Origin: Daejeonella lutea
GTDB lineage: Bacteria; Bacteroidota; Bacteroidia; Sphingobacteriales; Sphingobacteriaceae
DNA length: 64,000 bases
Assembly: GCF_900168015.1 (NCBI RefSeq)
Contig: NZ_FUYR01000001.1
Span: forward strand, 742,943 to 806,942
Direction of reading: 5' to 3'
The translations under genes and the position numbers were made by a program. Position 1 is the stretch's first letter. Each line of letters starts with the position of its first letter. Of the stretch, positions 1 through 64,000 are shown one piece after another. Below the pieces are notes generated by a model that made no database searches, had not been told where the DNA came from, and was given only the letters and a program-made list of their open reading frames with translations.

Positions 1-191
1 TGAAGACGTGTTCCAGTGCAAAAAAGCGCTTCAAGCTTACTGGAACAGGTAAAATCAAAAGAAAGAACGCTTTCAAGAGCCACATCTTAACCAAGATGAG
101 CACTAAACGCAAGCGTGCTTTAGGTCAGAGCAGTTTAGTATCTGACGCAGATATGGGCAACGTTAAACGTATGCTTACAATCGGCAAATAA
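1..191 (+). CDS. rpmI: 50S ribosomal protein L35, 5' end cut by window
   Basis: The frame is already open at the first base (bases 1-2 complete a Met codon) and ends with TAA at 189-191. The 62 or so visible residues are very basic and match L35: a Lys/Arg-rich start containing [15 protein letters not shown] and a middle with [16 protein letters not shown]35 is a small protein of the large ribosomal subunit that sits on 23S rRNA. Its partner rplT follows 77 bases later, the usual infC-rpmI-rplT operon order, so infC probably lies just outside the window. Only the first few residues are missing. Confidence 0.95.
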
Positions 192-268
192 GTAACAAAT
201 TAATTTAACCAGGTATCAGGTCTTAAAGTTTCCGAGAAGGGACACCGCTTACCAAAACACAAAACAAC

Positions 269-613
269 ATGCCACGTTCGGTTAACGCAGTAGCGTCAAG
301 AAGAAGAAGAAAAAAGGTCTTAGACCTAGCCAAAGGCTATTGGGGATCAAGAAGCAAGGTTTTTACCGTTGCTAAGAACACAGTCGAGAAAGGTTTGCAA
401 TATGCATACCGTGACCGTAAAACCAAGAAAAGAGAATTCAGAGCATTATGGATCCAGCGTATCAACGCAGGTGCCCGTCAGCACGGATTATCATATTCAG
501 CATTAATGGGAAAATTAACTGCAAACGGCAACCAATTAAACCGTAAGGTTTTGGCTGATCTTGCAATGAATCACCCGGAAGCTTTCAAAGCGGTAGTTGA
601 TACCGTGAAATAA
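269..613 (+). CDS. rplT: 50S ribosomal protein L20
   Basis: The 114-residue basic protein has the normal L20 length and pattern: an N-terminal tail starting [16 protein letters not shown], a helical rRNA-binding middle ([20 protein letters not shown]) and the globular end with YSALMGKL. L20 binds 23S rRNA early in large-subunit assembly and in many bacteria represses its own operon. It follows rpmI by 77 bases, probably on one transcript, and is followed by a hairpin with a T-run. I see nothing unusual in it. Confidence 0.97.
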
Positions 614-635
614 GATTGTTTATTATGTAATTATG

Positions 636-666
636 AAAAGGGGGTCGAGAGGCTCCCTTTTTTTGT
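636..666 (+). terminator. Intrinsic terminator after rplT
   Basis: A stem pairing AAAAGGG with CCCTTTT (one G-T and one G-C pair continue inward) is followed by a run of T. It lies 23 bases after the rplT stop and would end the rpmI-rplT transcript. Confidence 0.7.
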
Positions 667-674
667 TTAGGACT

Positions 675-888
675 AGGATTAATAGGATACCAGGATTCAT
701 AGGATGATAGGATTCATAGGATTCATAGGATGATAGGATTCATAGGATGATAGGATTGATAGGATACTAGGATTCATAGGATGATAGGATTAATAGGATG
801 ATAGGATTCATAGGATGATAGGATTCATAGGATTAATGGGGATTGATAGGAGACAGGATTCATAGGATGATAGGATTCATAGGATTAA
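675..888. repeat. Tandem 8/9-bp word repeat (AGGATTCAT / AGGATGAT)
   Basis: About 24 head-to-tail words fill the gap between rplT and the DUF72 gene. Most are AGGATTCAT (9 bp) or AGGATGAT (8 bp), often alternating to give a 17-bp period, with variants such as AGGATTAAT, AGGATACT and GGGATTGAT. A short open frame that crosses it is only a product of the repeat. Word repeats of other sequence recur elsewhere in the window. I know no function. Confidence 0.9.
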
Positions 889-991
889 GGGTAGTCGGCG
901 TGACCCTGAAGGGGTCAAATCTATATAGAAATTGTTTATGGTGTCATCCCGACCCCGAAGGTGGTCGCATATGGACCAAAAGTAATCACTG

Positions 992-1870
992 CTATACACT
1001 ATGTTCTGCGAAGATAGCACGGACCCGCTCCAGTGAGACTGGAAAAGTTTCTATATCCTCCTGATGGATGGTAAAATAAACATTTGTCAGGCCTTGAGCT
1101 TTCCATCTAGCGATCCGTTTAGCCCAATTCCTGATGCGATTTTCATCGGCCGGATGATCGCCGTTCCCGTTAAAACGAACGAACAGCTTTGGTACGGTAA
1201 GCGCCATATGTAAGACATCCCGTCGGACAGGAGTATCATTAAGCACAAGGCCAATATTCCGTGCAGCCAGGTCGGTGGCAACGCGATCGAAAAACTCCGG
1301 ATCTGCGAACCACTCTTCATGGCGTAGCTCGACAAACACGGTAAATGTCCCGGTCTTATATGATGATGTCGCATTATCCAGCGCTTCGATTAGCAAAGGA
1401 TACTGGTCAGGTCTGAAATTATCATTACATTGAAAGAATACCGGCCCGAGCTTTTCTTTTAACCCACTGACCACATCAAGGAATTCGCGGATGCGTTCAC
1501 CTGTATTTTTAAACCTCAGGATATGGGTGATGCTTCTTGGTATTTTTGGGGCAAATATAAAATCCCTACCGGCGGCCTTTTCATACCAGCCGTCTATACG
1601 GGAGCGGGGAGGCATTCCGTAAAATGTAGCGTTTAATTCAATGTAGTTGACTTTCCGGGCGTACTCTGTCAAAAAGTTCTTTTCTGAAGTCTTTTCAGGA
1701 AACAAGGTTCCAATCCATTCCTTGCGGCCCCAGAGTGAACTGCCGATTCGCAGATCGAAATTTGAGGGATCACCTTTGCGTTGCAGGGTGTCCGAAGTAA
1801 CCGGATGATCCGGCGGCAGTGTAAAGTCAATGTCGCCTAATTCTGTGCTACTGTCTCTGCCGAAATGCAT
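992..1870 (-). CDS. DUF72 domain-containing protein (YecE-like)
   Basis: This 292-residue protein has the DUF72 (YecE) TIM-barrel pattern. After a 40-residue lead it reads RIGSSLWGRKEWIGTLFP, then VNYIELNATFYGMP, then FIFAPKIPRSITH, then GPVFFQCNDNFRPD, then VFVELRHEEWF, and near the end KLFVRFNGNG. The family is widespread and its biochemical role is not settled; I assign none. The ATG at 1870 is the only good start. The gene stands alone: the next gene on this strand lies 54 bases upstream, and a repeat field lies downstream. Confidence 0.88.
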   Translation of the reverse strand: MHFGRDSSTELGDIDFTLPPDHPVTSDTLQRKGDPSNFDLRIGSSLWGRKEWIGTLFPEKTSEKNFLTEYARKVNYIELNATFYGMPPRSRIDGWYEKAAGRDFIFAPKIPRSITHILRFKNTGERIREFLDVVSGLKEKLGPVFFQCNDNFRPDQYPLLIEALDNATSSYKTGTFTVFVELRHEEWFADPEFFDRVATDLAARNIGLVLNDTPVRRDVLHMALTVPKLFVRFNGNGDHPADENRIRNWAKRIARWKAQGLTNVYFTIHQEDIETFPVSLERVRAIFAEHSV

Positions 1871-1924
1871 GGGAAATAATTTGATAAAAATGCCTATCCG
1901 CTTTTTCGGATTCGTTAACCTGGT

Positions 1925-2134
1925 TTAAAGGTAATGTTCTTCGATTAGTTCGCCAATCTGCATAGCCTGGTCTATCGACATGTCCTTCGACTTCCAGATC
2001 GTCAATGCACCATCGGTTATTTCCGGCACTAACACAGTAACTTCTCTACCAGCTTTTGTGATTACATAGCTGCCATTTTCGATTGGCGTAACGGTTAAAT
2101 TCTCTCCAACTAGATTAATTTCAAATGGTTCCAT
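1925..2134 (-). CDS. Small conserved-looking protein of unknown function
   Basis: A 69-residue acidic protein beginning MEPFEINLVGENLTV and ending IGELIEEHYL. The frame could start six codons earlier at a TTG (2152), but the ATG at 2134 is more credible. The composition is protein-like, with alternating hydrophobic residues that suggest a small beta-rich fold and a C-terminal helix. I do not recognise a named family. It precedes the DUF72 gene on the same strand by 54 bases, so the two may be co-transcribed. Confidence 0.65.
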   Translation of the reverse strand: MEPFEINLVGENLTVTPIENGSYVITKAGREVTVLVPEITDGALTIWKSKDMSIDQAMQIGELIEEHYL

Positions 2135-2240
2135 ATTGAAATTGACAATCAAACGGGCCTTTGGTTTATTATATTTGAATATGGGAGTTTAGGCGATCGA
2201 TTAATCAGGAATATTCACAAGCCTTTTAAGGGAGGGCACG

Positions 2241-2377
2241 AGGTTCCAGCCTGCCTACCGTACGCAGGTCTTCGCGGGAATGACAAAACAGTTATTTGAA
2301 ATTGGGAGGTTCCAGCTTTCGCTGGAATGACATCACGTTTATCTAAAATTGGGAGATTCCAGCGTTCGCTGGAATCT
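2241..2377. repeat. Cluster of three REP-like palindromes
   Basis: Three related imperfect palindromes lie at about 2241-2284, 2304-2332 and 2352-2377. Each begins (A/G)GGTTCCAGC or GATTCCAGC and closes with GCTGGAATGAC, GCTGGAATC or similar, and they are separated by near-identical spacers containing AAATTGGGAG. Related copies occur at 3607, 3656 and 13021. They look like REP-type extragenic palindromes; the reading frame across them (2215-2439, minus) is not a gene. They occupy the gap between the small minus-strand gene and the YdeI-like gene. Confidence 0.8.
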
Positions 2378-2439
2378 GAGTGGTTGATCGGGAAGGGCTC
2401 AAACAAGAAATCATCCATTTTTTTTAACTTACGCACCAT

Positions 2440-3024
2440 ATGGATTTGGAATTAAAGGATGGATTGCCTGTGCTATCATTTGAGACAACAGCTGCGTTTT
2501 CGGAATGGATTGAGGCTCATATCTCTGACGTAGGTCTTTGGCTGAAGATCGCTAAGAAAGGATCGGGACGTGTGACTATCAGTTACGCTGAGGGCCTCGA
2601 CGTCGCCCTATGCTATGGATGGATCGACGGACAGAAGCAGACCTATGATGAGCAATATTTCCTGCAGCGTTTCACTCCCCGCCGGGCTAAGAGTGTATGG
2701 TCTAAGATTAATGTAGCAAAGATTGCTGAACTGGAGAAGGCGGGCAGGATGAAGCCAGCCGGACTTGCAGCAGTTGATGCGGCAAAGGCAGACGGGCGGT
2801 GGGACGCTGCTTATGCTGGTCCGGCGACGATGACAATGCCTGAGGATTTTGCTGCGGCGCTGGAGGCCAATACGAAAGCGAAAGCATTTTGGGCGACGTT
2901 GAATAAGGCGAATACTTTTGCATTCAACTATCGGATTCGTGGAACTAAGAATCCGGAATTAAGGAAATCGAAGATTGAGAAGTTTGTCGCGATGCTAAGT
3001 GAGGAGATCAAAATTCACGGATAA
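2440..3024 (+). CDS. YdeI/OmpD-associated family protein
   Basis: A 194-residue protein with the YdeI pattern: an N-terminal FSEWIEAHISDVGLWLKIAK segment, the signature ALCYGWIDGQK near residue 65, then RFTPRRAKSVWSKIN, and a C-terminal stretch containing FNYRIRGTKNPELRKSKIEK. Members have been linked by annotation to bacteriocin or peptide resistance, but the function is not established. The ATG at 2440 directly precedes the conserved N-terminus. Single gene with no operon partner. Confidence 0.85.
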   Translation: MDLELKDGLPVLSFETTAAFSEWIEAHISDVGLWLKIAKKGSGRVTISYAEGLDVALCYGWIDGQKQTYDEQYFLQRFTPRRAKSVWSKINVAKIAELEKAGRMKPAGLAAVDAAKADGRWDAAYAGPATMTMPEDFAAALEANTKAKAFWATLNKANTFAFNYRIRGTKNPELRKSKIEKFVAMLSEEIKIHG

Positions 3025-3207
3025 TAGGACTGGCAAGGATAACCAACCTCCCTGGTAAAACTCATTTAATTTGGGAGCTGAAGGCATTCCGATAGGAGAA
3101 ATGTTTAGCTTAAAATGGATGTGATCAAAAAAAAGTAAAAGTAGGGTCTGCCGCTGTAATGCCCGCCCATGCATAAGAATATAAGGAAGTATAAGCAGAT
3201 ATATGCA

Positions 3208-3271
3208 AAATATAACCAGATATAACCAAAATATAACCAGATATAACCATTTATAACTAGGATATAACCAG
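3208..3271. repeat. Tandem ATATAACCA repeat before an HTH gene
   Basis: Six copies of TATAACCA or TATAACTA, spaced 10-11 bp, cover the 60 bases directly upstream of the HTH gene at 3288. A looser version (ATAAGGAAGTATAAGCAG) leads into it from 3178. One helical turn per unit would place every copy on the same face of the helix, which suits repeated operator sites; that is inference. Confidence 0.8.
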
Positions 3272-3287
3272 GGTCGTCCGGAAATTT

Positions 3288-3605
3288 GTGGTAAAACTAT
3301 TCCACTTGAAAGGCCTGGACTTATCTGCACTTAAATCGCTCGTCGCCCAGTTGCAGCTGATCGTTAACCACGGATCAGCCGGAGGCCGGGAAGCGAATGA
3401 TTTTGCACATGCAGATAAAGCGGCCCGAGCTGCAGAGTTAGGCGACTGGTGGGACGATACCGACCTGAGAAATAATCTACATTGGAGTACCAGCTCCATT
3501 TATCGGCGTCGTAGGGATGGCATCCTGCCGTACTTTAAAATTGGGGGCAGATGTTATTACCATCGGCAATCGGTTTTAGACTTGGCGAACAGGTTTATGA
3601 AATAA
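3288..3605 (+). CDS. Orphan helix-turn-helix DNA-binding protein
   Basis: A 105-residue protein with a GTG start. The C-terminal half, from about residue 60, reads LRNNLHWSTSSIYRRRRDGILPYFKIGGRCYYH, which fits the HTH_17/excisionase-like winged helix common in Bacteroidota: a first helix, a recognition helix with several Arg, then a GILPYFKIGGR wing. The N-terminal half is helical and unrecognised. Proteins of this kind usually belong to mobile or conjugative elements, but no integrase or relaxase is present here; repeat-rich degenerate DNA follows. It may be a survivor of a decayed island. Confidence 0.7.
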   Translation: MVKLFHLKGLDLSALKSLVAQLQLIVNHGSAGGREANDFAHADKAARAAELGDWWDDTDLRNNLHWSTSSIYRRRRDGILPYFKIGGRCYYHRQSVLDLANRFMK

Positions 3606-3680
3606 GATTCCAGCGCAGGCTGGAATCTCCTAATTTTACTAAAAAGCCATGTCATTCCAGCGCAGGCTGGAACCTCTAGT
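3606..3680. repeat. Two REP-like palindromes after the HTH gene
   Basis: Two copies of the CCAGCGCAGGCTGG palindrome, GATTCCAGCGCAGGCTGGAA at 3607 and a CATTCCAGCG copy at 3652, belong to the same family as those near 2241-2377 and 13021. The stem could act as a weak terminator or mRNA 3' stabiliser for the HTH gene. Confidence 0.75.
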
Positions 3681-3733
3681 CTGTTAAATTTAAGGACCCA
3701 ATAAATTCTTAAACCAAGGACAAAAAATCTTAC

Positions 3734-3883
3734 CCGTGTCTTCCTTAGTGTTCTCCCTTCCTTCCTCTGTGTCCTTCGTGGTGAAATTAACATTATGTGC
3801 AAGCCTCGGCTTGTAAAGCACTTAGGTTTTAACGCGGAGTGCACAGAGGAAGAACACAAAGTTCGCCGAGTGCACAGCGAGCT
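3734..3883. repeat. Inverted pair of dispersed genomic-text repeats
   Basis: At 3831-3883 lies AACGCGGAGTGCACAGAGGA followed by GAACACAAAGTTCGC and GAGTGCACAGCGAGC. At 3734-3786 a related word series (CTCCCTTCCTTCCTCTGTGTC and CTTCGTGGTGAAA) reads in the opposite orientation. Words of this AGAGGAAG/ACACAGAG type are familiar as non-coding dispersed repeats in many genomes. No frame here is convincing as a gene. Confidence 0.55.
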
Positions 3884-3954
3884 TATGCCAGCAATACTTG
3901 CAGGTTATTACCGAAAAACCGCACGTATTCCAGTCCTAATTCTCCCTTGTTCCT

Positions 3955-4125
3955 CACCCTGAGATCACCCTGAGATCACCCTGAGATCACCCTGAGATCA
4001 CCCTTAGATAGCACTGTCTTTGACCTTGCGTAAACCTGCGGGTTTTTCATGATCACACGATTTTTTGCGGGTTTATGCCACGAGGTCGGTCAAATTCGGT
4101 CAAATTCGGTCAAATCCGGTCAGAA
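3955..4125. repeat. Two short tandem repeats (11 bp and 10 bp)
   Basis: At 3955-4009 the 11-mer CACCCTGAGAT occurs four times plus one variant (CACCCTTAGAT). At 4086-4125 the 10-mer TCGGTCAAAT occurs three times plus CCGGTCAGAA. The 75 bases between them contain no gene. Both arrays are unusually regular for intergenic DNA in this window. Confidence 0.85.
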
Positions 4126-4221
4126 TTTCGCTGGCTTTTAAATGCTTGCGATGTTTGATCCGAGCACCACATACCGGTATAACAAAGGCGCTGATTTTTT
4201 AAACTTTTAAAATTTACTAAA

Positions 4222-4332
4222 ATGGCAAGATCAAAATTCAATGTATTAACTCACGGCCTGAGCGGGCTGGTGGGCGGGCAGGAGATGGGGTGTACCGAAG
4301 GAGGCGGTTGGTGCGGTCGATTTCTCAGGTAG
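4222..4332 (+). pseudogene. Truncated 5' end of a small gene (36 codons)
   Basis: An ATG frame starts MARSKFNVLTHGLSGLVG and stops at 4330-4332. The opening resembles the start of a family I associate with Bacteroidota accessory regions (M-A-x-S-K-F-N-x-L-T-H-G-x-S-G), which continues much longer. After about residue 20 the reading becomes Gly/Trp-rich and unlikely (GCTEGGGWCGRFLR). I infer that the real gene was cut and joined to unrelated repeat DNA. The resemblance is from memory and needs a search. Confidence 0.4.
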
Positions 4333-4465
4333 CCAGGTACGTGGAATGCGGGAGCAAGGAACAAAGAGCAAAGAGCAAAGATTGGGGCGGTTAAGTGGAC
4401 GGGGGCCTCCCTCATAGTTGACAGTTGACAGTTGAGGGTTGACAGCGGCTGGGGCGGAGAGGATA

Positions 4466-4530
4466 ACCCCTCAGTCCCGCAATAAGCGGGACAGCTCCCC
4501 TTGGCAGGGGAGCGCTTGCGTACACACCGC
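4466..4530. repeat. Double-hairpin REP-like element, copy 1
   Basis: The element has GTCCCGC/GCGGGAC as a perfect 7-bp stem, then a second stem CTCCCC/GGGGAG, then GCGTACACACCGC. A second copy lies at 7166-7233. Bases in the first stem differ between copies but pairing is kept, which points to selection or copying as a folded unit. Confidence 0.75.
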
Positions 4531-4745
4531 GGGCCTCCCTCATAGTTGAGAGTTGACAGTTGACAGCGGCTGAGCGGAGAGGAGCGCTACTTATTCGACT
4601 GGCTATGCATCATGCTAACCGTCAACTTCCACTGTCCACTTTCAACTGATTAAGGCTGGTGCATTACAGTCAGGGTTCAAATCCCCAATGGTGCCGTTAG
4701 TATGGTGATTCCGAACTTCGGAAGTACACCGAACGCGAAATAGGC

Positions 4746-4920
4746 GGTAAGTATGAAGACTCTGCTAAAAGTTATTTTTTAAGAGCCAAGTATCAAGAAC
4801 CAAGAATCAAGACTTCTGCGAAGCGTACAGGAACGAAATTCGTTGTTGCAAATAGGCGCTGCGCCCGCCGTAGTGTAGCGAAGGAGGGGTAAGTATGAAG
4901 ACTCTGCTAAAAGTTATTTT
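4746..4920. repeat. 33-bp exact direct repeat (4746-4778 and 4888-4920)
   Basis: GGTAAGTATGAAGACTCTGC continuing through TAAAAGTTATTTT is identical at both positions, 142 bp apart. The intervening DNA holds CAAGAACCAAG words. The copies could be the trace of a duplication or insertion; no terminal inverted repeat or gene accompanies them. Confidence 0.8.
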
Positions 4921-5296
4921 ATGAGTTGAAGGTTGACAGCGGACGGTTGACAGCTACTGGACGCTGCTTGAGCGCGTGCACTGAATTTCGTTCACGGTCA
5001 TTCCGTCCCGCTATTGAGGGAGTGCGTTAAACCACAGATAAAGACTCAGCATTAGATTAAGTAGCGCATGGCGCAGCGGTGGGGGTGCGCTATCTGACCT
5101 GGAGTAAAGAACTAGGCCTACTCTATGAGTGGTGGAATAATCTTCAATAAATTTAATTCGCGTATCAGGATAAATGAAAGCGTAACCAATTACACCAGTC
5201 GAGGAGTAATTTCCATAATTCACAATAAGAACTAATCTTACGGCTAAATGCTAATCTTTATATATTTGATACAAACAAACTTATACCCGACCACCT

Positions 5297-7147
5297 ATGG
5301 CATTCAAAAACTACTTCGTACTGCTAATTCTTTCATGTTTACTACACCCATTGGCCGCTCAGGAACCCTGGAAAGCGGTGACCGGAAAAATATCCTCCCC
5401 ATGGGCTGGGAAGGTAACTCCTAACAATGCCCTACAGGAATATCCCAGACCGCAATTGGCTCGTAGCGGTAACTGGCAAAATCTCAATGGCCTATGGAAA
5501 TATAAGTTGACGAAATTAGACCAACGGGATATTCCATCTGGCTTTGATAATGAGATCCTGGTTCCCTTTGCTATCGAGTCGTCACTTTCCGGTGTGGGTA
5601 AAAGGGTAGGGAAGGATTCGATTCTGTGGTATAAAAGGACTGTTGAACTGTCGAATAACCTGAAAAAGCCCAGGGTGCTGCTTCATTTTGGCGCGGTGGA
5701 CTGGGAGTGCGAAGTTTATGTAAACGGCCGGAAGGTGGGCGCGCATAAAGGCGGTTTCGATCCTTTCAGTTTTGATATCAGTTCGTTTCTGAAGAAAGGC
5801 AAACAGCAGGAAATAGCCCTGCGGGTGTTTGATCCTACGGATGACGGCACTCAGCCAGTGGGCAAACAAACCAAAAATCCCCATGGAATTTGGTATACCC
5901 CAGTGACGGGGATCTGGCAGACGGTTTGGTTAGAATCGCTTCCGGAAACCTATATCACCACGCTGAAGCCTACTCCTGATATTGACCGTAATGCGCTTGA
6001 TGTGAATGTAGAAGTCACGAATGCGGAAGCCGGGGACCAGGTTGCGGTAAGCGCGTGGGATGGGGCAAAACAAGTAAGCAATAGTGTGCGCAGTGCAGGA
6101 GAAAGCCATACACTGACGATCAGCGATCCGAAGCTCTGGAGCCCTTCGCAACCCTTTCTTTATGATCTGAAAGTTTCTGTGATCAGGAAGGGTAAGATTG
6201 TAGATGAGGCAAGCTCATATTTCGCCATGCGCAAAATTAGTATGCAGAAAGATGCTGCAGGGATACAGCGCATGTTACTAAACAATAAGTTTTTATTCCA
6301 GTACGGCACACTCGACCAGGGCTGGTGGCCGGATGGTCTTTACACTGCGCCAACGGATGAAGCGCTGGCATTTGATGTGCAGAAAACGAAGGACATGGGC
6401 TTCAATATGATCAGGAAGCATATTAAGGTTGAGCCTTCACGTTGGTATTACCACTGCGACAAGCTTGGTATGTTGGTTTGGCAGGATATGCCGAGCGGCG
6501 ACATACAAGGGTCGGCGTGGGACAGCAGGCCGGGTCAGATATCCGGAAAACCACAGGATAAGTTACGATCGGAAGCCTCTGAAACATCGTACCGCGTTGA
6601 GTGGGAAAAAATTATGGAGGCTTTGCACCCCTTTCCTTCTATCGTGATGTGGGTACCATTCAATGAAGCCTGGGGACAGTTCAAAACGAAAGAAATTACG
6701 GAATGGACGATGAAGAAAGATCCGTCACGATTAGTAAACAGCGCGAGTGGCGGTAATTACTTTCCTGTCGGGCATATAGCCGATCTTCACAACTATCCCG
6801 ATCCAGCAATGCCGGTTCCGATTTTATTTGGTGACAAGCAGGTACTCGTTTTGGGTGAGTTCGGTGGCTTGGGTCTGCCGATCGAGGGTCATACGTGGCT
6901 GGACAAAGGAAACTGGGGTTATCAAAGCTTTAAAACTAAAGAAGAACTGTTGAAGCGCTACACCAAATTGATCACTGATCTTCGGGTATTGATTCCTCTG
7001 GGACTATCTGCAGCAATCTACACGCAGACTACAGATGTTGAGGTTGAAACGAATGGCCTGATGACGTATGACCGGAAGGTGGTAAAGATGTCTGAGGGGA
7101 CGCTTAAGGCGCTGCATGGGACACTTTATGAGCAGGCTGTACGATAG
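5297..7147 (+). CDS. Glycoside hydrolase family 2 protein, secreted
   Basis: A 616-residue beta-galactosidase/beta-glucuronidase-type enzyme. Residues 1-21 form a signal peptide ending PLAAQ, so it is exported to the periplasm or surface. A sugar-binding jelly-roll domain (about 60-215, with WYKRTVEL and LHFGAVDWECEVYVNG) is followed by an Ig-like domain and a TIM barrel. In the barrel the acid/base is Glu457 in VPFNEAWGQ and the nucleophile is Glu521 in VLGEFGGLG; both are present. The substrate is not evident. It stands alone, with no SusC/SusD pair nearby, and converges on sucC. Confidence 0.9.
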   Translation: MAFKNYFVLLILSCLLHPLAAQEPWKAVTGKISSPWAGKVTPNNALQEYPRPQLARSGNWQNLNGLWKYKLTKLDQRDIPSGFDNEILVPFAIESSLSGVGKRVGKDSILWYKRTVELSNNLKKPRVLLHFGAVDWECEVYVNGRKVGAHKGGFDPFSFDISSFLKKGKQQEIALRVFDPTDDGTQPVGKQTKNPHGIWYTPVTGIWQTVWLESLPETYITTLKPTPDIDRNALDVNVEVTNAEAGDQVAVSAWDGAKQVSNSVRSAGESHTLTISDPKLWSPSQPFLYDLKVSVIRKGKIVDEASSYFAMRKISMQKDAAGIQRMLLNNKFLFQYGTLDQGWWPDGLYTAPTDEALAFDVQKTKDMGFNMIRKHIKVEPSRWYYHCDKLGMLVWQDMPSGDIQGSAWDSRPGQISGKPQDKLRSEASETSYRVEWEKIMEALHPFPSIVMWVPFNEAWGQFKTKEITEWTMKKDPSRLVNSASGGNYFPVGHIADLHNYPDPAMPVPILFGDKQVLVLGEFGGLGLPIEGHTWLDKGNWGYQSFKTKEELLKRYTKLITDLRVLIPLGLSAAIYTQTTDVEVETNGLMTYDRKVVKMSEGTLKALHGTLYEQAVR

Positions 7148-7165
7148 TGACAGGGGTAGGATTTG

Positions 7166-7233
7166 ACCCCTCAGCCCTGCCAAAAGCAGGACAGCTCCCC
7201 TTGCAGGAAGGGGAGCACTAGCGTACACACCGC
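7166..7233. repeat. Double-hairpin REP-like element, copy 2
   Basis: Starting ACCCCTCAGCCCTGCC and ending GCGTACACACCGC, this copy matches 4466-4530 along its length. The first stem reads CCTGC/GCAGG where copy 1 has CCCGC/GCGGG, so C-G is replaced by T-A. The second stem reads CTCCCC/GGGGAG with a longer loop. It lies just past the GH2 stop codon. Confidence 0.75.
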
Positions 7234-7256
7234 TCACGCACCCTTAAGAATATCGG

Positions 7257-7292
7257 CAATAAAAAACGCCCCCGATAAATTACCGGGGGCGT
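7257..7292 (-). terminator. Terminator of sucC
   Basis: CGCCCCCG and CGGGGGCG form a strong GC stem at 7267-7291. Read on the minus strand it is followed by a run of T (the A-run at 7259-7266), 29 bases beyond the sucC stop. It could also block readthrough from the convergent GH2 gene. Confidence 0.85.
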
Positions 7293-7320
7293 GTCATTAT
7301 TCTTTGCTCTTTGTTCCTTA

Positions 7321-8517
7321 TTACTTCTCCTCCAAAACCTTCGTTACCAAAGCCGCAGCTTCTTTCAACAAAATAGCAGAGTATACTTTCAGTCCTGATT
7401 CGTCTATTAGTTTTTTAGCTTCTACAGCATTGGTTCCCTGCAAGCGCACGATGATTGGCACCGGAATATTTCCGATCTCTTTGTAAGCATCGATGACACC
7501 TTGTGCAACACGGTCGCAGCGAACAATACCGCCAAAAATGTTAATCAGGATAGCTTTTACGTTTGGATCAGAAAGGATGATATTGAAACCAGCTTTCACC
7601 GTTTCAGCATTTGCAGTTCCGCCCACATCCAGAAAGTTTGCCGGCTCACCGCCTGCAAGCTTGATGATATCCATAGTTGCCATGGCAAGACCGGCACCGT
7701 TAACCATACAGCCCACATTTCCATCAAGCTTTACATAGTTCAGGTTTGATTTGCTGGCTTCAACTTCTGTTGGATCCTCTTCGCTGGTATCGCGCATTGC
7801 TTCGTAATCCTTGTGACGGAATAAGGCGTTATCATCCAGGTTTACTTTCGCATCAACAGCAAGGATCTTGTTGTCTGAAGTCTTCAGAACCGGGTTGATC
7901 TCAAACATGGATGAATCCGTTTCGTCGTATGCACGGTATAATGCAGCGATAAACTTGGTCATATCCTTGAATGCATCGCCGCTAAGTCCGAGGTTGAATG
8001 CAATCTTACGAGCCTGGAAGCCCTGGAGGCCAACCTTAGGATCTACTTCTTCTTTAAATATAAGGTGCGGAGTGTGCTCTGCTACTTCTTCGATATCCAT
8101 ACCGCCTTCGGTAGAATACATCACGATGTTACGACCTTTGGCACGATCAAGAAGGACACTAACATAAAACTCCTTTGTTTCACTTTCTCCAGGGTAATAC
8201 ACATCCTGTGCAATCAAAACTTTACTAACCAGCTTGCCTTCCGGACCGGTCTGAGGGGTGATCAGCTGCATGCCGATGATCTGGCCCGCTTTTTCTTTCA
8301 CCTCATCAAGATTCTTTGCGAGCTTAACGCCGCCGCCTTTACCGCGACCACCCGCATGGATCTGTGCTTTTACTACAACCCAGTCTGAATTGTATTCTGT
8401 TTTCAGCTTTTTAGCTGCCTCAACAGCCTCTTCAGCAGTTGATGCAACGATGCCTTCCTGAACTCTGACACCGAAGCTCTTTAATATTGCTTTACCCTGA
8501 TATTCGTGAATGTTCAT
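7321..8517 (-). CDS. sucC: Succinate-CoA ligase (ADP-forming) subunit beta
   Basis: A 398-residue protein of the expected length. It starts [17 protein letters not shown], has the ATP-grasp nucleotide-binding segment ([20 protein letters not shown]), an acidic metal-binding ending FEINPVLKT, and the CoA-ligase domain with [20 protein letters not shown] and [14 protein letters not shown]. With SucD it makes succinate and ATP (or GTP) from succinyl-CoA in the TCA cycle, in the cytoplasm. sucD is not adjacent, which is common in Bacteroidota. A strong terminator follows. Confidence 0.97.
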
Positions 8518-8666
8518 GTACTTATTATTTGAAGTAAAACTACGTTTTTATGTGGAAACCTGAAAATTCAGGTTAAGCAATTCTTAAAAAATCACTGTTT
8601 TTGTTGCAGTCTGCAAACAGTATTGTAAACAATTTGCACCTTTGCAATTCCAATCTGACCTTATAT

Positions 8667-9320
8667 ATGCTTCAGGCAACAGGAATTCATAAATCATACG
8701 GAAAACTTCATATCCTTAAGGGCGTTGACCTCGAAGTACAAAAAGGCGAAATCATCACGATTGTAGGAGCTTCCGGAGCAGGAAAAAGTACTCTGCTTCA
8801 TATTATCGGTACGCTTGATCGCCAGGATCAGGGTACGGTGCGCCTGAATAACATAGATATCGCAACGCTTTCACCAAAAAAACTCAGCGCTTTCCGTAAC
8901 GAACATATTGGCTTTATCTTCCAGTTTCACCACCTGCTGCCCGAGTTCACCGCCCTCGAAAATATTGCTATTCCTGCTTATATAGCTAATAAGGGTAAAA
9001 AGCAGACCGAAGAAAGGGCAAGGGAGCTGCTGGATCTGCTGGGTTTGAAAGACCGTGCTAATCATAAACCGAATGAATTGTCGGGAGGGGAGCAGCAAAG
9101 AGTTTCGGTAGCACGAGCAATGATCAATAGTCCATCCATTATTCTGGCTGATGAACCATCAGGGAACCTGGATTCGAATAATGCCGAGAGCCTGCATCAG
9201 CTGTTTGCCGATCTTCGGGATCGCTTGCAGCAGACGTTTGTGATCGTTACCCATAACGAGAACCTGGCGAACATGGCGGATCGCAAGATCATTATGAAAG
9301 ACGGACAAATAATCATGTAG
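8667..9320 (+). CDS. ABC transporter ATP-binding protein, LolD-like
   Basis: A 217-residue ATPase from the ATG at 8667; an upstream in-frame ATG at 8601 would add 22 unconvincing residues. Walker A is GASGAGKST (residues 34-42), the signature is LSGGEQQR, and Walker B is IILADEP with a following SGNLD. Length and motif wording fit the LolD/MacB group, which powers lipoprotein release or efflux with FtsX-like permeases. No permease gene is adjacent, so the partner must be encoded elsewhere. It is followed after 2 bases by an unrelated gene pair, so the three may share a transcript. Confidence 0.88.
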
Positions 9321-9322
9321 CA

Positions 9323-9859
9323 ATGCCCGTATTGATAACTGCAGGCTTAAGTCCGGAATCGTACCGGCTTGAGCGGATTTTGGGAGAAGCGAGAACCGAG
9401 AAGCGAGAAACGAGAAGTGGAGAACGAGATGCTCAGCCTGTGGTATTTGCCGATGTGAGTGAGCTTCCACAGCTTCCTGGAAAGACAAGTTTGGTAATAC
9501 CGCATTATGACTCCCCAAGTTTTGTCCACGAAACCTTAAAAGCCTGTCTCGATCTTGGTATCACAAAAGTATACCCTTTAAGGATTGGAGAAATTCGTGA
9601 GCTCGCTAAAGCAAGAGACCTTTTTGATGAATACCAGATCAGGCTGATGATCCCATCCAATGAATGGCTTGATAAAAAGGCAAATAAGGTGGCTCAAAAG
9701 GCAGGCGAGATAAGTGTGCTGGACGGGGGAATGCTAGTAGCAGGAGTGGCAGTGGGCAATGATATGCAATTGAAAAATGAGACCGGCGTATTTAGCCGGG
9801 CAACCAAAGAACAAAAAACAGAGTATAGCTTATATTTAGTGAATGATGCTGGAATATAA
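9323..9859 (+). CDS. Isolated pre-ATP-grasp-like domain protein
   Basis: This 178-residue protein resembles the N-terminal Rossmann-like domain of ATP-grasp enzymes of the carbamoyl-phosphate-synthase/PylC kind: MPVLITAG at the start, VVFADVSELPQLP, then SLVIPHYDSPSFVHETLKAC, then ITKVYPLRIGEIRELAKARD and IRLMIPSNEWLDKK. The ATP-binding domain expected next is absent. The C-terminal part (SVLDGGMLVAGVAVGND) is unrecognised. Residues 21-36 (GEARTEKRETRSGERD) are encoded by a degenerate GCGAGAAACGAGAAG-type word repeat. It overlaps the HAD gene by 17 bases. Family assignment is my inference. Confidence 0.6.
   Translation: MPVLITAGLSPESYRLERILGEARTEKRETRSGERDAQPVVFADVSELPQLPGKTSLVIPHYDSPSFVHETLKACLDLGITKVYPLRIGEIRELAKARDLFDEYQIRLMIPSNEWLDKKANKVAQKAGEISVLDGGMLVAGVAVGNDMQLKNETGVFSRATKEQKTEYSLYLVNDAGI
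9382..9432. repeat. Word repeat inside a coding sequence
   Basis: Six imperfect copies of GCGAGAA(C/A)/CGAGAAG run through codons 21-36 of the gene at 9323, keeping the frame open. The words resemble the intergenic CAAGAACCAAGA families elsewhere in the window and look like an insertion into an ancestral domain. Confidence 0.65.
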
Positions 9860-10460
9860 AGACTTCGATCCGGGGAAGAAAGCATTTGTATTCGAGCTGG
9901 ATAATGTTATTTACCCCGAGAAAGACTATTTACTACAGGTTTATTACCTTTTTTCAAACTTTATCGAGTTTACAGAAGGCGTGCCCTCTTCTGCAGAACT
10001 CACGTCTTTTTTTAAAACGGCCTATGAGCATCATGGTGCAGTTGAAATTTTTGATAAGGCAAAAGAGGCCTTTAATATCGATGAGAAATACAGGCTCAAC
10101 TTTGACAGACTGCACTATTCGGCCATTCTTCCTTTAAAGCTGCTAATGTACAAGGAAGTGTTGAAGCTGATGCAGGAGATTATAGTTGACCGAAAACAGC
10201 TGTTTTTAATCACCAATGGTAAGCCCGAAATTCAGCTCAATAAGATCCGGCAGCTGGAATGGAATGGCCTGGAAAAGTATCTTCGCGTTTTTTATGCAGA
10301 AGAAATAAAACTTAAACCCGAACCAGACGTATTAACGTATATACTCAAAGACAATAACTTAGTACGGAAAGAAGTTGTTATCATAGGAGCTACCCAAACA
10401 GATGAAGATTTTGCGGCATCATGCGGAGTAGATTATGTGAATGTGGATGACTTTCTGTAA
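9843..10460 (+). CDS. HAD-superfamily protein with degenerate active site
   Basis: A 205-residue protein of HAD (YjjG-like) build: motif I region KKAFVFELDNVIYPEKD, motif II LFLITNGKP, motif III Lys within IKLKPEPDVL, motif IV region VVIIGATQTDEDFA. Active HAD phosphatases need Asp-x-Asp in motif I with the first Asp as nucleophile; here that position is Glu18, with Asp20 kept. Motif IV lacks the usual GD-x-x-x-D. I infer loss of phosphatase activity or altered chemistry. Its start overlaps the preceding pre-ATP-grasp gene, so the two are probably translated together and may form a complex. Confidence 0.8.
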   Translation: MMLEYKDFDPGKKAFVFELDNVIYPEKDYLLQVYYLFSNFIEFTEGVPSSAELTSFFKTAYEHHGAVEIFDKAKEAFNIDEKYRLNFDRLHYSAILPLKLLMYKEVLKLMQEIIVDRKQLFLITNGKPEIQLNKIRQLEWNGLEKYLRVFYAEEIKLKPEPDVLTYILKDNNLVRKEVVIIGATQTDEDFAASCGVDYVNVDDFL

Positions 10461-10507
10461 ATTCATCTTGTAACTAGTGAAAAACCAATTATAAATTAAA
10501 ATAAACA

Positions 10508-12031
10508 ATGATAATTAAGTCAACTATTCAAAAGCTTGTAATCCTGACCTTTGGTGTTCTGATTGGCTTTTCTGCATGTAAGAAAGATCCAAAACCTACT
10601 CCAACACCCGTTACACCGCCAGTCGTAACACCACCAACCAGAGCAGAGCTCACTAAAGATTCTATATTCCTGTATGCCGCACAAACCTATTACTGGAATG
10701 AGCCATTCCCATCATATGATGCTTTTAAACCACGCAGTTATGCTAGTAACCAGGCGGTGTTAGATGCTATTATTAAATTGCCGGGAACAGGCAAGCCTGT
10801 AGATAAGTATTCCTTCCTGGATGATGGATCTGTTTCATCAGAACTAGGCGGGGTAAGCGGTGACTATGGTTTTTCTGTTTTTTATAATGGTACGACCCCA
10901 ACAAGCGACCTGCGGATCAAGTATGTTTCTCCGAACTCGCCAGCAGCCGGCAAAGGGCTTAAGCGCGGATACCGGATTACCAAGATCAACGGCAGAACTG
11001 AACTGAGTACTGGTGCAGATGCTAACGTTGCTTTTGTGAGTGATGCTGTATTTGGATCGGCCAATACGGTGAGTCTTACTGTTCAAAAGCCGAACGGAAC
11101 AACAGAAGACGTAGTAGTTAATCGCGGTACATATGCCACCACACCGATATTCCATACCTCGGTGCTAACGGCGGGCAGCAAGAAAGTAGGTTATATTGTA
11201 TTCAATAGCTTTACTACCAACTCCCGAGATGCCCTGACAGCAAAGATGGCCGAGTTTACTGCGGCCGGTGTTACCGAGCTTGTTGTCGATTTGAGGTATA
11301 ATGGAGGTGGTTCTGTTGCAACAGCCGATGTGTTTACCAATCTGATAGCACCAGCATCATTGAACGGGACCACCATGTATACTACGTTCTGGACCAAAAC
11401 GATGCAGGATGGTAAAGCTAGTATTTTATCAAATCAACCACTAACAGACGGCAATGGTAAATTACAGCCATTTACTGGCGGGGTAAATGGAGTATATGCT
11501 ACATATGCTGACATTGATTACAAGCCTGCGGCAAACAGAGAGGTTTTTGCGAAAGTTGGTTCTGCGAATATCAGCAAGGTTTATTTCTTGGTTCTTTCAG
11601 GAACAGCCTCTGCGAGTGAGCTACTTATCAATAACTTGAAACCGCATATGGATGTTAAGCTAATTGGAAGGACAACTTACGGTAAGCCAGTTGGATTCTT
11701 TGCCATCGGCATTGATAAGCTTGACCTTTATATTCCACAGTTTGAAACCAAGAATTCACAGAATGTCGGCGGTTACTACACCGGTATGACACCTGATTTC
11801 ACTGTTGCAGATGATGTGACAAAAGATTTTGGCGACAAAACCGAATCATTACTAGCAGCAGCTCTGAGCTATTCCGAAAAAGGAACATTTAGCCTGATTA
11901 AGCCGAATACGACTATCAGCAGTGTTAAACCCATGTCGGTAAAAGAAGCTGAAGTGATGACTGATAAACTTGATGGAAACAGGTTTAGAGGGATGAGTTA
12001 TGATAAGAAGTTGAAGTTGAAACAGAAGTAA
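10508..12031 (+). CDS. S41 family C-terminal-processing peptidase, lipoprotein
   Basis: A 507-residue protein. The signal peptide ends in the lipobox GFSAC (Cys near residue 24), then a Pro/Thr linker, so it is a membrane-anchored periplasmic or surface protein. A PDZ-like segment lies around residues 115-210 (IKYVSPNSPAAGKGLKRGYR) and the S41 domain from about 215. The catalytic dyad fits Tsp: Ser368 in GTASASE and Lys393 in TYGKPVG, the same 25-residue spacing as Ser430/Lys455 of E. coli Tsp. The substrate is unknown. It is followed by a long inverted repeat and then a terminator. Confidence 0.9.
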   Translation: MIIKSTIQKLVILTFGVLIGFSACKKDPKPTPTPVTPPVVTPPTRAELTKDSIFLYAAQTYYWNEPFPSYDAFKPRSYASNQAVLDAIIKLPGTGKPVDKYSFLDDGSVSSELGGVSGDYGFSVFYNGTTPTSDLRIKYVSPNSPAAGKGLKRGYRITKINGRTELSTGADANVAFVSDAVFGSANTVSLTVQKPNGTTEDVVVNRGTYATTPIFHTSVLTAGSKKVGYIVFNSFTTNSRDALTAKMAEFTAAGVTELVVDLRYNGGGSVATADVFTNLIAPASLNGTTMYTTFWTKTMQDGKASILSNQPLTDGNGKLQPFTGGVNGVYATYADIDYKPAANREVFAKVGSANISKVYFLVLSGTASASELLINNLKPHMDVKLIGRTTYGKPVGFFAIGIDKLDLYIPQFETKNSQNVGGYYTGMTPDFTVADDVTKDFGDKTESLLAAALSYSEKGTFSLIKPNTTISSVKPMSVKEAEVMTDKLDGNRFRGMSYDKKLKLKQK

Positions 12032-12035
12032 GTAG

Positions 12036-12113
12036 TACGTTGTACGTTTTACGTTATACGTCTGGGTGGATAAGCGAGCGTTTAGTTACGTACAACGTAA
12101 AACGTACAACATA
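12036..12113. repeat. 26-bp inverted repeat, ACGTTGTACGTTTTACGT family
   Basis: The left arm (12036-12061) and the reverse complement of the right arm (12088-12113) agree at 24 of 26 positions around a 26-base loop. Each arm is itself built of TACGTTGTACG and TTTTACGT words. In RNA this would be a very long stem just past the S41 peptidase stop codon. Confidence 0.9.
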
Positions 12114-12138
12114 TAACTTTCCTCATCGCACTGTAAAT

Positions 12139-12174
12139 AAATACCCCATTATTCAATTAAGGGGTATTTTTTTT
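12139..12174 (+). terminator. Terminator after S41 peptidase gene
   Basis: AATACCCC and GGGGTATT pair around a 12-base loop and are followed by a run of eight T. It is the first good terminator after the peptidase gene and lies about 70 bases before the peroxiredoxin gene. Confidence 0.9.
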
Positions 12175-12244
12175 GAATTGCTAACGAATATCCACTAAAT
12201 TAGTAGTCTATTATATTTTTGATAGGGAATTAAATCAAGGTATT

Positions 12245-12880
12245 ATGAGTTTAAGACTAGGCGATATTGCGCCAAACTTTAAGGCTAAATCATCTCAGGG
12301 TGAGATCGATTTTTACGAATATTTAGGAGATAGCTGGGCGGTATTGTTTTCGCATCCGGCAGATTATACTCCGGTGTGTACTACGGAATTAGGGAAAACG
12401 GCATCTCTTAAAGACGAATTCGAGAAACGTAACGTAAAAGTAATTGCATTAAGCGTTGACAACGAAGAATCTCATAAAGGCTGGATCAAGGATATTAACG
12501 AGACACAAGATGTTGAGGTGACTTTTCCAATACTTGCTGATGAGAACAGAGAAGTGGCTGAACTATATGGGATGATTCACCCAAATGCATCTGAGACATT
12601 TACCGTAAGGTCATTGTTCATTATCGGACCTGACAAGAAGATTAAACTGATGATCACCTATCCGGCTTCTACGGGAAGGAATTTTCAGGAAATTTTGCGC
12701 GTAATTGATTCTTTGCAGCTTACAGCAAATTATAGCGTTGCAACTCCGGCTGACTGGAAGGAAGGTGAGGATGTGGTTATTGTTCCTGCGATTAAGACCG
12801 AAGATATTCCGGCTAAGTTCCCGAAGGGTTATACAGCGATTAAGCCGTATTTGAGAATGACTCCCCAACCGAATAAATAG
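12245..12880 (+). CDS. 1-Cys peroxiredoxin, Prx6 type
   Basis: A 211-residue peroxiredoxin with the peroxidatic Cys45 in the PVCTTE motif and preceding FSHPADYTP. It has no other cysteine, so it is 1-Cys and needs an external reductant. The C-terminal extension with IPAKFPKGYTAIKPYLRMTPQP is diagnostic of the Prx6 group. It reduces hydrogen peroxide and organic hydroperoxides in the cytoplasm. It stands as a single transcription unit after a strong terminator. Confidence 0.93.
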   Translation: MSLRLGDIAPNFKAKSSQGEIDFYEYLGDSWAVLFSHPADYTPVCTTELGKTASLKDEFEKRNVKVIALSVDNEESHKGWIKDINETQDVEVTFPILADENREVAELYGMIHPNASETFTVRSLFIIGPDKKIKLMITYPASTGRNFQEILRVIDSLQLTANYSVATPADWKEGEDVVIVPAIKTEDIPAKFPKGYTAIKPYLRMTPQPNK

Positions 12881-12900
12881 TTGGAGGAAGGATCGAGAGT

Positions 12901-13062
12901 CAAGAATCAAGTATCAAGTATCAAGTATCAAGAACCAAGAATCAACCTGCCTGTCGGCAGGCAGGGATTTCCACAAAGCGTAGGGGACGCAGAAAAATGT
13001 GATAGCTTCTGGTTTACGCCGATTCCAGCGAAAGCCTGCCTACCGCAGGCAGGCTGGAACCT
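12901..13062. repeat. CAAGTATCAAG word array plus palindromes
   Basis: 12901-12945 is an array of CAAGTATCAAG/CAAGAACCAAG words. It is joined to a palindrome CCTGCCTGTCGGCAGGCAGG at about 12946-12965. At 13021-13062 lies a REP-like element starting GATTCCAGCGAAAGCCTGCC with CCTGCC/GGCAGG and CCAGC/GCTGG arms nested inside each other. No gene lies between the peroxiredoxin and cold-shock genes (about 320 bases). Confidence 0.8.
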
Positions 13063-13117
13063 CCTCTGTTGTGCAAAGGGGATTAGAATTTAGAAACGCC
13101 AGGGAATAAATAATTTC

Positions 13118-13147
13118 TTTTGGATGACGAGAGATTCTTTATATTTA
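13118..13147 (+). promoter_or_regulatory. Bacteroidota-type promoter for csp
   Basis: TTTG at 13118-13121, an 18-base spacer, then TATATTTA at 13140-13147, close to the TTTG-N19-TAnnTTTG consensus. Transcription would start near 13154, giving a leader of about 50 bases with a hairpin. Confidence 0.5.
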
Positions 13148-13158
13148 TATTAGTTAAT

Positions 13159-13195
13159 AGCTCTGTGTTTAAGTACATAGAGCTTTTATTTTTTT
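13159..13195 (+). promoter_or_regulatory. Leader hairpin with T-run upstream of csp
   Basis: AGCTCTGTG (13159-13167) pairs with CATAGAGCT (13176-13184) with one G-T pair and an 8-base loop, then TTTTATTTTTTTATT. It ends 18 bases before the cold-shock ATG. It looks like an intrinsic terminator placed in a 5' leader, so it could act as an attenuator or as a temperature-sensitive structure. Confidence 0.6.
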
Positions 13196-13202
13196 ATTTA
13201 TT

Positions 13203-13403
13203 ATGGCAACAGGAAAAGTAAAATGGTTCAATACTCAGAAGGGGTATGGATTTATCGTAAATGATGATGATAGCAAGGAGATTTTCGTTCATTTCAAAGA
13301 TGTTGAGGGCGGGGCAAATGCTATCAGGGAGAACGACAATGTAGAATTTAATATAGAAGAGGGGCGGAAGGGACTGCAGGCGACGAATGTCAAGAAAGCA
13401 TAA
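13203..13403 (+). CDS. Cold-shock domain protein (CspA family)
   Basis: A 66-residue single cold-shock domain of standard length, starting [18 protein letters not shown] (RNP1) with EIFVHFKDV (RNP2). These proteins bind single-stranded RNA and DNA and melt mRNA structure. The second motif has FVHFKDV where FVHFSAI or similar is commoner; otherwise it is typical. It has its own promoter and a hairpin leader. A second csp lies at 61322. Confidence 0.93.
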
Positions 13404-13431
13404 AGAAAGAGCCAGCCTACCTATTAAGACA

Positions 13432-14613
13432 CTAAGCTATTCGGTTGCAATGGATCACCAAAAGTTCGTTTTTAGGGCCGGTGCAGAATAAAAGGTAATC
13501 ATTACCGCCATCGCTGATCCGGAGCTTTTTCCGGACTTTCTCAGCATCTTGCGGGAAGTTACGGCAGATGATGTTTGCTTTTTTTAGGGAATTCTTTTTG
13601 ATAAAATCTCCGTATTCCCTTGTGCTGATCACAGTAAATGTTCTTCCGGGAAAGCTTTTGCTGAGCAAGTCCGAGGTGTAGAGGTGCGTATGCTGATGAA
13701 GTTTGTCAACTTTGAATTCCCTTGTTATCAGCTTAAAGCATCCGGCTTTTAACAGGGCCACATCCGGCTCGTAAAGAAAAGCCCGGGGAGCTGAATAGTG
13801 TCCCAATAAAAAAGCTTTCTCCTCGGATGCCCGAAATGTAAATTCCTGGACTGCTTCTTTGTTTAGTAGAGCACAGGTGATTGGCGGATCAGTTTCGTTT
13901 GATCCTTTGTCGATAACATAAACTACTTCCTTGCAATCGTTCCTTACACTCAGTACATGAACTTCAGATACGCTGCCCAGCTCTTTTATAGTCAATGATA
14001 TGTCGAGGAGGGGTGCAGTCTTTATGATGATCCGTTGAGATTTGTCTGACAGTGGGTTCATTTCTGTCACTACATCTGGCTCACAGTCTTTTAACATGAA
14101 CACTTTACGGGAACTCACCCTTCTGGACGGGTCGATATAAACCGTGTCAAAGGGGTTTGAAGATTCTTTCAGGTAATCAATGCCGTTAGAGTGGATATGT
14201 TCGATATTAAAGCCCAGCACATGGGAGTTATGGTTCGAGATAGCCGATAATTCCTCATTAAGTTCGCAATGAATAGTATGATTTACCTTAGTGGACATAA
14301 ATCCTGCATCCACTCCAAAGCCACCGGTCAGGTCAATTAAACTCTCACCTTTAACCAGCCTAGCCTTATATTTTGCAGTTTCTTCTGAGGAGCATTGCTC
14401 GAGCGCCAGTTTGTCGGGGTAATATATTCCCGGAGTGTTATGCCATAAGCGCAATTTCACCTCACAGCGCTTCCTTCCGTCGATCTGCTGGGCGAGCTCT
14501 TTTGAGTTGACGTCGGGGAAGGGACTTTTCGCCAGACTGACAGCAGCGACATCTGCACGAGCATTTTCATGTATAAACTCCTGAACTGGTGGGTTTAATA
14601 TCGCCTTGTTCAA
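13432..14613 (-). CDS. Class I SAM-dependent methyltransferase, THUMP-like
   Basis: A 393-residue protein. Motif I is SLIDLTGGFGVDAGFMS (about residues 91-107), followed by an acidic post-I region IHCELNEELS and a motif IV-like TVYIDPSRRV. The C-terminal part matches the THUMP_like extension found with these enzymes in Bacteroidota. RNA is the probable substrate, but the site is unknown. The start is a TTG at 14613, four bases after the lysC stop; no internal ATG would keep motif I. It is very probably cotranscribed with lysC. Confidence 0.82.
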   Translation of the reverse strand: MNKAILNPPVQEFIHENARADVAAVSLAKSPFPDVNSKELAQQIDGRKRCEVKLRLWHNTPGIYYPDKLALEQCSSEETAKYKARLVKGESLIDLTGGFGVDAGFMSTKVNHTIHCELNEELSAISNHNSHVLGFNIEHIHSNGIDYLKESSNPFDTVYIDPSRRVSSRKVFMLKDCEPDVVTEMNPLSDKSQRIIIKTAPLLDISLTIKELGSVSEVHVLSVRNDCKEVVYVIDKGSNETDPPITCALLNKEAVQEFTFRASEEKAFLLGHYSAPRAFLYEPDVALLKAGCFKLITREFKVDKLHQHTHLYTSDLLSKSFPGRTFTVISTREYGDFIKKNSLKKANIICRNFPQDAEKVRKKLRISDGGNDYLLFCTGPKNELLVIHCNRIA

Positions 14614-14617
14614 TCTC

Positions 14618-15874
14618 TTACTTTAATACAAACTGGGCAGTATTCCTGCTTGTTTGTTCCAGCAAAACCGACCTGTTAGACGTGAGTTTGTCAATATCAG
14701 CCCGGGTGTAGTGGCGGATAGTTATCAGATCCAGGCCAGTGTTATACCTGATCTTATAATCTGAAAGCTTTTTGATCAGCCGTTCCAGTCGAGCTTCATT
14801 GAAGTCGCAGCAAAGTGAAAGGCTCAGAGCTGAGACCTGCATCATGTTAATCTTTATGTTGATCGCTGAAAGCGAACTGAATATTGTGCCTAAACTTGCT
14901 TCATCAATAAAGGACAGGTCGGACGTACGGATGGACACGAGAACTTGTTCTTTCTTTACGATTATGGCAGGAAGTTCCTTGTCGAAGTCTGGCTGACCGT
15001 CAATGCAGGTACCACTGTCCTGCGGTTGCATAAAGGGTTTGACGAACAGTGGAATCCCGGCATTTTGCAGCGGCTTTATTGTTTTGGGATGGATGACGGT
15101 TGCCCCATAATAAGCCATTTCAAGCGCTTCGACATATGGAATATGGCTGTAGACCCGGCTATTTTCAAATAATTTCGGATCCGCATTCAGTACGCCGGGA
15201 ACATCTTTCCAGATGGTGACTGACTCCGCGCCGAGACAGGAAGCAAAGATTGCAGCAGAATAGTCGGAACCCTCACGACCGAGGGTAGTAGTGAAGTTCT
15301 CGGATGTTCCTCCGATAAAACCCTGGGTGATTATAAATTGATCTTGAAGTGTATCCGTAAGTCCTTTGATAGCTGAACGCGATTTGTCGAGATCAATTTT
15401 GCCCTCACGGTAGGTATTGTTGGTATGAATCATTCCACGGGCATCTACCCAACGGGTTTTTAACCCGATAGAATCGAGGTATGCCCCAACAATCCGGCTG
15501 GATACCAGCTCGCCAATAGATACTATTTGATCATAGTTAAAGTCATACTCCGGGTGCGGTTCTTCTTCCAGGATCCAGTCTATCTCGATAAATGCGTTTG
15601 CAACATCATTAAATACAGAATGGTTTTTATCCTCGAACAGATCATTCATAATCTGCTCATGATATTGCTTAATTTCATCGAACACCTGGTGTACATCCTC
15701 GTTTTGCGCAACATAGGATTTTGTCAGCTTTTCAAGAGCGTTGGTCGTTTTACCCATTGCCGAAACGACAATCAGGATTTTATCCGACTTATGTAATTCC
15801 AGGATATTCGCTAATGTTTTTACCCCTTCCGCATCCTTGACAGATGCCCCACCAAATTTAAAGATCTTAATCAC
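14618..15874 (-). CDS. lysC: Aspartate kinase, monofunctional
   Basis: 418 residues, GTG start. It begins MIKIFKFGGASVKDAEGV, with the kinase motif KFGGASV and ILIVVSAMGKTTN; middle motifs are FITQGFIGGT and TTLGREGSDYSA (aspartate/ATP site), followed by SVTIWKDVPGVLNADPK. The last 120 residues hold two ACT domains (VLVSIRTSDLSFIDE and following) that bind feedback effectors. It phosphorylates aspartate, the first step to lysine, threonine and methionine. The downstream methyltransferase gene follows by four bases and a GNAT gene lies 17 bases upstream, so this is a minus-strand operon. Confidence 0.95.
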   Translation of the reverse strand: MIKIFKFGGASVKDAEGVKTLANILELHKSDKILIVVSAMGKTTNALEKLTKSYVAQNEDVHQVFDEIKQYHEQIMNDLFEDKNHSVFNDVANAFIEIDWILEEEPHPEYDFNYDQIVSIGELVSSRIVGAYLDSIGLKTRWVDARGMIHTNNTYREGKIDLDKSRSAIKGLTDTLQDQFIITQGFIGGTSENFTTTLGREGSDYSAAIFASCLGAESVTIWKDVPGVLNADPKLFENSRVYSHIPYVEALEMAYYGATVIHPKTIKPLQNAGIPLFVKPFMQPQDSGTCIDGQPDFDKELPAIIVKKEQVLVSIRTSDLSFIDEASLGTIFSSLSAINIKINMMQVSALSLSLCCDFNEARLERLIKKLSDYKIRYNTGLDLITIRHYTRADIDKLTSNRSVLLEQTSRNTAQFVLK

Positions 15875-15891
15875 CTGCCAGTCTGGTTAAA

Positions 15892-16362
15892 TTAGTTGAA
15901 ATTGGATAATTGTTCTTTAGAAAGCGAAACATTAAGCCATCCGCCATCAAGGGGTGCGTTGTATTTCTTGTAGAAATTAATTGCTGGCTCATTCCAGTCG
16001 AGTACTTGCCAGGACATTCCATTGAAGCCTTTCTCTACTGCTTCTTCAATCAGCCTGTCAAAAATTATCTTACCTATACCCTGACCACGCATTTCTTCCG
16101 TTACTAATAAATCTTCGAGATATAAACGGCAGCCTTTCCAGGTAGAGTATCTAATGTAATAGAGTCCAAACCCGTGTATTATGCCTTCAGATTCAGCAAC
16201 AAAAGCCTTCCAAACCGGCCGAGGGCCAAATCCGGCATCTTCAAATTCCTCGAGGGTGACAGTCACCTCGTCAGGTGCGCGCTCGTAAACCGCAAGTTCC
16301 TGAACAAGCTCCAGTAAGCGTTTGCAATCTTCTTTTCGGGCTACACGTATCGTAATATCCAT
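15892..16362 (-). CDS. GNAT family N-acetyltransferase
   Basis: A 156-residue protein covering one GNAT domain: MDITIRVARKEDCKRLLELV at the start, YLEDLLVTEEMRGQGIGKII as the acetyl-CoA-binding motif A (R/Q-x-x-G-x-G/A), and WQVLDWNEPAINFYKKYNA as motif B. The pattern is nearest to the diamine/thialysine acetyltransferase group (SSAT-like), which acetylates small amines; the exact substrate is not visible. It lies 17 bases upstream of lysC on the same strand. Confidence 0.9.
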   Translation of the reverse strand: MDITIRVARKEDCKRLLELVQELAVYERAPDEVTVTLEEFEDAGFGPRPVWKAFVAESEGIIHGFGLYYIRYSTWKGCRLYLEDLLVTEEMRGQGIGKIIFDRLIEEAVEKGFNGMSWQVLDWNEPAINFYKKYNAPLDGGWLNVSLSKEQLSNFN

Positions 16363-16423
16363 TCTTGATTATCAGGTTTAATCGTTGTCAGTTTAAGCGC
16401 AGATAGTCTGTACTTCCCAAATG

Positions 16424-17101
16424 CTAATTCTTTTTAGTTCTGTTTCCAAACAATGTGCTACCCAGTCTTACCATTGTGCTTCCCTGCTCCACGGCGATTT
16501 TATAATCCCCGGACATGCCCATAGAAACCTGATCGAAACCCGGGTCTTTCCGGAAAAAGGTTTCCTTCAAGCCGGAATGAAAGGTCTTAAGCTCATGAAA
16601 TTCATCACGGATCATCCGTGGGTTTTCTGTCAGCGTGGCAATACCCATAACACCCCTTATCCTGATGTTCTTTAACGCCTTGAATTCGTCGGAGCGTAAT
16701 AGCTCAATGGTTTCAGCAAAATCCATTCCATACTTAGTGTCTTCATCAGCGATATAAATCTGCAGCAGGCAGTCGATAACACGGTTGTTTTTCAAGGCCT
16801 GCTTGTTTATTTCCTGAAGCAGTTTGATGCTGTCGACGGAATGGATCATCGAGATAAACGGCGCGATGTATTTTACTTTATTGGTTTGGAGATGACCGAT
16901 TAGGTGCCATTCGATATCCTTTGGCAATTTCTCGGCCTTTTCTACAAGTTCCTGCACCATATTTTCTCCAAAGATCCGCTGTCCGGCTTCATATGCCTCC
17001 GTGATGCTTTCTACAGGTTTAGTCTTAGAGACAGCAATTAACTGAACTCCGGTATTTTTAAGTTCATCCTTTATCGCTGATATGTTAGCTGCAATGCTCA
17101 T
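16424..17101 (-). CDS. YggS/PROSC family PLP homeostasis protein
   Basis: A 225-residue protein of the expected size. Lys26 in IAVSKTKP is the PLP-binding lysine. Other family marks are RIFGENMVQELVEKAEKL, EWHLIGHLQTNKVK, IHSVDS, and near the end SMGMSGDYKIAVEQGSTMVR with RLGSTLFGNR. It is a single-domain fold III protein that buffers pyridoxal phosphate in the cytoplasm, with no known catalytic reaction. The minus-strand group GNAT-lysC-methyltransferase lies downstream; this gene is divergent from the DUF4296 gene. Confidence 0.95.
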   Translation of the reverse strand: MSIAANISAIKDELKNTGVQLIAVSKTKPVESITEAYEAGQRIFGENMVQELVEKAEKLPKDIEWHLIGHLQTNKVKYIAPFISMIHSVDSIKLLQEINKQALKNNRVIDCLLQIYIADEDTKYGMDFAETIELLRSDEFKALKNIRIRGVMGIATLTENPRMIRDEFHELKTFHSGLKETFFRKDPGFDQVSMGMSGDYKIAVEQGSTMVRLGSTLFGNRTKKN

Positions 17102-17171
17102 TAAATGCGTATTTTTGTATGAAATTTGAAAGGGGTAAACCTACGGGATAAGAGGGAGAGTATCAAGGGGG

Positions 17172-17227
17172 AAGAAACAGGAACCAAGAACCAAGAACCA
17201 AGAGCAAAGATTAAAGAACAAAGACAC
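17172..17227. repeat. GAACCAAGAACCAAGA word array
   Basis: An A-rich array of GAACCAAGAACCAAGA, GAGCAAAGA and GAACAAAGA words lies directly upstream of the DUF4296 lipoprotein gene. It is the same family as 12901-12945 and 4789-4813 and occupies what would be the promoter or leader of the mutS2 operon. Confidence 0.8.
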
Positions 17228-17257
17228 CGGAGGGTACTGAAACATCCAACATCAGCG

Positions 17258-17632
17258 ATGAAACACATATTTATATTGCTTCTTTCCATCTTCATGCTAA
17301 CTGCCTGTCGTCGTCATGCGGCGCCGGAGGGAATTCTCGAAGAAAAGCAGATGGTTGAGGTCCTTACTGATCTGTCTGTGGTTGACGGGTATATGGCGAC
17401 ACTTTTGTACAGTGACACGCTGAGGATACAAGGGAAGAACTACTATGCCACGGTTTATAAAAACCATAACACCAGTAAAGCGGTTTTCGACAAGAGCATG
17501 AAGTATTACAGCCTTCAGCCCGTATTACTCGACAGTATGTACAGCAAAGTAAGTAAGCGTCTGGAAGCAAAAGAGAAGAGGTTGAATAAAATTTACGAGC
17601 TGGAACAAAGAAAGAAGACCTTAGTTAAATGA
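17258..17632 (+). CDS. DUF4296 lipoprotein
   Basis: A 124-residue protein from the ATG at 17258; the frame is open further upstream but only through the word repeat. Residues 1-17 form a lipoprotein signal ending LTAC, then a mostly helical domain with QMVEVLTDLSVVDGYMAT and YSTVYK-type wording (YYATVYKNHNTSKAVFDKSM) that matches DUF4296, a family confined to Bacteroidota. The function is unknown. Its stop overlaps the mutS2 start (ATGA), so the two are translationally coupled, an arrangement I have met before in this phylum. Confidence 0.8.
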   Translation: MKHIFILLLSIFMLTACRRHAAPEGILEEKQMVEVLTDLSVVDGYMATLLYSDTLRIQGKNYYATVYKNHNTSKAVFDKSMKYYSLQPVLLDSMYSKVSKRLEAKEKRLNKIYELEQRKKTLVK

Positions 17633-19992
17633 TCTACCCCAATACCGCGGCTGAGAAGCTTGGATTTCTTGACATAAAAGAGTTGATCAAATCGTACTGC
17701 CTGAGCACGATGGGTCAGCAGATGGTGGATAAGATTAGTGTGATGACTAATTTTGATCATATCAATAAATTCCTGCGGCAGACCAATGAATTTAAAAGTA
17801 TACTGCTGAATGACTCTCCGCTGCCTATAACCAACTTTTTCGATATCAAGACCCTGGCGGAAAAAGCACGGATCGAAGGGACTTACCTGACGGAAGATGA
17901 ATTTTTCAGGGTATCTGTGTCGCTGAGTACAGTGTTTGCCGTTATTCATTATTTTTTTGAACGGGAGGGACAGTATACAAATCTCCAAGCTCTGTTTGAG
18001 CACTTGCCGGTTGAAAAATCCATATTAGGCAAGATTGAAAGGATTATTGATCCCAAAGGGAAAATTAAAAACAATGCGTCATCTGAGCTGCAAAATATAA
18101 CATCAGATATAGCCAAAGCAGAACAAGAAGCAAGAAAGCGAATTGATCAGATATTTAAGAATGCCCAGAACAATGGCTGGACTGCAGACGGAAACCTGAC
18201 TGTTCGTGACGGCAGATTATGTATTCCAATTCTTGCAGAGAATAAACGAAAGTTAAAGGGTTTTATTCATGACGAATCCTCATCCGGGCAGACCGTTTAC
18301 CTCGAGCCTGAGGAAGTGTTCCAGTTGAATAATATTATCCGGGACTTAGAGTTTGAAAAACGTCGTGAAATCATCAAGTTACTTGTTGCCTTAACAGATG
18401 AATTGAGACCCTATGTGCCCTTGCTGCTATCGTACCATGGATTGCTCACGAAGCTTGACTTTGTACGCGCTAAAGCTCTGTTCGCGATAAGTATCGACGC
18501 GGAAATGCCTGTTTTGATTAAGGAAGCCGAATTGGATCTCATTAATGCACGGCATCCCTTGCTTTTTCTGAACTTTAAAAAAGACCAGCAGACAGTTGTA
18601 CCTTTAAATATCAAAGTTGATGAGCAGCAGCGGGTTATCGTTGTTTCTGGTCCCAATGCTGGAGGTAAGTCGGTTTGTATGAAAACGGTGGGCTTATTGC
18701 AGATCATGGTGCAGGCTGGATTGTTGATTCCTGCTGACGAACATTCCAAAATAGGCCTGTTCAAGCAAATCTGTGCTGACATTGGCGACGATCAGTCGAT
18801 TGAAAGTGACCTGAGTACTTATAGTGCGCATTTGTCGAAGATGAAGAACTTCATCGAAATGGCAAATTCGAGAACGCTTATACTTATTGACGAATTTGGT
18901 ACGGGAACTGATCCCCAGTTTGGCGGACCAATTGCGGAGGCTGTTCTGGAAGAACTCAATCAAAAGAAAGTTAGAGGGGTGGTTACAACCCACTATTCCA
19001 ATTTGAAGACCTTTGCGAACTCTACACCAGGACTGGAAAATGCGTCAATGCTATTTAACAACCAGGAAATGCAGCCTTTATATATCTTGTCGCTGGGCAA
19101 GCCTGGAAGCTCATATGCATTTGAAATAGCCCAGAAGATCGGCCTGAGCCAAAAGGTGCTCCAATCCGCGAAAAATAAAATTGGTGATTACCAGAAAAAA
19201 GTTGACACACTGCTGGTTGATCTGGAACGGGATAAAAAAGAGCTGATTGATACGCGGGTATCCCTGGAAAAAGGGGAGCGCAGGTTGAAAGTCATGCTGG
19301 CAGAGAATGAGCAGTTGAAAACCTATCTCGAGGAGAATAAACGGTCGATAATTAAGGATGCCAAGGTTGAAGCTCAGAATATTATCAAGAATGCCAATAA
19401 GCTGATTGAGAATACTATTTCAGAGATCAAAGAGAATAAGGCGGAGAAAGAGCAAACACAGAAGTTGCGTCAGAACCTGGAGCAGGAACTGAAGAAACAT
19501 ACTGTCCCTGAAAAGAAAGCCCCTAAACCGCAGACTGTTGCTGAATTGCAAAAAGGTGACTGGGTAAAACTAATGGATTCGGAAACGATCGGACAGGTTA
19601 TAGAGATAGCCCGAGACAATGTCATCCTGGCTATGGGTGATCTAAGATCGGTAGTAAAGCTTAAGCGGGTAGAAAAGATTTCCAATAAGGCTGTACCAAA
19701 AGAAATCCGTAAATCGTATGCTCACGATCTCACCCAGGATTTTTCAACTTTCAGTACCGAGCTCGACCTTCGTGGCCGCAGGGGCGACGAAGCCTTATAC
19801 GAAATAGAGAAATACCTGGACAGAGCGGTGATGATGGGACTGAACAGCTTGAAAATAATACATGGAAAGGGTGATGGAATCTTACGTAAGCTTATCAGGG
19901 GGTATTTGAGTAAATATCCGCAGGTAGACCGTATGGAAGACGAACATGCTGATCGGGGCGGGGATGGCATCACATACGTGTACCTGAAATAG
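17629..19992 (+). CDS. mutS2: MutS2 family ATPase/endonuclease
   Basis: 787 residues, normal for MutS2. Order: N-terminal clamp/lever region, Walker A GPNAGGKS at 341-348, the Q-loop and signature region (STYSAHLSKMKNF), Walker B TLILIDEFGTGTDP with VVTTHYSNLK, a long coiled coil from about 510 to 640, a KOW-like segment, and a C-terminal Smr domain from about 712 with LDLRGRRG and HGKGDGILR. MutS2 resolves recombination intermediates and, in Bacillus and relatives, rescues collided ribosomes; it does not do mismatch repair. The LDLR motif implies nuclease competence. Confidence 0.95.
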   Translation: MIYPNTAAEKLGFLDIKELIKSYCLSTMGQQMVDKISVMTNFDHINKFLRQTNEFKSILLNDSPLPITNFFDIKTLAEKARIEGTYLTEDEFFRVSVSLSTVFAVIHYFFEREGQYTNLQALFEHLPVEKSILGKIERIIDPKGKIKNNASSELQNITSDIAKAEQEARKRIDQIFKNAQNNGWTADGNLTVRDGRLCIPILAENKRKLKGFIHDESSSGQTVYLEPEEVFQLNNIIRDLEFEKRREIIKLLVALTDELRPYVPLLLSYHGLLTKLDFVRAKALFAISIDAEMPVLIKEAELDLINARHPLLFLNFKKDQQTVVPLNIKVDEQQRVIVVSGPNAGGKSVCMKTVGLLQIMVQAGLLIPADEHSKIGLFKQICADIGDDQSIESDLSTYSAHLSKMKNFIEMANSRTLILIDEFGTGTDPQFGGPIAEAVLEELNQKKVRGVVTTHYSNLKTFANSTPGLENASMLFNNQEMQPLYILSLGKPGSSYAFEIAQKIGLSQKVLQSAKNKIGDYQKKVDTLLVDLERDKKELIDTRVSLEKGERRLKVMLAENEQLKTYLEENKRSIIKDAKVEAQNIIKNANKLIENTISEIKENKAEKEQTQKLRQNLEQELKKHTVPEKKAPKPQTVAELQKGDWVKLMDSETIGQVIEIARDNVILAMGDLRSVVKLKRVEKISNKAVPKEIRKSYAHDLTQDFSTFSTELDLRGRRGDEALYEIEKYLDRAVMMGLNSLKIIHGKGDGILRKLIRGYLSKYPQVDRMEDEHADRGGDGITYVYLK

Positions 19993-20037
19993 CAGAACAA
20001 TTTCCATTACGGGATGTTTAATTTCAAACTTCCTGTT

Positions 20038-21138
20038 ATGAAAAAGCTACTCTTACTAACCCTTTTTGCCGGGCTGCTAATCTATGGCGGCTGCAAGAAA
20101 TCCTCGAATGATCCGGAGCCTGTTCTGACTGACGCAACAATTGATATACAGGTATTGTCGCAAAATCTCACTTTGCCATGGGAAATCACCTGGGGGCCAG
20201 ACAATATGATCTGGATGACGGAGCGAGGCGGGCGAATTAGCCGGGTAAATCCAGGCACAGGTGCTGTTACAAATGTTATCACTATTCCTGATGTAAAGGC
20301 GACAGGAGAAGGTGGTCTTTTGGGAATGGCCATACATCCTTCCTTTACGGCAAATCCGCACGTTTTTGTTGTTTATAATTATGACAAGGCCGGCACATAT
20401 ACGGAAAAAGTGGTTCGGTATACCTACAATGGTTCCACGCTAACGAGCCCTACCATCATTCTGGACAACATTCCGGCTTCCAATATCCACAATGGAAGCC
20501 GCTTACTGATAAGTTCAGACCTTAAACTTTATATCACCACCGGCGATGCATCCAATCAGCCCTCGGCCCAGAATCTGACTTCTACCAGCGGCAAGATCTT
20601 GCGAATTAATCTCGATGGTACTATCCCGTCTGATAATCCTATTGCAGGCAATCCGGTCTGGAGCTTTGGCCACAGAAACCCGCAGGGACTAGTTTTCGCT
20701 AACGACAAACTTTACAGCTCGGAACATGGTCCAGACAAGGACGATGAAGTAAATATTATCCTGAAGAACAGGAATTTTGGCTGGCCAACAGTGAATGGAT
20801 TATGTGATGAGAATGGTGAACAAAGCTTTTGTACCGCAAACAATGTCGCCCAGCCTATTATCCGCTGGACACCAACTCTGGCAGTTTCCGGAATGGATTT
20901 TTATAACAACAACGCTATCCCTCAATGGAAAAACTCCCTGATCCTGGCTACTCTTAAAGACGAAACCCTGTATCAGCTTAGGCTTAACGCTGCAGGCGAT
21001 AAAGTAGATGAGTCTAAAAAACTAATTAGCGGTACTTACGGGCGTCTAAGAGATGTTTGCGTCTCACCGGAGGGGAAAGTATTTGTGGCAACGAGTAATG
21101 GCTCGAATGACAAGATCATTGTGCTTATGAAGAAGTAA
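20038..21138 (+). CDS. PQQ-dependent sugar dehydrogenase family lipoprotein
   Basis: About 366 residues from the ATG at 20038 (an ATG at 20014 adds eight residues). The signal ends LIYGGC, so it is lipid-anchored outside the inner membrane. The soluble glucose/aldose dehydrogenase beta-propeller is marked by LPWEITWGPDNMIWMTERGG, GEGGLLGMAIHPSF, SGKILRINLDG, WSFGHRNPQGL, YSSEHGPDKDDEVN and FGWPTVNG. Members oxidise sugars with PQQ; whether this one binds PQQ cannot be told. It lies 45 bases after mutS2 and 42 bases before scoA. Confidence 0.88.
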   Translation: MKKLLLLTLFAGLLIYGGCKKSSNDPEPVLTDATIDIQVLSQNLTLPWEITWGPDNMIWMTERGGRISRVNPGTGAVTNVITIPDVKATGEGGLLGMAIHPSFTANPHVFVVYNYDKAGTYTEKVVRYTYNGSTLTSPTIILDNIPASNIHNGSRLLISSDLKLYITTGDASNQPSAQNLTSTSGKILRINLDGTIPSDNPIAGNPVWSFGHRNPQGLVFANDKLYSSEHGPDKDDEVNIILKNRNFGWPTVNGLCDENGEQSFCTANNVAQPIIRWTPTLAVSGMDFYNNNAIPQWKNSLILATLKDETLYQLRLNAAGDKVDESKKLISGTYGRLRDVCVSPEGKVFVATSNGSNDKIIVLMKK

Positions 21139-21180
21139 AGTCCGATAGCTTTTGTATTTTCGTCAACTAACCAATTAAGT

Positions 21181-21891
21181 ATGATCAATAAAGTAGTTAC
21201 TGATGCTGATGAAGCAATCCGGGACATAAGCAATGGCATGACTTTGATGCTGGGTGGTTTTGGGCTCTGCGGTATTCCTGAGAACTGTATTAATGCCCTT
21301 GTAAAGAAGGGAACAAGTGATCTTACCTGCATATCTAATAACGCAGGAGTTGATGATTTTGGAATTGGGCTGATGCTGCAGCAAAAACAGGTGCGCAAGA
21401 TGATCTCTTCCTATGTAGGTGAAAATGCAGAATTTGAACGGCAGTTACTCTCGGGGGAACTGGAAGTTGAGCTTATTCCGCAGGGTACCCTGGCTACGCG
21501 CTGCATGGCTGCAGGCTACGGGATGCCGGCAATATTTACACCCGCAGGAGTAGGCACCGAAGTAGCCAAAGGAAAGGAAGTACGCAATTTTAATGGCAAG
21601 GATTATCTTATGGAAGCAGCTTTTGAAGCTGATTTTGCAATCGTGAAGGCTTGGAAGGGTGATACTGCAGGTAACCTTGTTTACCGTTCTACCGCAAGAA
21701 ACTTTAATCCGGTTATGGCCATGGCAGGCAAAATTACTATCGCAGAAGTTGAAGAGCTGGTGGAAGTAGGAGAACTCGATCCGGATCACGTTCACACCCC
21801 GGGTATTTTTGTACACCGGATCTTCCAGGGGAGGGACTATGAGAAAAGGATAGAGCAGAGGACGAATAGAAAGGCAGAACGAGAAATTTGA
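21181..21891 (+). CDS. scoA: 3-oxoacid CoA-transferase subunit A
   Basis: 236 residues with the alpha-subunit pattern: INKVVTDADEAIRDISNGMT, LMLGGFGLCGIPENCINAL (CoA-binding glycines), ISNNAGVDDFGIGLML, VELIPQGTLATRCMAAGYGM and FTPAGVGTEVAKGKEVR. With ScoB it moves CoA from succinyl-CoA to acetoacetate. The C-terminus (RKAEREI) runs into the left inverted repeat of the inserted element, so the last residues are probably element-derived. The operon partner scoB begins 418 bases downstream instead of the usual few. Confidence 0.95.
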   Translation: MINKVVTDADEAIRDISNGMTLMLGGFGLCGIPENCINALVKKGTSDLTCISNNAGVDDFGIGLMLQQKQVRKMISSYVGENAEFERQLLSGELEVELIPQGTLATRCMAAGYGMPAIFTPAGVGTEVAKGKEVRNFNGKDYLMEAAFEADFAIVKAWKGDTAGNLVYRSTARNFNPVMAMAGKITIAEVEELVEVGELDPDHVHTPGIFVHRIFQGRDYEKRIEQRTNRKAEREI

Positions 21892-21912
21892 AGATTTGTT
21901 AATTTGATGATG
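21884..21912. repeat. Left inverted repeat of four-helix-bundle element
   Basis: The 29-base arm containing ATTTGTTAATTTGA matches the reverse complement of 22271-22299 at 24 of 29 positions. It overlaps the scoA stop codon and ends three bases before the small gene starts. Confidence 0.85.
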
Positions 21913-21914
21913 CT

Positions 21915-22268
21915 ATGCGAAACGACAAAGAAAATCTGATTGTGACTTTGACATTCGATTTCGCTCTGCAGATAATCAGATGTTCAAGGGAATTGCAAAA
22001 AAAACGTGATTACTCATTGGCTGATCAGTTACTTCGGGCAGGGATTTCGATCGGAGCCAATGTCAAAGAAGCTCAAAATGCAGAAAGTAAGGCAGATTTT
22101 ATTCATAAAATGAAAATAGCGGCGAAGGAAGCTGATGAAGTGGAATACTACCTTGAACTTATCTCGCAATCTGAATATCTTTCGGTATCTGATGTACCCA
22201 CGCAACAAATACAATCTATCGTCAAGGTATTATCAAAAATAATTGCTTCGGCAAAATCGACGACTTAG
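21915..22268 (+). CDS. Four-helix bundle protein (23S rRNA IVS/S23 family)
   Basis: A 117-residue all-helical protein. The marks of the IVS-encoded four-helix-bundle family are TFDFALQIIRCSRELQKKRDY, LADQLLRAGISIGANVKEAQNAES and DFIHKMKIAAKEADEVEYYLELI. Such proteins are encoded in 23S rRNA intervening sequences and as free genes in many bacteria; a related fold is Avd of diversity-generating retroelements. The function is unknown. Here the gene sits in the scoA-scoB operon in the same direction, bounded by inverted repeats, and nearly fills the element. No reverse transcriptase or rRNA is near. Confidence 0.92.
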   Translation: MRNDKENLIVTLTFDFALQIIRCSRELQKKRDYSLADQLLRAGISIGANVKEAQNAESKADFIHKMKIAAKEADEVEYYLELISQSEYLSVSDVPTQQIQSIVKVLSKIIASAKSTT

Positions 22269-22270
22269 TA

Positions 22271-22303
22271 CATTTTCAAATTAACAAATTTTCAAATCAT
22301 CAT
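22271..22303. repeat. Right inverted repeat of four-helix-bundle element
   Basis: CATTTTCAAATTAACAAATT and the following TTCAAATCATCAT form the reverse complement of the left arm at 21884-21912 (24 of 29). It begins two bases past the stop of the small gene and ends six bases before the scoB start. Confidence 0.85.
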
Positions 22304-22309
22304 ATTGAA

Positions 22310-22966
22310 ATGTTAGATAAAGACGGAATTGCAAAGCGCATTGCGCGGGAAATAAAGGACGGATATTACGTAAACCTGGGAATTGGTATACCGACGCTGG
22401 TAGCGAACTATATTCCTGAAGGTATAAATATTGTACTCCAGTCGGAGAACGGCCTGCTGGGCATGGGACCATTTCCTTTTGAGGGAGAAGAGGATCCGGA
22501 CCTGATCAATGCCGGCAAGCAGACCATAACTACTTTGCCAGGTTCTGCGATATTTGATTCAGCCTTAAGTTTCGGGATGATACGTTCGCAGAAAGTGGAC
22601 CTGACCATACTTGGTGCGATGGAAGTTTCTGAGAAAGGTGATATTGCTAACTGGAAGATCCCAGGTAAAATGGTAAAAGGTATGGGTGGTGCCATGGATT
22701 TGGTGGCTTCTGCTAAAAACATTATTGTTGCCATGCAGCATGTAAATAGGGCGGGTGAAAGTAAGCTGCTTCCGGAATGTAGCCTGCCGCTTACAGGAGT
22801 CAGGTGTGTGAAAAAGATAGTCACCGAACTTGCAGTATTAGAAATTGTACCACAAGGGGGTTTTAAGCTGCTTGAAAGAGCTCCGGGGGTAACTGTTGAG
22901 GACATTCAGAAAGCAACTGCGGGTGAGTTAATTATTGAAGGAGAGATTCCTGAAATGATGTTGTAG
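22310..22966 (+). CDS. scoB: 3-oxoacid CoA-transferase subunit B
   Basis: 218 residues. The catalytic glutamate is Glu46 in QSENGLLGMGPFPF, which forms the glutamyl-CoA thioester. Other family marks are GYYVNLGIGIPTLVANY, TTLPGSAIFDSALSFGMIR, DLTILGAMEVSEKGDIANW and KMVKGMGGAMDLV. It is the partner of ScoA for ketone-body or acetoacetate activation. Translation must now start after the inserted element, as the six bases before the ATG (ATTGAA) carry no ribosome-binding site. Confidence 0.95.
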   Translation: MLDKDGIAKRIAREIKDGYYVNLGIGIPTLVANYIPEGINIVLQSENGLLGMGPFPFEGEEDPDLINAGKQTITTLPGSAIFDSALSFGMIRSQKVDLTILGAMEVSEKGDIANWKIPGKMVKGMGGAMDLVASAKNIIVAMQHVNRAGESKLLPECSLPLTGVRCVKKIVTELAVLEIVPQGGFKLLERAPGVTVEDIQKATAGELIIEGEIPEMML

Positions 22967-23074
22967 GTGTGTTAAATTTGCCTGGAATCAAACTAAAATT
23001 GCTTCGCTGCGCTTGCAATCACACAACGATACTACTTAAGGAAAGATGGGTTGTTAATGAGAAGAAGTAAGAAG

Positions 23075-23722
23075 TTAAGTGTCTGAACTTAACACGGTAG
23101 CTCTGAGCCTTTCCGAAATTTCATCAGTGATCATAATAATATCTTCGGCCACGTGCGTGTTGTTGGTTATCACTTCATCACATTCGTCTTTATATGGCAG
23201 CAAATAGGCTTTATAAGCAGGGACGACGTGATTATTCCACTTGTAAAGCACATCGCCTTCCGGATAGCCACGTTCCAGCAGATCCCGCTTTAAGCGGCGC
23301 TGCAATGCGATGTCTTCGTCGGTGTCGATGAATATTTTAAGGTCCAACAGTTCTGAAATCTCCTTAAAATGCAGGATAAATAACCCTTCGACAATTACAA
23401 TTGGAGCTGGTTTAATTTCCAGGAGCCTGGGTTCAGCATTTGGGTTATTGAAAGTGTATTCTTTCTGATATACCGTTTCCCCGTTAATGAGCTTTGAAAT
23501 GTCGCTCATGAAAAGATCATTATCAATGGTGCAGGGTTCGTCGAAGTTGTAAAGCTTATTTTCCTCTGCCGTCATGTTATGGGCGACGCGGAAATAATAA
23601 TCATCCTGTGATACCAGGCAGACCTCATTATCTTTAAAATGATTCAGAAAACACTTTAAGAAAAACGTCTTACCGGAACCGCTACCGCCGGCAATACCAA
23701 TGACAAATGGCTTATTACTCAT
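23075..23722 (-). CDS. udk: Uridine kinase
   Basis: 215 residues from the ATG at 23722 (a GTG at 23731 is less likely). The P-loop is GIAGGSGSGKT near the start, followed by VCLVSQDDYYF and LYNFDEPCTIDNDLFMSDI (nucleoside site), YTFNNPNAEPRLL and IVIVEGLFILHF, IFIDTDEDIALQRRLKRDL. It phosphorylates uridine and cytidine for pyrimidine salvage. Its start overlaps the stop of the LysM gene by eight bases, so the two share a transcript with DUF4905. Confidence 0.92.
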   Translation of the reverse strand: MSNKPFVIGIAGGSGSGKTFFLKCFLNHFKDNEVCLVSQDDYYFRVAHNMTAEENKLYNFDEPCTIDNDLFMSDISKLINGETVYQKEYTFNNPNAEPRLLEIKPAPIVIVEGLFILHFKEISELLDLKIFIDTDEDIALQRRLKRDLLERGYPEGDVLYKWNNHVVPAYKAYLLPYKDECDEVITNNTHVAEDIIMITDEISERLRATVLSSDT

Positions 23723-24596
23723 TAGGGACACCGTATACTATCGTTGCTTGAAATCGTTTATCTATTGCGCCGATAAGATCAGCAGCAGCTTTCGTTATAA
23801 CAATGATAGCATCTTTTGTTGACTCATTTTGAGAGAATTTACCAACAACTTTAGTGAAAGTGCTTTTGCCGGTCATTGGGTTTGTGATCTTAATAATTGT
23901 GCCAATAGGGGCAGTTTGATGCAGCGCAAGCATTTTAGTTCCGTCCAGGTTTTCATCTGAGATCCAAATGGCGACCCCGCGCTCATCTACCTCACGCAGG
24001 CCATACCGGGCGGGTGGCAACTTGAGTCGGTCACCAGCATTCATACTGCTGTCGATTTGAGTCGAAGAGTTTCTTGGTTCCGCTTTAGGAATATCGAGGG
24101 GAGGTGCCTGTGGAGGTACGACTGCGCTGGTATTTCCGTAGGGCACCTTAATGATCTGGCCGATAGCAAGGTTATTGCTGGTTAGATTATTCAGTGCCTT
24201 GATATCTTCAACTGTTGTATTGAATTTTCGGGCTATCGCAACCAGATACTCCCTCGGCCCAACTTTATAATCGATTACAGCTAATTTGGAAGGTGCGGTA
24301 GCTTCTGGTTTTTCATAAGTTGCCTGAGCTTGAGGAGCTGAATATGACCGGTCTGTTGGAACTCTGAGAATAGTTCCTATCTGGAGTGTTCTGTTACTGT
24401 TGAATTGTATAATGGATTGTGGTGTAACGTTGTATTTTCGGCCAATAGAATAATAGGTTTCTTTTGCCTCAACCTTATGTACTATAGTTTTTTTGCCATT
24501 TAAGTTCTCGACACTTATCGAATCTAGAGTTATAGATGCATTCACTTTACCCACTAAGAAGATAAAGCAAAGTGATAATACCAGTCGTATCAGCAT
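23715..24596 (-). CDS. LysM protein with C-terminal double-psi beta-barrel-like domain
   Basis: 293 residues from the ATG at 24596; a TTG at 24623 is an alternative. A signal peptide (MLIRLVLSLCFIFLVG) is followed by two LysM repeats, HKVEAKETYYSIGRKYNVTP and YKVGPREYLVAIARKFNTTV, each ending in IGTILRVP or IGQIIKVP. A linker leads to a domain with ISDENLDGTKMLALHQTAPI, GTIIKITNPMTGKS and VYGVP that looks like an RlpA-type barrel. It is probably a peptidoglycan-binding periplasmic protein; no catalytic residue for hydrolysis is clear. It lies between udk and DUF4905. Confidence 0.82.
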   Translation of the reverse strand: MLIRLVLSLCFIFLVGKVNASITLDSISVENLNGKKTIVHKVEAKETYYSIGRKYNVTPQSIIQFNSNRTLQIGTILRVPTDRSYSAPQAQATYEKPEATAPSKLAVIDYKVGPREYLVAIARKFNTTVEDIKALNNLTSNNLAIGQIIKVPYGNTSAVVPPQAPPLDIPKAEPRNSSTQIDSSMNAGDRLKLPPARYGLREVDERGVAIWISDENLDGTKMLALHQTAPIGTIIKITNPMTGKSTFTKVVGKFSQNESTKDAIIVITKAAADLIGAIDKRFQATIVYGVPNE

Positions 24597-24623
24597 TGAA
24601 TTAAATTTGTTAAAAGTTTGCAA

Positions 24624-25379
24624 TTATACTAAATATGCAAGTATTTCTTCCTTGTTTCGAACGTAGAAAAGATGATTTTGCTGGATAAAGAACGCTTCCG
24701 GTTGTAGTTTTTGTATACCGGATATTAATATATCATCCAGCAGGATCTTATCTTCCTGATATACAACTAATCGTTGTTTCATTCGGCCTCCTTCGATCTC
24801 ATGAAAACTGAGTAAATTCTTGCCAGAATGTTCTAAGAATGATATTTCCCCTGCCACTTCGCCGTGTTGTATGAATCCCGGGAAAGTAAAGGAATTTTCA
24901 TATTCCGGAAAGGAAATTTCAGCAGGGTTGTCCACTGCCGGCGGGGCTATAGGTGAAGCGGTGAGATGATCAATCCAATAGTATTTTCTTGGCTGAATCC
25001 TGGTGTCGTACACCCCCAATCCACCGTCGCGAACCTCATTTAGAGAAATGTTATATTGTTCCCACAAAACTGTTCCGTCACTTGCACTAACCGAAAGAAC
25101 TCCCTTGCTCTCCGGTGTTTGGGAATGTTCAAAAGCATTGAGGATGAAGTTTTGACTTCCCGCAAAAGCCAGGCTGAGATTCCAGGTTTCGTGATATAAG
25201 CGTTCCTTAAAATACGTTTGGCCAGTTTTGAAATTTAATGAGCTAAACGAAACCTGCTTTGATTCAGAATTGCGGGTTTCAATGGCTAACAAGCCGCTGC
25301 CGTGAACTTTTATCTTCCAGACGAAACCAGAAAACTTCTCATTCAAGCCTGGAACAAGTGTATTATTATTGGGACGCAT
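24624..25379 (-). CDS. DUF4905 domain-containing protein
   Basis: 251 residues from the ATG at 25379 (TTG at 25388 possible). The wording KFSGFVWKIKVHGSGLLAIE, FKTGQTYFKERLYHETWNLS and YYWIDHLTASPI fits DUF4905, a Bacteroidota family with no known role. There is no signal peptide or membrane segment. The strand-rich sequence suggests a beta-propeller-like fold, which is a guess. It is the first gene of a minus-strand unit with the LysM protein and udk. Confidence 0.72.
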   Translation of the reverse strand: MRPNNNTLVPGLNEKFSGFVWKIKVHGSGLLAIETRNSESKQVSFSSLNFKTGQTYFKERLYHETWNLSLAFAGSQNFILNAFEHSQTPESKGVLSVSASDGTVLWEQYNISLNEVRDGGLGVYDTRIQPRKYYWIDHLTASPIAPPAVDNPAEISFPEYENSFTFPGFIQHGEVAGEISFLEHSGKNLLSFHEIEGGRMKQRLVVYQEDKILLDDILISGIQKLQPEAFFIQQNHLFYVRNKEEILAYLV

Positions 25380-25503
25380 AATTCGCAAATTAAGTCAATT
25401 TGCCAATTTAAGTGTCACCATAGTATTTAATTTACCATTCGCTTATTCAGGCAAGAAATTTGTATAGTGTTACCAGAAAAAATATTAACCAGATTTAATT
25501 ATC

Positions 25504-25983
25504 ATGAACGCTAAAGAAATCAGCTTAGAGGAAAAGGAAGTGAAGCCTATTGTAGACCAGTTAAATGATCTTTTGGCAAACTACCATATTCATTATCAAA
25601 AACTTCGGGGATGCCATTGGAATATCAAGGGTCCGCATTTTTTCACACTGCACATAAAGTTCGAAGAGCTTTATAATAACGCCCAGCAAACAATTGATGA
25701 GCTGGCAGAGCGGATATTAACACTAGGCAAATCACCTTACAGCACGTTTGCTGATTATATTAAGATTTCAAAAATTAAGGAAGCGAACACAATAGGAATG
25801 AAGGATAGTGATATGGTCGCAGCAATACTGGATGATTTCAGCAACCTTATCGAGCTTGAGCGCGAGATAATGAGCACTACTGCCGATGCAGGAGATGATG
25901 GGACAAATGACCTGATTAATAAGTTTATGCAGTTTAAGGAAAAGAATACGTGGATGTTGAGATCATTTGCAGGAAAAAGCTAA
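25504..25983 (+). CDS. dps: Dps-type ferritin-like DNA protection protein
   Basis: 159 residues. The Dps ferroxidase pattern is present: HYQKLRGCHWNIKGPHFFTL with the paired His, then KFEELYNNAQQTIDELAERI with Asp/Glu ligands from the neighbouring subunit. Dps forms 12-mers that oxidise and store iron with peroxide and can coat DNA, in stationary phase and oxidative stress. It is a single gene closed by a strong terminator. Confidence 0.93.
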   Translation: MNAKEISLEEKEVKPIVDQLNDLLANYHIHYQKLRGCHWNIKGPHFFTLHIKFEELYNNAQQTIDELAERILTLGKSPYSTFADYIKISKIKEANTIGMKDSDMVAAILDDFSNLIELEREIMSTTADAGDDGTNDLINKFMQFKEKNTWMLRSFAGKS

Positions 25984-26002
25984 GATCTACTGATTGAGGA
26001 AT

Positions 26003-26040
26003 AAAAAAGCCGCCCCATTAATAGGAGGCGGCTTTTTTAT
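26003..26040. terminator. Bidirectional terminator, dps / porin
   Basis: AAAAAAGCCGCC and GGCGGCTTTTTT pair around a short loop, giving a T-run on either strand. It serves the convergent dps and OMPP1 genes. Confidence 0.93.
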
Positions 26041-26052
26041 CTTAAGCACAAT

Positions 26053-27540
26053 TTAAAACCGTGTGCCTACAGTCAGAAAGACATTGTGGCGGGTGTTCTT
26101 TAATGACGCGATCGGGCCTGTCCCATTATTAAGCGTATAGGGCTTCACGTCTGAATTAAAGCCAACGTTCTGGTAAGTGAGGTCAACATAGTAATTCCTT
26201 ATTCTGTAACCCAACCCGCCGCTATAGGTGCTGGTATTTAAATCGGTGTCAGATAGATTTTTATAAGGATTGCCCTGCACTCCGTAACCACCGCGCAGCA
26301 TAATGTTTTCAATCTTGTATTCAGCTCCAACGCGATAGTTCACAGTGCTTTTGTAATTATCCAAAATATCACGGTTATTATCGTTGATCAGTGCATTGTC
26401 CCCATTCTGTGATGGGAGGAAGTTAATAGTTGAATAGTCCACAAAGTCCACGTCAGCGGAGAGGAATCCCTGATTTCCGAAGAAATAGCCAATACCACCA
26501 CTAAGCTTCATTGGAGTTCGCAGTTTGTATCTGAAATCGTATACTTCTTCGTCATTCAAGTATTGAGTTGCACCATTAACACTTTTAGAATAACGGGTGT
26601 CGAGATTTTCTGCGTAGGTATCTTCGATGGTATACCAGGTGGGACTTTGGAAAGTAGCACCAAGTCTTACGTTTGCAGTAGGACGGAAGATAGCACCAAC
26701 CTTTGCGTTTATACCTGAACCTCTGGTCAGCTGCCGCTGATTAAAATTAAGAACATAGTCACTGCCTTCGGTAACATTATAGCCGTCCTCAATATATTCA
26801 GTGTAGCTATTATAATTGATGCTTGCTAATCCAATACTAGCTCCGATATATAACTTGTTCTCATAATTTGCACCAAATGCAAAGTTGACTTCCGACTGGG
26901 ATCCGGTCCTGTCTGTAGTATTTGTCTGCACATTGTTGACATCCGTTTCCGGGAAATAGTAACCAGCGGCGTCATAGCCTATCAGGTAGTTATCATACGC
27001 CATACGCTCTAAGGTTCCTACCGGCAGGGTGCTGGGTGCACCATAATTATCTGTAGCTAACTCAGAATAGTAATCCGCAACGGAATTAACTCCGTTTGTG
27101 CCGGAGAACGTCACGTTATTGCCATAACCCTTTGTACGGTTATATCCCAGTCCGAAATTGAAGCTGATCCAGCCTTTGTCCAACTGAGCTCCTTTAGGCT
27201 TGGTTACTGTGGAGTTAAACACAACTGCAGCATGCGCAAGACCCATTTGGTCTTTCCGTCCAAGGTTTCTCTGACCAAGATATTGAGCATCTGCAGTAAA
27301 ACTGTTGAATTCTGGCGTGAGGCTAAATTCAGAGCGGGTAAATAAACCTAATCCTGCGGGATTGGCCCCAACTGAACTCAGGTCGCCACCAACACCTGTT
27401 TGGGCTCCTATAGCTTTAAATCGGGCTGTACTTCCGAAGGGAGTTTGCGAGAAACGAAGGGCATCTCCTGAATATTGGGCATATGCTTGTCCGGTAGCAG
27501 CCACTATGGCTGCCATGGATAATAGTATTCTGAAATTCAT
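26053..27540 (-). CDS. OMPP1/FadL/TodX family outer-membrane protein
   Basis: 495 residues. Signal peptide of about 21 residues ending GQAYA. The start of the mature part, YSGDALRFSQTPFGSTARFK and then GVGGDLSSVGANPAGLGLFTRSE, is the FadL-like hatch with the NPAG motif. Alternating strand pattern to the end, closing with NVFLTVGTRF and a terminal Phe for barrel assembly. It is a 14-strand outer-membrane channel for hydrophobic compounds. The Tyr/Gly-rich lipoprotein gene lies 20 bases upstream, so the pair may be an operon. Confidence 0.87.
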   Translation of the reverse strand: MNFRILLSMAAIVAATGQAYAQYSGDALRFSQTPFGSTARFKAIGAQTGVGGDLSSVGANPAGLGLFTRSEFSLTPEFNSFTADAQYLGQRNLGRKDQMGLAHAAVVFNSTVTKPKGAQLDKGWISFNFGLGYNRTKGYGNNVTFSGTNGVNSVADYYSELATDNYGAPSTLPVGTLERMAYDNYLIGYDAAGYYFPETDVNNVQTNTTDRTGSQSEVNFAFGANYENKLYIGASIGLASINYNSYTEYIEDGYNVTEGSDYVLNFNQRQLTRGSGINAKVGAIFRPTANVRLGATFQSPTWYTIEDTYAENLDTRYSKSVNGATQYLNDEEVYDFRYKLRTPMKLSGGIGYFFGNQGFLSADVDFVDYSTINFLPSQNGDNALINDNNRDILDNYKSTVNYRVGAEYKIENIMLRGGYGVQGNPYKNLSDTDLNTSTYSGGLGYRIRNYYVDLTYQNVGFNSDVKPYTLNNGTGPIASLKNTRHNVFLTVGTRF

Positions 27541-27560
27541 AAGGTTTTACTTAATAGGCA

Positions 27561-28523
27561 TTAATTTCCTCTTGATGGACGGCCACCGCCACCACCACTG
27601 CTGCTACCGCCACCATCACTTCTGCCGCCGCCGCTGTTGTTATTTGACGGAGGTGCGGAATTAATGCGTTCTGGCTGAGAACTCCTTTGCGGCTGCTGGC
27701 TGACACGCTCCGGTCTTGGTTGTGTTGCAGCAGGCCTTGACGTTGGAGCAGTTGAAGTACTGCCGTCATAACGACCGGCACGACTTCCGCCAGACTGGAT
27801 AACATTAGGGTTATTGCCGTTTCTGATAACGCCTCCAGCGTTTCCGCCATTTACAGCACCAGGATCGATGGGAAGACCATTTGATCCCCTTACCGGCCGC
27901 GGACGATAATTAGGTGAAGTATAAGCGGGACGACCAACACCGTAGCCACCACCATAATATCCGTTTCCGTAACCGCCCCCAAAGCCTATTCCATATGGAT
28001 TATAGTAAGAGGTAGTCCCCCAGAAATTACTGGTGTAGTTGTATCCGTAATATCTCCAAGGATTATAATTGAAGAACCCTCCATTGATGCCTACCGCCAG
28101 GTTTATACCGGGGCCGCCGTAGAAGCTAAACGGATTGTAAAATGGATCATAATAGCTACTGTACATGTTGCCGTAATAGCCATTGTACATGTTGCCGTAA
28201 TAGCCATTGTATATGCTGCCATAATTATATCCATAAATATTATTATAATATCCTCTCCACGGAGTGTAATTACGGAAGCGGTAAATTCTTTGGGCATAAT
28301 CACCACTGTATGCGTCCCGATAGAGTTCCTCATCAGTGACATAGTCGGATTTACGGGTCTCAGGATCAGCCTGAGCAACAACTTCTGCTTTTTCTTTAGC
28401 CTTTGCTTCAGAATAGTAAACATCATCATTTTGATCAACCTGGGCTGTTTGCTTGTTTGTTGCGCAGGAGCCCATGATCAGAAGCGATGAGATCGCCAGC
28501 AGGTGTGTAAGTTTAGTTTTCAT
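27561..28523 (-). CDS. Tyr/Gly/Asn-rich lipoprotein of low complexity
   Basis: 320 residues from the ATG at 28523; the open frame upstream of it is not protein-like. Signal MKTKLTHLLAISSLLIMGSC with Cys20 as the lipid anchor. An acidic helical stretch (VYYSEAKAKEKAEVVAQ) comes first. A Tyr/Asn/Gly-rich central region follows, with repeats of NGYYGNMY at about residues 100-125. It continues with GGYGNGYYGGGYG and ends in a Ser/Gly/Pro/Arg-rich tail. Similar proteins are frequent beside OMPP1-like porins in Pedobacter relatives. No function is known. Confidence 0.8.
   Translation of the reverse strand: MKTKLTHLLAISSLLIMGSCATNKQTAQVDQNDDVYYSEAKAKEKAEVVAQADPETRKSDYVTDEELYRDAYSGDYAQRIYRFRNYTPWRGYYNNIYGYNYGSIYNGYYGNMYNGYYGNMYSSYYDPFYNPFSFYGGPGINLAVGINGGFFNYNPWRYYGYNYTSNFWGTTSYYNPYGIGFGGGYGNGYYGGGYGVGRPAYTSPNYRPRPVRGSNGLPIDPGAVNGGNAGGVIRNGNNPNVIQSGGSRAGRYDGSTSTAPTSRPAATQPRPERVSQQPQRSSQPERINSAPPSNNNSGGGRSDGGGSSSGGGGGRPSRGN
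28163..28217. repeat. 24-bp tandem repeat within the lipoprotein gene
   Basis: GTACATGTTGCCGTAATAGC with CATT forms a 24-base unit repeated twice and then partially, encoding GYYGNMYN on the minus strand. The near-identity at DNA level implies recent slippage or recombination. Confidence 0.8.
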
Positions 28524-28680
28524 AACGGCAGTTATTTGGTTATAATCAACGTTTAATTTCAAGACGATAGTATTCTTAGAATGGTTGCATCTCAAAATTA
28601 TAATAGCTCGGGTAGTTTTATAACTTTGCTGACTGAACAATTCAATTAATAAATATACGAAATCTATTCCGTTTCAAGTT

Positions 28681-30153
28681 ATGAGCAAGGGTTTAACAAG
28701 CAGAGAAGACGATTATTCACAGTGGTATAATGAACTTGTTACAAAAGCAGACATGGCCGAGCACTCTGCCGTTCGTGGATGCATGGTTATAAAGCCATAT
28801 GGTTACGCCATATGGGAAAATATGCAAGCTGCACTCGATAAGATGTTTAAAGACACTGGTCACAGTAATGCTTATTTCCCCTTATTTATCCCGAAATCTT
28901 TCTTTTCAAAAGAAGCTTCGCACGTGGAAGGCTTTGCCACAGAGTGTGCTGTAGTTACTCATTATCGATTGAAGAATGATGGCAACGGAAATATTATTGT
29001 GGACGAAGATGCAAAGCTTGAAGAAGAACTCATTGTACGGCCTACCTCAGAAACGATTATTTGGAATACTTACAAAGGCTGGATACAATCGTACCGCGAC
29101 TTGCCAATTCTTGTTAACCAATGGGCAAATGTGGTTCGGTGGGAGATGAGAACACGCCTTTTCTTACGGACAGCAGAGTTTTTATGGCAGGAAGGACATA
29201 CAGCACATGCCACATCGCAGGAGGCTATAGAGGAAACGGAAAGAATGCTTGAAGTGTACGCAGACTTTGCCGAAAATTGGATGGCAGTTCCGGTTATCCG
29301 AGGAAAGAAAACAGCGAACGAACGCTTTGCCGGTGCTTTGGATACCTACTGTATTGAAGCGCTGATGCAAGATGGTAAAGCTTTACAAGCCGGTACGAGT
29401 CACTTCCTGGGACAAAATTTTGCAAAGGCCTTTGATGTTAAATTTACCAGCAAAGAAGGTAAGCTTGACCATGTGTGGGCAACGTCTTGGGGTGTTTCAA
29501 CCCGATTAATTGGCGCATTGATCATGGCGCATTCTGATGATTCCGGGTTAGTGCTGCCACCAAAACTCGCACCCATACAAGTGGTGATCGTCCCTATATA
29601 TCGGTCTGATGAGGAGTTTGATAAGATATCAGAATTAGCAAAAGAAATTTCGAAGGAGCTTAAGCTAAAGAACATTTCTGTTAAGTATGACAATAGAGAT
29701 ACACTGCGGCCTGGATTTAAATTCGCTGAGTATGAGCTCAAGGGTGTTCCGGTGAGGCTCGCTATTGGAGGCCGCGACCTGGAGAATGGAACAATTGAGA
29801 TAGCCAGACGAGATACCAAGGAGAAGCAGACGATTTCCAGAGATGGATTAGTTGGACATATTGAGGATCTTTTGATCGAAATGCAGCAAAGCATTTTTAA
29901 TAAAGCTTTGAAATTCAGGGAAGATAATACCCGGGAGGCCAATACTTATGAGGAGTTCAAGGCGATCCTGGATGAAAAGGCAGGTTTTGTATCAGCGCAC
30001 TGGGATGGTACTTCCGAAACTGAGAAACGGATCAAGGATGAAACAAAAGCCACCATACGCTGTATTCCTTTGAATAACAAGTTGGAAGAAGGTGTGTGCA
30101 TGGTTACCGGAAAGCCATCTTCTCAACGTGTATTGTTTGCAAGGGCGTATTAA
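28681..30153 (+). CDS. proS: Proline-tRNA ligase, short eukaryote/archaeal type
   Basis: 490 residues with no INS editing domain, as in the ProRS type shared with archaea. Class II motifs: motif 1 around [20 protein letters not shown], motif 2 in [20 protein letters not shown], then [11 protein letters not shown], motif 3 near [20 protein letters not shown]. An anticodon-binding domain starts near [14 protein letters not shown], and the C-terminal zinc-like domain ends [13 protein letters not shown] with a terminal Tyr, characteristic of this type. It charges tRNA-Pro. It is divergent from the lipoprotein gene. Confidence 0.96.
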
Positions 30154-30193
30154 GGGATTACGAATAAGAATTAGAAGCTAACAAGATACTTCC

Positions 30194-30904
30194 ATGGCAG
30201 AAACGACGCCTTATGATCAGATACTTAAGCTGCTTGAAGATAAAGCACGTCTGAAGCAGCAGATATTCAGGACCACTTCTGACGTTTTCAGTCGTTTTAA
30301 AACAGAACTGGAAACTATCGGAACCAGGATGCGTTCAGATTTTAAGGACAAAGACGCAACTGTTGATATCTCATATTCTGATAAAGGTGATTTTGAAGCT
30401 CAGTTAAAGTTTTCGGGAGATGTTTTAGTGATCTCCATGCACAGTAATGTCTTTAGTTTCCCACCTGAGCACGCTGTTAATCAGTTGGCCTATGTTAAAG
30501 CAAATCCGACAAGGAAATACTGTGGAATAATTCACATTCACAATTTTCTGGCTGATTCGCTCAAATACAATCGTTCTTCCGACATGGGATACCTCCTTGG
30601 CAGGATTTTCATTAATGAGGAGGAGCACTTTTTTGTGGATGGACAAAGTCAGCTCGGTTTCCTTTTTAACTCATTTGGGAAAGGCAAGATTAAGCAGAGT
30701 CAGATAATTGAGATCCTGCAGCTGGCAATAGTTTACTGTATGGATTTTGATCTTTTGACACCACCTTTCGAGACGGTCAGACAAATTACGCTTCAGGAAA
30801 AGCAATTTATGGGTGCAAACTCGGGCTACCCAACAGGGAAAAGAATGGGCTATAAATTCAGAACTGAGCTTGACCCGACGGTAATTCCCAACAATAAGAA
30901 ATGA
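30194..30904 (+). CDS. Conserved-looking protein of unknown function
   Basis: 236 residues, cytoplasmic, without signal or membrane segment. An N-terminal helical start (YDQILKLLEDKARLKQQIF) leads to strand-rich sequence with GDVLVISMHSNVFSFPPEHA and RKYCGIIHIHNFLADSLKYN, and later EEHFFVDGQSQLGFLFNSFG. I cannot place it in a named family. It follows proS by 40 bases and may share its transcript. Confidence 0.75.
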   Translation: MAETTPYDQILKLLEDKARLKQQIFRTTSDVFSRFKTELETIGTRMRSDFKDKDATVDISYSDKGDFEAQLKFSGDVLVISMHSNVFSFPPEHAVNQLAYVKANPTRKYCGIIHIHNFLADSLKYNRSSDMGYLLGRIFINEEEHFFVDGQSQLGFLFNSFGKGKIKQSQIIEILQLAIVYCMDFDLLTPPFETVRQITLQEKQFMGANSGYPTGKRMGYKFRTELDPTVIPNNKK

Positions 30905-30984
30905 GTCAAGAGTTATCAGTTTATTGACTAATTCAAAATCTAAACTAACCAGCTTCTAGCAGTAGAGCTGCAAAATACGTTAAC

Positions 30985-32124
30985 ATGAAATTCGGAACCA
31001 AAGCTATTCATGCAGGACAGGAACCTGATCCTACTACAGGGGCAATAATGACCCCGATCTATCAAACCTCGACTTATTGGCAAAAATCGCCGGGCGATAA
31101 CAAAGGATTTGAATATTCACGCGGTACAAACCCGACCCGTCAGGCTTTGGAATCGTGTCTTGCTGCATTAGAGAATGCAAAACACGGACTTGCTTTTTCC
31201 AGTGGCATGGGGGCCACAGATGCCGTATTGAAATTATTGAGTCCCGGGGATGAAGTTATTACCGGAGACGACCTATACGGGGGGTCTTATCGCATATTCA
31301 CCAAGGTTTTTGCAAATTATGGGATTAAATTCCATTTCGTGGATATGACCAAAGCTGAAAATGTGAAACAACATATTAACAGCAACACAAAACTAATATG
31401 GATTGAAACTCCGACTAATCCAACCATGCAGATTGTGGACATTAAAGCGGTTGCAGGCATCGCAAAGGAGCGTCAGGTTCTTTTGGCTGTTGATAACACC
31501 TTTGCTTCTCCATATCTTCAGAATCCGATAGATCTGGGGGCTGATATTGTAATGCACTCTGTCACCAAATACTTGGGCGGACATTCGGATGTGGTCATGG
31601 GAGCTTTAATGGTGAACGATGATGATCTCTACAAGCGGCTTTGGTTCATTTACAATGCATGTGGTGCTACTCCTGGACCGATGGACAGTTTCCTCGTTCT
31701 ACGCGGCTTAAAAACTCTTCATTTAAGGATGAAAGCGCATTGTGAAAACGGAAGGCAGATTGCAGAATTTCTAAAGACTCATCCGAAAGTCGATAAGATT
31801 TACTGGCCTGGCTTTATTGATCACCCTAATCATGACATTGCTAAGAAACAAATGCGTGATTTTGGCGGAATGATATCTATCACCTTGAAGGGAGCTGATC
31901 TGCAGGAGACGTATAGAATTGCTTCTTCATTCAAGGTCTTTTCACTCGCCGAATCGCTAGGAGGCGTTGAATCACTTATCAATCATCCTGTGTCCATGAC
32001 CCACGGGTCTATTCCAAAGGCTGAAAGGGAAAAAGTTGGTGTTACTGATAACCTGCTCAGATTAAGCGTGGGAGTGGAGGATATTGAGGACTTGCTGGAG
32101 GATATCAAGCAAGCCCTATCGTAA
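30985..32124 (+). CDS. Cystathionine gamma-synthase/lyase family enzyme
   Basis: 379 residues, Cys/Met metabolism PLP enzyme. Marks: FGTKAIHAGQEPDPTTGAIM, PIYQTSTYWQ, FEYSRGTNPTRQALE, FSSGMGATDAVLKLL, and PLP Lys195 in HSVTKYLGGHSD. The end has ESLGGVESLINHPVSMTHGS and LRLSVGVEDIEDLLEDI. It makes or splits cystathionine in transsulfuration; synthase and lyase cannot be told apart by motif here. It lies 80 bases after the unknown gene and eight bases before the TIGR02757 gene. Confidence 0.9.
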   Translation: MKFGTKAIHAGQEPDPTTGAIMTPIYQTSTYWQKSPGDNKGFEYSRGTNPTRQALESCLAALENAKHGLAFSSGMGATDAVLKLLSPGDEVITGDDLYGGSYRIFTKVFANYGIKFHFVDMTKAENVKQHINSNTKLIWIETPTNPTMQIVDIKAVAGIAKERQVLLAVDNTFASPYLQNPIDLGADIVMHSVTKYLGGHSDVVMGALMVNDDDLYKRLWFIYNACGATPGPMDSFLVLRGLKTLHLRMKAHCENGRQIAEFLKTHPKVDKIYWPGFIDHPNHDIAKKQMRDFGGMISITLKGADLQETYRIASSFKVFSLAESLGGVESLINHPVSMTHGSIPKAEREKVGVTDNLLRLSVGVEDIEDLLEDIKQALS

Positions 32125-32132
32125 TACTTTAG

Positions 32133-33050
32133 GTGGAAGTGGAAAACGGCAGTCATCAATTTGATAGGACTTCTTTAAAAGAATTTTTAGATGAGAAAGC
32201 CGATTTGTACAATCGCCCGGGTTTTATTGAACTAGATCCTGTTTGTATCCCCCATAAATTTCAACTGAAACAAGATATCGAGATTATGGGTTTCTGGTCG
32301 GCCATGCTGGCCTGGGGGCAACGTAAAACCATAATCAACAAGTGCAATGAACTAATCGGTCTTATGGATGGGGCACCTTATGATTTTATCATGAATCATC
32401 AGGATACAGACCTTAAGCGTTTCACCGAATTCAAACATCGTACATTTAACGATACGGATACGCTTTATTTTGTTGAGTTTTTTAAACAACACTATAAAAT
32501 TTATCCTTCATTGGAGTCGGCATTTAATCCACGGGTAAATGAACCTTGTATGCCGGAATTTCGTGATGACTTTGCAACGATTTCCTGGCATAGTAATACA
32601 GGATCAGCAAGGCCATCTTCTGCCCCTTGCTACGCACATGAGACGAATTCATTGGTCGTTGAAAACGCACTTAATTATTTCAGGTCGTACTTCTTTTCAT
32701 TACCAGACTTTCCACGGAGAACGATAAAACATGTCTCCTCGCCACTTCAAAAATCGACCTGCAAGCGCTTAAACATGTTTTTACGATGGATGGTTAGGGA
32801 TGACGACAAAGGTGTGGACTTTGGAATCTGGAAGTCTTTACGACCCGCGGATTTGATATGTCCGACAGACCTGCACGTGGAGCGAGTGGCAAGAAAACTC
32901 AAGCTCATTCAGCGCAAGCAGGTTGACTGGCAGACAGCTCTCGAGCTTACTCACAATCTGCGTCAGTTTGATCCCTCTGACCCGGTAAAATATGATTTTG
33001 CATTATTTGGCTTAGGAATTGAAGAACAATTCCAAAATCAAATATTATGA
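32133..33050 (+). CDS. TIGR02757 family protein with an inserted segment
   Basis: 305 residues, GTG start (no ATG precedes the conserved core). Family marks: FWSAMLAWGQRKTIINKCNE, GAPYDFI, FKHRTFNDTDTLYFV, YFRSYFFSLPDFPRRT, HVSSPLQKSTCKRLNMFLRW and PTDLHVERVARKL. The family resembles HhH DNA glycosylases, but the function is untested. As I remember it the family is about 250-260 residues; here residues 132-172, Pro/Ser/His-rich, look like an insertion between two conserved blocks. Its stop overlaps the next gene (ATGA). Confidence 0.82.
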   Translation: MEVENGSHQFDRTSLKEFLDEKADLYNRPGFIELDPVCIPHKFQLKQDIEIMGFWSAMLAWGQRKTIINKCNELIGLMDGAPYDFIMNHQDTDLKRFTEFKHRTFNDTDTLYFVEFFKQHYKIYPSLESAFNPRVNEPCMPEFRDDFATISWHSNTGSARPSSAPCYAHETNSLVVENALNYFRSYFFSLPDFPRRTIKHVSSPLQKSTCKRLNMFLRWMVRDDDKGVDFGIWKSLRPADLICPTDLHVERVARKLKLIQRKQVDWQTALELTHNLRQFDPSDPVKYDFALFGLGIEEQFQNQIL

Positions 33051-33850
33051 AATCTATAACTACTACTTTACTAGCGCTGATTATCACATTCTCTGCATTT
33101 GCCCAGAATGATTCCCCTTACAAAACTTCCTTTAAGGCTGATGGTCCAATAATCCTCGGTAGCCTTGGTTTGGGTTATCTTGGCTTAAACATGATAAAGA
33201 ACAAAGATGCCCTGACTGTATCAGAAGCTATGGCGAAAACGCCGGACGATGTAAACGGATTCGACAGATTTAGTGCAGGTGATTTTTCTGAAAAAGCAGA
33301 TAAAGATAGCTACATACCTTTCTACGCTTCATTTGCGGCACCGGTTGTAATGCTTCTGAATAAGAATGAAAGCAAAAAAGCCGGGCAGATTATGGTTCTG
33401 TTCACGGAATCTATGGCCATAACCGGAGCCATGTTTAGTTTAACTGCGGGATCTGTCCAAAGAAGCCGACCGTTTGTTTACGGTACGGAAGCACCGTTAG
33501 ACAAGCGTATGGATAAAGATTCTCAACGTGCATTTTATGCTGGACATACGGCCGCAACAGCAACTGCAACATTTTTCCTGGCTAAAGTTTTTCAGGACTT
33601 TAATCCTGATTCAAAAGCGAAGCCATATGTATGGGCAGCGGCAGCACTTGTACCTGCTTCTGTGGGATATTTGAGATTGCGGGCTGGTCAGCACTTTTTA
33701 AGTGACAACTTGTTAGGTTATGCATTGGGAGCTGGAGTAGGAATTTTAGTTCCTCAATTGCATAAGAAAGGAAGTAATAGCAATTTTAGCTTAAGTCCTT
33801 CTGTTAATCCTGATTACAAGGGAGCCACACTTTTATATTCAATCAGATAG
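33047..33850 (+). CDS. PAP2-family membrane or exported phosphatase
   Basis: 267 residues. A signal peptide of about 19 residues ends AFAQ. PAP2 motifs: a shortened motif 1 around SVQRSRPFVYG, motif 2 in AFYAGHTAATATA (GH nucleophile region) and motif 3 in RLRAGQHFLSDNLLG (R...H...D). The protein would remove phosphate from lipids such as undecaprenyl pyrophosphate or phosphatidate on the outer side of the membrane. It is coupled to the TIGR02757 gene by a four-base overlap. Confidence 0.85.
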   Translation: MKSITTTLLALIITFSAFAQNDSPYKTSFKADGPIILGSLGLGYLGLNMIKNKDALTVSEAMAKTPDDVNGFDRFSAGDFSEKADKDSYIPFYASFAAPVVMLLNKNESKKAGQIMVLFTESMAITGAMFSLTAGSVQRSRPFVYGTEAPLDKRMDKDSQRAFYAGHTAATATATFFLAKVFQDFNPDSKAKPYVWAAAALVPASVGYLRLRAGQHFLSDNLLGYALGAGVGILVPQLHKKGSNSNFSLSPSVNPDYKGATLLYSIR

Positions 33851-33866
33851 TAAATCTATTCTTAAC

Positions 33867-33920
33867 GATGAGCAAATGGTCCAGCTGATTCACTCACTAG
33901 ATCTTTTGCTCATCTTTTAT
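33867..33920 (+). terminator. Hairpin after the PAP2 gene
   Basis: GATGAGCAAA (33867-33876) and TTTGCTCATC (33905-33914) are perfect complements across a 28-base loop and are followed by TTTTAT. The long loop makes it a modest terminator; it stands between convergent genes. Confidence 0.6.
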
Positions 33921-33936
33921 AATTTCTTAGCAGCAA

Positions 33937-35085
33937 TTATTTCTTTGCCTTTGTTGGCTTAATATCATCTTTAGCCTGTATCTCCTGGGTTACCTTATCG
34001 CTTTTCCGACGTAACCTCAGAAAACTCATCGGACTTTTTTGTGGCCGTTCATCGCCCAATAGCACACCCCATTGTTTAAACATATCTGCACGGTCAAAAA
34101 TAATTTTAAGTACAGCAATCATCGGCAGTGCAAGGAACATTCCCGACACTCCAGCCAGGCTTCCCCCAATAAATACTCCAAGGATAGCAGCAAATGCATT
34201 GATCCTTACTTTAGAACCAACTATCCTGGGCATCAATATGTTATTGTCAAGGAACTGCACTAAGGCTATAACACCAAGAACGATAAAAATTGGGCCTATT
34301 TCCTGGGAAGATGTCAAGGTTAGGAGCACACCAATCAGGTTTCCAACCAGTGCCCCGACGTAAGGAATAAGGTTTAGAATGGCAAAGATAACCCCAATGA
34401 GCAATGCGTGCTTTATTCCAATCAGCATCAGAATGCCACCAAGTAAAACCGTTATGTAAGCGATCTGTATCACAAGGCCGATCAAATAGCTTTTGATGAT
34501 CACTTCGGTTTCTTTCATTACTTCTTCCACTTTTTTGTGTTGGCTGGGTTCAAACCAGATGAAAACAAAGCGCAGGAGTAAATTTTTATAGAATAGAAAG
34601 AGGTAAATATAAATCGGCATCAAGCCAAAGAAAACGAAGACTGAACTAAGTGAAACAGCCGCGCCACTGGCCATTGCTCCGGCATTAGTGAACATTTTAT
34701 TACTTTGATCTTTCAGAAATTTAACTTGTTCCTGAGTGCTGAAATTAGTTTTCTGATTGATCCAGTCGCTCAGGCTGCTTAGGTGTATTGACACGTTCTT
34801 CTGAATGGACGGGAAGTCGGCAACAAGGCGGCTAATTTGTGAGGAGAAAAACCAGATGATTCCAGCGATGAATATGGCGACTAACAATATTGGGAGCAGG
34901 ATTGCAAGGACTTCAGGAACCTTTTTTCTTCTGAGAAACCGATAAACCGGAAGCAGCATTATACTGACGAAAAATGCCATCAATACAGGCATTATAATAC
35001 CCTGACCCAGGACTAGTAATGCTCCGAGCAAACAGAGGCCTAGTAATTCAATCGATCTTCTAACGGTTAAAGGCATGTCTTTCAT
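33937..35085 (-). CDS. AI-2E family (PerM-like) transporter
   Basis: 382 residues with about eight hydrophobic segments. The N-terminal pair includes LLGALLVLGQGIIMPVLMAF and PEVLAILLPILLVAIFIAGI. A soluble region (about 85-135) follows, and the C-terminal half has the family marks ILNLIPYVGALVGNLIGVLL, NNILMPRIVGSKVRINAFAA and LPMIAVLKIIFDR. The family includes autoinducer-2 exporters and Na+/H+ antiporters; the substrate is not evident. The tail after residue 345 is polar and charged. It stands alone, divergent from btuB. Confidence 0.88.
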   Translation of the reverse strand: MKDMPLTVRRSIELLGLCLLGALLVLGQGIIMPVLMAFFVSIMLLPVYRFLRRKKVPEVLAILLPILLVAIFIAGIIWFFSSQISRLVADFPSIQKNVSIHLSSLSDWINQKTNFSTQEQVKFLKDQSNKMFTNAGAMASGAAVSLSSVFVFFGLMPIYIYLFLFYKNLLLRFVFIWFEPSQHKKVEEVMKETEVIIKSYLIGLVIQIAYITVLLGGILMLIGIKHALLIGVIFAILNLIPYVGALVGNLIGVLLTLTSSQEIGPIFIVLGVIALVQFLDNNILMPRIVGSKVRINAFAAILGVFIGGSLAGVSGMFLALPMIAVLKIIFDRADMFKQWGVLLGDERPQKSPMSFLRLRRKSDKVTQEIQAKDDIKPTKAKK

Positions 35086-35283
35086 AATCTATTTAGTTAA
35101 AGCGATGAACACAGAATGACTAATTAAGTTTCAATCGTATTTTTGGGTTTTCTGTGCAGGATCTTTTTTTTCAGGGTTTGAGCATACCTTAATCAATGTG
35201 ATGAAGGGGCACTAACATTTCATATGTTAAATATATGATAAACAGAGATATTGAAGGTGCTCACGCGGAGATCGATATGCAAG

Positions 35284-35314
35284 TTTGTAATTATTAAATC
35301 TTCTGCTACATTTG
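35284..35314 (+). promoter_or_regulatory. Consensus promoter for the btuB leader
   Basis: TTTG at 35284-35287, exactly 19 bases, then TACATTTG at 35307-35314: a full match to the Bacteroidota TTTG-N19-TAnnTTTG consensus. Transcription would start about 35321, right where the riboswitch begins. Confidence 0.85.
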
Positions 35315-35320
35315 CGTCGC

Positions 35321-35489
35321 TTTAGGTTCCCGATTTCACGATCGGGATTAAAAGGGAACCGGGTTAGAATCCCGGACAGTCCCGCTGCTGTGTTCTCCAC
35401 AACGGTTATCCAATTTAATGGTCACTGTTCGCCCCAGGCGGATGGGAAGGCCGGATAAACCGGGAGTAAGTCAGAAGACCTGCCTTAGC
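35321..35489 (+). ncRNA. Cobalamin riboswitch upstream of btuB
   Basis: The core elements appear in the right order: AGGTTCCCG at the 5' base, AAAAGGGAACCGGGTTAGAA, CCCGGACAGTCCCGCTGCTG, a variable arm, CACTG, then GGGAAGGCCGG, and GTAAGTCAGAAGACCTGCC closing the aptamer (the B12 box is AGTCAGAAGACCTGCC). About 110 bases of expression platform separate it from the btuB ATG at 35603. Bound adenosylcobalamin or related forms would turn the receptor gene off. Confidence 0.95.
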
Positions 35490-35602
35490 TTAACAATTCA
35501 TAGCTTTCGGGGATTGAAGCTTGAGTGGTACTGGTGTACAACAGGGCCATTTCTGTATTTCTTCATTATCTGTTTGCTGTGGGATAATTAACTCACAACA
35601 AA

Positions 35603-37501
35603 ATGAAAAGAACAAAATTTTACGTTGCAGCAGGGCTCGGCCTTGCACAATTTGTATTGCTCTACAGCAATGCATCTGCACAGGATCGTAATCCTGAAAC
35701 ACTCGGGGAAGTGGTAGTTACCGCCAGCCGTTCACCCAAAAAAATCTCGGAAATTGGTAAAGTTGCCCGGGTTATCACAGCTGAAACCTTAAGCAAAAGC
35801 CAGGGCAGAACTCTTCCAGAAGTATTAAACAATATTGCCGGAATTACAATTGGAGGAAACGGCAACAACCCGGGGGATGTTAAATCTGTTTATTTGCGCG
35901 GTGCTTCAGCTGCCAACACCTTGATACTGATCGATGGAATTCCAGTAAATGACGCTTCTGAAATAACGGGTGAATATAACATATCAGCCATTCCGGTTGA
36001 TCAGGTTGAACGTGTAGAAATTCTAAAGGGCGGAAACTCAACTTTGTACGGCTCAGACGCCGTGGCTGGTGTGATAAACATCATTACTAAGAAAGGTGCG
36101 GGTAAATTAGCGGCAAGTTTGCTCGCAACCGGTGGAAGCTATGATACTTATAAACAGGTATTAGGATTGAATGGTGAAATTGGAACTACATCAGTAGCCT
36201 TTAATGCTTCTAATTTGGATTCAAAAAGCTTTTCAACTGCTGCACCCGGCAAGGGCGAAACAAATTTTGATAAAGATGGATTTCATCAAAAATCAGTATC
36301 GTTAAACCTGGGGCAACAGCTCTCCAATAAATTCAGGCTAAGCGGGAATTTCCAGGGTAATAATAACCAGGCTGATTTAGACAATGGTGCCTTCGCTGAC
36401 GCCAAAAACTACACGTATGATAAGACTGCGTTACTAGCTGGGCTGGGAGGTAAGTATACTATTGACAAAGGAGCGATCGGTTTCAATGTTAGCCAGAACA
36501 ATGTCAGGAACAGGTACAACAATAATGGTTCAATCACCAATAATAGCGGTAAAATAAGCCATCTGGAAGCCAACTTTAATTATGCTTTCAATAGTAATAT
36601 CGATATAGCCAGCGGTGCCAGTTATCGTTTTTCCAAAACTCACCAGCATAATACATTCAGCCCCCCACTTTTTGCTGATAATAATATTAAAAGCCTTTTC
36701 ACGTCTTTATTTGTACGGTCAAATAGTGGCTTTCAGGCGGAACTTGGCGGTCGTATGAACGACCATAGCCAGTATGGAAGTAATTTCACTTACACCATCA
36801 ACCCTTCATATTTATTTGCCGAACGGTATAAGGTGTTCGTTAATGTTTCGTCAGCTTACCGGGTGCCGTCTCTTTATCAGTTGTTTTCGCAGTATGGTAA
36901 CCTGAACTTAGAGCCGGAAACATCCGTTACTTATGAAGCTGGCCTGGATTTTAATTTTACCTCAAACCTGAATTTTGCGTTTTCATACTTCAAACGTGAT
37001 ATTGATAAGGTAATTGATTTTGGACAGGTTACACCGGGAGTGTTCGGGTACATTAATCAAAACAATCAAAAAGATCAAGGATTCGAAGTTGAACTTGGCT
37101 ACAGGCCAATAACATCGCTAAATCTAACGGCCTTTTATGCCCATGTGGACGGTGAAGTAACAACACCAGCCAGCCAAACGTTTAATCTATTCAGACGTCC
37201 AAAGGATTCCTTCGGCTTAAATACTGGTTTTGATGCAAGTGAGGCTTTGAGCTTCAACCTGATTTATAAATTTACTGGAGACAGGCAAGATCGTTACTTC
37301 GATAATTCCACGTTTAAAACTATTGACGCTGAGATGAAAGCTTACAATATGGTGGATTTGTATGCGCAGTTTAAAGCGACACAAAGGATTACCATTTTTA
37401 CTGATGTGAAGAATTTATTAGATGAGAACTATGTTGATTTCAGCGGTTATAATACTAAAGGCTTAAATTTCAATGCGGGATTCAGACTTGACTTTCGTTA
37501 A
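35603..37501 (+). CDS. btuB: TonB-dependent vitamin B12 receptor
   Basis: 632 residues. Signal peptide ending SNASAQ, TonB-box region ETLGEVVVTASRSP, plug domain with VLNNIAGITIGG and SVYLRGASAANTLILIDGIP (about 65-130), then a 22-strand barrel ending in FNAGFRLDFR with terminal Arg after Phe. The riboswitch directly in front identifies the ligand as cobalamin. It imports B12 across the outer membrane using TonB energy. A hairpin terminator follows, so it is a single-gene unit. Confidence 0.93.
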   Translation: MKRTKFYVAAGLGLAQFVLLYSNASAQDRNPETLGEVVVTASRSPKKISEIGKVARVITAETLSKSQGRTLPEVLNNIAGITIGGNGNNPGDVKSVYLRGASAANTLILIDGIPVNDASEITGEYNISAIPVDQVERVEILKGGNSTLYGSDAVAGVINIITKKGAGKLAASLLATGGSYDTYKQVLGLNGEIGTTSVAFNASNLDSKSFSTAAPGKGETNFDKDGFHQKSVSLNLGQQLSNKFRLSGNFQGNNNQADLDNGAFADAKNYTYDKTALLAGLGGKYTIDKGAIGFNVSQNNVRNRYNNNGSITNNSGKISHLEANFNYAFNSNIDIASGASYRFSKTHQHNTFSPPLFADNNIKSLFTSLFVRSNSGFQAELGGRMNDHSQYGSNFTYTINPSYLFAERYKVFVNVSSAYRVPSLYQLFSQYGNLNLEPETSVTYEAGLDFNFTSNLNFAFSYFKRDIDKVIDFGQVTPGVFGYINQNNQKDQGFEVELGYRPITSLNLTAFYAHVDGEVTTPASQTFNLFRRPKDSFGLNTGFDASEALSFNLIYKFTGDRQDRYFDNSTFKTIDAEMKAYNMVDLYAQFKATQRITIFTDVKNLLDENYVDFSGYNTKGLNFNAGFRLDFR

Positions 37502-37537
37502 CACTTTCAGAATACATAATTTTACTCCTTAAATTTA

Positions 37538-37573
37538 AATAGCGGTGGATATCAAATCCATCGCTATTTTTGT
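37538..37573 (+). terminator. Terminator after btuB
   Basis: AATAGCGGTGGAT and ATCCATCGCTATT form a 13-bp stem (one G-T pair) with a five-base loop, followed by TTTTGT, 37 bases past the btuB stop. Confidence 0.85.
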
Positions 37574-37589
37574 ATAAATATGAATTTCA

Positions 37590-38279
37590 ATGCTTAAGAA
37601 AGCTGTAATATTAACAGGTGCCGGGATATCCGCAGAAAGTGGACTGAGGACATTTCGCGACGCCGGCGGACTTTGGGAGGGTCATAACGTTTACGATGTT
37701 GCCACACCAGAGGCCTGGCAGCGGAATCCCGTTCTCGTTCAGCAATTTTATAATGAACGCAGAAAGTCTGTTCGGGAAGCAGCACCCAACGATGCTCATC
37801 GTGCTCTCGTCAAGCTAGAACAGGGATACGACGTAACTATCATAACACAAAACATTGATGATCTTCACGAGCGGGCGGGTTCTTCTACAATCGTCCATTT
37901 GCATGGGATAATCACTAAATCTCAATCTAACAACAATCCAAACCTCACGTACGATATAGAAGGCTGGGAGTTAAAAATGGGGGACCTTTGTGATCAGGGA
38001 TCTCAATTGCGACCACATGTCGTGTGGTTTGGTGAAGCGGTCCCGATGATAGAAAAAGCAGCGGAAATCTGTTATACGGCTGACATATTTATTGTCATTG
38101 GTACTTCTTTGCAGGTTTATCCGGCTGCGGGGCTAATCGACCTGGTACCGAAAAATGCGTTAAAATTCATTGTAGATCTGAACGAAACGTCGGTGCCCGG
38201 TGATGTGGAACGAATAATCGAACCGGCTTCCCTGGGAGTTCCGAAGCTGGTCGCCCGCCTGCTAAATACTGGGGCATAA
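37590..38279 (+). CDS. Sir2-family NAD-dependent deacylase (no zinc cysteines)
   Basis: 229 residues. NAD motif GAGISAESGLRTFRDAGGLW near the start, TQNIDDLHERAG, and catalytic His in IVHLHGII. FYNERRKS holds the Tyr-x-x-Arg of SIRT5-type desuccinylases, so acyl groups such as succinyl are likely targets. The four zinc-binding Cys are missing; only a single Cys (GDLCDQGSQLRP) remains in the small domain. I recall this loss in other Bacteroidota sirtuins. The start is 17 bases after the btuB terminator; a terminator follows. Confidence 0.9.
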   Translation: MLKKAVILTGAGISAESGLRTFRDAGGLWEGHNVYDVATPEAWQRNPVLVQQFYNERRKSVREAAPNDAHRALVKLEQGYDVTIITQNIDDLHERAGSSTIVHLHGIITKSQSNNNPNLTYDIEGWELKMGDLCDQGSQLRPHVVWFGEAVPMIEKAAEICYTADIFIVIGTSLQVYPAAGLIDLVPKNALKFIVDLNETSVPGDVERIIEPASLGVPKLVARLLNTGA

Positions 38280-38317
38280 AAAAAGCCCGTCTTCTTAAAA
38301 GGACGGGCTTTTTTATT
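38278..38317. terminator. Bidirectional terminator, sirtuin / DUF6580
   Basis: AAAAAGCCCGTC and GACGGGCTTTTT form a strong stem with T-runs in both directions, between convergent genes. Confidence 0.93.
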
Positions 38318-38328
38318 ATATTTTACAA

Positions 38329-38859
38329 TTATGCTTTTGCAAGCACTGGGTAACGTTTCGATAATAAGTAGAAACTTCCGAAAAGAACTGCTGAATAAAC
38401 GAGGTTACCTAAAAGCATATTTCTGAAGAATGGTAGCGCTGCGGTATAAGAAGCGATAATTCCTGCAAAATTACGAGGATATAAGGTTACAGGGTAGAAG
38501 AATGAAAAGTTGGTAATTAAATAAAATACCGATGCACTTATGAATGATGCCAGGATCACGTTCATTGTATTGACCTTATTTCGGATTAAAAAACCACAGG
38601 CTACCATGGCAATAAATCCACTGTAAACCAACAGGCTGAACCCGTTTCTTAAAAAGAGCAGATCAGCAAGGGCCATCGCCGCCAAAGGCATAATGAATGC
38701 AAGGCGCTTGTCATTAAATTGAGCACCTGCAAAAATTGCCAGGGCACCTACTGCTGTAAAATTCCAGGTATGATCGACGACCAGTGGGAGGGCACGGCTG
38801 AACGCTGCCAGAATAACTAATAAAGTTAAAACGATAAAACGTGACGAGTTGATTTTCAT
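38329..38859 (-). CDS. DUF6580-type integral membrane protein
   Basis: 176 residues with five or six membrane segments (for instance FIVLTLLVILAAFSRAL, FTAVGALAIFAGAQF, FIMPLAAMALADLLFL and LLGNLVYSAVLFGSFYLL). The wording AAFSRALPLV...NFTAVGALAIFAGA fits DUF6580, which resembles ECF-transporter S components. Its position next to the riboswitch-btuB locus suggests a role in cobalamin or cobalt uptake, but it has its own upstream region and no riboswitch. Function inferred only. Confidence 0.7.
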   Translation of the reverse strand: MKINSSRFIVLTLLVILAAFSRALPLVVDHTWNFTAVGALAIFAGAQFNDKRLAFIMPLAAMALADLLFLRNGFSLLVYSGFIAMVACGFLIRNKVNTMNVILASFISASVFYLITNFSFFYPVTLYPRNFAGIIASYTAALPFFRNMLLGNLVYSAVLFGSFYLLSKRYPVLAKA

Positions 38860-39149
38860 AGTTCAAAAATACTAAAAAATTCCTTTGCCTTTCAAGCAAT
38901 CAAAATTAAAATTTAACGTCTATTCTGCAATGATTTGGCAATAACCTATGGCAAAACATTATTTTGTTAGTAAAGATATAATACACTAAGTCAGAATGAT
39001 AGATAAAGTTATGATTAGTGTTTGTTTATATCGAAAGGCGGTAACTGGTATGGGATGGCCTTTTTAGCAAAATTAAATTTGGCCTTAACGAAAGAGATAT
39101 GATAATGAGATTGTTATAGGATATACCTTACTCGTACGAACGGGTATAT

Positions 39150-39398
39150 TTAACTATCATACCTTTTGAATGCAGCATGAAAATCGGCTCTCATTTGGTC
39201 AAATCTTTCGGCTGCAGTTTTCATAAAGTCTTCATCCAGGATTTGAAAAACTCCGTTTGTACCTTCGGGAATATCAAGTTCTGCTAGTTTATAGATCTGT
39301 TCAAAACTCCCCTTCTCAAGTTTTATAATATATTTTTGGTTCATCGAGAAGATCGTGATCTTGCAATCCGGGTGTGGTAATTCGGCTACTACTCTCAT
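39150..39398 (-). CDS. Small protein of unknown function, coupled to crtA-like gene
   Basis: 82 residues beginning MRVVAELPHPDCKITIFSMN and including YIIKLEKGSFEQIYKLAELD and FQILDEDFMKTAAERFDQM. It has no signal peptide or known motif. The ATG at 39398 overlaps the stop of the upstream monooxygenase gene by four bases, so it is translationally coupled and probably works in the same process. Confidence 0.7.
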   Translation of the reverse strand: MRVVAELPHPDCKITIFSMNQKYIIKLEKGSFEQIYKLAELDIPEGTNGVFQILDEDFMKTAAERFDQMRADFHAAFKRYDS

Positions 39399-40105
39399 AA
39401 TTCATCCATTTTATTAGTTGTAATACCATCCATTGGGTTATTGCCATTTAAAGTTCCCTCGGAACAAAGTATACGGAACCGTGCAAAAAGCTCTTCGCTA
39501 TACCAATTTTGCTGTCGGGTTTTCTTAATGACTTCTCCATGTTCTATAGATCCATAAGCAAAAGCTTTCATAGTATCCATGCTTTCCCATATTGAAAAAG
39601 TAGCCTGGCGAAAGAAAGGTGCTTCCCCAACTCCTACAGATGTTATGTAGCCCGGAGCCTTTTCCATAATTTTAGCAACCGGATCTACATTCTTCCAGAA
39701 AGATTTTAGCTTATTGAAGCGAATTGTAGCTCGAGTCAGAACGCCAACGGGACCATCCGCAGGTTTAGCATTTTCAGTAAAACTAAACGGTTCTTTTCCA
39801 TCCCATTTTCCATGACTATTTAAAGGCTCCATGAAAATTGTCCACTTTTCGTAGGTAAATGTTTTCCACCAGGATTGAATAAATGAACTATTCTCAAAGT
39901 CTTGTTTATCTTCCCAAACTGCCAATAACGCCCACTGCTGCCAATCCGGATTGAGGTCGAAAGTCCCGTTTCTACCCGAACCCATTAACTTCCAGAAAGA
40001 GCACTTTTTATCTATAGCGAGCGGAATGCGGTGAATTGCCATAGCCAAAAGTGCGAAAGGAACTAGGATTGGTCTATACCTTATTATAGTCAGGGAAACG
40101 ATCAT
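39395..40105 (-). CDS. CrtA/spheroidene monooxygenase-like protein
   Basis: 236 residues from the ATG at 40105; a TTG at 40138 adds 11 residues. The pattern MIVSLTIIRYRPILVPFALL, KKCSFWKLMGSGRNGTFDL, WALLAVWEDKQDFENS, LTRATIRFNKLKSFWKNV and FSIWESMDTMKAFAYG matches the spheroidene-monooxygenase-related family of ferredoxin-like haem proteins. Photosynthetic CrtA adds keto groups to carotenoids. Many Bacteroidota have it outside crt clusters, so activity on carotenoids is possible but unproven. The crt operon begins 10 kb away. Confidence 0.75.
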   Translation of the reverse strand: MIVSLTIIRYRPILVPFALLAMAIHRIPLAIDKKCSFWKLMGSGRNGTFDLNPDWQQWALLAVWEDKQDFENSSFIQSWWKTFTYEKWTIFMEPLNSHGKWDGKEPFSFTENAKPADGPVGVLTRATIRFNKLKSFWKNVDPVAKIMEKAPGYITSVGVGEAPFFRQATFSIWESMDTMKAFAYGSIEHGEVIKKTRQQNWYSEELFARFRILCSEGTLNGNNPMDGITTNKMDEL

Positions 40106-40239
40106 TTTTGATCCAGGGAATTGTGATACAGTGGCCAAAGGTAAACCATCGAAATTTATTCTTTAGGTGTTTATTCAAAAAGATATGAAATTGACTTAAT
40201 TATTGCTTCTTATTGATGGTCCATTGCTAATTTTGCTTT

Positions 40240-40722
40240 ATGGCTGAAGACTTAAATATCATACAGGGTACAAAAACTGATCAGTACCAATCACTTATAC
40301 CCCAAATTAAAGCATTGCTTTCAGGTGAACCAGATCTAATTGCGAACCTGGCAAATATTAGTGCAGCTCTTAAAGAGCAGTTTGGATTTTTATGGATAGG
40401 GTTTTACCTGATAAAGAATGATGAGCTGGTATTAGGTCCGTTCCAGGGTCCGGTAGCCTGTACTCGTATAAAAAAGGGAAAAGGTGTTTGCGGGTCATCC
40501 TGGGAACAGGATAAGACGATAATCGTCCCGGATGTAGAGAGCTTTCCAGGCCATATTGCATGCAGCTCGGCTTCCAAATCAGAAATTGTTATTCCGTTAC
40601 ATAGATTCGGTAAAGTAGTAGCCGTTCTTGATGTCGATAGTGCCGATTTAAACACTTTTGATGAAACTGACGAAAAATACCTGACGATGATCGTTAATCT
40701 CATTGATTTTAATGAAGAATAA
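40240..40722 (+). CDS. msrC: Free methionine-(R)-sulfoxide reductase, GAF domain
   Basis: 160 residues, a single GAF domain with the three conserved Cys of fRMsr: VACTRIKKGKGVCGSSW (two) and GHIACSSASKSEIVIPL (one). It begins with the usual helical lead and has WIGFYLIKNDELVLGPFQGP. It reduces free Met-R-sulfoxide in the cytoplasm using thioredoxin. Its stop lies within the start of the DNA glycosylase gene, so the two are coupled as a small oxidative and alkylation damage unit. Confidence 0.93.
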   Translation: MAEDLNIIQGTKTDQYQSLIPQIKALLSGEPDLIANLANISAALKEQFGFLWIGFYLIKNDELVLGPFQGPVACTRIKKGKGVCGSSWEQDKTIIVPDVESFPGHIACSSASKSEIVIPLHRFGKVVAVLDVDSADLNTFDETDEKYLTMIVNLIDFNEE

Positions 40723-41320
40723 GTTGCCATTAAGTTTCTATAAGCAGGATGACGTCATTAGTGTTGCCCGGGCTTTACTTGGTAAGAACTTGTATTCACT
40801 AATCGACGGGCAGCTGACAGGGGGAATTATTGTTGAAACAGAAGCTTATCGGGGCCCGGATGACCGGGGCTCTCATGCCTATAACAATAAGAGAACACCA
40901 AGAAACGAAATGATGTACAGCTCGGGAGGTGTCGTGTATATGTACATTTGTTATGGTATTCATGATATGGTAAACATAGTAACCGGGAAGGAAGGCATGT
41001 CTCATGCAGCTTTAATACGAGCTCTTGAACCTATTGAGGGACTTGATATTATGCGCGATAGAAGGCGCATCTATGGCCAGGACCAACGGCTTTGCCAGGG
41101 CCCAGGCGCATTGGCGCAAGCATTGGGACTGAATAAGCTTCATAATGGAACCGACCTTCAAGGGGACGTTGTATGGATCACCGACGAAGGGAAAAACTTT
41201 GCTGATGATGAGGTTGTGGCATCTGCACGAGTTGGGATGAATTTCGACGGTCCATATAAAACAATTCCATGGCGATTTTCCGTAAAGGGAAACCAATTTG
41301 TCAGCCGTCCAAGAATGTAA
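40712..41320 (+). CDS. DNA-3-methyladenine glycosylase (AAG/MPG family)
   Basis: 202 residues from the ATG at 40712, overlapping msrC by 11 bases; a TTG at 40703 is less likely. AAG marks: VARALLGKNLYS, GIIVETEAYRGPDDRGSHAY (catalytic Glu in VETEAY), TPRNEMMYSSGGVVYMYICY, GMSHAALIRALEP, CQGPGALAQALG and VGMNFDGPYKTIPWRFS. It removes alkylated or deaminated purines from DNA, starting base excision repair. Confidence 0.95.
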   Translation: MKNKLPLSFYKQDDVISVARALLGKNLYSLIDGQLTGGIIVETEAYRGPDDRGSHAYNNKRTPRNEMMYSSGGVVYMYICYGIHDMVNIVTGKEGMSHAALIRALEPIEGLDIMRDRRRIYGQDQRLCQGPGALAQALGLNKLHNGTDLQGDVVWITDEGKNFADDEVVASARVGMNFDGPYKTIPWRFSVKGNQFVSRPRM

Positions 41321-41395
41321 TTTTACAAGGCCAGTATGCAACATTGAACATTTTAGTATAATTCATGTTATGGTTTTTAATATTCTTCAACAGAT

Positions 41396-42208
41396 ATGAC
41401 AACTAAATCTTTAGCCATCCTGAATACAGTGAGCCTTACAATAATGCTGAGCTTATCTTATCTGGCACAAAATAAACAACTCTCTTCCCTTGATGTTGGT
41501 CAGGTGTCAGCAAAGTATGAGACATTATTCGCCCCGGCAGGCTTAACATTTGCCATTTGGGGGCTTATTTATCTTGCACTAATTGCATTTTGTATTTACC
41601 ATATGGTAAAGGCATTTAATTCTAACCAACAGGAGCAGGCTGATTTCGATATCAGGGCTATCGGTATACTGTTTATCATCAATACCCTTGCTACCGGGGC
41701 ATGGCTTGTAGCGTGGGTAAATGAAGCCATTGGTTTGTCATTACTGTTAATCATCATCCAGCTGGTAACCCTGACCATGATCAGCGTTAGGGCACATATA
41801 TCTAACCCTGAAAGAGAGTTATCCAGTAAAGTATTTACACAATTCCCATTGAGCATATACTTTGGGTGGATTTGTATTGCGACAATCGCCAATGTGAGCG
41901 CATTCCTGGTAGCAATTAACTGGAGCGGCTTTGGTATTTCATCGATAAACTGGGTAATTATTATGATTGGGGTAGCCACGCTGCTTTCCTTCTTTATAAT
42001 ATTCGTCCGCCGGAACTTTTTCTTTGGGCTGGTTATTCTTTGGGCCTTGTATGGGATTGCATTAAAGCGCCAGCAGGTAGACGAAATTCAATATCAAAAT
42101 GTGATTAATGCAGCCTGGGGCGCGTTTATTGTCATTGTTATTGCCTTATTGATCCGCTTATTCCGGCCAGGTAAATTCAAAACTCAACCTTTATCAAAAT
42201 CAGCCTGA
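41396..42208 (+). CDS. TspO/MBR-like (tryptophan-rich sensory type) membrane protein
   Basis: 270 residues with about eight membrane segments, for example LNTVSLTIMLSLSYLAQ, FAPAGLTFAIWGLIYLALIA, LSLLLIIIQLVTLTMISV and FGLVILWALYGIAL. The motif FAPAGLTFAIWGLIY and the later SIYFGWICIATIANVSAFL match the long TspO-like family of Bacteroidota. TspO proteins bind tetrapyrroles and act in oxidative or light stress; the role here is not known. The stop codon at 42206 overlaps the probable start of the next gene. Confidence 0.8.
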   Translation: MTTKSLAILNTVSLTIMLSLSYLAQNKQLSSLDVGQVSAKYETLFAPAGLTFAIWGLIYLALIAFCIYHMVKAFNSNQQEQADFDIRAIGILFIINTLATGAWLVAWVNEAIGLSLLLIIIQLVTLTMISVRAHISNPERELSSKVFTQFPLSIYFGWICIATIANVSAFLVAINWSGFGISSINWVIIMIGVATLLSFFIIFVRRNFFFGLVILWALYGIALKRQQVDEIQYQNVINAAWGAFIVIVIALLIRLFRPGKFKTQPLSKSA

Positions 42209-43110
42209 GCCTTTACATCGCTTTTGATCCAATATACGCGCACCCTCTGCCAGCGGGGCATCGTTTTCCGATGCTTAAGTACGAACTTATACCAGAGCAG
42301 CTTTTGCACGAGGGCCTAATTTCCGCTAGTGATCTTCATTCACCTGATCCGGTTGATGAATCATCGATTTTAAGAACCCACAGTAAGTCGTATTGGGAGC
42401 GTGTGAGGGATTTGACATTAAGTCCTGCAGAGATCAGAAGGATCGGCTTTCCGCTTTCTCGTGAGTTAGTTGAAAGGGAAATGCGAATTGCACAGGGCAC
42501 AATAAACGGATCAATTCATGCGATCAAAAACAAAGTTGCTTTGAACGTTGCAGGGGGCACACATCATGCCGGCTCCGATTGGGGAGAGGGCTTTTGCTTG
42601 CTCAATGATCAAGCTATAGCGGCAAATTTTCTACTTGACAATGCTTTGGCAAGTCGTATTTTAATTATTGATCTGGACGTGCACCAGGGCAATGGTACAG
42701 CGGAGATATTTGCCAGGGACGATCGGGTTTTTACCTTTTCGATGCATGCGGAAAGCAATTTCCCGTTCAGGAAAGAGAAATCTGATCTGGATTTAGGACT
42801 GGAGGATGGTACCAATGGCCTCCGTTATGTCACTTTACTTTACATTCACTTATGTGACATATTATTAACCTTCAAACCGGATTTTGTCTTTTATTTATCC
42901 GGCGTTGACGTTTTGGAAACCGATAAACTGGGGAAGTTAAATCTTTCGATTCAAGAGTGTATGAAGCGCGATGCAATGGTGCTTGGGCTATGTAAGGAAC
43001 ACGCTATCCCTGTGCAGATCAGTATGGGTGGCGGGTACTCTCCGAATATAAAGCATATAGTTGACGCTCACTGCAATACATTTAGGGTGGCAGGGGATCT
43101 TTTTTTATAA
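42205..43110 (+). CDS. Histone deacetylase-family hydrolase, unusual start
   Basis: The first ATG is at 42271, but the conserved N-terminus lies in frame before it: LYIAFDPIYAHPLPAGHRFP directly precedes MLKYELIPEQLLHEG. No ATG, GTG or TTG exists upstream in frame; CTG at 42205 (overlapping the tspO-like stop) gives 301 residues, the usual family size. The active site is kept: GGTHHAG (two His), LIIDLDVHQGNGTAEIF (metal Asp/His), FYLSGVDVLETDKLG and MGGGYSP. It is a zinc amidohydrolase likely to act on acetylated small molecules or proteins. The end is secure, the start is inferred. Confidence 0.82.
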   Translation: MSLYIAFDPIYAHPLPAGHRFPMLKYELIPEQLLHEGLISASDLHSPDPVDESSILRTHSKSYWERVRDLTLSPAEIRRIGFPLSRELVEREMRIAQGTINGSIHAIKNKVALNVAGGTHHAGSDWGEGFCLLNDQAIAANFLLDNALASRILIIDLDVHQGNGTAEIFARDDRVFTFSMHAESNFPFRKEKSDLDLGLEDGTNGLRYVTLLYIHLCDILLTFKPDFVFYLSGVDVLETDKLGKLNLSIQECMKRDAMVLGLCKEHAIPVQISMGGGYSPNIKHIVDAHCNTFRVAGDLFL

Positions 43111-43176
43111 TAGTTTTAATATAGTTTATATTTGGTAAAATGCTGATTTTCAATTAATTTATTGTAGATTCGCATT

Positions 43177-43368
43177 ATGGAAAAGCAATTCTTTACACGT
43201 TACCGTTTTATTGACACTCGCACAGGCGATCTGATCAGGTATATGAATATTAACGACCGCCTGGAAGATCACAACGAAAGGCTCAAGAAAATGCAATCTG
43301 AGATTTACAATGAAATCAAAATTCCGGTTGCATCTATTCTTTATGAATTAGTTGAACCAGTTTCTTAG
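43177..43368 (+). CDS. Small protein of unknown function (63 residues)
   Basis: MEKQFFTRYRFIDTRTGDLI at the start and a helical, charged middle (DRLEDHNERLKKMQSEIYN) look protein-like. There is no recognised family. It lies 66 bases after the deacetylase-like gene and its last 35 bases overlap the convergent MATE gene. Support is composition and a clean ATG only. Confidence 0.5.
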   Translation: MEKQFFTRYRFIDTRTGDLIRYMNINDRLEDHNERLKKMQSEIYNEIKIPVASILYELVEPVS

Positions 43369-44704
43369 AAAAATACTGGAATCTCAGGAAAAGTAGCCCT
43401 GACGAAACTAAAAGCCCTGCAGTTAGTCCGTACCATACTCCATTGGCACCCAGGCCAAGGCTTATCCCAAGATAGTAACCGGTAGGTAAACCAATAATCC
43501 AGTAAGCGACGAAAGTGATTATTGTAGGGATATTTACGTCGCCGATTCCCCTTAAAACTCCTAATCCAACAACTTGTGTTCCATCAAATAGCTGGAAGAA
43601 CCCTGCTATTATAAGTAGTTGAGCCGCAACTGCTATGACAGATCGGTCTGAAGTATAGATCCATGGCAGATACTGGTTTAAACCAATGAAAATTATTGCC
43701 GTTATTGCCATAAATCCCAGCACGATATGATAACTCGAAATAGCTGAAAGTCGGAGGGTCATGTAATCTTCCCTGCCAAAATTATTACCTGTTTTAATCG
43801 TTGCCGCCGATGAAATTCCACTTGCCATCATGTAAGTCATGGAAGCAAGGTTTATAGCTACCTGGTGTGCGGCTTGCTCAACAGCCCCTATGGTTCCGAT
43901 GAATATTGCTGCAGCACTAAAAGCACTGACCTCAAAGGTATATTGCATTGCAACAGGTGCACCGATCTTCAAAATGCTTAAAGATCGGATACCGTCGATA
44001 GACTTTATGGCAAATGAGCCAAGGTAGTCTCGGAAATGTGTCGATCTTATTACGTAAATCGCCATCACAATCGCCATAATCAATCTGTCCGTTAGCGTGC
44101 TCCAGCCCACACCACTTACACCCATCGGACTGATTCCAAAAAGTCCTTTGACGAATATCACCCCAAGACAAATGTTAAACAGATTGCCCCATAATGAAAT
44201 CATCATTGCTTGTTTCGTAAAACCAAGACCCTCCGCGAATTGCTTAAAGGTCATAAAAACCATAAGCGGGATGATTGAAAGTCCAAGCAGGGACAGATAG
44301 GGTTTTGCTTCCCTAACCACTTCAGGAGACTGGTCCATACGATCAATTACGGCTAGTGAGCCATAATACACGAGGACATAAAGCAATATGCCCACTATTG
44401 AATTGATAATTAAACTATTCGCCAGCAACTTTCCACACTCTTTAAAATTTTTTCTGCCACTTTCCTGAGCAATAAGTGGGGTAAGGCCATAAGATATTCC
44501 CATACCAATTACAACCACAACCATAAAAATACTGTTCACAAGGGCTACGGCGGCCAATGGAATAGTACCAGCGAAGTGGCCTACAATGATACTATCAGCT
44601 GTATGTACCAATGTATGGCCCAGCTGCGAAATTACCACTGGTATTGCCAGTTTAAGGTTAGTTTTGTAATGGGGTTTATACTTGTAATAAATCCGTTTTA
44701 CCAT
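43334..44704 (-). CDS. MATE family efflux transporter
   Basis: 456 residues with twelve membrane segments in two MatE halves. Marks: LKLAIPVVISQLGHTLVHTADSIIVGHF at the start (first segment), FMVVVVIGMGISYGLTPLIAQ, SLWGNLFNICLGVIFV, and in the second half QAAHQVAINLASMTYMMASG and FFQLFDGTQVVGLGVLRGIG. It exports cationic or phenolic compounds using Na+ or H+. It belongs to the NorM-like branch. Single gene. Confidence 0.93.
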   Translation of the reverse strand: MVKRIYYKYKPHYKTNLKLAIPVVISQLGHTLVHTADSIIVGHFAGTIPLAAVALVNSIFMVVVVIGMGISYGLTPLIAQESGRKNFKECGKLLANSLIINSIVGILLYVLVYYGSLAVIDRMDQSPEVVREAKPYLSLLGLSIIPLMVFMTFKQFAEGLGFTKQAMMISLWGNLFNICLGVIFVKGLFGISPMGVSGVGWSTLTDRLIMAIVMAIYVIRSTHFRDYLGSFAIKSIDGIRSLSILKIGAPVAMQYTFEVSAFSAAAIFIGTIGAVEQAAHQVAINLASMTYMMASGISSAATIKTGNNFGREDYMTLRLSAISSYHIVLGFMAITAIIFIGLNQYLPWIYTSDRSVIAVAAQLLIIAGFFQLFDGTQVVGLGVLRGIGDVNIPTIITFVAYWIIGLPTGYYLGISLGLGANGVWYGLTAGLLVSSGLLFLRFQYFSKKLVQLIHKE

Positions 44705-44737
44705 TGATGTGTTACGAAACGGGTATGGCTTGGTGTG

Positions 44738-45361
44738 TTAAGAAGCAGTATAATACTCTTCTTTTTCGGTAGTATGCATTCTGATTACCCCTGAGAGGAC
44801 AAGGTTTACCAGGATACGGTGAGTGCGGCGTCGTGAAAGATTGAGCATATGGCTGTATTCTCTGGAGGTGATCCGTTCGTGCTCTTCCAGATATTCGAGC
44901 AGAGCTTTTTCCTTTGAAGAGTATTCCAGAAAGACTCCCTGTTCATTGTTTTCGCGTTTGAGGACGTCGACAACTATCTTACTGGCAAGCACGCTCTTAT
45001 CGTTTACCCTAATATAAACCCACCATTTCTTATCCTCGCCGAGTGCATAATGAGGTTTCATTTCGCTTTTTTTGATTTCGACGATCAGAACGATTTTATC
45101 ATCAACGTATACTTCTTCAAAGATTGGATCTAGTGCTGGTTTACAATAGAAATGCGCTGCCCGGGTAAGCATGTATTTTTCCTCATCTTCAGATTTTACC
45201 CCGCTAATCGTACCATCATCAGAAATCCCAACGAGCAATCTTCCACCTTTATTATTTGCAAAAGAGACCATCGTTTTAGCTATCTTTTCGCAACTGGTGA
45301 TCTTTTTCTTAAAATCCTGGCTGACACCTTCACCTTCCAAAATGAGCTTTCTGATTTTCAT
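44738..45361 (-). CDS. AlbA_2 (Schlafen-type) domain protein with C-terminal winged helix
   Basis: 207 residues. Residues 1-125 carry the AlbA_2 pattern: EGEGVSQDFKKKITSCEKIA, TMVSFANNKGGRLLVGISDD, GTISGV, and VLIVEIKKSEMKPHYALGED with YIRVNDKSVLAS. Residues 140-207 are a winged helix (ITSREYSHMLNLSRRRTHRIL). Such proteins are usually called ATP-binding or transcriptional regulators; the ligand is unknown. It lies 33 bases upstream of the MATE gene on the same strand and could regulate it. Confidence 0.85.
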   Translation of the reverse strand: MKIRKLILEGEGVSQDFKKKITSCEKIAKTMVSFANNKGGRLLVGISDDGTISGVKSEDEEKYMLTRAAHFYCKPALDPIFEEVYVDDKIVLIVEIKKSEMKPHYALGEDKKWWVYIRVNDKSVLASKIVVDVLKRENNEQGVFLEYSSKEKALLEYLEEHERITSREYSHMLNLSRRRTHRILVNLVLSGVIRMHTTEKEEYYTAS

Positions 45362-45425
45362 TTGAATTCTCTTGTTTTATCGTCAACGAAACACTTGCAC
45401 CCGGAAGCGTTCACAGTTTCACAAA

Positions 45426-45911
45426 TCAATAAGCAACTGTACGTTCTTCACCTGAAAACAAGTTCCGGACATAGACCTCGTTTATTACTGATGCACAAAG
45501 TTCACCTTTCGAATTTATGATTTCCAAGGGAAACGCCTTTACAAACTTACCAACAGTGTTTAATGCCTCCTCAGCTTCGTTTATATCGTCTTGTGTTAAC
45601 GAAATTTTGAAATATAAATTGGTTCTGCCAGGCTTTAGGTATTGAATATTCGCACTTTTCAACCATACTCGAACTTTGAATCCTTTTCGTTTTAGCAATT
45701 GGTCAAACAGCAGGGCGTAGAAAGGGTCTGATGCGCTAAAAATTGTTCCGCCGAAGATGGAGTTGTTATAATTGGTATTGAGGAAACTTTTCGAAATCTT
45801 CACATGAACACCGGTAAATCCTTTATCAAACTCCTTAACCCAAATACGCTGGAAAAACAAAGGTGGGTACAGACGCATTGCCCATTTAAGGAGATTTTCG
45901 GAAACAACCAT
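45426..45911 (-). CDS. DUF4442 thioesterase-like (hotdog) protein
   Basis: 161 residues from the ATG at 45911; the frame is open to a TTG at 45944. Marks: SENLLKWAMRLYPPLFFQRI, YNNSIFGGTIFSASDPFYAL, and NIQYLKPGRTNLYFKISL. The hotdog fold and the N/H-type N-N-S-I-F-G-G motif suggest acyl-CoA or acyl-carrier thioesterase activity, untested. Single gene, divergent from the MFS gene. Confidence 0.82.
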   Translation of the reverse strand: MVVSENLLKWAMRLYPPLFFQRIWVKEFDKGFTGVHVKISKSFLNTNYNNSIFGGTIFSASDPFYALLFDQLLKRKGFKVRVWLKSANIQYLKPGRTNLYFKISLTQDDINEAEEALNTVGKFVKAFPLEIINSKGELCASVINEVYVRNLFSGEERTVAY

Positions 45912-46007
45912 ACGTGCAATATCAGCAAAACGAGGTGATTTCAAAAATATTCGAATGATAATGTGATTTGACTGACATGGCTTTTAGTATTTGATTCGGG
46001 GTCTGTT

Positions 46008-46037
46008 TTTGGTTTTTCAATTTTGTTTGTAGATTGA
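46008..46037 (+). promoter_or_regulatory. Promoter candidate for the MFS gene
   Basis: TTTG at 46008-46011, an 18-base spacer and TAGATTGA at 46030-46037 approximate the Bacteroidota consensus, 17 bases before the ATG. Confidence 0.4.
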
Positions 46038-46054
46038 ACGCTTAAATTAAATGT

Positions 46055-47284
46055 ATGGATCAAACTGCTGCTAATTCAAAAAATATACGGCTTATCATAA
46101 TCGTTGCCGCCCTAGGCTATTTTGTCGACATCTATGATTTGATCCTTTTCTCAGTGATCAGGGTCAAAAGTTTAAAAGTTCTGGGAGTTCCCGATGCTGA
46201 TCTGCTTGACGTTGGCACGATGCTTATCAATAGCCAGATGTTTGGAATGCTTCTCGGCGGACTTCTGTGGGGAATAATCGGTGATAAAAGAGGCAGGATA
46301 AGTGTTCTTTTTGGATCGATTCTATTGTATTCGCTGGCGAATATGGCAAATGGTTTTGTAACTTCCGTTCCAGCCTATGCCATTGTCCGTTTTATTGCAG
46401 GAATTGGCCTTGCAGGTGAACTTGGTGCAGGTATTACACTAGTAACCGAAACAATGAGTAAAGAGAACAGGGGATACGGGACAATGATTGTTGCCGGAGT
46501 AGGGTTACTGGGGGCAGTAGCTGCAGCCTTGGTTGGGGAACATTATTCTTGGGAAACCTCTTACATAATTGGAGGTGTAATGGGATTACTTCTGCTTGGT
46601 TTGAGAGTTGGTCTTGCCGAATCCGGAATGTTCAAAAATGTTAAAAATGATGGAGTGAGCAGGGGTAATATATTCATGTTATTCAACGATGGCCCGAGGT
46701 TCCGTAAATATCTGAGTTGCATACTTATTGGTATACCACTTTGGTTTGTGGTAGGTGTTTTGGTTACTTTCTCTCCTGAATTCGGAAAAGAACTTAATGC
46801 TACTGACCCGATTTCTGCGGGAACAGGAATCATGTGGTGTTATATTGGCATCGCGATAGGGGATATTGTTGCCGGCTTCATGGCCCAGATGCTTCGTTCA
46901 AGAAAGAAGGTTATGTTAACCTTTTTATTGCTTACCGCAGTTAGTATAGTTGTTTTTTTAAATGCAAAGGGAATGACCGCGCAACAATTTATCTGGCTTG
47001 CATTGTTCCTGGGGTTTTCTTCGGGTTATTGGGCAACCTTTGTAACCATAGCTTCCGAACAATTTGGAACGAATTTAAGAGCTACCGTTACAACCACTGT
47101 ACCCAATTTTGTACGAGGCTCGTTGGTACTCGCAACACTTTCTTTCACAGCCCTTAAAGGCAGCATGGGAATTATCAATAGCGCATTGACAGTAGGTTTT
47201 ATTTCGATTGCCATTGCGCTTATTGCCTTGTATCAGTTAAAGGAAACCTTTGGAAAAGACCTGGACTATGTGGAAATCAGTTGA
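46055..47284 (+). CDS. Major facilitator superfamily transporter
   Basis: 409 residues with twelve membrane segments. The loop 2-3 motif GGLLWGIIGDKRGRISVLFG is the MFS G-x-x-x-D-R-x-G-R signature, and IAGIGLAGELGAGITLVTET resembles the sugar/metabolite:H+ symporter group (aromatic acid and alpha-ketoglutarate type). A repeat of the signature is weak in the second half. The substrate is unknown. It is 124 bases upstream of hemF, on the same strand. Confidence 0.88.
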   Translation: MDQTAANSKNIRLIIIVAALGYFVDIYDLILFSVIRVKSLKVLGVPDADLLDVGTMLINSQMFGMLLGGLLWGIIGDKRGRISVLFGSILLYSLANMANGFVTSVPAYAIVRFIAGIGLAGELGAGITLVTETMSKENRGYGTMIVAGVGLLGAVAAALVGEHYSWETSYIIGGVMGLLLLGLRVGLAESGMFKNVKNDGVSRGNIFMLFNDGPRFRKYLSCILIGIPLWFVVGVLVTFSPEFGKELNATDPISAGTGIMWCYIGIAIGDIVAGFMAQMLRSRKKVMLTFLLLTAVSIVVFLNAKGMTAQQFIWLALFLGFSSGYWATFVTIASEQFGTNLRATVTTTVPNFVRGSLVLATLSFTALKGSMGIINSALTVGFISIAIALIALYQLKETFGKDLDYVEIS

Positions 47285-47408
47285 CAGTGATTTTCCGCTG
47301 ATAAAAAAATATAGTGAAGCACTGTTGAGAGAGACCATACGAATCATCGCATTATCAAAATTCCATTCTTAAGAATTAAATCTCTGATAAAAACATCATT
47401 TTTGAGCG

Positions 47409-48317
47409 ATGATCACAAAGGAACAAATTGCGGATGCTTATAAACAGATCCAGGACGAGATATGTGCAGGTCTAGAATTTTCTGATGGAAAAGGAAAGTT
47501 CGAAGAGGAATCGTGGACACGCGAGGGAGGTGGGGGCGGAAGGACGCGAATAATTCAACATGGCAATATTATCGAAAAGGGAGGTGTTAACTTTTCTGCC
47601 GTTGAAGGAAAGCTTCCCGAAAGCATACAAAAGGCATTCGGCGTGAATGAAGATGATTTCTTTGCGACTGGAGTATCGATCGTGATCCACCCCAATCATC
47701 CCTGGATTCCTATCATTCATATGAACATACGCTATTTTGAAATGGCCTCTGACTCTGGGAAAGAGCTAAGATGGTTTGGCGGCGGAATAGACCTTACACC
47801 ACATTACGTTATTGATGAGGATGCCCGATTCTTCCATCAAAGTCTGAAAGATACTTGCAATAAGTTTAACAGCGACTTCTACTATAAATTCAAACAATGG
47901 GCAGATGATTACTTTTTCATCAAGCACAGATCTGAAACCCGGGGAATAGGGGGTATTTTTTACGACCGGCTTAATCCGGAATCTACTAATCTTGAATGGG
48001 ATGAAATATTTGAATTCTCCAAGGCCGTAGGAAGAACATTTCTACCGATTTATACCGAGCTCATTTTAAGAAATAAAGACAAGCCATTTGAGCAGCAACA
48101 TAAAAAATGGCAATACCAGCGACGCAGCAGGTACGTGGAATTTAACCTGGTTTATGATGCCGGTACAAAATTTGGTCTTGAAACCAATGGGCGGGTTGAA
48201 TCAATATTAATGAGTATGCCACCACGGGCTAATTGGGAATACGACTTTAAACCGAAACCCGGATCCGAAGAAGAAAAAACGCTAGCTTTATTAAAAAAAG
48301 GAATTAACTGGATTTGA
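47409..48317 (+). CDS. hemF: Oxygen-dependent coproporphyrinogen III oxidase
   Basis: 302 residues, the usual length. Signature blocks: FEEESWTREGGGGGRTRIIQ, FFATGVSIVIHPNHPWIPII with HMNIRYFE, WFGGGIDLTPHYV, FYYKFKQWADDYFFIKHRSE, RGIGGIFYDRL and RRSRYVEFNLVYDAGTKFGL. It oxidatively decarboxylates coproporphyrinogen III to protoporphyrinogen IX for haem, and needs O2. The lipoprotein gene that follows starts six bases after its stop. The CarH-like regulator lies 0.6 kb downstream. Confidence 0.96.
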   Translation: MITKEQIADAYKQIQDEICAGLEFSDGKGKFEEESWTREGGGGGRTRIIQHGNIIEKGGVNFSAVEGKLPESIQKAFGVNEDDFFATGVSIVIHPNHPWIPIIHMNIRYFEMASDSGKELRWFGGGIDLTPHYVIDEDARFFHQSLKDTCNKFNSDFYYKFKQWADDYFFIKHRSETRGIGGIFYDRLNPESTNLEWDEIFEFSKAVGRTFLPIYTELILRNKDKPFEQQHKKWQYQRRSRYVEFNLVYDAGTKFGLETNGRVESILMSMPPRANWEYDFKPKPGSEEEKTLALLKKGINWI

Positions 48318-48322
48318 GATTT

Positions 48323-48724
48323 ATGAAAAAATTGAAAACAACAGCATTATTGGCAATTTGCTTAATTCTAATTACAGGATGCTCGTCTAATGGGGTCGAA
48401 GGCAAGTGGCAATATGCTGGGGGTGTTTATAACGGCAAAGCCCGAAAGGCTGCTACAGAATTTTTGATGCAAAGAACATACACTTCGGATACCTATGAAG
48501 CATACCTGTTGGAAGGACAATTAGAACCAGAGCTTTACAACTCCGGTAGTTATGAAATTAAGGGTGACAGTATATTGATCACCAGTAAATTCAGCAGCCA
48601 GCCCTCTCAGAATGACAACGTAACCGTCGCTTACAAATTCAAAACGGAAGGTGATAAAATGATAACTAGTGGGGTCTTGCCTAATGGAATGGTTGTGGAA
48701 GAGCATTGGAAGAAAGTGGACTAA
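48323..48724 (+). CDS. Small lipoprotein of unknown function
   Basis: 133 residues from the ATG at 48323 (a TTG nine bases earlier overlaps hemF). The signal ends LILITGC and the mature part begins SSNGVEGKWQYAGGVYNGKA; a compact strand-rich, lipocalin-like pattern with GSYEIKGDSILITSKF follows. No family is recognised with certainty. It is cotranscribed with hemF and closed by a terminator. Confidence 0.75.
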   Translation: MKKLKTTALLAICLILITGCSSNGVEGKWQYAGGVYNGKARKAATEFLMQRTYTSDTYEAYLLEGQLEPELYNSGSYEIKGDSILITSKFSSQPSQNDNVTVAYKFKTEGDKMITSGVLPNGMVVEEHWKKVD

Positions 48725-48778
48725 GCCTTTCTACTATGGTTTGAAATGCTGAAATTACCTTTCTAAATTCAATTCAAA

Positions 48779-48808
48779 GAGCTGCGAAAAACCTTCGCGG
48801 CTTTTTTA
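48779..48808 (+). terminator. Terminator after the hemF operon
   Basis: AGCTGCGAA and TTCGCGGCT pair (one T-G) around a short loop, then TTTTTT. It separates hemF and the lipoprotein gene from the photoprotection operon. Confidence 0.85.
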
Positions 48809-48909
48809 GTGACTTTTTTTCGGCGCCGTTACATTATTTATTTGACGGTCTGATTGTAATATTATTAAGGCATGAATTTTGTTTAGATATTTTTGCATAA
48901 ATTTAAACA

Positions 48910-49803
48910 ATGAATGTATTTTCCATATCCCAGCTTTCTCAATACTCGGGTATAAAGCCTCACACCATTAGGATATGGGAACAGCGTTACAAAGCTCTGC
49001 AACCGGATAGATCAGAAAAAAATACCCGTTATTATGATGGCGAACAGTTAAGGCGACTATTAAATATCGTAAGCCTGATGGAAACCAAGCATAAAGTTTC
49101 TGAATTATGTGCAATGCCCGATGAAAAGCTGTCCACCCTTGTTCTTCAGAGCAATGATTTATCTATACATGACAATCATGAATATTTTGTATCGCAGCTA
49201 ATTTCTGCTGGTATGTGTTACGACGAAAGCCGATTTGAAGCACTTTTTGAAGATGCGCTCGCTAAATACGGCTTAGAGAGTATGTATCAAATGATAATAT
49301 ACCCAATGCTGGTGCGTGTTGGGGTCATGTGGTCAGCAAATGTAATACCCAGTGTTCAGGAGCATTTCATAAGTAACCTGGTCCGCCAAAAAATTTTAAA
49401 AGCTATCGATGCATTGCCGCCTGCGGCTCTAAATTCCAATACATGGCTGTTATTTCTTCCTGAAGACGAATATCATGAGATCGGGCTTTTGTTTGCAGCA
49501 TTTATTATTCGGAAAAGCGGGCATAAAGTTGTATACCTTGGTAGTAGTGTATCGTATGAAGCTGCTTTATCGGCTATGAGAGATATAAACCCAAAGTACT
49601 TGTTACTGTTTTTAGTGCGTTATAATCTTTTTGAAAACATCAATCAGTACGTCAATGATCTAAACAATGCGTTTAATGGTGAAAAGATCTACCTGGCAGG
49701 CAACCAAAAATTACTCAGTCAACTCGATTTGAGACAAAAATCAGTGTGGCTCCGTGACATAAGTTCTCTTCACAATGAAATAAAACAATTGAATACAGTC
49801 TAG
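48910..49803 (+). CDS. CarH/LitR-type MerR regulator with B12 photoreceptor domain
   Basis: 297 residues. N-terminal MerR winged helix (FSISQLSQYSGIKPHTIRIW, residues 4-70), a helical cap domain, and a Rossmann B12-binding domain. The CarH signature W-x9-E-H is exact: Trp141...Glu151-His152 in MWSANVIPSVQEHF. The cobalt-binding motif E-x-H-x-x-G is DEYHEIG with His189, followed by KSGHKVVYLGSSVSYE. In known CarH the dark adenosylcobalamin tetramer represses carotenoid genes and light breaks it. The position corresponding to Thermus His132 is Ser142. A TATTTTTG -7 element lies at 48888. crtI follows by three bases. Confidence 0.9.
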   Translation: MNVFSISQLSQYSGIKPHTIRIWEQRYKALQPDRSEKNTRYYDGEQLRRLLNIVSLMETKHKVSELCAMPDEKLSTLVLQSNDLSIHDNHEYFVSQLISAGMCYDESRFEALFEDALAKYGLESMYQMIIYPMLVRVGVMWSANVIPSVQEHFISNLVRQKILKAIDALPPAALNSNTWLLFLPEDEYHEIGLLFAAFIIRKSGHKVVYLGSSVSYEAALSAMRDINPKYLLLFLVRYNLFENINQYVNDLNNAFNGEKIYLAGNQKLLSQLDLRQKSVWLRDISSLHNEIKQLNTV

Positions 49804-49806
49804 GAT

Positions 49807-51303
49807 ATGTCGAAAATTGCGGTTATAGGTTCTGGTTTTTCTGGTTTAAGCGCGGCTTGCTATTTGGCTTCTGCTGGACATGATGTGCACGTTTTCGAAA
49901 AGAATGAAACTGCCGGAGGCCGGGCACGACAATTCCGGAGTCCGGAAGGGTATGTTTTTGATATGGGGCCAAGCTGGTATTGGATGCCGGATGTATTTGA
50001 ACGCTTTTTTGCCGACTTCAGGGTCAAGGTTTCCGAAGTGTATGATTTAAAATTATTGTCACCATCATTTGATATTGTATTTCCTGAAAATGAAACCATT
50101 GCGGTTCCTGACGATTATTTAAAGTTGCGCGCCCTTTTTGAGTCTATCGAAAAGGGGAGTGCGGCGCAGCTTGATCGGTTCATGGAAGAAGCAAAGTTCA
50201 AGTATGATACCGGCATGGGTAAGCTAGTTTATAAGCCAGGGATTTCTCTTATGGAATTTGCTGATTTCGACCTTATGAAAGGCGCTATGCGTCTTCAGGT
50301 GTTCAGCTCCTTTAGTAGCCATGTCCGGCGATATTTTACCAACCCCAAACTGATTGCAATAATGGAGTTTCCGGTGTTATTCCTTGGGGCGATGCCACAG
50401 GATACACCTGCTTTGTACAGCTTGATGAATTACGCCGGTTTAAAGTTAGGAACCTGGTATCCGAATGGCGGCTTTGCCTCAGTTATTGAAGCAATAAAAG
50501 GGCTAGCAGAAAAGCTTGGTGCAAAATTCCATTTCAACAGCCCGGTGGAAGCGATAAATATCGAAATCAATCAGGTAACCAGCGTGAGTGTTAGTGGTTC
50601 GCACCTGCAATTTGATGCTGTCGTAGCATCAGCAGACTATCACCATGTTGAAAGTAAGCTTATCCCATCCTCCGAAAGGAATTATTCAGATAAATACTGG
50701 GAAAAGAAAACATTTGCTCCATCCTGCCTTATTTACTATCTAGGAATCAGGAAAAAAATAAGCAAAATACATCACCACACTTTGTTTTTCGAAGAGGACC
50801 TTCTGGAACATTCCAAAGAGATCTATAAAAAACCACAATGGCCTGTGAAACCATTGTTTTACGTGTGCTGCCCATCAAAATCTGATGATTCTGTGGCCCC
50901 AGAAGGACATGAAAACCTATTCCTTTTAATGCCAATAGCACCGGGACTAGCCGACAGTGAGGAGTTGAGAGATAAGTATTTCAAGATTATGGTACAGAGG
51001 CTGGAGGAACAAACGGGAGAGGAGGTGCATGAATTTATCGATTATAAGCGATCTTATTGTGTAAGTAATTTTATAGAAGACTATAACTCCTATAAAGGCA
51101 ATGCTTATGGCCTTGCGAATACTCTAATGCAGACAGCGGTACTTAAACCTGGCATTCGAAACAAAAAGATTAGTAATCTTTTCTATGCCGGACAGCTAAC
51201 AGTTCCCGGACCTGGAGTGCCACCAGCCTTGATTTCAGGAAAGATTGTTGCCGAAACTTTACAAAAACATCTAAACAAGAAATTACATGAAGATTCTATT
51301 TGA
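49807..51303 (+). CDS. crtI: Phytoene desaturase/dehydrogenase
   Basis: 498 residues. N-terminal FAD motif SKIAVIGSGFSGLSAACYLA with GGRARQF, substrate region GYVFDMGPSWYWMPDVFERF and the C-terminal CrtI signature GLFYAGQ-like NLFYAGQLTVPGPGVPPALI. It desaturates phytoene stepwise to lycopene at the membrane. It starts three bases after the regulator stop and its end overlaps crtB by 17 bases, so it is part of one operon. Confidence 0.95.
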   Translation: MSKIAVIGSGFSGLSAACYLASAGHDVHVFEKNETAGGRARQFRSPEGYVFDMGPSWYWMPDVFERFFADFRVKVSEVYDLKLLSPSFDIVFPENETIAVPDDYLKLRALFESIEKGSAAQLDRFMEEAKFKYDTGMGKLVYKPGISLMEFADFDLMKGAMRLQVFSSFSSHVRRYFTNPKLIAIMEFPVLFLGAMPQDTPALYSLMNYAGLKLGTWYPNGGFASVIEAIKGLAEKLGAKFHFNSPVEAINIEINQVTSVSVSGSHLQFDAVVASADYHHVESKLIPSSERNYSDKYWEKKTFAPSCLIYYLGIRKKISKIHHHTLFFEEDLLEHSKEIYKKPQWPVKPLFYVCCPSKSDDSVAPEGHENLFLLMPIAPGLADSEELRDKYFKIMVQRLEEQTGEEVHEFIDYKRSYCVSNFIEDYNSYKGNAYGLANTLMQTAVLKPGIRNKKISNLFYAGQLTVPGPGVPPALISGKIVAETLQKHLNKKLHEDSI

Positions 51304-52123
51304 TAATCTCTCTGTAGAGATCAGCAGAATGACCACTCGCACCTATAGTACCAGTTTTTCGATGGGAATTTATTTCATAGATGCTCGATTACGAGATGCA
51401 ATCTATTCGATCTATGGTTACGTAAGGCTAGCTGATGAAATTGTTGACAGTTTTGATGGGTTTGAGCAAAGGCATTTGCTGGAAAAACTTACTGCCGAGA
51501 CTTACGAGGCAATTGAAAGTAAAATCTCAATCAATCCAATTCTGAACTCTTTCCAAAATGCGGTAAATAAATATGAAATTGACTTGGAGCTAATCAGGTT
51601 GTTTCTCCGGAGTATGGAAATGGATTTGGAAAAGGTATTGTATGATACCAACAATTACAACCAATATATATTAGGTTCAGCTGAAGTCGTCGGATTAATG
51701 TGCCTGCATGTGTTTACTGAAAACGACAAAGCAAAATTTGAGGAGCTTAAACCTTCTGCTATGAAATTGGGTGCTGCATTTCAAAAGGTTAATTTTCTGA
51801 GAGATATGAAGGACGACTATCAAATTTTGGGACGTTCTTACTTCCCTGGTGTTGATATTCAGGAGTTTAATCATGTCTCCAAAGAACAAATCGAGCTAGA
51901 GATTGAAGAAGATTTTAATGCTGCACTAATTGGAATTAGAAAACTCCCTATTTCTTCTAAAAGAGGTGTTTATCTCGCGTACATCTACTATAAAACTTTG
52001 TTTAATAAGATAAAAAGTCTACCTGCTCACAAAGTTTTAACAGAGCGGGTCAGAATAAATAATGGCCGGAAACTTGGTTTGATGATCAACTGTCTGGTAC
52101 AAAATAAAATGAAATGGGTATGA
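51287..52123 (+). CDS. crtB: Phytoene synthase
   Basis: 278 residues. Both Asp-rich motifs are present: YGYVRLADEIVDSF (first) and KVNFLRDMKDDYQILGRSYF (second). TRTYSTSFSMGIYF is the usual start. It joins two geranylgeranyl diphosphates to phytoene, the committed carotenoid step. It overlaps crtI by 17 bases and its stop overlaps the following start (ATGA). Confidence 0.95.
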   Translation: MKILFDNLSVEISRMTTRTYSTSFSMGIYFIDARLRDAIYSIYGYVRLADEIVDSFDGFEQRHLLEKLTAETYEAIESKISINPILNSFQNAVNKYEIDLELIRLFLRSMEMDLEKVLYDTNNYNQYILGSAEVVGLMCLHVFTENDKAKFEELKPSAMKLGAAFQKVNFLRDMKDDYQILGRSYFPGVDIQEFNHVSKEQIELEIEEDFNAALIGIRKLPISSKRGVYLAYIYYKTLFNKIKSLPAHKVLTERVRINNGRKLGLMINCLVQNKMKWV

Positions 52124-52587
52124 AGATGATTGTATTTTTGATTGTGACTTTTGTCGGGGTAAATCTGCTGGCTAAGGACCCATCCACAAGCACTGTAAGG
52201 CTGAAATTTCACAAATCCACATCGTCTGAGAAGGTTTGCAAGGATCTTATTAAGGAGCTTCATCCTTATAACGAGAAAAATAATCCCTTGCTGCTGGGCT
52301 ATAAGGGGGGCGCTAACATGTTGATGGCAAAATATGTTATTAATCCTTTCAGCAAGTTATCTTATTTCAAGAAAGGCAAGGGTATGTTGGAGAAAGCAAT
52401 TCAGGCGGACAATAAAAATGTTGAATTGAGGTTTTTGCGATATACCATTCAGAATAACGTGCCTTCATTCTTAGGCTATAATGACCATATGACAGCCGAC
52501 AAATCTTTTCTAACTCAGTCAATTTCAAATGTTAGGGATCCGGAGCTAAAAAAGATTATTACAAGCTACTTAAAACAGAATAATTAA
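52120..52587 (+). CDS. Unknown exported protein in the carotenoid operon
   Basis: 155 residues from the ATG at 52120, coupled to crtB by ATGA (an ATG six bases earlier is possible). A signal-like start MKMIVFLIVTFVGVNLLAKD is followed by a helical domain with VCKDLIKELHPYNEKNNPLL, GYKGGANMLMAKYVINPF and AIQADNKNVELRFLRYTIQN, resembling a TPR-like hairpin repeat. I do not recognise a family. Coupling to crtB and idi implies a role in carotenoid production, placement or trafficking. Confidence 0.8.
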   Translation: MKMIVFLIVTFVGVNLLAKDPSTSTVRLKFHKSTSSEKVCKDLIKELHPYNEKNNPLLLGYKGGANMLMAKYVINPFSKLSYFKKGKGMLEKAIQADNKNVELRFLRYTIQNNVPSFLGYNDHMTADKSFLTQSISNVRDPELKKIITSYLKQNN

Positions 52588-52590
52588 AAC

Positions 52591-53127
52591 ATGAATACCC
52601 ATGATAATGATGATGAGCTGCTGGTTTTAGTGGATGAAAATGATGTTGAAATAGGAGTTTTAGATAAGACAAGTGTCCACAAAACTGGTGTTTTACATCG
52701 AGCTTTCTCGGTTTTTATCTTCAATTCTATGGGTTTTTTAATGTTGCAGCGAAGGGCATTGCAAAAGTATCACTCACCGGGTTTATGGAGTAATACCTGC
52801 TGCAGTCATCCCCGAAAGGGAGAAGATATAAAGAGCGCTGGCACCCGGCGTATCGCGGAGGAAATGGGCCTAAAATGTCCATTAAATTTTGCGTTTAGTT
52901 TTACCTATCGCGCTGAACTTGAGAATGGCCTGATCGAGCACGAATTCGATCATGTGTATTTTGGTTTTACTGATAAAATCCCTAAACCAAATCCAGATGA
53001 AGTGATGGATTGGAAATTAATTTCCATGAGAGAGTTGCAAAAAGATATTTTGGCTCATCCGGATAATTATACCGAATGGTTGAAAATCTGCCTGGCAAAA
53101 GTTGTGGAACACCTTGACGAAAAATGA
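52591..53127 (+). CDS. idi: Isopentenyl-diphosphate delta-isomerase, type I
   Basis: 178 residues, Nudix-like. Marks: KTGVLHRAFSVFIFNSMGFL, the catalytic-Cys segment SNTCCSHPRKGED, the Nudix box AGTRRIAEEMGLKC and YRAELENGLIEHEFDHVYFG. It interconverts IPP and DMAPP and so feeds isoprenoid precursor to crtB. The start lies three bases after the unknown gene and the next gene begins one base after its stop. Confidence 0.95.
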   Translation: MNTHDNDDELLVLVDENDVEIGVLDKTSVHKTGVLHRAFSVFIFNSMGFLMLQRRALQKYHSPGLWSNTCCSHPRKGEDIKSAGTRRIAEEMGLKCPLNFAFSFTYRAELENGLIEHEFDHVYFGFTDKIPKPNPDEVMDWKLISMRELQKDILAHPDNYTEWLKICLAKVVEHLDEK

Positions 53128-53128
53128 T

Positions 53129-53584
53129 ATGATCTACACTTTCAAAAGTGAGCAATTTCTTAATACCGACATTCAAACGGCCTGGGATTTCTTTTCATCA
53201 GCGGCTAATCTTGCAGTCATAACCCCACCTGAAATGGCATTTAAAATTCACACCAATCTGGAGGGGAAAGAAGTTTATGAAGGTTTGATAATTGATTATA
53301 CCGTGAAACCACTCCTGGGAATACCCTTAAAGTGGCAAACTGAAATTACCAAAGTAGATAAACCTCTTCTTTTTATCGACAAGCAGGTAAAAGGACCGTA
53401 CTTATTGTGGGAACATACCCACACATTCACGGCAAAAGATAATGGAGTTCTGATGCATGACGAAGTAAAGTATCAGTTACCTTTGGGTTTACTCGGAACA
53501 ATAGTTCATAATTTTATTGTCAGGGAAAAAATCAGAAAGATTTTTAAATTTCGGGAGGAAACCCTGAATAGGTTATTCAAGTAA
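53129..53584 (+). CDS. SRPBCC-family lipid-binding-like protein
   Basis: 151 residues from the ATG at 53129; an in-frame ATG inside idi is rejected. The START/SRPBCC pattern has YTFKSEQFLNTDIQTAWDFF, ANLAVITPPEMAFKI, and DKQVKGPYLLWEHTHTFTAK. It has no catalytic residue and presumably binds a hydrophobic ligand. Paired with the TIGR01777 gene directly after it, as is often seen. Position in a carotenoid and photolyase operon suggests handling of a hydrophobic substrate. Confidence 0.85.
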   Translation: MIYTFKSEQFLNTDIQTAWDFFSSAANLAVITPPEMAFKIHTNLEGKEVYEGLIIDYTVKPLLGIPLKWQTEITKVDKPLLFIDKQVKGPYLLWEHTHTFTAKDNGVLMHDEVKYQLPLGLLGTIVHNFIVREKIRKIFKFREETLNRLFK

Positions 53585-53586
53585 CA

Positions 53587-54516
53587 ATGTCAATGAACCA
53601 GTCTATCACCCCAAGGAATATACTTATCACCGGAGCCACAGGACTTATCGGAAGCAGAATTGTTCGAAATCTCCAAAAAAGAGGACATGCCATAAAAATT
53701 CTAACCCGTGACCCCTCCAGAGTTAAAAACGCAGAAGCATTTTACTGGGATATCGATACTGGCCAAATCGACCCGAAATGCCTTGATGGAATTGACACTA
53801 TTATACATCTAGCAGGGGCAGGGATCGCAGATAAAAGGTGGACAAAAAAACGTAAACAGGAAATTGTTGATAGCCGCGTAAAATCCACAAGGCTATTGTT
53901 TAACACCATTGAAAAAACTGGGGCAAAGATTGACACTATTATTTCCGCTTCAGGAGGTGGATACTATGGAAATCGGGGGGATGAAGTATTAACAGAAGAG
54001 AGCAGCAATGGAACTGGATTTCTGGCGGAGTGTTGTAAACAATGGGAGGATGCAATCGATGAAGGGACTAAGTTCTGTAAAAGGATTATTAAGCTAAGAA
54101 TTGGTATCGTCCTAACCCGACACGGTGGAGCTCTTGTCGAACTCGAAAAACCCGTTAATTTTTTTGCCGGAGCTGCTTTAGGGAGCGGAAAGCAATGGAT
54201 ACCATGGATTCATCTCTACGACATGATCTCGATTTTTGAAAAGGTTGTTGAAGATTCAACTTATAACGGCGTCTATAATACATCAAGTCCTTTTCCTGTG
54301 ACCAATTCGGAGTTTACGCGAGCTATGGCAAAGAAGCTGTTCAGGCCGGTCTGGCCGGTCAATGTTCCAGAATTCGTTCTTAAAACATTGCTTGGGGAAA
54401 TGAGTGAGATCGTTCTGATTAGTGACCGTAATTCTGCTCAGAAATTAATTGATGCAGGTTTTCAGTTTCGCTACCCCGCCCTGGATGATGCTTTAACAGA
54501 AATATACTCCCAATAG
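53587..54516 (+). CDS. TIGR01777 family (YfcH-like) epimerase
   Basis: 309 residues, extended SDR: NILITGATGLIGSRIVRNLQ (NAD(P) glycines), TIIHLAGAGIADKRWTKKRK, ISASGGGYYGNRGDEVLTEE and WIPWIHLYDMISIFEKVVED; ends in the DUF1731-like C-terminus. Function in the family is unknown; the classical SDR Tyr-x-x-x-Lys is modified to YYGNR. It begins two bases after the SRPBCC gene. Confidence 0.9.
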   Translation: MSMNQSITPRNILITGATGLIGSRIVRNLQKRGHAIKILTRDPSRVKNAEAFYWDIDTGQIDPKCLDGIDTIIHLAGAGIADKRWTKKRKQEIVDSRVKSTRLLFNTIEKTGAKIDTIISASGGGYYGNRGDEVLTEESSNGTGFLAECCKQWEDAIDEGTKFCKRIIKLRIGIVLTRHGGALVELEKPVNFFAGAALGSGKQWIPWIHLYDMISIFEKVVEDSTYNGVYNTSSPFPVTNSEFTRAMAKKLFRPVWPVNVPEFVLKTLLGEMSEIVLISDRNSAQKLIDAGFQFRYPALDDALTEIYSQ

Positions 54517-54521
54517 ATTGA

Positions 54522-55826
54522 ATGAAGCGTGAGGTTAGCATTTTCTGGTTTAGACGAGACCTCCGTTTGGTAGACAATACGGCACTTTACTACGCCCTTA
54601 GTTCCAAATATCCAGTTTTACCTGTATTTATTTTCGATCCTCAAATCTTGGATAAGTTGACCGAAAAGCACGATGCGCGTGTCGCCTTTATCCACCAAAC
54701 AATTTGCGATATTGACACTCAGTTAAGAAGAACTGGATCTTCGCTTTATGTCCTTCATAGCCCTGTTTTAGATGCATTCAAACAGATTTTCGAGAATTTT
54801 AATGTAAGAGAAATTTTTTCAAATCACGATTACGAACCATATGCAATTCTTCGTGACAACCAGATTAGGAAGCTGGCTAATTCTAAAGGAATAAACTTCC
54901 AAACGTTTAAAGACCAGGTGATTTTCGAACGATCAGAGATACTAAAATCTGACGGATCACCGTATACGGTGTTTACTCCCTATGCAAAGAAATGGAGGCA
55001 AAAATACAATGAAAATAAGCCTGAAACTTTTCAAAGTGAAAAGCAACTTGCGGCATTGCTTAAAATCGATTTCAAGCAAATTCCATCGCTCAAAGAACTT
55101 GGGTTTACCAATCTCCATCCAACTCTCTTGCCTTTAAAACTCGATGCTGAAACAATTGGCGATTATCATAAGACACGTAATCTGCCAGGAATCGCTGGTA
55201 CGAGCCAGGCCAGCCCTTATTTGAGATTTGGGACTCTAAGTATCCGTCACCTTGTTTCACTAGCCTTTAAGTGGAATGAAAGCTGGCTCAATGAACTGAT
55301 TTGGCGGGAGTTTTTTATGATGATTTTATTCCATTTCCCTCATGTCGTGGACCAAAGCTTCAAGAAGAAATACGATAATATCCCCTGGCGGAACAATGAG
55401 CACGAGTTTGAATTATGGTGCAAAGGTGAAACCGGATATCCCATTGTTGATGCCGGAATGCGGCAACTAAATGAAATAGGATGGATGCACAATAGGGTTA
55501 GGATGATCGTTGCTGGGTTTCTGACAAAACACCTTCTGATCGACTGGCGCTGGGGGGAGGCATATTTTGCTCAAAAACTGATTGATTATGAGTTATCTTC
55601 AAACAACGGAAACTGGCAATGGGCGGCCGGAAGCGGCTGCGACTCGGCGCCATATTTCCGGATTTTCAATCCAACTTCCCAAACACTCAAATTTGATCCG
55701 AAACTACATTATATAAAAACCTGGATAAAAGATTTTAACAAGTATCATCTGGTACCAATCGTGGAGCATGAATTCGCAAGAAAAAGGGCTCTGGATGTAT
55801 ATAAGAAGGCTCTCAACGACGATTAA
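54522..55826 (+). CDS. Cryptochrome/DNA photolyase family protein, CPD type
   Basis: 434 residues. Photolyase start SIFWFRRDLRLVDNTALYYA, antenna domain, then the FAD-binding half with SPYLRFGTLSIRHLV, WREFFMMILFHFP, GYPIVDAGMRQLNEIGWMHN and NNGNWQWAAGSGCDSAPYFR, which fits class I CPD photolyases. It repairs UV-made pyrimidine dimers using blue light. It is the last gene of the operon led by the B12 photoreceptor. Light-driven repair and a light-sensing regulator on one transcript make biological sense. Confidence 0.93.
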   Translation: MKREVSIFWFRRDLRLVDNTALYYALSSKYPVLPVFIFDPQILDKLTEKHDARVAFIHQTICDIDTQLRRTGSSLYVLHSPVLDAFKQIFENFNVREIFSNHDYEPYAILRDNQIRKLANSKGINFQTFKDQVIFERSEILKSDGSPYTVFTPYAKKWRQKYNENKPETFQSEKQLAALLKIDFKQIPSLKELGFTNLHPTLLPLKLDAETIGDYHKTRNLPGIAGTSQASPYLRFGTLSIRHLVSLAFKWNESWLNELIWREFFMMILFHFPHVVDQSFKKKYDNIPWRNNEHEFELWCKGETGYPIVDAGMRQLNEIGWMHNRVRMIVAGFLTKHLLIDWRWGEAYFAQKLIDYELSSNNGNWQWAAGSGCDSAPYFRIFNPTSQTLKFDPKLHYIKTWIKDFNKYHLVPIVEHEFARKRALDVYKKALNDD

Positions 55827-56070
55827 TTCTTTGACTTTCCACCATTAGACGGCGATATTTCTATTCTTCACAGCAGCTTTAAGTTAAGTCATAATCTGAG
55901 TGCCAAAAATGTGTAAAAATACCCTTCATCTTAGGGTGATTATTTTACCATTCAAAGCGTAAAGACCATGAATTTTGCTAACTTCGCAAGGCTTAAAAAG
56001 TGAAGGTTTGCCGATGATTTAAAAAGCCTTCAATTAATTTGAAAGACACAAAATCAGAATTTGATAAAAC

Positions 56071-58677
56071 ATGGCTGAAGATACAGAAAACGATAATTTA
56101 GCGCCGCAGAACGATAGAATAATCCCAATTAATATAGAAGAGGAAATGAAGTCAGCTTACATCGATTATTCGATGTCTGTCATTGTTTCCCGTGCTCTTC
56201 CCGATGTACGTGACGGACTCAAGCCTGTACACCGTCGGGTACTTTACGGAATGCTTGATCTTGGTGTTACAAGCAGTAAAGCTCACAAAAAATCAGCTCG
56301 TATTGTCGGTGATGTATTAGGAAAGTATCACCCTCACGGAGATTCATCGGTTTACTTTGCTATGGTAAGGATGGCCCAGGAGTGGAGCTTACGTTATCCC
56401 ATGGTTGACGGACAAGGTAACTTTGGGTCGGTTGACGGGGATTCACCAGCAGCAATGCGTTATACAGAAGCACGCCTTAAAAAGATTGCCGAGGAAATGC
56501 TGGCTGATATAAACAAGGATACTGTTGATTTCCAGCTAAATTTTGATGACACACTTGAGGAACCAACTGTTCTTCCTTCGCGCATACCCAATCTGCTTGT
56601 AAACGGAGCATCTGGAATTGCTGTTGGTATGGCCACAAACATGCCGCCCCACAATTTGACAGAAGTGGTGAATGCGACAATATCATACATTGAAAACAAT
56701 GAAGTTACCGTTGCAGATTTGATGCATCACGTAAAAGCTCCGGATTTCCCTACTGGAGGAATCATATACGGATATTCTGGTGTTCAGGAAGCTTTTGAAA
56801 CCGGTCGTGGCAGGATAGTCATGCGGGCAAAGGCTGAGATTGAAGTCTACAAAGGCGACCGTGAGCGGATCATCGTTAATGAAATCCCTTATCAGGTCAA
56901 TAAAGCTAACATGATTGAGCAGACTGCGGGTCTTGTTAACGATAAAAAAATTGAAGGGATAAGTGAGATCCGGGATGAATCCGATAGAGATGGAATGCGA
57001 ATCGTGTACGAAATCAAACGAGATGCGAATGCTTCTATTGTCCTTAATAACCTCTTCAAGTATACAGCCCTGCAGACATCCTTTAGCGTAAACAATATTG
57101 CGCTTGTGAATGGAAGGCCGATGTTATTAAATCTTAAGGATCTTATTCGACACTTTGTTGATCACCGTCATGAGGTGGTAATTCGGAGAACAAAATTCGA
57201 CCTGGCTGAAGCGGAGAAACGCGCACACATTCTCGAAGGCTTGTTGATAGCTCTCGATCATTTAGATGAAGTAATTAGACTTATCCGTGCTTCGAACAGT
57301 CCTGAAGACGCGAGAATAAGCTTGATGGAGAGTTTCAGTCTGTCTGATATTCAGGCACGTGCTATCCTGGATATGACTCTTCGCCGGTTAACCGGACTTG
57401 AAAGAGATAAGATCAAGGAAGAATATGCCGAACTGATGAAGACCATTGAATATTTGAATCAGATTCTGGCTGATGAGAGTCTTAGAATGAAGATTATCAC
57501 TGAGGAACTCATAGAAATACGAGATAAATTCGGAGACGAGCGTAGGACTTCAATCACGCATTCTGCAGATGATATGCGTATGGAGGATTTCATTGTAGAC
57601 GAAGAGGTCGTAATCACGATTTCACACGAAGGCTACATCAAGCGTACACCGTTAACAGAGTACAGGAAACAGGGCAGAGGAGGTAAGGGATCAATGGGAT
57701 CTCAGTCACGGGATAAGGACTTTATCGAACATATCCTGATTGCAACAAATCACAATTATATGCTCTTCTTCACCGAAACAGGAAAATGTTTCTGGCTGAG
57801 GGTATTCGAAATCCCTGAGGGTACACGGACAAGTAAAGGCCGCGCTATCCAAAACGTTATTAACATTCCAAAGGAAGAGAATATTAAGGCATATATTAAA
57901 GTTGTAAATCTAAAAGACCAGGATTACCTGGAAAACAACTTTATTATCATGTGTACCAAGAAGGGAACTATTAAGAAAACTTCTCTGGAAGCATATTCCC
58001 GTCCAAGGGCTAACGGAATAAATGCAATTAACATTAATGAGGGTGATCAGTTGCTGGAAGCATGTATGACCACTGGTGAAAGTGAGATAGTAATGGCACT
58101 TCGTTCAGGCAGGGCAATTCGTTTCAACGAATCAACTGTTCGTCCAATGGGCCGTACTGCAACAGGTGTACGGGGTATCACACTCGCACACGACAAGGAT
58201 GAAGTTGTGGGTATGATCAGCATCAATAATCCAGAAGTTACGGTTTTAGTCGTTTCTGAAAATGGTTATGGCAAACGTACTGACATCGATGATTATCGCG
58301 TTACTAATAGGGGAGGAAAAGGGGTTAAAACCATCAATGTTACAGAAAAGACTGGTGAACTCGTTGCTATAAAAGATGTTACCGATAATGATGATCTTAT
58401 GATTATTAATAAATCTGGTATCGTTATCCGAATCGGATTGAGTGATCTCCGAGTAATGGGCCGTGCAACACAGGGTGTACGCTTAATTACTTTTAAAGGA
58501 GATGATTCAATCGCGTCGATCACAAAGGTTGAACACGAGGAGGAGTCTGATGAGGATGTTGAAATCTCCGATGACTCATCTGCATTAGAAGAAAGTGATT
58601 CTTCGGAACCGACGAAAGATTCCTCAGCTGAATCCGGCGATACGGCTGAAGAACCAGAGACTCCGGAAACTGAATAA
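56071..58677 (+). CDS. gyrA: DNA gyrase subunit A
   Basis: 868 residues. N-terminal breakage-reunion domain with [20 protein letters not shown], the quinolone region [19 protein letters not shown] (residues 88-106) and the catalytic Tyr in [12 protein letters not shown]. The C-terminal beta-pinwheel has the GyrA box in [11 protein letters not shown]. The last 45 residues are very acidic (Glu/Asp/Ser). Gyrase introduces negative supercoils. Ser92 matches E. coli Ser83; the position matching Asp87 is Phe96. Single gene with about 240 bases of upstream DNA that shows an ACCCT/AGGGT hairpin near 55921. Confidence 0.95.
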
Positions 58678-58684
58678 AATTACA

Positions 58685-59791
58685 ATGAAGGGAATATTTA
58701 TATTTCTTTTATCAATTATGCTGTTGTTCATCGCACCCTTGCAGGCTCAAACCCTGATCACCAAGGATGCGATGAACAGCTATGCAAAATATTCCAAATC
58801 AAAGGATATAAAGGACCTTGAGGCTGCACGAAAGCTTATCGATGATGCATTTAAAACAAAATCAGACTCAAATGCTTTCAAAAATAACTTAATCCGGAGT
58901 TTAGTTTATTCAACTCTTGCCCGGGCAGATTCAAATTTGAAACTGAAATATTCAAAAGACCCGCTTGAAGTCGCAAAATTTTCTCTAAAGTTTATTAAAG
59001 CATCTAAATCAGCATCAGATGCTTCCTATGAAATTGACTATATAAACGGCCAGCTTCAACAGGTTTATTTATATCGGGCAAATACCTCATTTAAAGAACG
59101 AAGGTTTACCGATGCGTTGAAATACTTTACAATCCTTGATTCCCTTGATAAAAACAATTATTCGATAACCCATAATCTGGCATTGTTGCACCAGGAAGTA
59201 GGTAATTATGAAGGATCCATTTCTTACTACATCAAACTTATAAGACAAAAACCAAAGCCCGAATACTATCTCGTATTAGCAAATCTATACGATGCACGAG
59301 GGGAGGAATTAGCAGCAGTAAATTCGTTGAAGGCTGGGAGTGAGGCCTTTCCTGAAAACAGAGACCTCATATTCAAACTGATTAATCTTCTGGTAAATCG
59401 TAACGATTATGCTGAAATAGCTAAATTTACCGAAAGGGCTTTAAAATTAGATGAATACAATGTCAATTTAAACTATCTTGCTGGCTTTGCAAACGAAATG
59501 GTGGGCAACACTTTAAAAGCCGAGGAATATTATAAAGCCGTTTTAAATATAAACCCTAATAATTATGAGGGAAATTATGCGTTAGGGTTACTGTATCTAA
59601 ATTTATACCTGCGGGATACAAGCAAGAATAGTGTTTTATATGTTTCAAAATATTATTTATCAAAGGCAAACGAAATTGACCCAAATGAGTTAAAGTCATT
59701 GACATCGTTATCAGTCTTATATAAACATACTGGAGATAACATTGAACTGCAAAGAATAAACAATAGAATAAACCAACTCAAATTAAATTAG
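58685..59791 (+). CDS. TPR-repeat exported protein
   Basis: 368 residues from the ATG at 58685; the open frame before it runs within the gyrA end. Signal peptide MKGIFIFLLSIMLLFIAPLQ ending PLQAQ. TPR helices recur, e.g. RFTDALKYFTILDSLDKNNY, NYEGSISYYIKLIRQKPKPE, TLKAEEYYKAVLNINPNNYE. No enzyme domain. A second TPR protein follows after six bases, so the two are an operon, perhaps with gyrA (seven bases upstream). Confidence 0.88.
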   Translation: MKGIFIFLLSIMLLFIAPLQAQTLITKDAMNSYAKYSKSKDIKDLEAARKLIDDAFKTKSDSNAFKNNLIRSLVYSTLARADSNLKLKYSKDPLEVAKFSLKFIKASKSASDASYEIDYINGQLQQVYLYRANTSFKERRFTDALKYFTILDSLDKNNYSITHNLALLHQEVGNYEGSISYYIKLIRQKPKPEYYLVLANLYDARGEELAAVNSLKAGSEAFPENRDLIFKLINLLVNRNDYAEIAKFTERALKLDEYNVNLNYLAGFANEMVGNTLKAEEYYKAVLNINPNNYEGNYALGLLYLNLYLRDTSKNSVLYVSKYYLSKANEIDPNELKSLTSLSVLYKHTGDNIELQRINNRINQLKLN

Positions 59792-59797
59792 AATAAC

Positions 59798-60973
59798 ATG
59801 AAAATTAAATCTTTCATTTTAGCAGCTGTTCTAACAGCTTCCTCTGTGTTAGTATATGCGCAAAAAGGGGAAGTGGCAAATGCTAAGAAAAATTATGACA
59901 GTTATGTCCAGCTAAAGGACGCGAATTCAATGCCATTAGCACTTCCAAGCCTGAAAACAGCTAAAACAGCGGTGGATAAGGCAGTAGCAAATGAAAAGAC
60001 TGCAGCCGACCCGGCAGCATGGACGTACAAAGCGTTAATTTATGGTGAACTAGCTTTAATGGATAGTGTCCCAGCCACCTCCAAACCGCTTATTGCTGAA
60101 TCACAGACTGCTTATAAGAAAGCAGTCGAACTGGATAAAGATGGTGCCAACAAAGCAAATCTTGACCATGTAAATGGAGCAATATTTAGCCAATATGAGT
60201 TAAATCAAGGTGTTAAGGCTTACCAAACCAATAATTTCGCGGACGCTTATACAGCTTTTACGAATGCATTAACGTATCGTCCAGGTGATACTACAATAAC
60301 TTACTATGCTGGCCTTTCAGCCATAAATTCTAAAAATTACGATGCAGGAATAAAGAATTACGAGGCATTAGTAAAAACGAATTTTTCAGCAAACAACCAG
60401 ATTTACCTTGATCTGTCTCGGTTATATTCGATGAAAGGTGATACAGCTAAAGCTATTACCATCGCCGGCGAAGGTGCAACTAAATTTAAAGATCCGGCGT
60501 TAGCAACACAGGAAATTGAGTTAAGTTTAATGTCTGGCAAGCAAAAAGAAGTTATTACTAAAATCGCTGAGCAAGCTAAGAGAGATCCAAAAAATAAGTT
60601 ATATCCTTATTACCTGGGTATTGCATATAGCACAGTTGGTGATCCAGTGAAAGCGGAAGAGTCATATTTGCAAGCTATCGCAATCGATCCAACATTTGCA
60701 GACGCAAGTATTAATATTGGTGGTGTTATGCTGAATAAGGGAATTGCGCTCTACAATGAGGCGAACAAGCTTCCTCCATCACAACAAAAGGAGTATGACG
60801 CGGCAATGAAGAAAGCTTCAGTAGAATTTGAAAAAGCATTTCCATACCTTCAGAAAGCTACGGAATTAGATCCTAAATCCAGAATAGCTCTTGAAAATCT
60901 CAAAACGTATTATCTTGTTAAAAAAGACAATGCTAAGGTTGAAGAACTAACTAAGAAGATCGAAGCGCTTTAA
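59798..60973 (+). CDS. TPR-repeat exported protein
   Basis: 391 residues, signal peptide ending LVYAQ. It begins with KGEVANAKKNYDSYVQLKDA and has TPR units such as NFADAYTAFTNALTYRPGDT, NYDAGIKNYEALVKTNFSAN and DPVKAEESYLQAIAIDPTFA. It probably works as a periplasmic scaffold with its upstream neighbour. A strong terminator follows. Confidence 0.88.
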   Translation: MKIKSFILAAVLTASSVLVYAQKGEVANAKKNYDSYVQLKDANSMPLALPSLKTAKTAVDKAVANEKTAADPAAWTYKALIYGELALMDSVPATSKPLIAESQTAYKKAVELDKDGANKANLDHVNGAIFSQYELNQGVKAYQTNNFADAYTAFTNALTYRPGDTTITYYAGLSAINSKNYDAGIKNYEALVKTNFSANNQIYLDLSRLYSMKGDTAKAITIAGEGATKFKDPALATQEIELSLMSGKQKEVITKIAEQAKRDPKNKLYPYYLGIAYSTVGDPVKAEESYLQAIAIDPTFADASINIGGVMLNKGIALYNEANKLPPSQQKEYDAAMKKASVEFEKAFPYLQKATELDPKSRIALENLKTYYLVKKDNAKVEELTKKIEAL

Positions 60974-60997
60974 CGAAACACAATTCCAATTATTAAG

Positions 60998-61028
60998 AGT
61001 CCGGGTAGTTATATCCGGACTTTTTTTG
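60998..61028 (+). terminator. Terminator after the TPR operon
   Basis: AGTCCGG and CCGGACT form a 7-bp stem with a ten-base loop and a run of seven T. The following 290 bases up to the csp gene are AT-rich with no gene that I can support. Confidence 0.9.
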
Positions 61029-61287
61029 TGTAACTAAAATGGTATGATACTAAGATAGGAGTACGCAGTCTACTTTTCTATTTAACATAATATTAATTAT
61101 AATACAATATAGAACGTCAAAATCAGCATCTGAACCTTTGAATAGTTATGGTTGAACATCTTCCAAATGTCGTTGGTAGAGCTAGAGCGTTAAAAATAAT
61201 CTTTGGAAAATAATGGTGATGACCGTGTAAAAAACTGTCAACAGCGATTCGATGAATAATATTAATTAAAATCGAATCTATTTTCCG

Positions 61288-61295
61288 TACCTTTG
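61288..61295 (+). promoter_or_regulatory. -7 element for the second csp gene
   Basis: TACCTTTG matches TAnnTTTG exactly and lies 26 bases before the ATG. A TTTG at the expected -33 distance is not present, so this is a partial promoter match. Confidence 0.5.
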
Positions 61296-61321
61296 TTCTT
61301 ATTATATTAATAAATAACACA

Positions 61322-61522
61322 ATGCAAAAAGAAGGTACAGTAAAGTTTTTTAATGAAACTAAAGGATTCGGGTTCATCGTGCCCGCAGAATCAGGTGAAG
61401 AAGACGTTTTCGTTCACTCATCAGGTCTAATTGATCAAATTCGTGAAAACGATAAAGTTCAATACGAAGTTGAGCGTGGCAAAAAAGGCCTTAACGCTGT
61501 TAATGTGAAAGTTGTTTACTAA
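61322..61522 (+). CDS. Cold-shock domain protein (CspA family)
   Basis: 66 residues. RNP1 in VKFFNETKGFGFIVPAES and RNP2 in EDVFVHSSGLI; ends KGLNAVNVKVVY. It is more typical of the family than the copy at 13203. It acts as an RNA chaperone. It has its own -7 element and a bidirectional terminator. Confidence 0.95.
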   Translation: MQKEGTVKFFNETKGFGFIVPAESGEEDVFVHSSGLIDQIRENDKVQYEVERGKKGLNAVNVKVVY

Positions 61523-61542
61523 ATCAACATATATCACTGAAC

Positions 61543-61576
61543 AAAAAAGCCTCCGAGAAATCGGAGGCTTTTTTTG
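61543..61576. terminator. Bidirectional terminator, csp / phoH
   Basis: AAAAAGCCTCCGA and TCGGAGGCTTTTT form a perfect stem around a four-base loop, flanked by A and T runs, between convergent genes. Confidence 0.95.
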
Positions 61577-61594
61577 TATAGACATATTTATAAT

Positions 61595-62938
61595 CTACAA
61601 TAAATCATTCGCAAGATTAGCTAACTCACTTCGCTCGCCCTTTTGTAGTGTTATATGAGCATACAATGGATGATTCTTAGCCTTATCTATTAAATAAGAT
61701 AATCCATTGCTTTCGGCATCCAAATATGGTGTATCTATTTGATAAATATCTCCAGTAAAAACAATCTTGGTGTCCTCTCCAGCTCTTGATATTATTGTCT
61801 TTATTTCATGAGGTGTTAAATTTTGAGCCTCGTCAACAATGAAAAATATTTTGGTTAATGTTCGTCCACGGATAAACGCCAAAGGGGCCACTGAAATCTT
61901 TTCGGTCAACACCAGTTCATCAATTTTCGCCTGGGCTTTATCATCATCATTTAATTGGTCCTTGATAAATTTTAGATTATCCCAGATTGGAGCCATATAA
62001 GGATCTATCTTAGACTTAACATCTCCAGGCAAAAAACCAATATCCTTGTTACTCAAAGGGACAATTGGTCTGGTCACGAATATCTGTCTATAATTCTTTC
62101 TTTGTTCAAGCGCACTGGCTATAGCAAGAAGTGTCTTTCCGGTACCAGCGTTGCCCTGAATTGTTACTAATTTAATATCCGGGTTCATCAATGCATGAAT
62201 AGCGAAAGCCTGTTCCGGATTTTTCGGCTCTATATTATAAACCGACTGATGAGGGATATACTCCAGTTCGAACCTTTTAGGATTGTAATATGCTGACGCT
62301 GTTTTATTCTTGCTGTTTAAAGTAAAAAAATGATTTTCGTGAATTATACTAACACCTGTTTTTTCTATGGGCAGAGTTTTTTTACTGATAAGCTCGTCTA
62401 TTACCTTATTTGTTAAATTGCTGACGACTGTCTTTCCGGTATATAGTTCTTCAACATTTTTGACCTTTCCAGTTTCATAATCCTCAGCAAATAGATTGAG
62501 AGCTTTTGCTTTAAGTCTTAAACAAATATCTTTTGAAACAAGCGTGATCCGTTTGGACGGGTATTTTTCCTGGAGACTAAGGGCGGCATTCAAAATTCGA
62601 TGATCAAATTTCCCTTCTCCGAAAATTTTTTCTGCATTGACTTTCTCGGGCACCTCATCCATTACTACTTTAAAGCTCCCTCTCCCCTTCCCTTTTAATG
62701 GGATCCACTCATTTAGGAGCGCACTTCTGGAAATATTATCCATCAACCGGATAAAGCTTCTGGCTTCGTAATTCCTTGTGTCATTTCCAGTCTTGAAGTT
62801 ATCAAGTTCTTCAAGCACCTGAATTGGAACCGCTACATCATGTTCTTGAAAGTTTTGGAATGCATCGTGATCGTATAATATGACCGAAGTGTCCAGAACA
62901 AATATCTTACCCTGTGCCGTAGAATTATCTTTTCCCAT
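61595..62938 (-). CDS. PhoH-family protein, PIN domain plus PhoH ATPase
   Basis: 447 residues, YlaK/PhoH2 layout. N-terminal PIN ribonuclease domain with IFVLDTSVILYDHDAFQNFQ and VLEELDNFKTGNDTRNYEAR, ITLVSKDICLRLKAKAL. PhoH ATPase: Walker A TIQGNAGTGKTLLAIASALE, RPIVPLSNKDIGFLPG, and Walker B FFIVDEAQNLTPHEIK. PhoH2 proteins are RNA-unwinding, RNA-cutting factors associated with toxin-antitoxin loci in some bacteria; no antitoxin-like gene is adjacent here. The next minus-strand element upstream is the candidate RNA. Confidence 0.93.
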   Translation of the reverse strand: MGKDNSTAQGKIFVLDTSVILYDHDAFQNFQEHDVAVPIQVLEELDNFKTGNDTRNYEARSFIRLMDNISRSALLNEWIPLKGKGRGSFKVVMDEVPEKVNAEKIFGEGKFDHRILNAALSLQEKYPSKRITLVSKDICLRLKAKALNLFAEDYETGKVKNVEELYTGKTVVSNLTNKVIDELISKKTLPIEKTGVSIIHENHFFTLNSKNKTASAYYNPKRFELEYIPHQSVYNIEPKNPEQAFAIHALMNPDIKLVTIQGNAGTGKTLLAIASALEQRKNYRQIFVTRPIVPLSNKDIGFLPGDVKSKIDPYMAPIWDNLKFIKDQLNDDDKAQAKIDELVLTEKISVAPLAFIRGRTLTKIFFIVDEAQNLTPHEIKTIISRAGEDTKIVFTGDIYQIDTPYLDAESNGLSYLIDKAKNHPLYAHITLQKGERSELANLANDLL

Positions 62939-62995
62939 TTAATCAAAAATAAGAAAAACGCAAGAAGGTTTGAGGGGAATTGGATTTTGTGCAAA

Positions 62996-63332
62996 AGAAA
63001 AACGGAAACCTTGGTCTTTCGATTGGGGTTTCCGTTTTAACTTTTTCGCAACCATAGTCGCTCAAAGTATTAATTCTTCTTTACTTTGCCTGGTTCGTTC
63101 CTGCCGGTCTTTTCAAACCTTTAGTATCCGTTGACCCTTACTTTATCATCGCAACCCTTCCATAGAATGTTTGCAAAATAGGTAATGCCTGTCCTTAGGA
63201 GCTATCATCTCCAGCCTTTATCTCACAATGCCGGTCTGAATTGAAGCTTAAATTATCCAAAATCTGTTGAAGCCCGAGAGCTTCGGATTTTTGTGGATAT
63301 TGTTTCAGGCTGTCAAAGTACGTCCGTTTTAA
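62996..63332 (-). ncRNA. Candidate structured RNA, copy 1 (complete)
   Basis: A minus-strand element of about 335 nt with promoter (63338-63368), a 5' hairpin domain (about 63298-63254) and a terminator. The 5' domain pairs ATCC..AAAAATC with GATTTTGGAT around a GAAGCU-CUCG-GGCUUC hairpin. The terminator (63040-62996) pairs AACGGAAACC with GGTTTCCGTT and runs into T. Copy 2 at 63677 has the same layout at diverged sequence, with pairing kept. No shared open frame runs through both copies, so I favour RNA over protein. Confidence 0.6.
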
Positions 63333-63337
63333 TAATA

Positions 63338-63368
63338 CTAATATAGTGCATCCTTGGCTTTTGTCAAG
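63338..63368 (-). promoter_or_regulatory. Promoter for candidate RNA copy 1
   Basis: Read on the minus strand: TTG (63367-63365), exactly 19 bases, TATATTAG (63345-63338), one mismatch from TAnnTTTG. The same stretch also reads TTGACA-N16-TATATT. It sits 6 to 8 bases before the start of the conserved element. Confidence 0.55.
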
Positions 63369-63369
63369 G

Positions 63370-63676
63370 GAAAAATGAAGCTATTTAATAACAAGGTTAC
63401 TAACAAAATTAACTGTCTTTTCAACCTAATTCTATTCGTAATATAATTGGTATAGTGAAACTTAACTACATTTTAAACCGGTTGTTAACATCTCATCGAT
63501 TTCCAAATTATTAACATTAGCAGTGAACTATTGCTAAGTAAATTATCGAGATTGGCGTGTGAAGTTGTTGTATCTTGTTCTGATGATTCCCGACCGCCAG
63601 GTATTCAATTCCCACTCAGTGAGCTTCTTGGTATTTAAAATTGAAAACTGGGAAAAATACAATATAGAATTCATTT
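63370..63676. other. AT-rich spacer between the two RNA copies
   Basis: About 300 bases with no gene or match to the flanking copies. An imperfect inverted repeat, AAATTATTAACATT-type words and a CCACTCAGTGAG palindrome near 63615 are visible, none with a clear role. Confidence 0.5.
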
Positions 63677-64000
63677 AAAACGAAAAACGGAAACCATCCT
63701 CTTGCGATTCCAGTTTCCGTTTTAACTTTTTTCACAACCGTAGTTGATCAAAAGCATAAGCTTTATGGCACTTAACCGGTTCGTAGAATCAATGATCTTT
63801 CAAGCAAGATTCCCGTGGCCCTTTATCCTAATTGCATTCATTCCTTAGATTGTTTGCAATTTTTAATAACGTCTGTCATTTCGATCCTGATCTTTTCAAA
63901 CAAATCTTGCGATCTGTTCTGAATCAAGTTTAAATAATCCCGGATCTGATGAAACCCGAAGGCTTCGGATCTTTTGGGATTTTATTTCAGACTGTCAATG
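63677..64000 (-). ncRNA. Candidate structured RNA, copy 2 (5' end beyond window)
   Basis: Same order of parts as copy 1: a 5' domain at 63980-63936 pairing ATCCC..GATC with GATC..GGGAT around GAAGCC-UUCG-GGUUUC (a classic UUCG tetraloop); shared middle words (TTGCAAACAATCTAAGGAATG against TTGCAAACATTCTATGGAAGG); and a 3' end GTTAAAACGGAAAC identical to copy 1. The terminator at 63728-63677 is GGAAAC/GTTTCC with a T-run. An open frame without a good start (63981-63838) exists here but is broken in copy 1. The promoter would lie past 64000. Confidence 0.6.

What the first reader, a model, noticed from the sequence alone, without database searches (positions are those of the whole stretch)
21884..22303. 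Four-helix-bundle gene as an inverted-repeat cassette inside the scoA-scoB operon
A 420-bp block separates scoA and scoB. It carries only a four-helix-bundle (23S IVS/S23-type) gene bounded by arms of 29 bases with 24 matching positions in inverted orientation. The left arm starts in the scoA stop codon and the right arm ends six bases before scoB. No transposase is present, so the unit looks like a compact passenger moved in trans, or the free form of the rRNA intervening sequences in which this family is also found. As RNA the arms would pair, making the whole gene one long hairpin, as in rRNA IVSs that RNase III trims. The block is in frame with operon direction, so host expression may be kept.
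Basis: partly seen in the sequence, partly recalled or inferred. Interest (0 to 1): 0.72.

Follow-up and report, generated by a model that had tools for sequence, protein, structure and literature searches.

The report
Helix-bundle gene inside matched repeat arrays
A small protein gene wedged between two metabolic genes sits between mirrored arrays of an 8-letter repeat, and relatives of that gene in several bacterial phyla sit between similar 7- or 8-letter arrays, which links two puzzles until now treated apart: where such short repeats come from and what this protein family does.

Summary
A PF05635/TIGR02436 four-helix-bundle gene (21915-22268) separates scoA and scoB, bounded by inverted arms (21886-21912/22271-22297; 24 of 27 match). 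The arms are octamer arrays (ATTTGNNN).

The pattern is general. Of 132 family copies (congeneric genomes plus a phylum sample), 73 have a left and 83 a right array; 71 and 82 of these have period 7 or 8 (shuffles: 5 of 396 reach the score). Units differ between copies but follow the protein tree (7/8 changes: 3, against at least 13 shuffled). Window-clade copies across Bacteroidota have octamers. All 15 plasmid copies examined, 12 cyanobacterial, have an array on at least one side.

Gene-less palindromes with the same units are dispersed, and are commoner where the cognate gene exists (four units; one-sided p 0.001-0.03, uncorrected for phylogeny). One lies in this window, flush with a stop codon.

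The scoA-scoB copy is old: 40 of 92 window-clade loci share the site, and it tracks scoA (Mantel r 0.71).

Best reading: an rRNA-IVS-type element outside rRNA that works like REPIN-RAYT without a transposase. Binding of the repeat by the protein, and the enzyme that moves it, are inferred.

The parts
21181..21891 (+). scoA, 3-oxoacid CoA-transferase subunit A; its stop codon lies inside the left arm
   Evidence: TIGR02429 279.5 bits; coordinates
21886..21912 (+). left arm: about three octamers (ATTTGAAG ATTTGTTA ATTTGATG) plus ATG
   Evidence: inverted repeat I1; sequence
21915..22268 (+). four-helix-bundle (23S rRNA IVS protein / S23, Avd-like) gene, 117 aa
   Evidence: PF05635 85.4 bits, TIGR02436 97.5 bits, model pLDDT 92.3 with four helices, best PDB match 2RLD
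22271..22305 (-). right arm: inverted octamer array (read on the minus strand ATATGATG ATTTGAAA ATTTGTTA ATTTGAAA ATG); the part that pairs with the left arm is 22271-22297
22310..22966 (+). scoB, 3-oxoacid CoA-transferase subunit B
   Evidence: TIGR02428 324 bits
12029..12119 (.). gene-less palindrome of ACGTTNT heptamers; its left end overlaps the stop codon of the ORF before it. The unit is that of another four-helix-bundle gene of this genome (L004, G000:C8:492145)
   Evidence: folds as DNA hairpin, z -4.0
12893..12945 (+). gene-less period-7 array, AGTATCA-type unit, as in the arms of the gene at L008
17174..17224 (+). gene-less period-7 array, AAGAACC-type unit, as in the arms of the gene at L012
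4416..4442 (+). gene-less period-7 array, AGTTGAC unit, as in the arms of the gene at L014
4351..4381 (+). gene-less period-7 array (AGAGCAA-type unit)
9384..9416 (+). gene-less period-7 array (GAGAAGC-type unit)

Best explanation
The block is an rRNA-IVS-type genetic element that lives outside rRNA: one gene for a small S23/Avd-type four-helix-bundle protein between two inverted arrays of an 8-bp repeat. Different protein clades go with different 7- or 8-bp units. Gene-less palindromes made of the same unit (arm, short spacer, arm, same polarity) are dispersed in genomes and look like dependents of the gene. Most likely the protein, by homology a pentameric ring, recognises its own repeat array as DNA and so regulates itself, protects or helps to copy the unit, while an unidentified host or mobile enzyme does the cutting and joining. 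Lying flush with stop codons leaves neighbouring genes and operons intact. The scoA-scoB copy is an old insertion passed on mainly with its operon and decaying in some species. Shown: architecture, unit-clade link, palindromes, co-occurrence with the gene, old shared site, purifying selection in one close species pair. Inferred: binding of the repeat, a role in its spread, the partner enzyme.
For: Own genome: 9 of 11 PF05635 hits have inverted arms that none of 60 shuffles reach, with different sequences. Genus: 69 of 103 copies exceed the 95% point for flanks of different copies; phylum sample 20 of 29. Arrays in 132 copies: left 73 (59 of period 7, 12 of 8, 2 other), right 83 (65, 17, 1 other); the two arms share a period in 50 of 52 two-armed copies; shuffles reach the score in 5 of 396. 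Polarity: G exceeds C in 57 of 73 left arrays (10 the other way) and in 74 of 83 right arrays read inward (7 the other way). Units follow protein clades on a tree of 120 proteins; 7/8 period changes 3 against 13 or more in 200 shuffles. Window clade in named Bacteroidota, 78 copies: 31 of 32 left and 48 of 49 right arrays have period 8, and 26 of 26 two-armed copies. Plasmid copies: 15 of 15 have an array on at least one side, 14 on both; 11 of 12 cyanobacterial ones have an inverted-arm score of 14.5 or more. Palindromes: 18 neighbouring array pairs in order +-, 2 ++, 2 --, 1 -+; 16 of 16 pairs in all listed G000 hits are +-. Cognate co-occurrence in 20 genomes: ACGTTNT p 0.0014, AATTACG 0.0038, AGATNTG 0.0093, ATTTGNNN 0.026, one-sided (counts). 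dN/dS 0.10 between the G015 and G005 orthologues. Fold: 2RLD, 2GSC, then DGR Avd 4DWL.
Against: No binding or mobility experiment exists. No target-site duplication was recognised at scoA-scoB, and none was sought systematically. The window's own octamer has no dispersed copies in its own genome: the single hit is its own right arm. In the own genome the nearest other copy is 43% identical to the window protein, so current movement of the gene-bearing unit is not shown. 34 of 103 genus copies do not exceed the 95% cross null. The co-occurrence tests ignore phylogeny and the gene lists were drawn up by me from tree and arms; for AGATNTG genomes counted as without the gene have up to 79 hits (several carry sister-clade genes) and for AATTACG up to 13. 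In the phylum sample only 8 of 118 genomes have the exact octamer array; all 8 also have PF05635, but 82 of 90 genomes with PF05635 lack it. One cyanobacterial copy (L315) has arrays that do not match each other and one (L307) has arrays in both orientations on its left.
Confidence: 0.68

Rival explanations
1. Passive passenger: heptamer and octamer arrays arise by slippage or by another enzyme, and the small gene merely tends to land in them.
For: Arrays without the gene are common: 6 in the window, 11 of period 7 and 9 of period 14 in 400 kb. No movement is seen directly.
Against: Unit and period follow the protein clade; the window clade keeps an octamer across Bacteroidota, at 26 groups of sites; cognate arrays are commoner where the gene is.
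Confidence: 0.1
2. RNA-level element as in rRNA IVSs: the arms exist to form an RNA stem that RNase III trims or that protects the mRNA, and the repeats are incidental.
For: Minimum-energy RNA fold pairs the arms; own arms exceed the cross-copy 95% point in 19 of 78 window-clade copies; RNase III excises the Coxiella IVS (PMC4990558, passages).
Against: No bias to G-U-compatible mismatches on the sense strand (75 against 70; 67 against 88, the latter leaning the other way). Conserved period and G-rich strand are not needed for a stem. The whole-block fold is only z -2.07, 6 of 100 shuffles folding as well.
Confidence: 0.12
3. A domesticated regulator of scoAB: the gene and arms are kept because the protein binds the arms and controls the operon.
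For: The site is shared by 40 of 92 window-clade loci and tracks scoA (Mantel r 0.71, largest of 999 permutations 0.25); purifying selection in one pair.
Against: Lost, decayed or replaced in most of the genus: of 18 genomes with scoB hits, 4 have the gene intact, 3 a decayed gene, 2 a gene-less palindrome, 2 gaps of 8 and 10 bp, 7 gaps of 53-132 bp. The same clade sits at many other sites.
Confidence: 0.1

Closest known systems
23S rRNA intervening sequences with an S23p/IVP gene (e.g. the Coxiella burnetii IVS, PMC4990558, passages read)
   Same: Same protein family; about 430 nt; terminal inverted repeats; tandem heptamers beside the gene whose number varies between strains; decaying gene.
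   Different: Lies between two protein genes, not in rRNA; octamer arms; gene under purifying selection in one close pair; gene-less palindromes with cognate units exist in relatives.
REPIN-RAYT systems (PMC8049555, abstract start seen in a listing; the rest recalled)
   Same: Single gene flanked by a repeat; dispersed gene-less palindromes with the same ends; long persistence.
   Different: The protein is a non-catalytic helix bundle, not a Y1 (RAYT) transposase; units are 7- or 8-bp tandem arrays.
Heptamer repeats: TAACTGA in Beggiatoaceae, Cyanobacteria and Bacteroidetes (PMC4679880, abstract, passages and two sections read); GGGAATC in Xanthomonas and similar repeats in Nostoc (PMC4692102, passages read)
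   Same: Intergenic tandem heptamers; in Xanthomonas 70 and 75 convergent inverted pairs in two genomes. TAACTGA reversed and complemented is a rotation of AGTTATC, the arm unit of the clade L089/L106/L114 here.
   Different: In what was read no protein was linked to them; MacGregor leaves open that a repeat-binding protein is the mobile part, and Rehm et al. generally found no mobile elements beside them.
Avd of diversity-generating retroelements (4DWL; PMC10053308, passages read)
   Same: Same fold; structural matches.
   Different: Sequence identity 10-13% in the fold match; whether a reverse transcriptase accompanies these genes was not searched for.

Membership tests
PF05635 / TIGR02436 four-helix-bundle (23S rRNA IVP) family | score above the curated cut-offs | tested here: met
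   85.4 bits against 33.8; 97.5 against 24
PF05635 / TIGR02436 four-helix-bundle (23S rRNA IVP) family | four-helix fold of S23 proteins | tested here: met
   four helices, pLDDT 92.3; 2RLD E 7e-6. Pentamer not tested
23S rRNA intervening sequence | inserted in an rRNA gene | tested here: not met
   lies between scoA and scoB; no rRNA family in 21600-22600
23S rRNA intervening sequence | terminal inverted repeats around an S23 gene | tested here: met
23S rRNA intervening sequence | excised from RNA by RNase III | not testable with these tools
   only a fold
REPIN-RAYT | RAYT (Y1 tyrosine) transposase gene | tested here: not met
   the gene between the arms is PF05635 only; no other family was reported for it. 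A transposase elsewhere in the genome was not searched for
REPIN-RAYT | dispersed palindromes sharing the repeat of the gene's flanks | tested here: inconclusive
   met for the ACGTTNT unit of another copy in this genome; not met in this genome for the window's own octamer, though G005, G014 and G015 have many hits
MITE of a known transposon | target-site duplication and ends of a transposase-bearing parent | tested here: inconclusive
   no duplication recognised by eye at scoA-scoB; no parent with a transposase sought
Diversity-generating retroelement | reverse transcriptase with template and variable repeats | not tested
   no search for reverse transcriptases was run

The most novel reading that the evidence does not exclude
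A class of two-part bacterial elements in which a non-catalytic, probably pentameric helix-bundle protein is paired by a clade-specific code with 7- or 8-bp repeat arrays: a gene between inverted arrays, and dependent gene-less palindromes. It would be the common source of heptamer repeats reported separately in cyanobacteria, Bacteroidota, Beggiatoaceae and Xanthomonas, and rRNA intervening sequences would be the copies that landed in rRNA.
Probability: 0.5. Interest if true: 0.9.

Novelty: new variant of a known kind. Interest (0 to 1): 0.8.

Why it matters
Short heptamer repeats between bacterial genes and the S23/IVP proteins have each been reported for years without an accepted role. In the papers seen here nobody joins them: the searches were made, in open-access papers only. 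If each protein clade reads its own repeat unit, the origin of these repeats becomes directly testable, a new protein-repeat code can be worked out from public genomes, and rRNA intervening sequences become one case of a wider element. It also warns against guilt by association: such genes sit flush inside operons, for example between cas6 and cas4 or cas10 and a cmr3-like gene on cyanobacterial plasmids, and may look functionally linked to genes they only separate.

Tried and rejected
A genome-wide copy of this exact arm: rejected, the 15-mer with one mismatch occurs three times in the genome, two of them in its own arms. A recent insertion at scoA-scoB: rejected by the shared site and Mantel result, though scoAB copies are not one clade on a weakly resolved tree (12 changes, at least 24 in 100 shuffles). 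Selection on sense-RNA pairing: no mismatch bias. Known RNA family: none in 21600-22600 (two sub-threshold matches on the other strand, in scoB). Viral contigs: 80 pattern matches, none confirmed. In the phylum sample the octamer array was too rare for a useful test. YN00 dN/dS failed for most pairs and dS was saturated against the window gene. One search built its catalogue from some proteins read on the wrong strand; it was discarded and redone, and nothing from it is used. Rows dropped: 1 of 104 copies before and 2 of 80 before (short flanks); 12 of 132 before the tree (short proteins); decayed copies without an open frame are not in the catalogue.

Full report
Observation. The window holds scoA (21181-21891), a 117-aa ORF (21915-22268) and scoB (22310-22966) in one direction. 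The small protein is PF05635/TIGR02436. Arms of 27 nt with 24 matches flank it. Read closely, both arms are tandem octamers in the same register: left ATTTGAAG ATTTGTTA ATTTGATG, right (minus strand) ATTTGAAA ATTTGTTA ATTTGAAA preceded by ATATGATG. The arm score is beyond 60 shuffles and above the 95%, not the 99%, point for flanks of different copies.

Own genome. The genome (4.03 Mb) has 11 PF05635 hits. Nine of 11 have flanking inverted arms not reached in 60 shuffles, but with different sequences: GTATCAA, TTTTACG, GGCATTA, AGAACCA, AGTAATC, AGTTGAC, CTGAAAA and similar. They are tandem arrays of period 7, or 8 for the window copy. The two others scored like shuffles; one is a 126-bp partial match below the cut-off. 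The exact arm of the window occurs only at this locus apart from one one-mismatch hit.

Genus and phylum. In 20 congeneric genomes 18 have family members. A catalogue of 104 copies was made and 103 could be scored: 69 exceed the 95% point of pairings between left and right flanks of different copies, 33 the 99% point. In a sample of 29 copies from the phylum, 20 exceed the 95% point. In the 132 copies together, 73 left and 83 right flanks hold an array of score 10 or more; 71 and 82 of these have period 7 or 8, while shuffled left flanks reach the score in 5 of 396; the two arms have the same period in 50 of 52 copies. The strand read towards the gene is G-rich: 57 against 10 on the left, 74 against 7 on the right.

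Unit follows protein. On a tree of 120 proteins (103 columns, many forks unresolved) clades share units: AATTACG, AGTTGAC, AGAGTTG, ACGTTNT, AACCAAG, AGTTATC, AGTATTG, AGATATG, and octamers in the window's clade and two others. The period changes 3 times against at least 13 in 200 label shuffles. Part of this is shared descent at one site; the window clade separates the two. Among 80 named loci found with the window clade 78 could be scored: 31 of 32 left and 48 of 49 right arrays have period 8, and 26 of 26 two-armed copies. With 12 congeneric loci these fall into 26 groups by flanking genes, 15 of them single loci, some on short contigs. Own arms match each other above the 95% cross point in 19 of 78.

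Other phyla. A search of plasmid records with the protein of L106 gave 25 records, mostly cyanobacterial. I looked at 15. Of 12 cyanobacterial copies 11 have inverted arms of score 14.5 or more, with units such as GGGTGTA, GGGAGTA, AGGAGTC, ACAGGTG and AAAAGGG; one (L315) has arrays that do not match each other; one (L307) has both orientations on its left; one (L311) is an octamer (no shuffle control was run for this set). Gemmatirosa (octamer), Azospirillum and Riemerella copies (heptamers) have arrays on both sides.

Gene-less arrays and palindromes. The window has six further period-7 arrays and none of period 4, 5, 6, 8 or 12; 400 kb of the genome has 11 of period 7 and 9 of period 14, 6 of period 11, one each of 2 and 3, none after shuffling. 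The ACGTTNT unit, which flanks the gene at L004, was followed up. In 20 chosen loci plus the window site, neighbouring arrays lie in the order + then - 18 times, ++ 2, -- 2, -+ 1, with spacers of 8-182 bp; in all listed hits of this genome 16 of 16 pairs within 300 bp are +-, and in the listed part for G013 11 are +-, 3 ++, 2 --. This is the polarity of the gene's own arms. Sixteen of 18 palindromes have an ORF stop codon within -9 to +6 bp of an outer end. For gene-bearing units the left arm starts within 10 bp of an upstream ORF stop in 56 of 105, against 4.3% for random positions. Tight gene junctions may account for part of this, since empty scoA-scoB gaps are only 8-10 bp.

Co-occurrence. 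Array hits were counted in 20 genomes for four units, with reversed-pattern controls near zero. Leaving out listed hits in the gene's own arms, genomes with the cognate gene have more: ACGTTNT 83, 63, 14, 4, 1, 0, 0 against one 1 and twelve 0 (p 0.0014); AATTACG p 0.0038; AGATNTG p 0.0093; ATTTGNNN p 0.026 (one-sided, no correction for phylogeny, gene lists drawn up by me). Against it: AGATNTG arrays reach 79 in a genome without that exact clade, AATTACG 13; the window's own octamer has no dispersed copies in this genome. In 118 genomes of the phylum the exact octamer array is in 8, all with PF05635; none of the 28 genomes without the family has it, but neither do 82 with it.

History at scoA-scoB. 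Of 18 congeneric genomes with scoB hits, 4 have the gene intact, 3 a decayed gene, 2 a gene-less palindrome with ATTTGTC-type octamers, 2 gaps of 8 and 10 bp and 7 gaps of 53-132 bp (with 12 for a remnant in G008). On a scoA-scoB protein tree close sisters differ: G005 has the gene and G014 the palindrome, G018 a decayed gene and G019 the palindrome. Across the phylum 40 of 92 window-clade loci are at this site; since the search keeps the best matches to the window protein, that share is biased upward. Gene and scoA distances agree (Mantel r 0.71, largest of 999 permutations 0.25, n 40), so the copy has mostly moved with its operon. dN/dS is 0.10 for the one unsaturated pair.

Mechanism. The model has four helices (pLDDT 92.3) and matches S23-family structures 2RLD and 2GSC and more weakly Avd. 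PMC4990558 (passages) states that the Xanthomonas protein is a homopentamer ring. A ring that meets a repeat every 7 or 8 bp, a unit that follows the protein, and dependents that share unit and polarity suggest that the protein recognises its array. The arms fold as RNA (z -2.07), but mismatches show no bias that sense-RNA pairing would leave, so a DNA-level role is preferred. What cuts and joins the DNA is unknown.

Known things. IVSs of 23S rRNA share protein, size, terminal repeats and, in Coxiella, heptamers whose number varies between strains (PMC4990558, passages and one section). MacGregor's TAACTGA repeat (PMC4679880, abstract, passages, two sections) is, reversed and complemented, a rotation of AGTTATC, the arm unit of the clade L089/L106/L114, whose right arm ends just before the next gene's start. 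Rehm et al. (PMC4692102, passages) found convergent GGGAATC pairs in Xanthomonas and generally no mobile elements beside them. In what was seen, no paper links the protein to the repeats. The cyanobacterial STRR literature is recalled and appears only in listings.

Verdict. The association is strong; function and movement remain inferred.

Noticed in passing
L307, L312, L311 (cyanobacterial plasmids): Four-helix-bundle genes with heptamer or octamer arrays lie between cas6 and cas4 and between cas10 and a cmr3-family gene; PMC10910872 names 23S rRNA IVP in a figure legend on CRISPR-associated genes (legend passage seen only), so some such links may be hitch-hiking.
   Followed up: partly
window 12029-12119 and L285-L303: ACGTTNT palindromes share inner motifs by eye, CTGGGYGGATA after the left arm and GCGTTTAG before the right arm.
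   Followed up: no
G009:C5, G017:C60, G013:C2, G005:C7, G004:C95, G003:C55, G018:C11: Two family genes lie about 1.7-1.9 kb apart on the same strand in seven congeneric genomes.
   Followed up: no
L052 and L063 (scoA-scoB of G014 and G019): A gene-less palindrome of about 145 bp with ATTTGTC-type octamers occupies the site where close relatives have the gene or its remnant.
   Followed up: partly
L223 (CALPIE020000040.1): A metagenome record titled Bifidobacterium breve carries a scoA-gene-scoB block like those of Bacteroidota; probably a mislabelled or mixed bin.
   Followed up: no
G000:C4:96045-96347: A decayed family copy with three stops still has recognisable inverted heptamer arms.
   Followed up: no
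own genome, 400-kb sample: Besides period 7, arrays of period 14 (9) and 11 (6) are enriched over shuffling; the 14s may be double heptamers.
   Followed up: no
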